Of a DNA stretch of 35,788 bases, positions 1 to 35,788 are shown in pieces; position 1 is the first letter of the stretch; each line of letters starts with the position of its first letter. The position numbers and the translations under genes are program-made. Under the pieces are notes generated by a model. That model was not told the DNA's origin, did not search any database, and saw only the letters and a list, made by a program, of their open reading frames with translations. Source of the DNA: Pseudoxanthomonas suwonensis (GTDB lineage: Bacteria > Pseudomonadota > Gammaproteobacteria > Xanthomonadales > Xanthomonadaceae); the NCBI RefSeq assembly GCF_010093235.1, contig NZ_PDWP01000032.1, positions 1 through 35,788 on the forward strand, given 5' to 3'.

Positions 1-352
1 GTGCAGGGTGGGCCATCACCACTTCCGGCGGCAGCACCGACACCGCGCGGGCGGTCGGGGTGGCCAGGGCGGCGGCCATGGCCGCGGCGAAGTCCGGATG
101 CGGCGCGGAAGGCGCCGGGGCGGCAGGCTGTGCCGGGACGGCGGCCTGGGGCTGGGGCGCCGGTTCGCTGGCGCGGTGGGCCTCGAGCAGGGCGCGCTGC
201 ACCGCATCCTCGTCGTAGTTGCTGGCCGCGACGATCTCCACGCCTTCCTCGGTGCGGCGGTTGGGAAGGATCACGGCATCCGGCCCGTGCTCGGCGCGGA
301 CCATCCGCAGCGCGGGACGCATGTCGGCGGCGACGAAACGTTTGATCTTCAT
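1..352 (-). CDS. flhF: FlhF, SRP-type GTPase for polar flagellar placement (N-terminal part, runs off the window)
   Basis: Partial gene: the ATG is at 352-350 and the frame stays open for 117 codons to the window edge. It begins MKIKRFVAADMRPALRMVR and continues with GPDAVILPNRR and GVEIVAASNYDEDA, the typical FlhF amino-terminal (B) domain, then an Ala/Pro-rich linker. The family usually has SNRR where this protein has PNRR. The SRP-like NG GTPase domain would lie outside the window. In polar flagellates FlhF places the flagellum at the pole and recruits FliF. It follows flhA with a 170-nt gap filled by an inverted repeat whose terminus lies 7 nt before the start codon. No clear Shine-Dalgarno sequence is visible (CGGCTCCTGACC precedes ATG). 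Identity rests on the N-terminal signature and on the flhB-flhA-flhF order. Confidence 0.93.
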   Translation of the reverse strand, partial: MKIKRFVAADMRPALRMVRAEHGPDAVILPNRRTEEGVEIVAASNYDEDAVQRALLEAHRASEPAPQPQAAVPAQPAAPAPSAPHPDFAAAMAAALATPTARAVSVLPPEVVMAHPA

Positions 353-359
353 GGTCAGG

Positions 360-522
360 AGCCGGGATTCGTGATTCGGGATTGGTGATTGGAAGAAGCA
401 GGGGCCGGGCCTGTGCGGCCTGCCCGTGTCTCTGGTCTTGTTGGCTTGTTCATTCCCGCGTCCTTCCAGTTCGCCGCGACCCGCTCTTGCGAATCACGAA
501 TCCCCAATCACGAATCACGGCT
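360..522. repeat. Imperfect inverted repeat filling the flhA-flhF gap
   Basis: The left arm (361-391) and the right arm (491-521) are imperfect reverse complements, both built from degenerate GATTCGTGATT / GGGATTGGGGATT units, and the outer ends are AGCC (360-363) and GGCT (519-522). About 99 nt of unremarkable sequence separate the arms. The element starts one base after the flhA stop and ends 7 nt before the flhF start, so it occupies nearly the whole spacer. A closely related arm with the same AGCCGGGATT end lies before flgF at the other edge of the window. Its nature is inferred: a dispersed intergenic palindromic element that could stabilise mRNA or terminate weakly. No T-tract follows it. 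Confidence 0.75.
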
Positions 523-2613
523 TCAACTAATCGTTCCGACCAGCTTCAGTCGCTTGTCTTCGGGTACCTCGGTGTAGGCCAGCACCGACAGCGACGGCAC
601 GCTGTGGCGTACCAGCCGCGCCAGCGAGGCGCGTACGGTGGCCGGGACCAGCACCACCGCCGGCTCGCCGCGGGCCTCCTGCCGCCCGGCGCAGTCGGCC
701 AGGCTCTGCTGCAGGCGCTCGGCCAGCCCGGGCTCCAGCGCCGGAGCGCCGTTGCCTTGCGCTGAGTCCTGCAAGACCCGTTCCAAAGGCGCGGCCAGGG
801 TGAAAACCGGCAGCTCCGGCGAGGCCCCGGCGATCTCCTGGACGATGAAACGGCCCAGGCTGTTGCGGACCGCGGCGGTCAGCGCGGCCGGGTCCTGGCT
901 GTAGGCCCCGTGCTCGAGCAGTGCCTCGGCGATCTTGCGCAGCTGCCGGATCGGGATGCGCTCCACCAGCAGGTTCTGCAGCACGCGCGCGACCACCGAC
1001 AGCGGCAGGGTCTTGGGCACCAGGTCCTCGGCCAGCTTTGGCGCGCTGCGGGCGAGGGTGGCCAGCAGCTGCTGCACTTCCTCCAGGCCCAGCAGCTCCG
1101 GGGCGTGCTCGCGCACCAGGTGGGACAGATGGGTGGCGACCACGGTGGCCGGGTCGACCACGGTGTAGCCCATGGCCTCGGCCTGGGCGCGCTGGTGCGG
1201 GTGGATCCACACGGCGTCCAGTCCGAATGCCGGGTCCTTGCCCTTGATGCCGTCGATCGGGCCGAGCGCGCCGCCGGGGTCCAGCGCCAGTTCGCGGTCC
1301 GGATGGACCTCGGCGGTGGCCACCGGCACGCCATGGACTAGCAGGCGGTACTGGGTGGCCTGCAGCTCCAGGTTGTCGCGGATGTGGACCGGCGGGATCA
1401 GGAACCCGATCTCGTGGGTGAGCTTGCGGCGCACGCCCTTGATCCGCGCCATCAGCTCGCCGCCCTGGGTCTTGTCGACCAGCGGGATCAGGCGGTAGCC
1501 GACCTCCAGGCCCAGCGGATCGACCGGGCGCAGCTCGTCCCAGTCCAGCTCGCCGCTGGACTGGCCGGCCGGCGTCGCCGGGCCGGCGGCTTCCGCCAGG
1601 GCGGCCGCCGAGGCTTCGCGCTGCTCGCGCTGCCACAGTTTCCAGGCGACGAAGCCCAGCGCCGAACCCAGCGTCAGAAAAGCGACGTTGGGCATGCCCG
1701 GCACCACGCCGACCGCCAGCAGGATGCCCGCGGCCACCGCCAGCGCCTTGTGCTGGCCAAAGGCCTGGCCGACCACCGCCTTGCCCATGTCCTGGGCACG
1801 CGAGGCGCGGGTGACCAGCATCGCCACCGCGGAGGACACCAGCAGGGCCGGCAGCTGCGCCACCAGGCCGTCGCCGATCGACAGCAGGGTGTAGGTGGAG
1901 GCGGCGTCGGCGGCGGGCATGCCGTGCTGGAGCATGCCCACGGCGAAACCGCCGATCAGGTTGATGAACAGGATCAGGATGCCGGCGATGGCATCGCCGC
2001 GGATGAACTTGCTGGCACCGTCCATGGCGCCGTAGAAGTCCGCTTCCTCGCGCACCTCCTCGCGGCGGGCCTTGGCTTCCTCGCGGGTCAGCAGACCGGC
2101 GTTGAGGTCGGCGTCAATTGCCATCTGCTTGCCGGGCATGGCGTCGAGGATGAAGCGCGCCGTCACCTCGGAGATGCGCCCGGCGCCCTTGGTGATGACC
2201 ACGAAGTTGATGATGGTCAGGATCGCGAACACCACGATGCCGACCGCGTAGTTGCCGCCGACCACGAACTCGCCGAACGCGGCGATCACCTTGCCGGCCG
2301 CGTCGTGGCCGTCCTGACCGTGCAGCAGGATGACGCGGGTGGACGCCACGTTCAGCGCCAGGCGCAGCATCGTGGTGGTCAGCAGGATGATCGGGAAGAC
2401 GGTGAAGTCCAGCGGGCGCTGCACGTACACCACCGCCAGCAGCACCACCAGCGAGATGGCGATGTTGAAGCTGAAAAGCGCGTCCAGGACCAGCGGCGGC
2501 AGCGGCACCACCACCATCGCCAGCAGGGCCAGCACCAGCAGCGGCGCGCCTGCGCCGTTGCGGGCGATGTCGATCAGGCGCCGCGACAGCGGACGGGGAA
2601 GGTTCGCGCTCAC
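523..2613 (-). CDS. flhA: FlhA, export-gate membrane protein of the flagellar type III secretion system
   Basis: This 696-residue protein is of normal FlhA length. The N-terminal half carries the expected membrane segments (for example LLVLALLAMVVVPLPPLVLDA near residues 25-45 and the following hydrophobic stretch). The conserved cytoplasmic FHIPEP loop follows, with GAGRISEVTARFILDAMPGKQMAID and the RREEVREEADFYGAMDGASKF block. The soluble C-terminal domain forms the nonameric ring that docks FliH/FliI and chaperone-substrate complexes. The start is GTG at 2613, overlapping the flhB TGA by 4 nt (GTGA), so it is probably translated by coupling with flhB. FlhA works with FlhB, FliP, FliQ and FliR encoded just upstream. 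Confidence 0.97.
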   Translation of the reverse strand: MSANLPRPLSRRLIDIARNGAGAPLLVLALLAMVVVPLPPLVLDALFSFNIAISLVVLLAVVYVQRPLDFTVFPIILLTTTMLRLALNVASTRVILLHGQDGHDAAGKVIAAFGEFVVGGNYAVGIVVFAILTIINFVVITKGAGRISEVTARFILDAMPGKQMAIDADLNAGLLTREEAKARREEVREEADFYGAMDGASKFIRGDAIAGILILFINLIGGFAVGMLQHGMPAADAASTYTLLSIGDGLVAQLPALLVSSAVAMLVTRASRAQDMGKAVVGQAFGQHKALAVAAGILLAVGVVPGMPNVAFLTLGSALGFVAWKLWQREQREASAAALAEAAGPATPAGQSSGELDWDELRPVDPLGLEVGYRLIPLVDKTQGGELMARIKGVRRKLTHEIGFLIPPVHIRDNLELQATQYRLLVHGVPVATAEVHPDRELALDPGGALGPIDGIKGKDPAFGLDAVWIHPHQRAQAEAMGYTVVDPATVVATHLSHLVREHAPELLGLEEVQQLLATLARSAPKLAEDLVPKTLPLSVVARVLQNLLVERIPIRQLRKIAEALLEHGAYSQDPAALTAAVRNSLGRFIVQEIAGASPELPVFTLAAPLERVLQDSAQGNGAPALEPGLAERLQQSLADCAGRQEARGEPAVVLVPATVRASLARLVRHSVPSLSVLAYTEVPEDKRLKLVGTIS

Positions 2614-3746
2614 GGAGCCTTGCCCTCCGGGAACTCATCCACCGGGACCTCGCCCAGCTGCGGCGGCCGCCCGGTACCGGGGCGCCAGGCGCGCAGCTGG
2701 TACACGTAGGACAGGACCTGGGCCACGGCGGCGTACAGTCTCACGGGGATCTCCTTGTCGATCTGGCCTTCGCGATACAAGGCGCGTGCCAGAGGCGGCG
2801 CGGATACCGTGGTGATGCGGTGGGCGGCTGCGACCTCGCGGATGCGCAGGGCCAGTTCGTCCACGCCCTTGGCCACCACCCGGGGGGCGCGCATGCTGCC
2901 GCCGTCGTACTTGAGGGCCACGGCGTAGTGGGTCGGGTTGACCACCACCACGTCGGCCGTCGGCACCGCCTCCATCATCCGGCGCTGCGACATCTGGTAC
3001 TGCATCTGCCGGATCTTTCCCTTGACCTGCGGGTTGCCGTCGGTCTCCTTCATCTCCTCGCGCACTTCCTGGCGCGTCATCTTCAGCTTCCGGGTCCAGT
3101 TCCACTTCTGGTACGGCGCGTCGGCCGCGGCCAGCAGCAGCAGGGCCACCGCGGCGGCGCCGATCAGGCGGCCGGCGAAGCCCAGCCCGGTGCGTACCGC
3201 GTCCTCGAGCGACTGCCCGGGCATGGCGCGCAGCACGTCGAAGCCATGGACCAGCACCAGGCCGCAGGCGATGCCGAGCATGGCCACGCGCAGCAGGGAC
3301 TTGGCCAGCTCGGCCAGGCCGTCGGCGCTGTAGATCCGCTTGAGCGCGGCCAGCGGGTCCAGGCGCTCGGGCTTGGGAACCAGCGACTTGGTGTTGAAGT
3401 GGATGCCGCCCATCAGCACCGGGGCCACCAGGCAGGCCAGCACGGCCAGGCCGACCAGCGGCAGCACCACGATCAGCAGCTTCGCCAGCAGCGTGGCGGC
3501 GTAGCCCAGCAGCAGGCCCTGGTCCTCCAGCACGCGCAGGTCCGGGCTCAGGGCGCCGCGCAGCCAGCCGGCGGCGGCGCGGGCGAACGCCGGCCCGCCA
3601 GCCATGACCGCGACCACGCCGCTGCCGAACACCACGGCGTTGCCCAGCTCGCGCGAGCGCGCGAGGTTGCCTTCCTCGATCGCCTTTTCCCGTCTTCGGG
3701 GTGTTGGCTGTTCGGTTTTTTCCTGGCCGTCTTCGTTCTCGGCCAT
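2610..3746 (-). CDS. flhB: FlhB, substrate-specificity switch of the flagellar export gate
   Basis: The 378-residue protein starts MAENEDGQEKTEQPTPRR, the usual FlhB opening, then has four hydrophobic segments between about residues 35 and 210 and a cytoplasmic domain. The autocleavage motif NPTH is at residues 270-273 (VVVNPTHYAVALKY). In the family, cleavage between N and P lets the gate switch from rod/hook to filament substrates in concert with FliK. The ATG at 3746 is preceded by GGAG, but that site lies inside a GC-rich hairpin (3749-3775). A sigma54 site sits at 3790-3805, so flhB-flhA probably form their own transcription unit in addition to read-through from fliR. Confidence 0.97.
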   Translation of the reverse strand: MAENEDGQEKTEQPTPRRREKAIEEGNLARSRELGNAVVFGSGVVAVMAGGPAFARAAAGWLRGALSPDLRVLEDQGLLLGYAATLLAKLLIVVLPLVGLAVLACLVAPVLMGGIHFNTKSLVPKPERLDPLAALKRIYSADGLAELAKSLLRVAMLGIACGLVLVHGFDVLRAMPGQSLEDAVRTGLGFAGRLIGAAAVALLLLAAADAPYQKWNWTRKLKMTRQEVREEMKETDGNPQVKGKIRQMQYQMSQRRMMEAVPTADVVVVNPTHYAVALKYDGGSMRAPRVVAKGVDELALRIREVAAAHRITTVSAPPLARALYREGQIDKEIPVRLYAAVAQVLSYVYQLRAWRPGTGRPPQLGEVPVDEFPEGKAP

Positions 3747-3748
3747 GC

Positions 3749-3775
3749 CCGGCTCCGGCGCCGGAAGGGAGCCGG
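3749..3775 (-). promoter_or_regulatory. Leader hairpin sequestering the flhB ribosome binding site
   Basis: On the minus strand CCGGCTCC (3775-3768) can pair with GGAGCCGG (3756-3749) around an 11-nt GC-rich loop. The 3' arm contains the only good Shine-Dalgarno sequence, GGAG, six bases before the flhB ATG. No T-run follows, so this is not an intrinsic terminator. Whether it modulates translation is inferred. Confidence 0.5.
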
Positions 3776-3789
3776 CGCGCCGGGGTCAG

Positions 3790-3805
3790 TGCAAGTCCTG
3801 TTCCA
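3790..3805 (-). promoter_or_regulatory. Sigma54 (-24/-12) promoter for flhB
   Basis: The minus strand reads TGGAACAGGACTTGCA. Compared with the consensus TGGCACGnnnnTTGCW, the invariant GG and GC are separated by exactly 10 nt, with two mismatches in the -24 block. It lies in the short fliR-flhB spacer, and the predicted start is about 30 nt before the flhB ATG. The activator would be FleQ, encoded in the same window. Confidence 0.65.
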
Positions 3806-3816
3806 GCCTGGCCGGA

Positions 3817-4611
3817 TCAGCGGGTGGGGATGGCCATGCCCGCTTCGAACGCGCGGTCGAACAGGGCCTGCATCGGCTGGGCGATCTCGCCGGCCAGCAT
3901 CGCCAGCAGGAAGAAGCCGGTCAGCACCGCCACCGGCAGGCCCAGCTGCACCGGGTGCAGCGACGGGGCGGCCTTGGCCAGCACGCCGAAGGTGAGGTTG
4001 GTGGCGAGCATGGCCATCATCAGCGGCAGGGCCAGGCCCAGCCCGCCACGCAGGACCGCCGAGAACAGCTCGACCGGCACCGACAGGCCGCTGGCCACCC
4101 CGGGCCAGTCCGCACCGATGGGCAGGGCCTGGTAGCTGCGGACCAGCATCGCGATCATGGCCAGGTGGCCATCGCTGGCGAAGAAAAGCAGGCCGAAGGC
4201 CAGGTAGAACCACTGCGCGACCACGCCGGAACTGGTGCCACGCAGCGGGTCGTTCATCTGCGCGAACGACAGGCCCATGCCCTGGGAAACAAGTTCGCCG
4301 GCGAAGGCGCCGGCCTCGAACACCAGGCGCAGGCAGAAGCCCATTGCCACGCCCAGGGCCAGTTCCCGCGCCACCCCGAGCACGGTGGCCGCGTCGATCC
4401 CGGCGAACCCGGGCACCGGCGGCAGCATCGGCGACAGCGCCATGGCCAGCGCGCCGGCGACCAGCACCCGGATCCGCACCGGCACCGCGCGGGTGCCGAT
4501 CAGCGGCATGGCCATCAGCAGCGCGCCGGTGCGCAGCATGGTCCACATCACGGTGCCGATCATGCCGAAAGCCTGCTGGCCGTCGACCACCATCGCGGTT
4601 GCCGGATCCAC
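3817..4611 (-). CDS. fliR: FliR, export-gate membrane protein
   Basis: A 264-residue, very hydrophobic protein of standard FliR length, with repeated membrane segments (for example TMLRTGALLMAMPLIGTRAVP and VLTGFFLLAMLAGEI) and the family-typical FAQMNDP region. FliR joins FliP and FliQ in the helical export-gate core. I chose GTG at 4611 because GGAG stands 7 nt before it and the reading frame has no FliR-like residues further upstream. The ATG at 4593 is a less well served alternative. The gene starts 14 nt after the fliQ stop and is followed by a sigma54 site and flhB. Confidence 0.94.
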   Translation of the reverse strand: MDPATAMVVDGQQAFGMIGTVMWTMLRTGALLMAMPLIGTRAVPVRIRVLVAGALAMALSPMLPPVPGFAGIDAATVLGVARELALGVAMGFCLRLVFEAGAFAGELVSQGMGLSFAQMNDPLRGTSSGVVAQWFYLAFGLLFFASDGHLAMIAMLVRSYQALPIGADWPGVASGLSVPVELFSAVLRGGLGLALPLMMAMLATNLTFGVLAKAAPSLHPVQLGLPVAVLTGFFLLAMLAGEIAQPMQALFDRAFEAGMAIPTR

Positions 4612-4625
4612 GGGCTGGCTCCGCC

Positions 4626-4895
4626 TCAGCCGATCAGGTGCGGTATGCGCTGGAACAGCGTCACCGTGTAGTCGACCAGGTAGGCCAGCAGGAAGCTGCC
4701 CAGCGCGAACAGGGCCGCGGTCAGGGTCACGGCCTTGGTGACGAAGGCGATGGTCGGCTCGTTGATCTGGGTCGCCGCCTGGACGATGCCGACCAGCACG
4801 CCCACGGCGAGCATGGCCATCAGCAGCGGGCCGCCCACCCACAGCGCGACTTCCAGTCCGCGGCGCAGCTCGGTGAGGGCGAGTTCGGGGGTCAT
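4626..4895 (-). CDS. fliQ: FliQ, small export-gate membrane protein
   Basis: An 89-residue protein with two hydrophobic hairpins, the hallmark size and topology of FliQ. It starts MTPELALTELRRGLEVALWV, contains VGIVQAATQINEPTIAFVTK, the most conserved stretch of the family (Q-x-x-T-Q-I-x-E/D-x-T), and ends in PHLIG. Four or so copies of FliQ pack around the FliP5-FliR1 core. It sits between fliP (49-nt spacer) and fliR (14-nt spacer). Confidence 0.96.
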   Translation of the reverse strand: MTPELALTELRRGLEVALWVGGPLLMAMLAVGVLVGIVQAATQINEPTIAFVTKAVTLTAALFALGSFLLAYLVDYTVTLFQRIPHLIG

Positions 4896-4944
4896 GGGGA
4901 GGAAGCTCCGGGAATGGGCGGGGCGCGGGCGCCGGTGCGAGGGG

Positions 4945-5709
4945 TCAGACCCCGTTGAAGCTGGCGGCCAGGGTGCCGACGGTGAGCACCCACCCGTCGA
5001 CCAGCACGAACAGCAGGATCTTGAACGGCGCCGAGATCAGCACCGGGGACAGCATCATCATGCCCATCGACATCAGCACGCTGGCCACCACCAGGTCGAT
5101 GATCACGAACGGGATGAAGATCAGGAAGCCGATCTCGAACGCGGTCTTCAGTTCCGAAGTCACGAAGGACGCGGCCAGGACCGGGAACGGGACGTCCTCC
5201 GGACCGGCGTAGGTGCCATGGCCGGCGAGGCCGGCGAAGGTCATCAGGTCGGTGTCGCGCACCTGCGCCAGCATGAACGCGCGCAGCGGAGCGGTACCGA
5301 GGTCCCAGGCGGAGCGGAAGTCGATGTCGCCGTTGAGGTAGGGGCCGAAGCCTGCGTCCCAGGCCTTCTGCCACACCGGCATCATGATCATCGCCGTCAG
5401 GAACAGCGACAGGCCCACCAGGATCTGGTTGGACGGCGTCTGGCCGGTGCCCAGCGCCTGCCGCAGCAGCGCCATGACGATGATGATGCGGGTGAAGCAG
5501 GTCATCACCAGCAGCAGCGACGGCAGCAGGGTGATGCCGGTCATCAGCAGCAGGGTCTGCAGCGGCACGCTGACCGGGGCCTCGCCGATGCGGCCCACGG
5601 TCACGTTCGGCAGCGCCGGCACCTGCGCCGCCGGGGCGGCCAGCGCCAGCAGCGGCATGCCCGCCAGCAGCAGGATGGTGATGATCAGGAGCAGGCGGCG
5701 GAAGGTCAT
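4945..5709 (-). CDS. fliP: FliP, core subunit of the flagellar export gate
   Basis: A 254-residue protein with an N-terminal cleavable signal peptide (hydrophobic LLLIITILLLAGMPLLALA followed by APAAQ), as expected for FliP. Then come the conserved blocks LLMTGITLLPSLLLVMTCFTRI and IVMALLRQALGTGQTPSNQILVGLSLFLT (residues about 65-115), and a C-terminal pair of membrane segments ending TLAASFNGV. Five FliP subunits form the export channel with FliR. The ATG is one base after the fliO stop. The family signature and operon position make the call secure. Confidence 0.97.
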   Translation of the reverse strand: MTFRRLLLIITILLLAGMPLLALAAPAAQVPALPNVTVGRIGEAPVSVPLQTLLLMTGITLLPSLLLVMTCFTRIIIVMALLRQALGTGQTPSNQILVGLSLFLTAMIMMPVWQKAWDAGFGPYLNGDIDFRSAWDLGTAPLRAFMLAQVRDTDLMTFAGLAGHGTYAGPEDVPFPVLAASFVTSELKTAFEIGFLIFIPFVIIDLVVASVLMSMGMMMLSPVLISAPFKILLFVLVDGWVLTVGTLAASFNGV

Positions 5710-5710
5710 T

Positions 5711-6118
5711 TCAGCTGTTCCGGCGCAGCCGCTGCGACAGCAGCTGGGCGAAGTTGGGCAGTTCTTTCAGGTTGGGCAGGCGCGGAGCCTCGGGCGTGGG
5801 AAGCGGCTCGGGCAGCTCGTGCAGCAGGGTCACGCCACCCGGCGAAACGCCCAGCAGCAGCTGGCGCCCCCCGACCTCGACCACCACCGCGCGCTCCTTG
5901 GTGCCCAGGTGCAGCGAGGCGACCACGCGCAGGCCGTCGGCGGGACGGAAGCCGGAGCCGGGCATGCGCTTGAGCAGCCAGGCCAGGCCGATGATCAGTC
6001 CGAGCACCAGCAGCAGGGCGAAGAACGCGCCGAACAGGCCCGGTCCCTGGGCGTGCGCCACCGGCCGCGCGGCCTGCGCCGCCGGGGTGGCCGCCAGCAG
6101 GAGCGGCAGGAGGTTCAA
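5711..6118 (-). CDS. fliO: FliO, assembly factor for the FliP export-gate complex
   Basis: A 135-residue protein with a short N-terminal hydrophobic leader (NLLPLLLAATPAAQA), a single strong membrane segment (LFGAFFALLLVLGLIIGLAWLL, residues about 28-49) and a cytoplasmic domain with RVVASLHLGTKERAVVVEVGGRQLLLGV, the conserved FliO motif. In the family FliO helps assemble the FliP ring. The start is the rare codon TTG at 6118, overlapping the fliN TGA (TTGA), with GGAGG five bases upstream. No ATG precedes the membrane segment, so the TTG start is well supported. Confidence 0.93.
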   Translation of the reverse strand: MNLLPLLLAATPAAQAARPVAHAQGPGLFGAFFALLLVLGLIIGLAWLLKRMPGSGFRPADGLRVVASLHLGTKERAVVVEVGGRQLLLGVSPGGVTLLHELPEPLPTPEAPRLPNLKELPNFAQLLSQRLRRNS

Positions 6119-6447
6119 CGCAGCCTCCGGATCCGCTCGCTGGGGCTGACCACGTCGGTCAGGCGCACGCCGAAGCGGTCGTTGATCACCACCACCTCGC
6201 CATGGGCGATCAGGGTGCCGTTGACGTACACGTCCAGCGGTTCGCCGGCGCCGCGCTCCAGCTCGATCACCGAGCCCTGGTTGAGCTGCAGCAGGTTGCG
6301 GATCGGCATGCGGGTGCGGCCGACTTCCAGCGACAGGGTGACCGGCACGTCGAGGATGACGTCCAGGTTCAGGTCGGCATTGGCCAGGCCGGGTTCGGAC
6401 TGCAGCGCGTCGAACTGGGCCGCGGCGGCGGTGGTCTCGGTGTTCAT
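6115..6447 (-). CDS. fliN: FliN, C-ring motor switch protein
   Basis: A 110-residue protein. The first 28 residues are variable. The rest is a canonical SpoA (surface presentation of antigens) domain: LDVILDVPVTLSLEVGRTRM, NLLQLNQGSVIELERGAGEPLDVYVNG and VVVINDRFGVRLTDVVSPSERI. FliN builds the lower C-ring with FliM and docks FliH. The ATG at 6447 overlaps the fliM stop by 4 nt (ATGA), which fixes the start. The open frame upstream of it is only a shadow of fliM. Confidence 0.97.
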   Translation of the reverse strand: MNTETTAAAAQFDALQSEPGLANADLNLDVILDVPVTLSLEVGRTRMPIRNLLQLNQGSVIELERGAGEPLDVYVNGTLIAHGEVVVINDRFGVRLTDVVSPSERIRRLR

Positions 6448-7460
6448 GCGGGTGTTTCCTCGGGGGCGGGCTGGCGCGGGCTTTCGGTGCCAGGCGGTTT
6501 GGTACGGACGATCTTCACCGCGTTCATGCCGTTGGACAGGCCGAACTTGCCGGTGAACACCGGGATGTTCTCCACGCAGACCGGGACGTTGGGCGACAGC
6601 TCGATCGGGAGGATGTCGCCGACCTTCAACCGGGTCAGCTGGCGCAGGTCGATGCGCTTCTCGGCCAGCACGCTGGAAACGGTGACCTCGGCCAGCTGCA
6701 GCTGCTCGCGCAAGGTCGCGTTCCAGCTCTCGTCGCGGTCGATGCGGTCGCTCTGGATGCCGGCGTCGAGCAGCTCGCGGATCGGCTCGAGCATGGAATA
6801 GGGCAGGGTCACGTGGATCTCGCCGCCGCCGCCGTCCAGCTCCACGTGGAAGCGGCTGACCACCACGTACTCGCGCGGGGTAACGATGTTGGCGAAGTGC
6901 GGGTTGATCTCCGAGTTGATGTACTCGAAGTCCACGTTCATCACCGGCGCCCAGGCCTCGGTCAGGTCGGCGAAGGTCTGGCGCAGCATCAGCTGGATCA
7001 CGCGCATCTCGGTAGCGGTGAACTCGCGTCCCTCGATGCGGGTGGGATAGCGGCCGTCGCCGCCGAAGAAGTTGTCCACCACGGTGAACACCAGCTTCGG
7101 CTCGAACACGATCAGGCCCATGCCGCGCAGCGGCTTGAAGCGCACCAGGTTGAGGTTGGTCGGCACGTACAGCGAATGCATGTACTCGCCGAACTTGATC
7201 AGGTCGATGCCGCGGACCGAGATGTCGGCCGAGCGCCGGATCAGGTTGAACAGGCCGATGCGCCACAGGCGCACGAAGCGCTCGTTGACCATCTCCAGGG
7301 TCGGCATGCGGCCCCGGATGATGCGGTCCTGGCTGGCGAAGTCGTAGGTCCGGGCGACGCCCGGGTCGGCCGGTTCCGGGTCGGTGCTCACCGCGCCGGA
7401 ATCCACGCCGTGCAGCAGGGCGTCGATCTCGTCCTGGGAAAGCAGGTCGTTGATGGTCAT
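6444..7460 (-). CDS. fliM: FliM, C-ring switch protein that binds phospho-CheY
   Basis: The 338-residue protein starts MTINDLLSQDEIDALLHG, where the LSQDEIDALL helix is the CheY-binding peptide. The CheC-like middle domain follows, with RIGLFNLIRRSADISVRGIDLIKFGEYM and VDNFFGGDGRYPTRIEGREFT. The C-terminal SpoA domain (VTVSSVLAEKRIDLRQLTRLKVGDILPIE) binds FliN. Length is standard. It lies 13 nt downstream of fliL and overlaps fliN by 4 nt. Confidence 0.98.
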   Translation of the reverse strand: MTINDLLSQDEIDALLHGVDSGAVSTDPEPADPGVARTYDFASQDRIIRGRMPTLEMVNERFVRLWRIGLFNLIRRSADISVRGIDLIKFGEYMHSLYVPTNLNLVRFKPLRGMGLIVFEPKLVFTVVDNFFGGDGRYPTRIEGREFTATEMRVIQLMLRQTFADLTEAWAPVMNVDFEYINSEINPHFANIVTPREYVVVSRFHVELDGGGGEIHVTLPYSMLEPIRELLDAGIQSDRIDRDESWNATLREQLQLAEVTVSSVLAEKRIDLRQLTRLKVGDILPIELSPNVPVCVENIPVFTGKFGLSNGMNAVKIVRTKPPGTESPRQPAPEETPA

Positions 7461-7473
7461 GGGCGCGGGCGCC

Positions 7474-8001
7474 TTACTGGGTCACGAAGCTGGTGAACAG
7501 CAGGGACTCGGCGCAGGGCTTGCCGGTCTCGGTGGTCATCAGCCTGCGGACTTCGGCCAGCGCCTCGGCCTGCAGCGCCTCCTTGCCAGCGCGGTCGGCG
7601 ATGCTGGCGGCGGTCTGCTGGGCCAGCAGCATCAGCAGGCGGGCGCGGATGGCCGGCGCGTGCCGCTCCAGGTTGGCCAGGTCGGTGGTGTCGCGGGTCA
7701 ACAGCTGGATCTCGACCTGCAGGTACTGCGGGCCGTCCAGCCCGCCATTGAGGTTCCCCACGAAGGGGGGCTCCAGCGCCAGGTACTGGGCCGGCGCCGG
7801 CAGCTTCGGCTTGGCCGCTTCGGCGGCGGCGGCCTCGGCGACAGCGGCCCGCCTGGAACTCCAGTACCAGCCACCGCCGGCGGCGCAGGCCACGAGCACG
7901 GCGACCAGGGTGATGACCAGCGGCAGCTTGCCGCTGTCGCGGGGAGCGGGCGCCTTGCCGGCGGTTGGGTTGCGGGGTGTCCTGTCGGCTGCGGTGGCCA
8001 C
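7474..8001 (-). CDS. fliL: FliL, stator-associated basal body membrane protein
   Basis: A 175-residue protein with a basic N-terminus, one membrane segment (LPLVITLVAVLVACAAGGGWYW, residues about 26-47), an Ala-rich linker and a periplasmic stomatin-like FliL domain (LALEPPFVGNLNGG, YLQVEIQLLTRD, AIRARLLMLLAQQ). It ends LLFTSFVTQ, which matches the usual FliL C-terminus. FliL surrounds or stabilises MotAB stators. The start is GTG at 8001, with AGGAG eight bases upstream. It is the first gene of the fliLMNOPQR unit, directly downstream of a sigma54 site. Confidence 0.95.
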   Translation of the reverse strand: MATAADRTPRNPTAGKAPAPRDSGKLPLVITLVAVLVACAAGGGWYWSSRRAAVAEAAAAEAAKPKLPAPAQYLALEPPFVGNLNGGLDGPQYLQVEIQLLTRDTTDLANLERHAPAIRARLLMLLAQQTAASIADRAGKEALQAEALAEVRRLMTTETGKPCAESLLFTSFVTQ

Positions 8002-8034
8002 GCGTCGATCTCCTGTGGATTGCCGCCGCTTCGA

Positions 8035-8050
8035 TGCAAGCGGCGTGCCG
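8035..8050 (-). promoter_or_regulatory. Sigma54 (-24/-12) promoter for fliL
   Basis: The minus strand reads CGGCACGCCGCTTGCA, which matches the TGGCACGnnnnTTGCW consensus at every defined position but the first. The GG and GC are 10 nt apart. It is identical over 15 bases to the fliE promoter at 15226-15241. The predicted start point is about 20 nt before the fliL GTG. Confidence 0.85.
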
Positions 8051-8177
8051 CGGCGGTGGCGGGGGTTTGACGCAGCGGTCGACGGGCGCTGGCCGGAAGC
8101 CGGTCAGGGGGATCAGGACCCGCGGGGCGGTGGCCGTCGGGACCAGCAGGCACCTGACGTGCGCGCTTTCGAGACCC

Positions 8178-8201
8178 ATCCGTTTCCCGGCGCCGGGAAA
8201 C
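8178..8201. repeat. Perfect 24-bp palindrome between fliK and fliL
   Basis: CCGTTTCCCGGC (8178-8189) is followed immediately by its exact reverse complement (8190-8201), with no loop. Pairing can extend three more positions, including one G-T. It lies about 130 bp upstream of the fliL sigma54 site, a distance typical of enhancer-type activator sites. It could instead act as a 3'-end hairpin for the fliK transcript, but there is no T-run on either strand. Confidence 0.6.
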
Positions 8202-8441
8202 GGGTGCACCCGGCCGTGGCAGGTGACCGGGCGATCAGTGGAAGCGCGGCGACTGCCGGCTGGCGAACGGGGCCGGGAGACCCGCACGGCACGGTTGCCT
8301 GGGAGTTCGGCCGTGAGTGGCCAGCGCCGCAGGGTGGGCATGGCCCATGGGTATGGGGCGTCGGTGGAACGTCGCCGGCAGGGACCGGGCGCGTGTCCCG
8401 CCGCGACCGGAACGCCGGCAGCGGTGCGGGAGAGCGTCTGG

Positions 8442-9608
8442 TCAGGCGTAGGCGTCGAGCAGGCCGCGTCGCAGGGTCGCAGGGGCGCGCCTGGTCGGAG
8501 CCGTTTCGCCGCCGCCAGCATCGCCTTCCGCGTCCCGGGTGCCGCGGCCGCCCTGGGCGGGGGCGTCCCCGCGGTCATGGCCCACGCCGGCGTGCGCCAG
8601 CTCCAGGCCATGCTGGCCCAGCATCTCGCGCAGGCGCGGCAGGCCCTGCTCCAGCGCCTGGCGGACTTCGGCCTGGGCGCTGCTGAAGTCGGCGCTCAGG
8701 CGGTCACCGTCCAGGTGCAGCCGCACTTCCACCGGTCCCAGGTCCTGGGGCGAGATGCGGATCACGGCGTGGCCGATCTTCTGGCCGGCCAGCCATTCCA
8801 CGTGGTCGCCGACGTCATCGACGAAGCCGGCCTCGCCGAGCTGCGGCGTGGGCAGGTGGGCCGGGGTCTCCAGCGGCGATACGGACGCGGGGGTGCTGGC
8901 CGCGACCGGGGCGAGGCCCGGCAGGACGAAGCCCGGCGCCGGCGCCTCCGGGGCTTCGATCGCCTGTGCCTGCGTCTGCAGTGCGCGCAGGGTTTCGGCG
9001 AAGCGGCCGTTGCCGTTCTCCGGCTCCGCGATCGGCGCCAGCGCGGGGGCATCGGCGGCCACCGGCACGGTTGCCGGACCCGCGGCCTCCGCCATGCCGG
9101 CCGCGTCCATCGTGGCAGCGGCGGCCTGCACCGGCCCGGGCAGGACGGCGGCGGGAGCGGTGGCTTCGCCGGCCAGCGGATTGCCGGCCGGTCCGCCCGC
9201 TGGTGCCTGCACGGGGGCCGGCGCCGGCTGCGCCGGCTGCAGCAGCCAGGCCAGGCCGGGCGGCGGCCATGCGGCTTCCGCCTGGGGGTCGTTTCCAGGT
9301 TCGTCGGCCGGGTCGGTGCCGGCGTCCGCACCCACGGTTGCCGCGGCGGCAGCCTCGTCGGCCGGATCAGCCGCCTTGGCTTCGGGGCGCGCGGCCTGCG
9401 CGCCGGGCTGGCGGCGCGGATCGTCGTTCGGGGCCTTGCGGTCGGCCTTGTCCGGCTGTCCGGGGCTGCTGCGGCGCGAGGCTTCCGTACCCTGCGGGGC
9501 CTCCAGCATGCGGGCGAATCCCAGGTCATCGCCGCGTTCCGGCGTGGAACGGGGAGCGGAGGAAGGGGCAGGGGAGGCGGCGACGGCGCCAAGCAGGGAC
9601 GGGTTCAC
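8442..9608 (-). CDS. fliK: FliK, hook-length control protein
   Basis: A 388-residue protein. The first ~260 residues are Ala/Pro-rich, low-complexity and poorly conserved, as expected for the ruler part of FliK. The C-terminal Flg_hook domain is recognisable: VEWLAGQKIGHAVIRISPQD, LGPVEVRLHLDGDRLSADFSS and ARQ-type helices. FliK measures hook length and makes FlhB switch substrate class. GTG at 9608 overlaps the fliJ TGA by 4 nt, which fixes the start. It is the last gene of the fliE-fliK unit and is followed by a 440-nt spacer. Confidence 0.93.
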   Translation of the reverse strand: MNPSLLGAVAASPAPSSAPRSTPERGDDLGFARMLEAPQGTEASRRSSPGQPDKADRKAPNDDPRRQPGAQAARPEAKAADPADEAAAAATVGADAGTDPADEPGNDPQAEAAWPPPGLAWLLQPAQPAPAPVQAPAGGPAGNPLAGEATAPAAVLPGPVQAAAATMDAAGMAEAAGPATVPVAADAPALAPIAEPENGNGRFAETLRALQTQAQAIEAPEAPAPGFVLPGLAPVAASTPASVSPLETPAHLPTPQLGEAGFVDDVGDHVEWLAGQKIGHAVIRISPQDLGPVEVRLHLDGDRLSADFSSAQAEVRQALEQGLPRLREMLGQHGLELAHAGVGHDRGDAPAQGGRGTRDAEGDAGGGETAPTRRAPATLRRGLLDAYA

Positions 9609-10063
9609 TGCACTTCTCCTTCGCGTCGGGCTTCCTGTTGCGCGGCGCGGACCCGGCGGGCGCCGAGGTCGTCCATTTCGCGCTGGCTGCGGCGCTCGTC
9701 GATCTTCTGCTCCTGGGCGCGGTAGCTGGCGGCCAGCTGCTCCAGCACCTGCTTGTCGCGGCTGGCCAGCAGCAGGCGGGCACGCTCGGCCTCCAGGCGC
9801 TGGCGGCTGAGGTCGACGTTGCGGGTCTGCTGTTCGACCGCGCTTTCCAGCCGGTCGAGGAAGGCGCGGCGGTTGGCCAGCTGCGCCGGGCTGATCGCGG
9901 CCATCTGGCTGGAGGCGTACTCCTCGGCATACCGGCGCAGTTCCTCCAGCCGCGACTCCTGCAGCTGGTGGGCCCGCTGGCGCTCGGCCAGGTCGCGGGC
10001 CACGGCATCCTCGTGCTCCTGCGCCCGGCGCAGCAGCGGATCGATGCGGCGGGACTGCATCAT
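9605..10063 (-). CDS. fliJ: FliJ, export ATPase central stalk/chaperone-escort protein
   Basis: A 152-residue, almost wholly helical coiled-coil protein rich in Glu, Arg, Gln and Ala. It starts MMQSRRIDPLLRRAQEHEDAVARDLAERQR and contains LEELRRYAEEY and LDRLESAVEQQTRNVDLSRQRLEAERARLL, the usual FliJ pattern. In the family FliJ inserts in the FliI hexamer like the gamma subunit of F1-ATPase and contacts FlhA. ATGA overlaps join it to fliI and to fliK (GTGA). Size, coiled-coil character and position support the call. Confidence 0.93.
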   Translation of the reverse strand: MMQSRRIDPLLRRAQEHEDAVARDLAERQRAHQLQESRLEELRRYAEEYASSQMAAISPAQLANRRAFLDRLESAVEQQTRNVDLSRQRLEAERARLLLASRDKQVLEQLAASYRAQEQKIDERRSQREMDDLGARRVRAAQQEARREGEVQ

Positions 10064-11472
10064 GCGGCGTTCTCCTTCTTCTGCAGCAGGTCGGCGAGGG
10101 CCTGGCGGCTATGTTGCAGGTCCGCCGAGCGGGCGATGTCCTGGCCGAGGAACTCGACGATCTCCGGCCAGCGCGCCAGCGCCTCGTCCACCACCGGGTC
10201 GTTGCCCCGCTGGTAGGCGCCGATGGCGATCAGGTCGCGGTTGGCGTTGTAGGCGGCGACCAGGCGCTTGAGTGCGCGGATGCGCTCGCGCCAGGTCTCG
10301 TCGGCGATGTCCTGGACCACGCGGCTGACCGAGGATTCGACGTCGATGGCCGGGTACAGGCCGGCGTCGGCGATCCGGCGCGACAGCAGGATGTGGCCGT
10401 CGAGGATGGCGCGGGCGGCGTCGGCGATCGGGTCCTGTGGGTCGTCGCCCTCGGTCAGCACGGTGTAGAAGGCGGTGATCGAGCCACGCCCGGCGGCGCC
10501 GTTGCCGGCGCGTTCCACCAGCGCCGGGAGCTTGGCGAACACGCTCGGCGGGTAGCCGCGGGTGGTCGGCGGCTCGCCCACCGACAGGCCGATCTCGCGC
10601 TGGGCCTGGGCGAAGCGGGTCAGCGAGTCCATCAGCAGCAGGACGTTCAGGCCCTGGTCGCGGAACCACTCGGCGATGGCGGTGGCGCGGTAGGCGCCAT
10701 GCAGGCGCGCCAGTGGCGGGCGGTCGGCCGGGGCGGCCACGACCACCGCGCGGCGCAGGCCTTCCTCGCCCAGGGTGGTCTCGACGAAGTCGCGCACTTC
10801 GCGGCCGCGCTCGCCGATCAGGCCGACGACGATGACGTCGGCCGAGGTGAAGCGGGTCATCATGCCCAGCAGCGTCGACTTGCCGACGCCGGAGCCGGCG
10901 AACAGGCCCACGCGCTGGCCACGACCGATCGGCAGCAGGGCGTTGATCGCGCGCACGCCCACGTCGAGCGGCTGGATGATGGGTTCGCGCGCCAGCGGGT
11001 TTATTGCAACTCCGGCCATGCCGACGCTGCCCTCGGCGCGGATCGGGCCCTTGCCATCCAGCGGCACGCCGTCGGAGTCGATGACCCGGCCGAGCAGGCC
11101 TTCGCCCACTTCCACGCCGCCGCGGCGGCGCACCGGCACCACCCGGGCGTTGGGCAGCAGGCCGTGCAGTTCGGCGCTGGGCATCAGCGAGGTGCGGTCG
11201 CCGGCGAAGCCGACCACCTCGGCCTCGACCCAGCCGCCATCGGCCACTTCCACCTTGCAGGTGGCGCCCATCGGCGCCTCGCAGCCGGTGGCTTCCAGGG
11301 CCAGGCCCACCGCGCGGCGCAGGATGCCCTCGCGGATCAGGCCGCGGCCGGCGGCCTGGTCCAGCGAGATCGACTCCAGGCGCATGGCCAGGCGCAGGTT
11401 GCGCGCGGACAGCCAGTCGGCCGGCACCGCGCCGCCGGCGGGATTGCGTGCAGGAGCAGGAGCGGGACTCAT
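10060..11472 (-). CDS. fliI: FliI, flagellum-specific export ATPase
   Basis: A 470-residue F1-beta-like ATPase. The Walker A sequence AGSGVGKST is at residues 192-200, followed by VVGLIGERGREVRDFVE, and the Walker B sequence LLLMDSLTRFAQAQREIGL comes later. The catalytic core continues with PPTTRGYPPSVFAKLPALVERAG. FliI hydrolyses ATP to unload chaperones and deliver substrates to the FlhA/FlhB gate. ATG at 11472 overlaps fliH by 4 nt. The N-terminus is slightly extended and Pro/Ala-rich. All key motifs are intact. Confidence 0.98.
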   Translation of the reverse strand: MSPAPAPARNPAGGAVPADWLSARNLRLAMRLESISLDQAAGRGLIREGILRRAVGLALEATGCEAPMGATCKVEVADGGWVEAEVVGFAGDRTSLMPSAELHGLLPNARVVPVRRRGGVEVGEGLLGRVIDSDGVPLDGKGPIRAEGSVGMAGVAINPLAREPIIQPLDVGVRAINALLPIGRGQRVGLFAGSGVGKSTLLGMMTRFTSADVIVVGLIGERGREVRDFVETTLGEEGLRRAVVVAAPADRPPLARLHGAYRATAIAEWFRDQGLNVLLLMDSLTRFAQAQREIGLSVGEPPTTRGYPPSVFAKLPALVERAGNGAAGRGSITAFYTVLTEGDDPQDPIADAARAILDGHILLSRRIADAGLYPAIDVESSVSRVVQDIADETWRERIRALKRLVAAYNANRDLIAIGAYQRGNDPVVDEALARWPEIVEFLGQDIARSADLQHSRQALADLLQKKENAA

Positions 11473-12092
11473 GCGCCGGCTCCGGCCTTGTGGAGGACGC
11501 TTTCCAGCGCGCCGCGCAGGCGCGCTTCCAGGGTGCCGTCGATGCGCACGGCCTCGGCATGCACGCGCAGGTCGCCGCGGCCCAGGCTGGGATCGGGGAC
11601 CAGGCGCGCGCCGGCCGGCAGCGCCAGCATCGGGGCCAGGGCCTGGATGTCGTCCGGATGCAGGCGCACCTCGACGTCGCGGCCCGCGCCACCGACCGCA
11701 TCCAGCGCCTCGGCGACCAGTTCGGACAGCAGCGCCGGCTCGGCCGCGTAGGCGCGCCCGACCAGGCTGCCGGCGATGCGCACGGCCAGTTCGCCGAGCG
11801 CGGCGGTGACCTCGTCCTCGAGGCGGGCGAGGGGACGGGTGAAGTTGTCGAGGATGCCCTCGATCTGGGCGGTCAGGCGGCGCACCTCGGCCTGCCCCTG
11901 GGCGAAGCCTTCCTGGTGGCCCTGGGCGAGGCCTGCCTGGTAGCCCTCCTCGCGCGCGGCGTCCTGGATCTCCTGGATCTCCTCCAGGGTGGGCGGCACC
12001 GGGATCGGCACCTCCTCCACGATCTCCGGGGCGGCCGCCTGCTGCGGCTCGACCTCCAGTTCCGGAGCCAGCCAGCGGACGACGGTGCTCAT
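11469..12092 (-). CDS. fliH: FliH, regulator/stator of the export ATPase
   Basis: A 207-residue protein with an acidic N-terminal third, a helical GxxxG-like middle (EGYQAGLAQGHQEGFAQGQAEVRRL) and a C-terminal domain related to the V/F-type ATPase E/delta subunits (VEVRLHPDDIQAL, RLVPDPSLGRGDLRVHAEAVRIDGTLEARL). The glycine repeat spaced by three residues is the classic FliH signature. FliH dimers hold FliI and anchor it to FliN. ATGA overlaps link it to fliG and fliI. Confidence 0.95.
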   Translation of the reverse strand: MSTVVRWLAPELEVEPQQAAAPEIVEEVPIPVPPTLEEIQEIQDAAREEGYQAGLAQGHQEGFAQGQAEVRRLTAQIEGILDNFTRPLARLEDEVTAALGELAVRIAGSLVGRAYAAEPALLSELVAEALDAVGGAGRDVEVRLHPDDIQALAPMLALPAGARLVPDPSLGRGDLRVHAEAVRIDGTLEARLRGALESVLHKAGAGA

Positions 12093-13105
12093 ACCAGCTC
12101 CTCGCCGCCGCCGTTGCTGAGGTTGATCACGCCCTCATCGGCCAGGCGGCGGACGATGGCCATGATCTCCTTCTGCGCCGCCTCGACGTCGGCCAGGCGT
12201 ACCGGGCCGCGGGCCTCCATGTCCTCCAGCAGGATCTCGGCCGCACGCTGGGACATGTTGCGGGTGATCTTCTCGCGCACCCTGACGTCGGCGCCGCGCA
12301 GGGCGATGCCCAGGCGCTCGCCGGAGACCTCGCGCAGCAGGGTCTGCAGCTCGCGGTCGTCCAGCTCGACCAGGTCGTCGAACACGAACATCAGGTCCTG
12401 GATGCGCTGGCACAGTTCGCTGTCGACCTTGCCGATCTCGCCCAGGATCGACTGGTCCTGCCCGGTCTCCAGGAAGTTGAGGATGTTCGCCGCGACCTTG
12501 ACGCCGCCGATGTTGGACGACTTGAGGTTCTGGTTGCCGGCGAACTGGCGCTCCATGATCTCGTTGAGCTCGTTCAGCGCGTTCGGCGGGATGCCGTCGA
12601 GGGTGGCGATGCGCAGCAGCACGTCGGCGCGCACGCGCTCGGGCAGGAACTTCAGCGCCTCGGCGGCCTGGTCCGGGTCCAGGTGGGACAGCACGATGGC
12701 CACGATCTGCGGGTGCTCGTTGCGCACCAGGTCGGCCACCGCGCGCGGATCCATCCACTTGAGCGTGTCCAGGCCGGTGGTGTTGCGGCCCAGCAGGATG
12801 CGGTCGATCAGGCTGCCGGCCTTGTCCGCGCCGAGGGCCTGGATCAGCACGTTGCGGATGTAGTCGTCGGCGCCCACGCCCAGCGAGGTCTGGCGCTCGA
12901 GCGCGTTCTCGAACTGCTGCATGACGTCCATGACCTGCTCGCGGCTGATGCCGCTCATGGTCGCCATGGCCAGGCCGAGCTTCTGCACTTCCTTGGCGCT
13001 CATGTGCTTGAGCACCTCGGCGGCGTCGGCCTCGCCCAGCGAAAGCAGCAGCACCGCGGCGCGCTGCACGCCGTTGAGCTCGGACGGGAGACTAGGCTGC
13101 TTCAT
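12089..13105 (-). CDS. fliG: FliG, C-ring rotor protein that generates torque
   Basis: A 338-residue protein of standard length. It has the N-terminal FliF-binding domain (NGVQRAAVLLLSLGEADAAEVLKHMSAKEVQKL), the middle EHPQ motif (LVRNEHPQIVAIVLSHLDPDQAAEAL) and the torque helix region (DDLVELDDRELQTLLREVSGERLGIALRGAD), with the charged residues that meet the stator. ATG at 13105 lies inside the end of fliF (14-nt overlap), so the two genes are probably translated in concert. FliG caps the MS-ring made by FliF. Confidence 0.98.
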   Translation of the reverse strand: MKQPSLPSELNGVQRAAVLLLSLGEADAAEVLKHMSAKEVQKLGLAMATMSGISREQVMDVMQQFENALERQTSLGVGADDYIRNVLIQALGADKAGSLIDRILLGRNTTGLDTLKWMDPRAVADLVRNEHPQIVAIVLSHLDPDQAAEALKFLPERVRADVLLRIATLDGIPPNALNELNEIMERQFAGNQNLKSSNIGGVKVAANILNFLETGQDQSILGEIGKVDSELCQRIQDLMFVFDDLVELDDRELQTLLREVSGERLGIALRGADVRVREKITRNMSQRAAEILLEDMEARGPVRLADVEAAQKEIMAIVRRLADEGVINLSNGGGEELV

Positions 13106-14789
13106 TTCCCAACCACTCCTTCACGACCTGGGCGACCCGCTTGGAGTCGGCGCGCACGGCCTCGCGCGCGGTGCGCAGGCGGTCCTCGTAGGAATCCGAG
13201 GGCAGGGCCATCGGCGTGGGCGCCTGCAGTCCGATCTTGGCGGTGTCCTCGGCCAGCGCCGGCATCTCCTCGTCGTCGTCCAGCAGCGAGACCTCCGCCG
13301 TCTGCGGCTCGGTCTCCTCCTTCTTCGGCGCCGGCGGGGCGACGATCTGGCGGATGCTCGGGCGCAGCACGCCGAACAGCAGGGCCAGCACCACCACCGC
13401 GCCGACCAGCAGGCGCAGGGCGTCGCGGACCCGCGGGTCCTCCCACCACTTCGGCGCGTCGGCCACCGGGGCCTCGTCGCGCACGAACGGGGCGTTGACC
13501 ACCGAGACCACGTCGCCGCGGGAGGCGTCGAAGCCCACCGCCTGGCGCACCAGCTCCTGGACCCTGGCCAGTTCCTGCTCGGACAGCGGTTGCAGGGTGA
13601 CCTTGCCGTCGGCGCCGGCGCGCGGCACGTGGTCCACCACCACCGCGGCGGTGACGCGGCGGATGCGGCCGGCCGGCTGGCGGGTGTGCTGCAGGGTGCG
13701 GTCCAGCTCGAAGTTGCGGGTGGCGCTGCGCGAGCTGGTGCCGGTGGCGGCCGCGGTGGCGGTACCCGGCAGCGGGGTGCCGTCGGCCTGCTGCTCGGCG
13801 GCCGCGCCCGGCGGGGCGTTGCTGGGGGCGCCGGGGATGCCCGGCGGGCCCTCGCCGGCGGTGGTGTTCTCGCTGCCCTGTTCGCTGCGCAGCTTCTGCG
13901 GCTCGGCGTTGAACAGCTCGCGCGCCTCCTCGGTGACCGAGAAGTCCATGTCCCCGGTGACCTCGGCGTTGACCCGGCCGCTGCCGGTCAGCGGCGCCAG
14001 CAGCTCGCGGATGCGCTGGTTGTACGAGGTCTCCTGGCGGCGGACCTGCTCGAACTGGGCGGCGCTGAGCGCAGAGGCGCTGTCCTGGCCATTGCTGCTG
14101 AGCAGGCGGCCGTTCTGGTCCACCACGGTGACCCGCTCGGGCGCCAGGTCCGGGATCGAGGAGGACACCAGGTGGACGATGGCGTCGACCTGGTTGCGCT
14201 CCAGCAGCGCGCCGGAGCGCAGCTCCAGCACCACCGAGGCGCTGGCGGCCTCGCGCTGGCGGGGGAACGCCGAAGGCTTGGGGATGGCCAGGTGCACGCG
14301 GGCGTCGCGCACCGGACGCAGGGTGGAGATGGTGCGGACCAGCTCGGTTTCCAGCGCGTGCTGGTAGCGCGCGTTCTCCACGAACTGGCTGACGCCGAAG
14401 CCCGGGTCGCGCTCCATCATCTCGAAGCCCAGGCGACCGCTCTCGGTCAGGCCGGAGCCGGCCAGCTTCAGGCGGGCGTCGTGCAGGTTGGCCTCCGGCA
14501 CGGAAATGGCGCCGGTGGCCTGGTCGAGCTTGAACGGGATCTGCGCGGCGCGCAGCAGGTCGGTGGCCTCGGCCGTGGCCTTGGGGTCCAGGCCGGTGTA
14601 GAGCGGGGTATAGGCCGGCTTCTGCGACCAGAAGAAGACGAACAGGCCGGCGGCGACCGCCAGGGCGATGACCAGCAGGGTGCCGATCTTCCGCCCGAGC
14701 TGCATCTCCTGCAGCTTGACCACCGCCAGCGCCGCCTTCTCGGTGGCCTGCTCGCGGTTGAACGCGTCCTTGGAAAGGGTCATTGCCAT
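13092..14789 (-). CDS. fliF: FliF, MS-ring protein
   Basis: A 565-residue protein with an N-terminal membrane helix (GTLLVIALAVAAGLFVFFW, about 34-52) and a second one near the C-terminus (LRLLVGAVVVLALLFGVLR, about 452-470). Between them are the ring-building motifs (YTPLYTGLDPKATAEATDLL, VQ-type ARVHLAIPKPSAFPRQREAASASVVLEL) and a Gly/Ala/Pro-rich linker. The C-terminal tail (WLGNEAA) is the FliG-binding end. ATG at 14789 is used; an in-frame ATG at 14783 is an alternative. It follows fliE by 22 nt. Confidence 0.97.
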   Translation of the reverse strand: MAMTLSKDAFNREQATEKAALAVVKLQEMQLGRKIGTLLVIALAVAAGLFVFFWSQKPAYTPLYTGLDPKATAEATDLLRAAQIPFKLDQATGAISVPEANLHDARLKLAGSGLTESGRLGFEMMERDPGFGVSQFVENARYQHALETELVRTISTLRPVRDARVHLAIPKPSAFPRQREAASASVVLELRSGALLERNQVDAIVHLVSSSIPDLAPERVTVVDQNGRLLSSNGQDSASALSAAQFEQVRRQETSYNQRIRELLAPLTGSGRVNAEVTGDMDFSVTEEARELFNAEPQKLRSEQGSENTTAGEGPPGIPGAPSNAPPGAAAEQQADGTPLPGTATAAATGTSSRSATRNFELDRTLQHTRQPAGRIRRVTAAVVVDHVPRAGADGKVTLQPLSEQELARVQELVRQAVGFDASRGDVVSVVNAPFVRDEAPVADAPKWWEDPRVRDALRLLVGAVVVLALLFGVLRPSIRQIVAPPAPKKEETEPQTAEVSLLDDDEEMPALAEDTAKIGLQAPTPMALPSDSYEDRLRTAREAVRADSKRVAQVVKEWLGNEAA

Positions 14790-14806
14790 CGTGCTTCAGT
14801 CCCCGG

Positions 14807-15184
14807 TCACAGCGGCATGTTCATGACGTCCTGGTACGCCTGTACCAGTCGGTTGCGGACCTCGACGGTGGCGCGGAAGGCCACCTGCGACTGCTGCGAG
14901 GCGACCATCACCCGGGCCAGGTCCGCGCCCGGCTCGCCGCGCTCGAACGCGGCCTGCAGCGCCCCGGCCTTCGCCTGGGCCGCGTTCACGCCCTCCATCG
15001 CGCGGGACAGGGTCTGGGTGAAGCTCGGCACGCCGGAAACGCCGCCGGCGCCCGGAGCCTGCATCCCGCCCAGGCCCTGGATCGCGTCGCCGCGCGCCAC
15101 GTCGCCGGTACGCGCGGCCGCCTGGCCGAGCTGGCCCTGGTAGGCGCGGATCTGCGACAGGACGGAGCTGATCGAGTCGGTCAT
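14807..15184 (-). CDS. fliE: FliE, MS-ring to rod adapter
   Basis: A 125-residue protein starting MTDSISSVLSQIRAYQGQLG. After a Gly-rich linker it has the conserved FliE block PSFTQTLSRAMEGVNAAQAKAGAL, then DLARVMVASQQSQVAFRATVEVRNRLVQAYQDVMNMPL, the family's invariant C-terminal helix. FliE is the first exported protein and joins rod and MS-ring. ATG at 15184 is preceded by AGGGGAA. The frame upstream of it is open but crosses a promoter and a terminator, so it is not coding. First gene of the fliEFGHIJK unit, under a sigma54 promoter. Confidence 0.97.
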   Translation of the reverse strand: MTDSISSVLSQIRAYQGQLGQAAARTGDVARGDAIQGLGGMQAPGAGGVSGVPSFTQTLSRAMEGVNAAQAKAGALQAAFERGEPGADLARVMVASQQSQVAFRATVEVRNRLVQAYQDVMNMPL

Positions 15185-15225
15185 GGGTGGTTCCCCTCGG
15201 CATGGGCCGGTGTCGCCGCAGTGGA

Positions 15226-15241
15226 TGCAAGCGGCGTGCCA
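15226..15241 (-). promoter_or_regulatory. Sigma54 (-24/-12) promoter for the fliE operon
   Basis: The minus strand reads TGGCACGCCGCTTGCA, a match at all defined positions of TGGCACGnnnnTTGCW. It lies 42 nt before the fliE ATG, just downstream of the fleQ terminator. It would be driven by RpoN with FleQ, both encoded immediately upstream. Confidence 0.92.
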
Positions 15242-15295
15242 CGGGTGCAGGGCATGGGCGCCGGAAATCCGACCGCGCCCGGGGCGCGACCCCGG

Positions 15296-15329
15296 AAAAC
15301 GGCAACGCCCCGCGGGCGCGGGGCGTTGC
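15296..15329 (-). terminator. Intrinsic terminator after fleQ
   Basis: On the minus strand GCAACGCCCCGCG (15329-15317) pairs with CGCGGGGCGTTGC (15314-15302), followed by CGTTTT. The very strong stem and short T-run lie 30 nt after the fleQ stop and insulate the regulatory genes from the fliE promoter. Confidence 0.85.
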
Positions 15330-15359
15330 AGCGGCCGGCGGCGCGGGGAGCGGCCGTGC

Positions 15360-16813
<1,454 letters not shown>

Positions 16814-16817
<4 letters not shown>

Positions 16818-17194
16818 GGCGCTTGTACTCCGGCAAGACGCTCCAGGATCGGAACCACTTCCTGGAGGTAGGACAGTTTGCTGACGAAGCCATCGGCGCC
16901 GGCGCGGATCGCATGCTCGCGATGCTCGGCGTCGTCGAAATGGCTGGCGATGACGATGAAGGGCGGCTCGTCCTGTGCCTTGATCAGGCGCGTTGCCTGC
17001 AGCCCGCCCATCTCGGGCATGGCCAGGTCCATGAGGACCACGTCGGGGCGCAGCGCTTCGGAGCGCTCGATCGCTTCCAGTCCGTTGCCGGCGGTGCCGG
17101 CGACCTCGAGCCACTCCAGCCTGCGGAAGTGGCGCAGGGCGGCGTTGATGAATCCTTCGTGGTCGTCGACCAGCAGGACGCGGATGGTGCGCAT
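16814..17194 (-). CDS. vemR: VemR-like single-domain response regulator (CheY-like receiver)
   Basis: A 126-residue protein that is only a receiver domain. It has the acidic pocket DDH (10-12), the phospho-acceptor Asp56 in VVLMDLAMPEMGG, Ser84 in VIASHFD where CheY has Thr, and Lys106 in DGFVSKL. No output domain follows. Gene order rpoN-vemR-fleQ is that of Xanthomonas campestris, where VemR acts on motility and virulence through FleQ and RpoN2. The name is taken from that synteny and domain layout. The start is ATG with GGAG upstream, 17 nt after the rpoN stop. No partner kinase is encoded in the window. Confidence 0.88.
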
Positions 17195-17211
17195 CGGGCT
17201 ACTCCGGGGGG

Positions 17212-18642
17212 TCAGGACGCGCGCGCCAGGGCGGGCGTGGCAGCGGCGCGGCGGCGCTCGCGCGCCGTGGGGATGGACAGCTGCTCACGGTACTTGGCCA
17301 CGGTCCGGCGCGCGATGTGCACGCCCTGGCGGGCCAGCAGGGCGGCAATGGCGTCGTCGGCGAGCGGCCGGCCGGCCGGCTCGGATTCGATCAGGCGCTT
17401 GACCATGGCCTTCACCGCCGCGCCGGAGACGTTGGCCCCTTCCAGGCGGACGGCGAAGAAATGCTTGAGCTCGAAGGTGCCGCGCGGGGTCTGGATGTAC
17501 TTGCCGCTGGTGATGCGCGAGACGGTGGACTCGTGCATGCCGATCTCGTCGGCCACTTCCTTCAGGGTCAGCGGCGCCATGGCCTCGTCGCCTTCGACCA
17601 GGAACGCGGCCTGGCGCTCGACCAGGACCCGGGTGGTGCGCAGCAGGGTCTCGTAGCGCATGGACAGGCCGCGGGTCAGCCAGCGGGCTTCCTGCAGCAG
17701 CTCGCGCAGGGCCGCGGCGCCTTCGCCGTCGCCGGCCTGGGCCAGGGCGCGCTCGTAGCCGGAATTGATCGCAAGCCGCGGCGCAGTGGCCGGATTGAGG
17801 GCCACGCGCCATTGGCCATCGGCATGCCAGGCCACCACGTCCGGCACCACGTAGCCGGCCGGGACCTCGACCGCGTCCTGCGCCGGGCGCGGCTGCAGGG
17901 AGAGGATCAGGCGCACCGCCTCGGCGACGTCGGCCTCCTCGGAATCCAGGCGGGCGGCGATCGCGGCGTGGTCGTGGGATGCCAGCGCGTCCAGGCACGA
18001 TCCAAGGATCCGGGCCGCGAGCGGGCGGCCGGGGCAGGGCGAGGGCAGGGCGGCCAGCTGTGCCTGCAGGCACTCGCCCAGGTCGCGCGCGGCCAGGCCG
18101 GCCGGCTCGCCATGCAGCAGGCGCTGGCGGATGGCCTCGATCCGGTGGGCCGCCATGTCGAAGCGGGCGGTGGCCCGCAGCAGCAGGGCGGCATGGTCGC
18201 CATCCAGGTAGCCGGCGTCGTCGCAATGCTCCAGCCAGAAGGCGGCGACCTCCAGCTCCGACGGATCCAGTTCCAGGGCCAGGGCCTGCAGGACGCGGAC
18301 GAAGGGATCGCTGGAGCCGGGCTCGGCGATGCGCTGCATGCGGTCATCGCCTTCGCCGTTCCAGCTGGCGCCGGGCACGTCCCACATCGAGGATTCGGGC
18401 AGCTCGTCGAAGGCGGCGGTCTCCACCGCGGCGGCTTCCGCCGGGGCCACGTCGCCGGCCGCGGGCACTACGGCCTCGGCCTGGACTTCCTCCTCCAGCT
18501 CCAGCATCGGGTTCAGCTCGAGGGCGCGGGTCACTTCCAGCTGCAGCTGCTGTGCATTGAGCTGCAGCAGCCGGATGGACTGCAGCAGCTGCGGCGTCAG
18601 GTTGAGCTGCTGGCCCAACTGGGCTGACTGGATGGCCTTCAT
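17212..18642 (-). CDS. rpoN: RNA polymerase sigma54 factor (RpoN2-type)
   Basis: The 476-residue protein begins with the Gln/Leu-rich activator-interaction region (QLGQQLNLTPQLLQSIRLLQLNAQQLQLEV), followed by an acidic region II. The core-binding region and the helix-turn-helix (LTLKEVADEIGMHESTVSRITSGKYIQTPRGTFELKHFF) come next. The RpoN box ARRTVAKYRE lies near the C-terminus and recognises the -24 element. Being inside the flagellar cluster next to vemR and fleQ, it corresponds to the flagellar RpoN2 of Xanthomonas. A second rpoN elsewhere in the genome is likely but not visible. The 211-nt upstream region carries a phased operator-like array. Confidence 0.96.
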   Translation of the reverse strand: MKAIQSAQLGQQLNLTPQLLQSIRLLQLNAQQLQLEVTRALELNPMLELEEEVQAEAVVPAAGDVAPAEAAAVETAAFDELPESSMWDVPGASWNGEGDDRMQRIAEPGSSDPFVRVLQALALELDPSELEVAAFWLEHCDDAGYLDGDHAALLLRATARFDMAAHRIEAIRQRLLHGEPAGLAARDLGECLQAQLAALPSPCPGRPLAARILGSCLDALASHDHAAIAARLDSEEADVAEAVRLILSLQPRPAQDAVEVPAGYVVPDVVAWHADGQWRVALNPATAPRLAINSGYERALAQAGDGEGAAALRELLQEARWLTRGLSMRYETLLRTTRVLVERQAAFLVEGDEAMAPLTLKEVADEIGMHESTVSRITSGKYIQTPRGTFELKHFFAVRLEGANVSGAAVKAMVKRLIESEPAGRPLADDAIAALLARQGVHIARRTVAKYREQLSIPTARERRRAAATPALARAS

Positions 18643-18742
18643 CTTGCATTTTTCCCCTTCGGCGCCGGATTCGTTACGCCGATGTGAAGCATCCTGCCCG
18701 TGTTGCGTCGGCGGAAGAATAGGGGGGTGCCTGAAGCGTGCC

Positions 18743-18778
18743 GGAATATTCCCTACGTGAAGTAGGGTTTTCCCCTAC
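18743..18778. promoter_or_regulatory. Phased CCCTAC/GTAGGG operator-like array upstream of rpoN
   Basis: Three copies of one hexamer lie in alternating orientation: CCCTAC at 18751-18756, GTAGGG at 18762-18767 and CCCTAC at 18773-18778. They repeat every 11 bp, one helical turn. The perfect dyad GGAATATTCC (18743-18752) overlaps the first copy. The array lies about 110-140 bp before the rpoN start and just downstream of the response regulator gene. A transcription factor binding site is inferred. The factor is not known; the LuxR-type regulator next door is an obvious candidate. Confidence 0.55.
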
Positions 18779-18853
18779 ACGCATAAGGAATTTCTGACGT
18801 AGCGCCCAGTTTTCGGTGCGCGGGGCGCCGGAATTTCGCCGCCCGCCGAGGCC

Positions 18854-19495
18854 TCAGCCGAGCTCGTGCTGGTGCTTGACCGCCAGCAGGACCAGCTCGC
18901 TGGCGCGGCGGCAGCCCAGGGCTTCCATCATGCGGGCGCGGTGGGTTTCCACCGTCTTGACGCTGATCCCCAGGCCGCTGGCGATTTCCTTGCTGCTGAG
19001 GCCCTGTCCGATCTGGGCCAGGATCTGGCGCTGGCGCGGCGGCAGTGCGGCCACGCCCTCGGGACGCGCCTGCCGGCCACGGCCAATCAGCGGGGCAATC
19101 ATGCGCGAGGAGATGCGAGGGCTGAGGAACACCTCGCCGCCGGCCGCCGCACGCAGGGCCAGCTCCAGCTCCAGTGGCGCGGCGTCCTTGACCACGAAGC
19201 CGGCGGCGCCGCGGTCCAGGGCATCGCGCACGTGCAGGGGGTCGTCATGCATGGACATCATGACCACCCGCGTCCCCGGCACCCGGGCGAGGATGTCGCT
19301 GAGCGCCTCCAGCCCGGTGCGGCCGGGCAGGGAGAGGTCGAGCAGGACCAGGTCCGGGCGGTGCAGCTCGGCCAGGTCGATCGCCTGGTCGGCATTGGCG
19401 GCCTCGGCGACCACGTCCACCCCGTCGAAGGTCTGCAGCAGGCGGCTGAGCCCGGCGCGGACCAGGGTGTGGTCGTCAACGATCAGAACTCGCAC
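18854..19495 (-). CDS. LuxR/NarL-family response regulator (FsnR-like flagellar activator)
   Basis: A 213-residue two-domain protein. The receiver has DDH (7-9), phospho-acceptor Asp53 (VLLDLSLPGRTG), Ser at the Thr position (MMSMHDD) and Lys in FVVKDAAP. The C-terminal LuxR-type helix-turn-helix is LPPRQRQILAQIGQGLSSKEIASGLGISVKTVETHRARMM. In Stenotrophomonas maltophilia an orphan regulator of this type in the flagellar cluster, FsnR, activates flagellar genes; equivalence here is inferred from position. I prefer GTG at 19495, which puts the first beta strand at the N-terminus. ATG at 19591 would add 32 low-complexity residues. No histidine kinase adjoins it. Confidence 0.85.
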   Translation of the reverse strand: MRVLIVDDHTLVRAGLSRLLQTFDGVDVVAEAANADQAIDLAELHRPDLVLLDLSLPGRTGLEALSDILARVPGTRVVMMSMHDDPLHVRDALDRGAAGFVVKDAAPLELELALRAAAGGEVFLSPRISSRMIAPLIGRGRQARPEGVAALPPRQRQILAQIGQGLSSKEIASGLGISVKTVETHRARMMEALGCRRASELVLLAVKHQHELG

Positions 19496-19594
19496 GGGCT
19501 GCTGCCGATCCCCGGAAAAACCGCTGCCACCATAGCCTATGGGCCGGGGGTTTTGTAGCGGCGGGCCTCCGCCCCGTTCCGGGGACGCCATCGG

Positions 19595-20173
19595 TCAGCG
19601 GCGGCGCGAGTCGGCGACCTGCCGCCGGTGCATGCGGAACAGATGACGGTCCATGGCTTCCTCCAGCCCGGCCGGCAGGGCCGGGAACCGCAGCCAGAGC
19701 CAGCCGGCATCGCCGGTGTGCGCGGTGGCGCTGACGATCACCGGCAGTTCGAGGTCGTCCGGGAGCCATTCGGCCGGCTGCAGGCGCAGGCAACCGGCCG
19801 AATCGGCGGCCGGCCGTTCCGCATCGGCGGGCAGCTGCAGGCGCACGCCGCGGGCGGACCAGCGCACCGCGGCGGGCGGCAGGGGCGGGCAGGCCTGGCG
19901 GACCAGGCGGCCCAGCAGCACCAGGACCAGGTCGAGCTTGGCGTCCATGCGCTGGGCCAGCAGCGGCAGCTCGCCGCGCTTTTCCTCGCTGGCCTCGTCG
20001 CCGCCACGCAGGTCCTCGACCTGGGCCAGCCCGGCCAGCAGGGCGCCCGCCTGGGCCGTGCGCGCGACCACGCCGGGCAGGAAGCTCGCCGGCAGTACCG
20101 CGTCGCAGACCAGCACGTCGCCGAACAGGCCCTGCTCGGCGGCCTCCGCCTGCGGCGGCCAAGCCGGGCTCAT
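19595..20173 (-). CDS. PilZ-like protein with degenerate c-di-GMP motifs
   Basis: A 192-residue protein. The N-terminal ~95 residues are helical and Ala/Leu-rich. The C-terminal part looks like a PilZ beta barrel: AAVRWSARGVRLQLPAD would align with the (D/N)xSxxG strand, with Trp where Asp/Asn is expected. I see no convincing RxxxR arm before it. The fold assignment is therefore tentative, and c-di-GMP binding is doubtful. The gene overlaps the preceding small ORF by 4 nt (ATGA) and belongs to the fliS-fliT unit, so a role in motility control is likely. Xanthomonads have similar atypical PilZ proteins in their flagellar clusters. The alternative is a hypothetical protein. Confidence 0.6.
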   Translation of the reverse strand: MSPAWPPQAEAAEQGLFGDVLVCDAVLPASFLPGVVARTAQAGALLAGLAQVEDLRGGDEASEEKRGELPLLAQRMDAKLDLVLVLLGRLVRQACPPLPPAAVRWSARGVRLQLPADAERPAADSAGCLRLQPAEWLPDDLELPVIVSATAHTGDAGWLWLRFPALPAGLEEAMDRHLFRMHRRQVADSRRR

Positions 20174-20403
20174 GCCATTCCCCCGGGAACGCTGGCGTCA
20201 TCCAGCTCCACCAGGTGCTGGAGCTGGAGCAGGCCGCGCAGGGCCTGCAGCGGGGCGCCCGGCCCGATCTGCTCGACGAATTCCCGCAGGTGCAGCTCGT
20301 GCCCGGCCAGGACATCGCCGGCCATTCCGTAGTCCCCGCGGTCCAGCGCCTGGCGCAGGGAAGTGAGGTCGTGGAGCAGGGCGGCGAGGCTGGCGGCGGG
20401 CAT
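20170..20403 (-). CDS. Small helical protein of unknown function in the fliS-fliT unit
   Basis: A 77-residue predicted protein: LAALLHDLTSLRQALDRGDYGMAGDVLAGHELHLREFVEQIG, then a second helix and a Gly/Pro end. It is translationally coupled on both sides: its ATG shares a base with the fliT stop (TAATG), and its TGA overlaps the next start (ATGA). That arrangement argues for a real gene. The helical pattern (LxxALxxGDxxxAxxxLxxHxxxLREF) resembles the first half of FliT-type chaperones, but I do not recognise a family with confidence. Confidence 0.7.
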   Translation of the reverse strand: MPAASLAALLHDLTSLRQALDRGDYGMAGDVLAGHELHLREFVEQIGPGAPLQALRGLLQLQHLVELDDASVPGGMA

Positions 20404-20705
20404 TATTCGGCTCCGGATCCCGCGTAGGCGTGCATGGCACGGCTGGCTTGCCGCTGCTGGCGCATCAGGCCCAGCAGCCGTTCCTGGCGGTCGCGCATGG
20501 CGGCGATGGTCTCCTGCTGGCGATCATGCAGCAAGCGCACGCCTTCCTGCAGGGCCGCTGCGCCATCGAGCGTGCAGAACTCGCGCACCGCCCGGTCGTA
20601 AGCGTCCATCATCGGCTGAATGGATTCGATCTCGTCGCGCTCGAGCGCGGCGCGGATCCGGTCCATCGCCCCGTGGAGCTCGGCCAGGCGCTCGGCCGCG
20701 TTCAT
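20403..20705 (-). CDS. fliT: FliT-like flagellar export chaperone
   Basis: A 100-residue, all-helical, charged protein. The C-terminal half (LLHDRQQETIAAMRDRQERLLGL, then ...AMHAYAGSG) resembles the end of enterobacterial FliT, where paired helices are followed by a short ...SAYG motif. Its start overlaps the fliS stop by 4 nt. FliT is the export chaperone of the cap protein FliD, encoded just upstream, and in enterics also inhibits FlhDC, which is absent from this kind of organism. Size, position after fliS and the C-terminal pattern support the call; sequence similarity is low, so confidence is moderate. Confidence 0.68.
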   Translation of the reverse strand: MNAAERLAELHGAMDRIRAALERDEIESIQPMMDAYDRAVREFCTLDGAAALQEGVRLLHDRQQETIAAMRDRQERLLGLMRQQRQASRAMHAYAGSGAE

Positions 20706-21109
20706 GACGGCATGGCCCGCTGCGCCTGGGGGATCGAGTTCCAGGCCGACTCGATCTCGCCCAGCAGGTCCAGGGATTCGGACAGGGCGGCGACATCGTT
20801 GTGCAGGTTCGCCTCGGTCAGGCGGCGGATCATGTAGTCGTAGAGCGATGAGAGGTTCGCGGCCACCTGGCCGCCCGCCTCGTGGTCGAGCGAGCCGCTG
20901 AGGTGGCCGAGGATCGCGCAGGCTTCGCCGATCGCCTTGCCCTTCTGCGGGATGTCGCCCTGCTGCATGCAGGCAAGGGCGCGGCGGATACGCTGGCTGG
21001 CGCCCTCGAACAGCAGGGCGATCAGCTGGTGCGGATCGGCCTCGGCCACGCGGGCGGAGATGGCGGTTCGGCGGTACTCGTCGGCCAGGGTGCGCTTGGC
21101 GGCGTACAT
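20702..21109 (-). CDS. fliS: FliS, flagellin export chaperone
   Basis: A 135-residue four-helix protein. It starts MYAAKRTLADEYRRTAISARVAEADPHQLIALLFEGASQRIRRAL, where the Y..T..(A/S)..ADPHQLI..LF(D/E)G pattern is the FliS signature. It continues with KGKAIGEACAILGHLSGSLDHEAGGQVAANLSSLYDYMIRRLTEANL. FliS binds the C-terminus of flagellin in the cytosol and stops premature polymerisation. It has its own sigma28 promoter (21171-21197) and leads the fliS-fliT-small ORF-PilZ unit. Confidence 0.97.
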   Translation of the reverse strand: MYAAKRTLADEYRRTAISARVAEADPHQLIALLFEGASQRIRRALACMQQGDIPQKGKAIGEACAILGHLSGSLDHEAGGQVAANLSSLYDYMIRRLTEANLHNDVAALSESLDLLGEIESAWNSIPQAQRAMPS

Positions 21110-21170
21110 GGTGGATGTTCCTCGTGACGGGCCGCGGCCGTTGCCGGCGCAGACGCTGGTGACACTCCGG

Positions 21171-21197
21171 GTATCGGCCGGGGGGCAGCGGGCTTGA
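21171..21197 (-). promoter_or_regulatory. Sigma28 (FliA) promoter for fliS
   Basis: The minus strand has TCAAGCCC, an 11-nt spacer and GCCGATAC, against the consensus TAAAGTTT-N11-GCCGATAA. Seven of eight -10 bases match and the spacing is exact. It lies in the 97-nt fliD-fliS gap, about 60 nt before the fliS ATG. Confidence 0.75.
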
Positions 21198-21206
21198 GGA
21201 CGCCCG

Positions 21207-22550
21207 TCAGCTCTTGCCGCTCTGGGCCAGCAGGTTGTTGAGCGAGCTGGCGCTTCCCTGCAGCTGCACGATCATGCTCTCCATGGCGGTGAACTGGGCA
21301 AGGTAGGTCGAGTGGAGTTTCTCCATGCGGCGGTCCAGCTGTTCGAGCTGGTCGTCGAGGCGGTCGCGCTGCTTGTTGAGGGTCTCGGTGCGCTGGGTGA
21401 TCACGCCATCGGTGCTGTCCAGGTGGTTCCGGAACACCGTCTTGAGGCCGGTGGCGATGCTGCCCTCGCTGCCGAACAGGCGGGTGACGGCCTGCGGATC
21501 CCGGGCCGTGGCCTCGGTGAGCTTGGCCTTGTCCAGGCTCATCACCCCGCTCTTGTCGATGGTGATGCCAAGTTCCTTGAGCGCCAGGGTGTTGCCGCTG
21601 GCCAGGTTGCGCAACTGCTGTTGCAGGCCCCTGACCAGCGAGTCGCCGGTGAGTACGGAGGCGGTCTTGGTTTCGGCGTTGTAGCTGCTGGTGGACTTCA
21701 GCACCGAGCCGATGCTGTTGTAGGCCGAGACGAAGGCCTCCATGGCGCTCTGCAGGTCGGTGCCGTCGGAGCTGACGTCCAGGCGGAAGCTCTCGCCGGG
21801 TTTGGCCGTGGCCAGCGAGAGGTTCACCCCGGGCACCAGGCCGGTGATCGTGTTGGAAGCGGAGGTGCGCTCGAAACCGTCGACGCGCACCCGCGCGTCG
21901 GAGCCCGCGACCTGCTCGACCAGGCTGCCGCCGGGGCCGGTGGTCAGGGCCAGGAATCCGCCGTCGCCGCCGCTGGCGGTGATCGTCAGCGCATTCGCGG
22001 TGCCGGTCTCGCGGGCGGAGAACACCAGGTGCTCGCCATCGTCGGCGGTGACCACCGTAGCGCCCACGCCCTTGCCGCCGGCGGCGCGGTTGATCGACCT
22101 GGCGATGTCGGCCAGGGTCGCGCCTTCCTCGAAGGTCACCGACAGGCTCTGGCCTTCCTCGCTGCCCCAGGCGATGGACAGCTGGCCGGTACCGACCACC
22201 GCGCCCGGCGCGTACGCGGCCGAGGACAGCTTCTGCGCCGTGGCCACGGCCAGCACCTCGACCGAATGCGAACCCGGCAGCGCATCGGAAGTGGCCTCGG
22301 CGGTGAAGCCGGCGCCATCCTGCACCTTGGCCTGGTAGCCGGGCTTCTCCGCGGCGGTGCCCAGCTTCTCGAGCGCCGTCTGCAGCGAGGTCAGCGAGTT
22401 CTTGATCTGGCCGACCGCCGAAAGCTTGGCGCTGATCGCGCTGGTGGCCGAGTTGATTCGGGTCTCGGTGGGGATCCGGGTGGCCTGGACCAGCTGCGAG
22501 ACCAGGCTCGCGATGTCCAGTCCGGAACCGCCGGTTGAGATCGAAGCCAT
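21207..22550 (-). CDS. fliD: FliD, filament cap protein (HAP2)
   Basis: A 447-residue protein. The N-terminal D0 region MASISTGGSGLDIASLVSQLVQATRIPTETRIN is typical. The middle carries FliD beta-rich domains (SDALPGSHSVEVLAVATAQKLSS, LSIAWG, ADIARSINRAAGGKGVGATVV). The C-terminal coiled coil TLNKQRDRLDDQLEQLDRRMEKLHSTYLAQFTAMESMIVQLQGSASSL is the usual end. FliD caps the growing filament and promotes flagellin folding. It is preceded by a sigma28 promoter placed right after the glycosyltransferase stop. Confidence 0.97.
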   Translation of the reverse strand: MASISTGGSGLDIASLVSQLVQATRIPTETRINSATSAISAKLSAVGQIKNSLTSLQTALEKLGTAAEKPGYQAKVQDGAGFTAEATSDALPGSHSVEVLAVATAQKLSSAAYAPGAVVGTGQLSIAWGSEEGQSLSVTFEEGATLADIARSINRAAGGKGVGATVVTADDGEHLVFSARETGTANALTITASGGDGGFLALTTGPGGSLVEQVAGSDARVRVDGFERTSASNTITGLVPGVNLSLATAKPGESFRLDVSSDGTDLQSAMEAFVSAYNSIGSVLKSTSSYNAETKTASVLTGDSLVRGLQQQLRNLASGNTLALKELGITIDKSGVMSLDKAKLTEATARDPQAVTRLFGSEGSIATGLKTVFRNHLDSTDGVITQRTETLNKQRDRLDDQLEQLDRRMEKLHSTYLAQFTAMESMIVQLQGSASSLNNLLAQSGKS

Positions 22551-22601
22551 GATGGGGTCCTTGTCTTGGCCGTCGCGCCGGTGCGCAGGCCTCCGGCGTC
22601 G

Positions 22602-22628
22602 TTAACGGCAGGATGTGCAGGTACTTGA
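22602..22628 (-). promoter_or_regulatory. Sigma28 (FliA) promoter for fliD
   Basis: The minus strand has TCAAGTAC, an 11-nt spacer and GCCGTTAA. The -10 octamer is identical to that of both fliC promoters. It lies between the glycosyltransferase stop (22637) and fliD, about 52 nt before the fliD ATG. Confidence 0.8.
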
Positions 22629-22636
22629 GCGGGGCC

Positions 22637-25600
22637 TCAGTCGGGCATCCAGCTGGCCAGCCACTCCCGGGCGCTGGCCTCGTCCAGCATCCAGTCGCGA
22701 TGGATCGCCTCGCGCAGGGCATCGCCGGCCCGGGCCGCAGCGTCCAGGTCGTTGACATGCATGCGGATGGCGTCGACCCAGTCCTTGAACCGAGGCTTGA
22801 CCCGGGTCACCGGCAGTCCGTCCTGGAAGGCGGCCACGTCGCTGCACACCACCGGGAAGCCGCAGGCACCGAACTCGAGCAGGCGCAGGTTGCTCTTGCA
22901 ACGGTTGAACTGGTTGTCCTCCAGCGGGGCGATCGCCAGGTCCAGGTCCAGTGCCGCCAGGCGAGCGGGGTACTCGGTGATCGGAACGCCCTGGTGGAAC
23001 TCGTGGATGAAGGGGCGCAGCTTCTCCGGACACATGCCCATGAACACCCACTCGACCTCATCGGAGAGCGCCCGGACTACATCCGCGACCAGTTCCAGGT
23101 CGCCGCGGTGGCTGGCGCCGCCACCCCAGCCGACCCTTGGCAGGCGGCCCTGGCGGCGGCGGCCCTTCAGGTGGGCCCACCAGTGCGCGGGCAGGCGATT
23201 CCTCGATACGCGGATCTCCGGATGCAGGCCCTTCATGGCTTCGGCCAGCGGCTCGGTTGAAACCACCAGTCGGTCCACGCTCTTGAGCGCGGCCCGCATG
23301 TGCTTGATGAGGTCCTGCGGGAGATGGTCGCGGTGGACGCTCTTGAGCGGGATGTTTGCCATGTAGTCATCGAGCTCGGCGACCTTGAAGGCGCGGCTGA
23401 AGCCGGTCATGCGCTTCTGCGCTTCGATCTGCTCCTTCAGCATCTGTCGCTGGAACACGATGGTATCCGGCGCGATCCGCTCCAGCTCCGCTGGGCTGAT
23501 GTAGTGGTCGCCGATGCGGACGTCCGCCAACCCCTCCGAGACCATGGCCTGCCCGGGATGGATGACCCGGTAGTACCCGCAGCCGAAGCGGTCGGCAGGC
23601 AGGGCTAGGACCGTCGGGAGCGGCTTCCATGGCAGCGGATCGCGGTTCAGCCAGGTATTGGTCTCGACCCGGAATGCCCCACCGTTCAGCGACAGGTGGC
23701 GGTTGTAGGCCGGGTCGTGGGCGACCACCGGTAGCCATTGCCGGTAGATTGAGGCGTGCGCTTCCAGCACTCGCGCCGCCTTCTCGGCGACGGTGGCCCG
23801 GTCCAGCAGTGCGACGCTGGCGCCGCCCTCGTGCATGACCAGGGCGTGGGGCGTCCACACCACCAGGTAGCCGGCGGCGCGCACCTTCAGGCACAGGTCC
23901 ACGTCGTTGCAGGCATGGCGCAGGCCGGCGTCGCCCGCCAGACCGCCCACTTCTTCGAACAGCGGGCGCCGCACCATGAGGCACGAGCCGGATACCGCAC
24001 TGTAATTCTGGTCCACCTGCAGGCGCTGCATGTATCCGGGTGCATCGAGCCTGGCGCCAGCGAACGGGGTGCCCGCGGCGCCCTGCACGCCGAGCACGTA
24101 GCCGGCATGCTCGACGGTGCCGCTTGGCCGCAGCAGCTTGGCGCCGACCACGCCTACCTCCGGACGCTGGGCGTGGTTGAGCAGCGCGTCGAGCCAGTCT
24201 TCGCGGAGGATTGCAGTGTCGTTGTCCAGCAACAACAGGTAGTCGCCGCGAGCGTGGCCGGCGGCCATGTTGACCATTGCCGGATAGTCGAACGGGCCCG
24301 GATGGCGCAGCACGCGCAGCTGCATGCTGCCCATCGCCTCGATGCCCTCCAGCCAGCGGCAGGCATCCTCGTCGGTGCTGCCGTTGTCGACGATCAGAAT
24401 CTCGTAGTTGGTATACGCCGTTTTCTCCAGCACGCCTTCGATGCAGCGCTGCAGCAGGGCGAACTGGTTGCGGGTGGGGACGATGATCGATACGCCGGGC
24501 ACAGCCGGATGGCCGTACCGGATCCGGTAGCAGCCGGGCCGATGCGACTCGACCACGGCCTCGCTGTAGCCACGGTTACGCAGGTGCCGTTCCAGCGCGT
24601 CGATCTCGGCGCGGCTGGTCACCAGCGCCTGCGGCGGGACGACCAGCAGCGGTTCGTGCACGTGGGCCAGACCATCGATCCCGCCTGTTTCAAGCAGGCG
24701 CAGCAGCAGGTCGAACTCGGCGGCCTCGGCCATGGTGCCGTCCAGGCCACCGGCCTCCACGAAGACTTCCCGGCGGAACATCCAATGGCGCGCCATGCTT
24801 CCGGGCACCGACAGCAGCAGGTCGAGGTTGATGTCGGGCCGGAGCAGCGCGGTGAGGTCGCCCGTGGGCGTGCGCATCACCTCGTCCGCATATACGGCGC
24901 GCAGGTCCGGCGTACCGACCGCTTCCTGGACCATTGCCTGCAGGCCCAGCGCGGTGAATTCCTCGCCGGTATCGACCAACAGCAGCCAGTCGCCACACTG
25001 GCGCGTGGCGGCGGCGTTCACCGCGCCGGCGAGATCGCCGTCGGCCTGGTAGTGCCAGGTCACGCCCGGCCGGGTTTCTTCGGTCGGACTCTCGCGGTGC
25101 ACCCGGCTGACGACGTGGATTTTCAGCTTGAAGGTGCCCGCGCGCGCGGCACTGCGCAGGCTGCTGACCGTCCTTCGGATGTGCTTGCGCGATCCACTGC
25201 GGTCGAGGACGAATACCGCAACCTCCGGGAGGGCGCCCGAGGCATCCGCGTGCGCCTGGGCAAGGCGCAGCTGGGGGCGGCTGGGGGTGCGCGACTCCAG
25301 CCAGTCGGCGATGGCGGTATCCCGGTCAACCTGGCTACGGGCGATGCGGATGCGGCGTGCCTGGGCGAGGCTTCCCCGCGGCGGATCGGCCAGCGCGGGC
25401 AGGGCGCCGACCTTGTCCAGCACCGAATCGACCCAGGTGGGCAGGAAGAAGCCTGTGCGGATCCGCGCCGAAAGCTCCTGCACCTGGGCGGCCGCCGTGG
25501 GAAAGCTGGCCAGCAGCTCGTCTGCGATGGAGGCGGCGTCCAGCTGCCTGTTGCAGCAGCGGCCGGAAAAGTTGTAGAACGCGGCCCGCTCGAAATTGTC

Positions 25601-26338
25601 GGTCGTGATGTAGCCCGGCCCGCCGAAGCGGTCGTAGCAGTACACCGGGATTCCCTGGGACAGCGCGGCCTGGGTGGTTCGCCCGATGGTGAGGACGACA
25701 TCCACGTCGGCCAGCAGCGCTGGGCTGACACGCCGCGCGTCGTGGCCATGGCCATGGATCACCACCTGCACGCCCGCGTCCTGGAGGCGCGAAATCGCGG
25801 CCATCACCTCCGCCGGCACGTGGTTGGAGACGAACGCCAGCTTCCGGGGGGCGGCCGGCAGCCGCCGCAGGCCGTGGGATTCCCACTCGCGGGTGATGCA
25901 GTTGGGCATCACCGTGATCGATCCGGCCGGTATCCCGTAACCCTCGATGACCTCGCGCGTCTCGTGCGAGTTCGCCAGCACATGGGTCAGGCTGTCGGCA
26001 TAGAGCGGTGGGCACTCCAGGGGCTCGTATGGCGACAGCGAGGAGAATACGATCCGGTCCGCCGACAGGTTGCGCCCGATCAGCAGGGAATCGAAGCAGC
26101 TGGAGTGGTGGCCCCAGTAAAGGTCGAAGTGGGTCTCCACCGGTGCCGGCGGCGCGGACAGGTCGATCCACTGCACCCCCAGGGCGTCGAAATCCTGGCG
26201 GATGTCGCCACCGCTGGCGAATGTCGCCACGGTCACCACATGGCCGGATTCGACCAGATGCTGGGCGATCTCGTACGTGACGAGTTCCGATCTGGCGTAC
26301 TGCGCCAGCGTGTTGTTCGACAGGAGGATTCTGGACAT
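22637..26338 (-). CDS. Four-domain glycosyltransferase, probable flagellin O-glycosyltransferase
   Basis: A 1233-residue soluble protein. Domain 1 (about 1-320) is GT-B/GT4-like (LLSNNTLAQYARSELV start, LANSHETREVI, MPNCITREW). Domain 2 (about 370-580) is GT2-like but degenerate, with LLLVDTGEE at 452-460 in place of a DXD. Domain 3 (about 612-850) is a complete GT2 domain: PTRN 621-624, DNGST 651-655, DND 705-707, NDVDLCLK 811-818. Domain 4 (about 905-1233) is GT4-like with KSNLRLLEFGACGFPVVCSD (1148-1167). Only domains 3 and 4 look catalytically complete. The position between fliC and fliD suggests flagellin as acceptor; sugar and acceptor are inferred. ATG at 26338 is the natural start; the longer open frame only shadows fliC. 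A sigma54 site precedes it. Confidence 0.9.
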   Translation of the reverse strand: MSRILLSNNTLAQYARSELVTYEIAQHLVESGHVVTVATFASGGDIRQDFDALGVQWIDLSAPPAPVETHFDLYWGHHSSCFDSLLIGRNLSADRIVFSSLSPYEPLECPPLYADSLTHVLANSHETREVIEGYGIPAGSITVMPNCITREWESHGLRRLPAAPRKLAFVSNHVPAEVMAAISRLQDAGVQVVIHGHGHDARRVSPALLADVDVVLTIGRTTQAALSQGIPVYCYDRFGGPGYITTDNFERAAFYNFSGRCCNRQLDAASIADELLASFPTAAAQVQELSARIRTGFFLPTWVDSVLDKVGALPALADPPRGSLAQARRIRIARSQVDRDTAIADWLESRTPSRPQLRLAQAHADASGALPEVAVFVLDRSGSRKHIRRTVSSLRSAARAGTFKLKIHVVSRVHRESPTEETRPGVTWHYQADGDLAGAVNAAATRQCGDWLLLVDTGEEFTALGLQAMVQEAVGTPDLRAVYADEVMRTPTGDLTALLRPDINLDLLLSVPGSMARHWMFRREVFVEAGGLDGTMAEAAEFDLLLRLLETGGIDGLAHVHEPLLVVPPQALVTSRAEIDALERHLRNRGYSEAVVESHRPGCYRIRYGHPAVPGVSIIVPTRNQFALLQRCIEGVLEKTAYTNYEILIVDNGSTDEDACRWLEGIEAMGSMQLRVLRHPGPFDYPAMVNMAAGHARGDYLLLLDNDTAILREDWLDALLNHAQRPEVGVVGAKLLRPSGTVEHAGYVLGVQGAAGTPFAGARLDAPGYMQRLQVDQNYSAVSGSCLMVRRPLFEEVGGLAGDAGLRHACNDVDLCLKVRAAGYLVVWTPHALVMHEGGASVALLDRATVAEKAARVLEAHASIYRQWLPVVAHDPAYNRHLSLNGGAFRVETNTWLNRDPLPWKPLPTVLALPADRFGCGYYRVIHPGQAMVSEGLADVRIGDHYISPAELERIAPDTIVFQRQMLKEQIEAQKRMTGFSRAFKVAELDDYMANIPLKSVHRDHLPQDLIKHMRAALKSVDRLVVSTEPLAEAMKGLHPEIRVSRNRLPAHWWAHLKGRRRQGRLPRVGWGGGASHRGDLELVADVVRALSDEVEWVFMGMCPEKLRPFIHEFHQGVPITEYPARLAALDLDLAIAPLEDNQFNRCKSNLRLLEFGACGFPVVCSDVAAFQDGLPVTRVKPRFKDWVDAIRMHVNDLDAAARAGDALREAIHRDWMLDEASAREWLASWMPD

Positions 26339-26369
26339 GGGCGGACCACCGTAAGTACGGGGCCACTCA

Positions 26370-26385
26370 TGCAAGCCACGTGCCG
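26370..26385 (-). promoter_or_regulatory. Sigma54 (-24/-12) promoter for the glycosyltransferase gene
   Basis: The minus strand reads CGGCACGTGGCTTGCA. All defined positions of TGGCACGnnnnTTGCW match except the first, and GG and GC are 10 nt apart. It lies between the fliC terminator and the glycosyltransferase start, 32 nt before the ATG. Confidence 0.87.
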
Positions 26386-26400
26386 CCGCTGGCAGGGCGG

Positions 26401-26440
26401 AAACGAAAAAGGCCCGCCTCCCTTGCGGGGAGGCGGGTCC
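26401..26440 (-). terminator. Intrinsic terminator of fliC
   Basis: On the minus strand GACCCGCCTCCC pairs with GGGAGGCGGGCC around a short CGCAA loop, followed by TTTTTCGTTT. It lies about 23 nt after the fliC stop and is a textbook rho-independent terminator, so the glycosyltransferase needs its own promoter. Confidence 0.95.
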
Positions 26441-26463
26441 GGCGTGGTCCTGCCCGTGAAGGC

Positions 26464-27591
26464 TTACTGCAGCAGGCTCAGCACGTTCTGCGGGATCGAC
26501 TTGGCCTGGGCCAGCATCGCCGTGCCGGCCTGCTGCAGGATCTGCGTGCGGGTCAGCTCGGCGGTCTCCTTGGCGTAGTCGGCGTCGCGGATGCGGCTGC
26601 GCGAGGCGGACAGGTTCTCGCTGGTGCTCTGCAGGTTGGCGATGGTCGAAGTGAAGCGGTTCTGGATCGCGCCCATGTCGGCGCGGGCGGAGTTCACCGA
26701 GGTCAGGGCGGCATCGACGATCTCCATCGCGCGCTGCGCGCCGGCGAAGCTCGAGATGTCCAGGTCCTTGGCGAAGCTGGCGGCGGAGGCGTCGGCGTCG
26801 GTGCTGCCGGCGGTCAGGCCGGTGCCGGCGACGGTGCCGCCGATCACCCGGTCCTGCCCGGCCTTGACCGAGGTCAGGGTGATCCCGGCGCCGTCGACGC
26901 TGGCGTAGACGCCGGTCTGGTCGAACTTGTCGTTGATCGCCTGGGCCAGGGCCTTGGCGTTGTCCGCGGCCACGCCGGTGTCGGCGACGTCGGCGATGGT
27001 CACGCTGTTGATCGTCAGGCCGCTGATGTCGGCGCCGGTGGTGACGGTGCCGGTGGCGACGGCGGCGAACTTGACGTTGCCCAGCGCGTTCGCGTTGGCG
27101 TCGACGATGCTGTTCACGCCGATGGTCTGGCCGGCGTTGGCGCCGACCTGGAACAGGGCGCCGGCGAAGGAGCCGTCCAGCAGCTTGGTGTTGTTGAAGT
27201 TGGTCTGGTTGGCGACGCGGTCGATCTCGGCGACCAGCTGCGAGACTTCGGCGTTCAGCGCGTCGCGGTCGGACTGCGAGTTGGTGGCGTTGGCCGACTG
27301 CACCGCCAGTTCGCGGATGCGCTGCAGGTTGTTGCCGATCTCGACCATCGCGCCTTCGGCGGTCTGGGCCAGCGAGATGCCGTCGTTGGCGTTGCGCACG
27401 GCGACGTCCAGGCCACGGATCTGGGTGGTGAAGCGCTCCGAGATCGCCAGGCCGGCGGCGTCGTCCTTCGCGCTGTTGATGCGCAGGCCCGACGACAGGC
27501 GCTGGATGGTGGTCGCCAGGCTCGCGCTGTTGGTGTTCAGGTTGCGCTGCGCGTTCAGCGACATCACGTTGGTATTGATGACTTGTGCCAT
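26464..27591 (-). CDS. fliC: FliC, flagellin
   Basis: A 375-residue flagellin, somewhat short, with intact D0/D1 ends: [19 protein letters not shown] at the N-terminus and [33 protein letters not shown]...VLSLLQ at the C-terminus. The flg22-type segment is residues 30-51 ([15 protein letters not shown]...), with Asp43 present. [16 protein letters not shown] near residues 88-103 is the TLR5-type D1 helix. The central D2-like region (about 150-290) is rich in Thr, Ser, Ala and Gly and could carry O-glycans. ATG at 27591 has AGAGGAG (27599-27605) upstream. The gene is monocistronic, with two tandem sigma28 promoters and a strong terminator. Only one flagellin gene is in the window. Confidence 0.98.
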
Positions 27592-27695
27592 TTTGATTCT
27601 CCTCTAAGCGATTTTTCCCGGCGGATAGGACTGCGTAAGTCTTGCCGGACTCCACAGGGGGGTCATCAATCTGACCGGTGCCGCTGCTGTATCCA

Positions 27696-27722
27696 TTAAC
27701 GGCGCCAGCATTCGAAGCTTTA
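27696..27722 (-). promoter_or_regulatory. Sigma28 (FliA) promoter P2 of fliC (proximal)
   Basis: The minus strand has TAAAGCTT, an 11-nt spacer and GCCGTTAA, close to TAAAGTTT-N11-GCCGATAA. The -10 end is about 105 nt before the fliC ATG. An A/T tract (27734-27749) lies just upstream like an UP element. Confidence 0.9.
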
Positions 27723-27809
27723 GTGCCGTGCCGGAAATTTTTTTCTTTGCTACCGGGCACTTGCGTGCTCAAAGAGCCTGCCCCCGGTCGCCTCCGGCTA
27801 CGGTATCGA

Positions 27810-27836
27810 TTAACGGCAGCGCCGTGCCGGGCTTTA
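27810..27836 (-). promoter_or_regulatory. Sigma28 (FliA) promoter P1 of fliC (distal)
   Basis: The minus strand has TAAAGCCC, an 11-nt spacer and GCCGTTAA, followed by TCGATAC; P2 has the same -10 octamer followed by TGGATAC. It lies 114 bp upstream of P2, just downstream of the flgL terminator. Confidence 0.85.
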
Positions 27837-27850
27837 GGGGGGGCGTGACG

Positions 27851-27882
27851 AAAAGAAAAACGGCGCGGTTTCCCGCGCCGTT
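27851..27882 (-). terminator. Intrinsic terminator after flgL
   Basis: On the minus strand AACGGCGCGG (27882-27873) pairs perfectly with CCGCGCCGTT (27868-27859) around GAAA, followed by TTTCTTTTC. It lies about 28 nt after the flgL stop and separates the hook operon from fliC. Confidence 0.95.
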
Positions 27883-27910
27883 CCAGGTCCTGCGTCGGCC
27901 CCCTTCGGGC

Positions 27911-29113
27911 CTAGCGCAGGAGGTTGAAGAGCGACAGCCCCTGCATGCGGGTGAACACGGTCTGCGCCGTCTGCAGCGCGGTGCTTTCCAGCTGGAAGCG
28001 GGTGATCGCGTCCGCGTAGTCCAGGTCGCGCATGCCGGACAGGGTGGTCTTGAGCGTGACCGCATTGGCCTCGCGCAGCGAGGCCGCGTCGTCCACCAGG
28101 GCCAGCTGGGCGCCGCCGGCGGCGCGGGCGTCGATCATGTTCTCGGCCGCGCGCGCGACATCGCGCATGGATGCCTGCAGGGCGTTGCGCCTCGCGGCCT
28201 TGTCCCCGGCGGTGACCACCGGCGCCTCGAGCGCGTCGATCATCTCCTGCACGGTTGCGAACACGTCGCGCGTGCCCGCCGGGCCGATCTGCAGCTCGTC
28301 GCCGTCCGCGGGCTGGCCGCTGACCGAAAGGCGCAGGCCGCCGAACTCGATATCGGTCTTCGGCGCCCAGGTACCGCCGCCGACCATGTTGTTGTCCGCG
28401 TCGAACACTTCATAGCCGTTGCCGGCGGTGAAGCGGATCGTATAGCTCTCGCCATTCCAGCCGCCTGCGGTGCTACGGCTGAAGCTCTCCAGTATCCCCG
28501 TACCGCTGTTGCCGGCGGCCATGCGTGCGTCCACGGTGCCGTCACCGGTGCGGATGCGCATGAAGACTTCGCTGCCCGGCAGCGTGTCCTGCACGAAGCT
28601 GCCCGGCGCGATCTCGACCGAGCGCTGGGTCTGGTCGCCGTTGTAGGCGATGCCGCCGGCGACCCGGCTGAACGGCGCGACGTCGTCGGCCGCTCCGCCG
28701 AAAAGATAGCGCCCGGTGCCGTCCGTGCTGTTGGCCAGGCTGATCAGGTTGTCGCGGATCGTGCGCAGCTCGGCGGCGATGGACTTGCGGTCATCGTCCG
28801 AGAGCGTGTCGGTGTTGGCCTGGACCGCAAGCTCGTTGATGCGGATCATGTCGTCGCCGACCAGCGTCAGCACGTTTTCCTGCTGGCCGAGCCGGTTGCT
28901 CACCGTATTGGCGTTGAGGCCGAAGCGCTCCAGCTCCGCGAGGGTGCGGTCCAGGCCCACGGCGGCGCCCGCGCCGACCGGATCGTCCTTGGCGGTGACG
29001 ATCTTCTTGCCGGTGGCGACCTGCTGCTGCAGCGCCGAAAGCTGCTTCTGGCGCGCCAGCATGGTGGCCAGCGCCGTGTCGAACATCATGCTGGTGGAGA
29101 TGCGGCTGCTCAT
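27911..29113 (-). CDS. flgL: FlgL, hook-filament junction protein (HAP3)
   Basis: A 400-residue flagellin-related protein. The N-terminus is MSSRISTSMMFDTALATMLARQKQLSALQQQVATGKKIVTAKDDPVGAG, and the C-terminus is LSGMRDLDYADAITRFQLESTALQTAQTVFTRMQGLSLFNLLR; both are canonical FlgL ends. FlgL sits between FlgK and the filament. ATG at 29113 overlaps the flgK stop (ATGA). It is the last gene of the flg operon and is followed by a strong terminator. Confidence 0.97.
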   Translation of the reverse strand: MSSRISTSMMFDTALATMLARQKQLSALQQQVATGKKIVTAKDDPVGAGAAVGLDRTLAELERFGLNANTVSNRLGQQENVLTLVGDDMIRINELAVQANTDTLSDDDRKSIAAELRTIRDNLISLANSTDGTGRYLFGGAADDVAPFSRVAGGIAYNGDQTQRSVEIAPGSFVQDTLPGSEVFMRIRTGDGTVDARMAAGNSGTGILESFSRSTAGGWNGESYTIRFTAGNGYEVFDADNNMVGGGTWAPKTDIEFGGLRLSVSGQPADGDELQIGPAGTRDVFATVQEMIDALEAPVVTAGDKAARRNALQASMRDVARAAENMIDARAAGGAQLALVDDAASLREANAVTLKTTLSGMRDLDYADAITRFQLESTALQTAQTVFTRMQGLSLFNLLR

Positions 29114-30987
29114 CGGGCGACTGCGCTCAGGATGGACTGGAACATGGTGTCGGCGGTGGAGATGATCTGCGCCGCGGCCTGGTAGGCCTGCTGCAGGCGG
29201 AGCATGTTCGCCGCTTCCTCGTCGAGGTTGACGCCGGCCACCGCGTCGCGCGCGGCCTTGGCGTTGTCGTGGATCACCTGCTGGGCATCGGCCGCGTACT
29301 CGGCCTGGCGCGCGTGCGAGCCGATCATGGTGGTGAGGCCGCCGACGGCGCCGTTGAGGCTGATCGTGCCGCCGCTGACCACGCGTGCGTCGTCCAGGTT
29401 CGCCAGCCGGTTGGCATTGCCGTTGTCCGCCGAGCCGGGGCCGGTGCGGGAGATCGTGAACTGGTCGCCCGCCGCGGGGATGCCGTCGAGCACCACGCTC
29501 CAGCCATTGGCGCTGATCCGCTGCCCTGGGGTGAAGGCGAACGGACCGGCGCCGTCGATGGTGTACTGGCCTGCGTCCAGGAACTCGATGACCGCGTCCT
29601 GGAGCAGGTCCGGATCGCCGGCGTCCTCCACGCGCAGGTCAGACAGCACGCCGCTGCCGACGTTGGCCAGCGCGGCGCCACCGCGTACCGGCGTGGCGGC
29701 GGCGATGCGCGAAGGATCGGTGATCGCCACGTTGATCCCGGTCGCGGCGCCGGCGGTCGGCTGCAGCAGGAAGCGGGCGCCCAGTGCCGGCGTTCCGGAC
29801 CCCTCCAGCGAGATGCCGTCGCCCACGAACGGATCGGCCGCGGTGCCGCTACCGGTCATCGGCACCGCCTCGCCGGTGTCGGCGCGCATTGCCATCCAGC
29901 CGGTGTCGCCGAAGCGCAGCACCAGGTTCTGGCCGGTCAGCGCGGAGACGTCGGATACCTGGGCCTGGATCGCGGCGCTGCCGGTGTTGCGGGCGTTGCC
30001 GTTGACCTGCGGCGCGGGCAGGCTGAAGAAGGTGCCGCCCATCGCCCCGTACAGGTCCATGCCGGCTGCGTGGCCCTCGTTGAACGTGGTGGCCATCGCC
30101 CCCGCGATCCGGCCCAGCTCGGCCGCGGCCGGATCCAGCACGGTATCGCGGAACTCCACCAGGCCGCCAATGCGTCCACCGAGGGCGCGCTGGTCGAGCA
30201 GGGTGGTGGTGCCGCCGCCCTTCAGCGCCAGCTGCAGGCGCTCGGGACGGTAGGGATCGGCCACCGTGGTCAGGGTGGAGGCCTCCATGCCCACCACCAG
30301 CGGCTGGCCGCCGGCGGTGAACACGTTGATGGGACCGCCGTCCTGCATGACCGCGGTGCCGCCGGTGTAGCCGACCAGCTGGGCGACCAGGTGGTCGCGG
30401 CGGTCGAGCAGGTCCGGCGCGGCGCGGCTCGCGTCCGAGCCAATCTCGCTGTTGATGCGCGCAATCTCCGCGGCCAGGCGGTTGACCTCGCTGGCGCCGG
30501 TGACCAGGCCGTTGTTGACTTCCGAATCCAGCGAACGCAGCTGGCCGTCCAGCTGGCGGAAGCGCGCCGCCAGCGTGCTGGCCTCCTTGAGCAGGTTCTG
30601 CCGCTCGGCGGTGCCGCCGGCATTGGAGGACAGCGCGCTGACCGAGTCGAAGAAGTCCGACCACACGCCGGCCAGGTTGGTGGCGGTGTCGGAGAACAGC
30701 GAATCCAGCCGGCCGGTCAGGGAGGACAGCTGCTGCAGCCGGGCCAGTTCTCCACCGGTGTCCAGCAGGCGCGAGGTGGCCAGCTCGTCGGCCATGCGGC
30801 GGATGCCGCTGATCTCGGTGCCATTGCCGACATAGCCGTAGCCGTAGTTGGTGGGGTTGCGCGCGGCCAGCTCCACCCGCTGGCGGGTGTAGCCCTCGGT
30901 GTTGACGTTGGCGACGTTGTGGCTGACCGTCGACAGTGCCCGCTGGAAGGCGAGCAGGGCGCCGGTGCCGGTGGAGAGGACGGACAT
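29110..30987 (-). CDS. flgK: FlgK, hook-filament junction protein (HAP1)
   Basis: A 625-residue protein. The N-terminal rod/hook motif is MSVLSTGTGALLAFQRALSTVSHNVANVNTEGYTRQRVEL. The FlgK helical block DSLFSDTATNLAGVWSDFFDSVSALSSNAGG follows, and the C-terminus GVNLDEEAANMLRLQQAYQAAAQIISTADTMFQSILSAV matches the family. The large variable middle is normal. AAGGAG precedes the ATG at 30987; this Shine-Dalgarno sequence lies in the last codons of flgJ. Confidence 0.98.
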   Translation of the reverse strand: MSVLSTGTGALLAFQRALSTVSHNVANVNTEGYTRQRVELAARNPTNYGYGYVGNGTEISGIRRMADELATSRLLDTGGELARLQQLSSLTGRLDSLFSDTATNLAGVWSDFFDSVSALSSNAGGTAERQNLLKEASTLAARFRQLDGQLRSLDSEVNNGLVTGASEVNRLAAEIARINSEIGSDASRAAPDLLDRRDHLVAQLVGYTGGTAVMQDGGPINVFTAGGQPLVVGMEASTLTTVADPYRPERLQLALKGGGTTTLLDQRALGGRIGGLVEFRDTVLDPAAAELGRIAGAMATTFNEGHAAGMDLYGAMGGTFFSLPAPQVNGNARNTGSAAIQAQVSDVSALTGQNLVLRFGDTGWMAMRADTGEAVPMTGSGTAADPFVGDGISLEGSGTPALGARFLLQPTAGAATGINVAITDPSRIAAATPVRGGAALANVGSGVLSDLRVEDAGDPDLLQDAVIEFLDAGQYTIDGAGPFAFTPGQRISANGWSVVLDGIPAAGDQFTISRTGPGSADNGNANRLANLDDARVVSGGTISLNGAVGGLTTMIGSHARQAEYAADAQQVIHDNAKAARDAVAGVNLDEEAANMLRLQQAYQAAAQIISTADTMFQSILSAVAR

Positions 30988-30990
30988 CGC

Positions 30991-31713
30991 TTATCTCCTT
31001 GTGATGCCGCTGGCCATGTCGCCGGCGGCCGCCAGCGCGGTGTTGGCGGTGCGTGCGGCCACGCCGGCGATCGCCTGCATGGCGCGGTTCACGGTCGGGC
31101 CGTTGGCGATCGCGGTGATCTTGGCGGCGTAGGCCGGGTCGGTCGCGTAGCCGGCGCTCTGCAACGCCTGGGCGAAGCGGCGCACGTCGCCGCCGGCCTG
31201 CAGCGCCTTCTGGTAGCGCGGGTTGTTCTTCAGCATGCGCACGTAGTCGGCGAAGCTCTCGGCGGGCGTGGCATAGGCACGGAACTGCGCCGTCTCAGTG
31301 CGGCGCTGGCCGTCCACGTACTCGTGGGTGCGGGTGGTGGCGCGTTCGCCGCTCCACCCACTGGCCTTGATGCCGAACAGGTTGTTGGCGCTGCCGCCGC
31401 CGTCGCGCTGGATCTGGCGCCGGCCCCAGCCGGTCTCCAGCGCGGCCTGCGCGACCAGGGCGCGTGCGTCCACGCCCAGTTCCTGCGCCGCCGCCTGTGC
31501 CTGGTCCCAGATGCTGGCGACGAAGCGTTCCGGGCTGCGCGGGGCGAATTCCTCCGCGGCCAGCGCGGCCACGCCGGTCCCGGCGGAAGCCACCGCGGCC
31601 TCGGGACCGGCCATCAGCCGGCGCACGAGGTTGTCCAGCGGCGAGCTTTCGCTGGTGGAGCCGTCGCGGCCGGCAATCACGTCCAGCGCACGCGCGGCCT
31701 CCGGACCGATCAC
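30991..31713 (-). CDS. flgJ: FlgJ C-terminal half: peptidoglycan hydrolase domain, separated by an in-frame stop
   Basis: The glucosaminidase (GH73-type) domain is intact. It has ALVAQAALETGWGRRQI with the expected catalytic Glu (residue 93 of this part), then NNLFGIKASGWSG, RTHEYVDGQR and SFADYVRMLKNNPRYQKAL. It is in the same frame as the N-terminal half; only the TAG at 31740-31738 separates them. GTG at 31713 is the first plausible restart, but no Shine-Dalgarno sequence precedes it, so independent translation would be weak. Read-through would give a 367-residue FlgJ. In intact FlgJ this domain opens the peptidoglycan layer for the rod. Confidence 0.8.
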   Translation of the reverse strand: MIGPEAARALDVIAGRDGSTSESSPLDNLVRRLMAGPEAAVASAGTGVAALAAEEFAPRSPERFVASIWDQAQAAAQELGVDARALVAQAALETGWGRRQIQRDGGGSANNLFGIKASGWSGERATTRTHEYVDGQRRTETAQFRAYATPAESFADYVRMLKNNPRYQKALQAGGDVRRFAQALQSAGYATDPAYAAKITAIANGPTVNRAMQAIAGVAARTANTALAAAGDMASGITRR

Positions 31714-31737
31714 AGCATCGGCGCCGGCCGCCTGGGC

Positions 31738-32094
31738 CTAGGCAAGGGCAGCCGCGGCCGCGCGGGTGGGACCGGGACGTGCCTGGATGCTGTTGTCCAG
31801 CGGCTTGGCGCCGTCCGCGTCGATTCCACTCTGGCGTGCCAGCTGGCGGGCGATCATCGGCGCCAGGCCCAGGCCCTTGCCGGAGGTCATCGCCTGGGCC
31901 AGCTGCTGGTCGTACATGTCGCGGAAGGTCTGGTTCTCGCCCGGGAACAGCGAGTCGCCGAAGCTGGCGTCGCGCATGCTCTTGACCAGCATCTGCGCGA
32001 ACTGGCCTTCGAGCTGGCGCGCGACATGCTCGACCCGCGCGGCGTCGGGCCTGGACTGGGGGGACAGTTCCAGCGGTCGGGCGTCGAGGCGCAT
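31738..32094 (-). CDS. flgJ: FlgJ N-terminal half: rod-cap domain, ending at an in-frame amber codon
   Basis: A 118-residue product with the rod-binding domain: ARVEHVARQLEGQFAQMLVKSMRDASFGDSLFPGENQTFRDMYDQQLAQAM, then GLGLAPMIARQL. In the family this part caps the growing rod. The frame stops at TAG (31740-31738) in an Ala/Pro-rich linker, just before the hydrolase half. The next codons (GCC CAG GCG) suggest the stop replaces CAG. ATG at 32094 shares a base with the flgI stop (TGATG). It may be a true nonsense mutation, a sequencing error, or a functional split. The rod-cap domain itself is complete. Confidence 0.85.
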   Translation of the reverse strand: MRLDARPLELSPQSRPDAARVEHVARQLEGQFAQMLVKSMRDASFGDSLFPGENQTFRDMYDQQLAQAMTSGKGLGLAPMIARQLARQSGIDADGAKPLDNSIQARPGPTRAAAAALA

Positions 32095-33224
32095 CAGATC
32101 ACTTCCAGCTCCGCGCGCAGCGCGCCGGCCTGCTTGAGGGCCTCGAGGATGGCGATCAGGTCGCCGGGGGCGGCTCCGACCTCGTTGACCGCGCGCACGA
32201 TCTCGTCGAGCGTGGTGCCGCCCTCGAAGCGGAACATGCGGCTGCCGTCCTGTGAGGTGCTGACCGTGGAGGTGGGCGCGGTCACGGTGCCGCCGCCGGC
32301 GAAGGCGCCGGGCTGGCTCACCTGCACGCCTTCCTGGATGGTGACCGTCAGTGCGCCGTGCGCGACCGCCGCAGGCATCACCCGCACCTGCGAGCCGATC
32401 ACCACCGTGCCGGTGCGGGCGTTGACGATGACCTTGGCCGGGGCCGAGCCCGGGGTCAGTTCCAGGTTCTCGATCTGCGACAGGAAGGTGATGCGCGTGC
32501 CCGGATCCGACGGGCCGGCCACCGCCACCGTGACGCCGTCGACCGCGCGGGCCACGCCTGGGCCGTAGACGCGGTTGATCGCGTCGACCATGCGCGCGAC
32601 GGTGGTGAAGTCGTTGCGGTTGAGGTTGAGGGTGATGTCGCCGCCGCCGTCCAGCACGTTGGGCAGGGCGCGCTCGACCGTGGCGCCATTGGGGATGCGC
32701 CCGGCGCTGGGGATGTTCACCGCCACGCGCGAGCCGTCGCGGCCCTGGGCGCCGAAGCCACCGACCACCAGGTTGCCCTGGGCGATGGCGTAGACCTGGC
32801 CGTCGGCGCCCTTCAGCGGCGCCATCAACAGCGAGCCGCCACGCAGCGAGACCGCGTTGCCGATCGAGGAGACGGTCACGTCGATGGTCTGGCCTGGCTT
32901 GGCGAACGGCGGCAGTTCGGCATGGATGGCCACCGCGGCCACGTTCTTCAGCTGCGGGTTGACGTTGGCCGGCACCTGCACGCCCAGCTCGGCCAGCATG
33001 TTCTTCAGGCTCTGCACTGTGAAGGGCGCCTGGCTGGTGCGGTCGCCGCTGTTGTCCAGGCCGACCACCAGGCCGTAGCCGACCAGGGCGTTGCTGCGCA
33101 CGCCGCCGACCTGGGCCAGGTCCTTGATGCGCTCGGCGCCGGCCGGGCCGGCGGCCAGCGCCAGCAGGCCCAGCACGCAGGCGAGGGCACGGCGGCCGGG
33201 GGAACGGTTGCGGGAGGTTGCCAT
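32094..33224 (-). CDS. flgI: FlgI, P-ring protein
   Basis: A 376-residue protein with a Sec signal peptide ([20 protein letters not shown] then [21 protein letters not shown]). The conserved P-ring blocks follow: [61 protein letters not shown], and [41 protein letters not shown] at the C-terminus. FlgI forms the bushing in the peptidoglycan layer. The start is 8 nt after the flgH stop. Confidence 0.98.
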
Positions 33225-33232
33225 GGTCGACC

Positions 33233-33922
33233 TCAGTACGGGTACAGGCGCGAGTTGAAGAAGCGGCCCAGCCAGCCCATCGCGTTGGCCTGGGCGATGG
33301 CGCCGCGACCGCCGTAGACGATGCGCGCGTCGCCGACGCGGCTGGACGGCACGGTGTTGTCGCGGCCGATGTCCTGCGGGCGGACGATGCCCTGGATCTG
33401 CACCAGCTCGTCGCCCTGGTTCAGGCGCAGGTTCTTCTCGCCCTGGACCACCAGGTTGCCGTTGGGCAGGCGCTGGACGACGCTGACGGTGACGCTGCCC
33501 TGCAGGCGGTTGCTCTGGCTGGACTTGCCCTGTCCGTCGAAGTCGCGCTCGCCGCTGGCCGAGGCCGAGAGGATGTCGCGCCCCTTGTAGGTCACCGGGC
33601 CGCCAAGCAGCGAAGTCACGCCGGTGGACAGCTCGCTTTCCTTGCTGACCTGGGTGGTGGCACTGGTCTGCGCGGTGGTCGACTCGACCAGGGTGATGGT
33701 CAGCAGGTCGCCGACGTCGCGGGCGATGCGGTCGCCGTACAGCGACATGCCCTGGCCGCCAGCGTAGATCGCGCCGGGCGTCGGCGCGCCCTGCACCGGC
33801 ATGACCGCCACCACCGGGGCCATGGGCGGGTAGGGGCGCACGTCGCCGGCGGCCACGCAGCCGCCCAGCAGCAGCGCGGCCGGCAGGGCCAGTGCGGTGG
33901 CGATGCGAGAACGGGGGTTCAT
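33233..33922 (-). CDS. flgH: FlgH, L-ring lipoprotein
   Basis: A 229-residue protein with a lipoprotein signal: [17 protein letters not shown], where the lipobox LGGC puts the lipidated Cys at residue 22. The conserved FlgH sequence follows: [58 protein letters not shown] and [14 protein letters not shown]. FlgH forms the outer-membrane ring. It lies 28 nt downstream of flgG. Confidence 0.98.
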
Positions 33923-33950
33923 GGCAGGCTCCAGCGGCGCGACGCGCCGG

Positions 33951-34736
33951 TCAGACGTTGTTGTTGAGGTAGCCGAGCATCGAGTCGGTGGTGGAGATGG
34001 CCTTGGCGTTCATCTCGTAGGCGCGCTGGGTCTCGATCATGCTGACCAGCTCCTCGACCACGTTGACGTTGCTGCCCTCCAGCGCGCCCTGTTCGACCAG
34101 GCCCAGGCCGTTGAGGCCCGGGGTGCCGTTCTGGGCCGGGCCCGAGGCGGTGGTTTCGATGTACAGGTTCTCGCCGCGCGCCTGCAGGCCCGCGGGATTG
34201 ATGAAGTCGGTCAGGGTCAGGGCGCCGATCTCAAGCGCCTGGCCGTCGCCGGCCATCTGCACGGTGATCGTGCCGTCGGTGCCGATGGTCATCGACTGCG
34301 CGCCTTCCGGGACCTGGATGCCCGGCTGCACCGGGTAGCCGCTGCTGGTCACCAGCTCGCCCTGGGCGTTGACCTGGAAGCTGCCGTCGCGGGTATAGGC
34401 CGAGCTGCCGTCGGGCATCAGCACCTCGAAGAAGCCGCGGCCGTTGATCATCACGTCGAGGGCGCGGCCGGTCTGCTGAGGGTTGCCCTGGGCGAAGTCC
34501 TTGGCGGTGGACACCACGCGCACGCCGGTGCCCAGCTGCAGGCCGGACGGGAGCTGGGTCTGGGCCGAGGTCGAGCCGCCGGGCTGGCGCACCTGCTGGT
34601 ACAGCAGGTCCTCGAAGTTGGCGCGGTCGCGCTTGAAGCCGGTGGTGTTGGTGTTGGCCAGGTTGTTGGACACCACCGACATGCGCGTCTGCTGCGCATC
34701 CAGACCGGTCTTGGCGACCCAGAGTGCCTGATTCAT
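33951..34736 (-). CDS. flgG: FlgG, distal rod protein
   Basis: A 261-residue protein of exact family length. [47 protein letters not shown] is the rod motif, and [39 protein letters not shown] is the standard C-terminus. ATG at 34736 matches the family start. The frame upstream is open but crosses a sigma54 promoter and is not coding. The gene is 270 nt from flgF, an unusually wide gap for this pair. Confidence 0.98.
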
Positions 34737-34775
34737 GACGCGGTACCTCACGTGACGGATTGACGCCATGGCATA

Positions 34776-34791
34776 TGCATGGCGCGTGCCA
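34776..34791 (-). promoter_or_regulatory. Sigma54 (-24/-12) promoter for flgG
   Basis: The minus strand reads TGGCACGCGCCATGCA. The -24 block is perfect and the GG-GC spacing is 10 nt; the -12 block has A for the first T of TTGCA. It lies about 40 nt before the flgG ATG, in the flgF-flgG gap, giving an internal start for flgGHIJKL. Confidence 0.8.
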
Positions 34792-35006
34792 GAACGGCGT
34801 CGATGGGCCGTCGCGGGCGTCCGGGGAGGCAGGAGGCGGTGGAGGGGGCGGCCGGCCGGCACCGGGCGTCCTGGCGCGGGTGGCGCACGGCTTCCGCGGG
34901 GCGGGGCAGGCAAGTTCCTGCGGCAGCGGGCACGATGGCGCGGCCAGGCGCAGGCGCGCCCGCTACAGGCCAGCCCGGGGCAAGGCGGGGAGATGCGCCG
35001 GGCGGC

Positions 35007-35756
35007 TCAGCCGCCCAGGCGCAGCAGGCTGTTGGAGGTCCGCGCGTTCTCGTCGCCGGTCTTGATGACCTTCACCTGCATCTCGAACTGGCGCTGGATC
35101 TGGATCATCTGCACCAGGGCGCCGGCCGCGTCGACGTTGCTTTCCTCGACCGCACCGGTGGTCATCACCGTGCCGGGCGCCTGCAGCAATGCCTGCTGCG
35201 GACTGGTGTTGCGCATCAGGCCGTCCTGGCCGCGGGTCAGCTGCTCCGGCCTCGCCTCGACCACCTTCAGCCGGCCCAGGACCGCCATCGTGTCGGCGCC
35301 TTCGCCCAGCGGCACGATCGATACCGTGCCGTCCTGGCCGATCTCCAGTGCCTGGTGCGGCGGCAGCACCATCGGGTTGCCGCCCTCGTCCAGCAACGGG
35401 TGCCCGCCGGCGGTGACCAGCTGGCCGTTGGGCGTCAGCGACAGGTTTCCGGCGCGGGTATAGGCCTCGCCACCGTCCGGCGACTGCACGGCCAGCCAGC
35501 GGTCGGCGTGCAGCGAGACGTCCAGGGCGTTACCGGTCACCCGCATGGCGCCGAGGCTGGAGTTGAACCCCTGGTCCACGTGGAGCGCCGCGACCCGCGA
35601 CGGGTATCCGGCGCCGCGCACGGGGAAGGCCTCGGTGTTGGCCAGCACCGCCTTGAAGCCGGCGGTGTCGACGTTGGCCAGGTTGTGGCTGACCGTGGCC
35701 TGCGCCTGCAGCGACGCGCGGGCGCCGGTCATCGCGATGTAGAGCGCTTTGTCCAT
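35007..35756 (-). CDS. flgF: FlgF, proximal rod protein
   Basis: A 249-residue rod protein. MDKALYIAMTGARASLQAQATVSHNLANVDTAGFKAVLANTEAFPV is the FlgF-type N-terminus, and ESNVDAAGALVQMIQIQRQFEMQVKVIKTGDENARTSNSLLRLGG is the FlgF C-terminus. It builds the proximal rod with FlgB and FlgC, whose genes should lie just outside the window. The ATG at 35756 has no clear Shine-Dalgarno sequence, because a repeat arm ending AGCCGGGATT directly precedes it. Confidence 0.97.
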   Translation of the reverse strand: MDKALYIAMTGARASLQAQATVSHNLANVDTAGFKAVLANTEAFPVRGAGYPSRVAALHVDQGFNSSLGAMRVTGNALDVSLHADRWLAVQSPDGGEAYTRAGNLSLTPNGQLVTAGGHPLLDEGGNPMVLPPHQALEIGQDGTVSIVPLGEGADTMAVLGRLKVVEARPEQLTRGQDGLMRNTSPQQALLQAPGTVMTTGAVEESNVDAAGALVQMIQIQRQFEMQVKVIKTGDENARTSNSLLRLGG

Positions 35757-35760
35757 GGGA

Positions 35761-35788
35761 AGCCGGGATTGGGGATTGGGGATTGGGG
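35761..35788. repeat. Repeat arm upstream of flgF, related to the flhA-flhF element
   Basis: AGCCGGGATT is followed by repeated GGGGATT units up to the window edge. The first ten bases are identical to the flhF-proximal end of the element at 360-391, in the same orientation and again 4-7 nt before a start codon. The rest lies outside the window. Confidence 0.65.

Follow-up and report, generated by a model that had tools for sequence, protein, structure and literature searches.

An In-frame TAG Codon Separates the Rod-cap and Hydrolase Halves of flgJ in a Draft Genome of Pseudoxanthomonas suwonensis

Results

The window, the whole 35,788-nucleotide stretch of Pseudoxanthomonas suwonensis DNA that was analyzed, carries flgJ on the minus strand between flgI directly upstream (32094..33224, minus strand; NF003676, 456.5 bits against a cut-off of 300) and flgK directly downstream (29110..30987, minus strand; TIGR02492, 313.2 bits against a cut-off of 170.75), the placement seen for two-domain FlgJ genes. 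Translation of positions 32094-30991 of this strand gives a frame that begins with ATG and runs for 118 codons to one TAG (31740-31738), continues through 248 open codons and ends at TAA (30993-30991). The single TAG between two same-frame halves that a first-pass annotation had described is thereby confirmed, and the two FlgJ domains do not share one uninterrupted frame. Ten other flagellar proteins encoded in the window all match flagellar families, nine of them above the curated cut-off and FliD below it.

The 5' part of flgJ (31738..32094, minus strand) encodes a 118-residue rod-cap half that ends at the TAG and matches the Rod-binding family PF10135 over residues 38-84 (E 1.9e-17). The 3' part (30991..31737, minus strand), translated from GTG 31713, matches the Glucosaminidase family PF01832 (E 2.2e-36), its GH73 domain. 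Scanned separately against TIGR02541, the halves cover positions 18-106 and then 139-291 of a 294-position profile, in the expected order. In alignments with FlgJ hydrolases of solved structure, two glutamates of the hydrolase half (motifs ALETGWG and HEY) have counterparts, the first being replaced by alanine in chain 3k3t_A; passages of the Salmonella FlgJ work (PMC4752226) name these two glutamates, whose counterparts were placed here by alignment. The family motifs said to be kept in both halves, including the catalytic glutamate, are present, and the TAG lies, as had also been proposed, in the Ala/Pro-rich linker between the rod-binding and GH73 domains. That two halves in the same frame each hold one FlgJ domain, in order, is not chance. 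The locus resembles the two-domain FlgJ of beta- and gammaproteobacteria (TIGR02541) in having the rod-binding domain followed by GH73, both glutamates and the flgI-flgK placement, and departs from it in that a single TAG interrupts the linker, whereas the genus genes compared are continuous.

Among named sequences, the best match to the hydrolase half is from Pseudoxanthomonas sp. J31 (85 per cent), and two genomes of the genus, G006 and G013, show 85 per cent DNA identity to the window across flgJ. FlgJ was found in 12 of the 16 other genus genomes searched and not in the remaining 4; the genus comparison uses 11 of these 12 and omits G012 on account of a frame-shifted flgJ and a genome completeness of 57 per cent. 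This comparison with close relatives, suggested at the outset as a check, found flgJ in one piece in all 11 genomes, so that the split is common to none of the genus rows (0/11). At the column of the TAG, 10 of the 11 rows have tyrosine and one has a gap. A wider alignment of 36 relative rows, in which some genomes appear twice and the linker is unreliably aligned beyond the close genus rows, has tyrosine at this column in 13 rows and either a gap or some different residue in the other 23, with no row having glutamine. Descent of the TAG from a glutamine codon, CAG, which the flanking codons had been taken to suggest, is contradicted by the close relatives and was rejected. A block of the linker just before the TAG (31741-31779, minus strand) is partly conserved, with GPTRAAA occurring in 8 of the 11 genus FlgJ rows although the rest of the linker is variable.

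A search of 297 genomes of the family returned FlgJ matches in 163, and among the matches listed the window genome alone has an internal TAG in FlgJ. Internal TAA or TGA codons were flagged in 15 of the rows among the matches listed, all of which were retrieved and aligned; 13 align through both domains with no stop. The other two align in the hydrolase half only, with the linker outside the aligned part, L205 having a stop at the very end and L197 having none. L205, on a contig of the same length as that of L028, is probably the same record, and the flgJ frame of L028 is continuous. No report of such a flgJ split appears among the literature matches listed. In Pseudoxanthomonas sp. NC8 (L029; also L098, from G012, completeness 57), flgJ keeps the same frame at both ends and has a middle unlike the family, as if two indels offset each other; these are probably indel errors of that assembly.

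We examined the constraint on the GH73 part by pairwise Nei-Gojobori dN/dS, using our own script. The ratios are 0.10 for the window against G006, 0.12 for the window against G013 and 0.12 for G006 against G013, and with the outgroup G003 the window gives 0.25, G006 gives 0.36 and G013 gives 0.28. Private amino acid changes number 3, 4 and 4 in the GH73 part and 8, 4 and 12 in the linker for the window, G006 and G013, respectively. In this descriptive comparison of dN/dS and private changes, the hydrolase half does not look less constrained in the window lineage; either the stop is therefore very recent, or it is erroneous, or this half remains in use. Relaxed selection on this half, considered as a candidate, was not seen (GH73 dN/dS 0.10-0.12).

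To estimate the background of in-frame stops, 80 stretches totalling 1.6 Mb of this genome were scanned for stop codons flanked before and after by coding-like sequence; the first 0.4 Mb was also scanned with other thresholds, a run that picked up the flgJ stop of the window as well. The scan gave 31 candidates (23 + 8), of which 30 were judged by eye to be gene-gene junctions. The one true interruption besides flgJ is a TAA in the frame of a TonB receptor (L213, 7658-7656, minus strand, contig C64 of the window genome, G000), both pieces of which match PF00593, in order. Among the 16 other genus genomes only G006 gave a full-length DNA match to this locus; it has tyrosine at the position of the stop, and its frame is open across the 41 residues compared. 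A control scan of 0.4 Mb of G013 gave 9 candidates, one of which (L243, plus strand, 11112, TGA) may be another in-frame stop, in a frame with a motif suggestive of an ion channel. Point stops thus have a low background in these genomes. Tyrosine codons account for about 11 per cent of single-base stops under uniform substitution rates and the codon usage of the window, so that two of two stops at tyrosine columns would arise by chance with a probability of about 0.012, a figure that concerns two cases seen after the fact; the coincidence is a lead only.

Termination at TAG appears ordinary in this organism. Of 841 gene-like frames in 1.6 Mb of the genome, 49 end in TAG, which is therefore a normal terminator here. 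RF1 is present, and a missing RF1 was accordingly rejected as a candidate. The search for an amber suppressor tRNA that the first-pass annotation had called for found no CTA anticodon among the 46 tRNAs typed in the genome, a set that is incomplete, since it lacks tRNA-Ile(GAT) and tRNA-Ala(TGC), a gap that probably stems from unassembled rRNA operons. The only tRNA-Tyr found has the anticodon GTA. The genome also has tgt, whose loss in Vibrio cholerae raises readthrough of UAA and, less, of UAG, according to passages of PMC11703503.

The first in-frame restart codon past the TAG, a GTG (31711..31713, minus strand), is preceded by no Shine-Dalgarno match longer than 3 bases, which bears out the earlier statement that it lacks such a site. 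A second in-frame GTG (31591..31593, minus strand), still before the GH73 domain, has GAGG 5 bases upstream, a weak site. The flgK start has AAGGAG at 7 bases, but nothing beyond a 3-base match precedes the start of flgL; because flgL does without a longer site at its own start, such absence at a restart codon is weak evidence. No hydrophobic leader was visible after the TAG when the translations were inspected by eye. No second GH73 domain was found in the window genome, and a second GH73 enzyme replacing the lost half was rejected as a candidate on this ground. The genome has four SLT domains, which are at most candidates for a flagellar role.

Discussion

We consider a recent, ordinary nonsense substitution yielding a cap-only FlgJ to be the best reading of this locus and a reasonably probable one. 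A single-base substitution would have struck the linker of an ordinary two-domain flgJ, at a codon that is tyrosine in the close relatives; translation would end at the TAG, yielding a FlgJ of 118 residues with the rod-cap domain and no peptidoglycan hydrolase, and the 3' half of the gene would remain in the DNA as an undecayed remnant. Arguing for a nonsense substitution are the lone TAG in an otherwise open two-domain frame, the 11 uninterrupted genes of the genus, the GH73 dN/dS of 0.10-0.12, the lack of a CTA tRNA among those found, the presence of RF1, the ordinary use of TAG as a terminator and the family matches of the ten other flagellar proteins. We infer from the assembled letters that the organism itself carries the stop and makes no product from the hydrolase half, which is probably untranslated. 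Against this, the undecayed state of the hydrolase half is just as compatible with an error or with continued use, and the genome has no other GH73 domain, so that its loss could matter to the flagellum.

The four origins offered by the first-pass annotation did not fare alike: a nonsense mutation and a sequencing error stand as the likely ones, and readthrough and early gene fission found little support. A base-call or assembly error, with an intact flgJ in the organism and a TAG only in the draft, ranks second and is rather unlikely. The genome is a draft (3.42 Mb in 66 contigs), the second half of flgJ is free of decay, the comparable genus genes are uninterrupted, the window's ten other scanned flagellar proteins each match the expected family, and there is a second isolated in-frame stop in 1.6 Mb, all of which would suit an error. 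If both stops were errors, however, about 86 wrong coding bases would be expected in the approximately 1.6 Mb (a random coding substitution creating a stop with a probability of about 0.023), and completeness is 100 with contamination of 0.16. Such a number of wrong bases would seem high for a polished short-read draft. Readthrough, in which a leaky TAG would allow some full-length FlgJ, perhaps with tRNA-Tyr as a near-cognate reader, is very improbable. It would account for both in-frame stops of the genome falling at tyrosine columns, when tyrosine codons would supply about 0.11 of random single-base stops at uniform rates, but the pattern comprises two cases, spotted post hoc, the second resting on one relative, and the stop is conserved in none of the 11 genus rows, TAG is a normal terminator in this genome, the sole tRNA-Tyr found is GTA, no CTA tRNA is among the 46 and tgt is present. 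A more specific version, to which we give hardly any credence, is that the ordinary tRNA-Tyr misreads UAR usefully, so that stops at former tyrosine codons are tolerated; the little full-length FlgJ made would then be enough for a protein needed in few copies per flagellum, and the stop would be nearly neutral.

The remaining alternative is a functional split, with a cap-only FlgJ and a separately started GH73 protein arising through reinitiation or gene fission, which we regard as likewise very improbable. The intact family motifs of both halves, the position of the break between domains, the weak GAGG 5 bases before GTG 31593 and the hydrolase half showing no sign of relaxed constraint are what such a split would predict, and other bacteria are known to pair a single-domain FlgJ with a separate hydrolase (excerpts of PMC8517470 and PMC7277832). 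The systems concerned are Rhodobacter FlgJ/SltF and Borrelia FlgJ/BB0259, and the window product up to the TAG would resemble them in being a cap-only FlgJ. Unlike theirs, the window hydrolase half is GH73, lies in the same frame, has no recognizable ribosome site at its first restart codon and shows no leader by eye; the known separate partners of single-domain FlgJ are SLT enzymes, and the SltF of Rhodobacter, in excerpts of PMC7277832, has a Sec signal. Lacking the FlgJ N-terminus, a hydrolase made from the second half would probably stay in the cytoplasm, unlike SltF, which uses Sec. Fission in particular is little supported, since the split is shared by none of the relatives in which the linker could be checked (0/11 genus rows and none of the 13 flagged rows that align through both domains), the first restart codon has no recognizable ribosome site and no leader was seen by eye.

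With a nonsense substitution as the preferred reading, a close parallel is from a Xanthomonas genome, in which, as given in excerpts of PMC3826837, 27 of 137 pseudogenes have in-frame stops and 25 of these 27 have a predictable C-terminal peptide. The window flgJ is like these in having a point stop after which a C-terminal peptide can be predicted; that genome, as those excerpts describe it, was deep-sequenced and fully assembled, whereas the window comes from a draft assembly. As it stands, the locus is one more point-stop pseudogene or a draft base that needs checking. Should the stop prove genuine in a strain that swims, the locus would offer a natural test of whether a two-domain FlgJ can spare its GH73 half, in a genome with no second GH73. 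Elsewhere in the genus, G006 (L103) and G008 (L104) each carry a second stretch resembling the GH73 part of flgJ, at 71 and 70 per cent, respectively.
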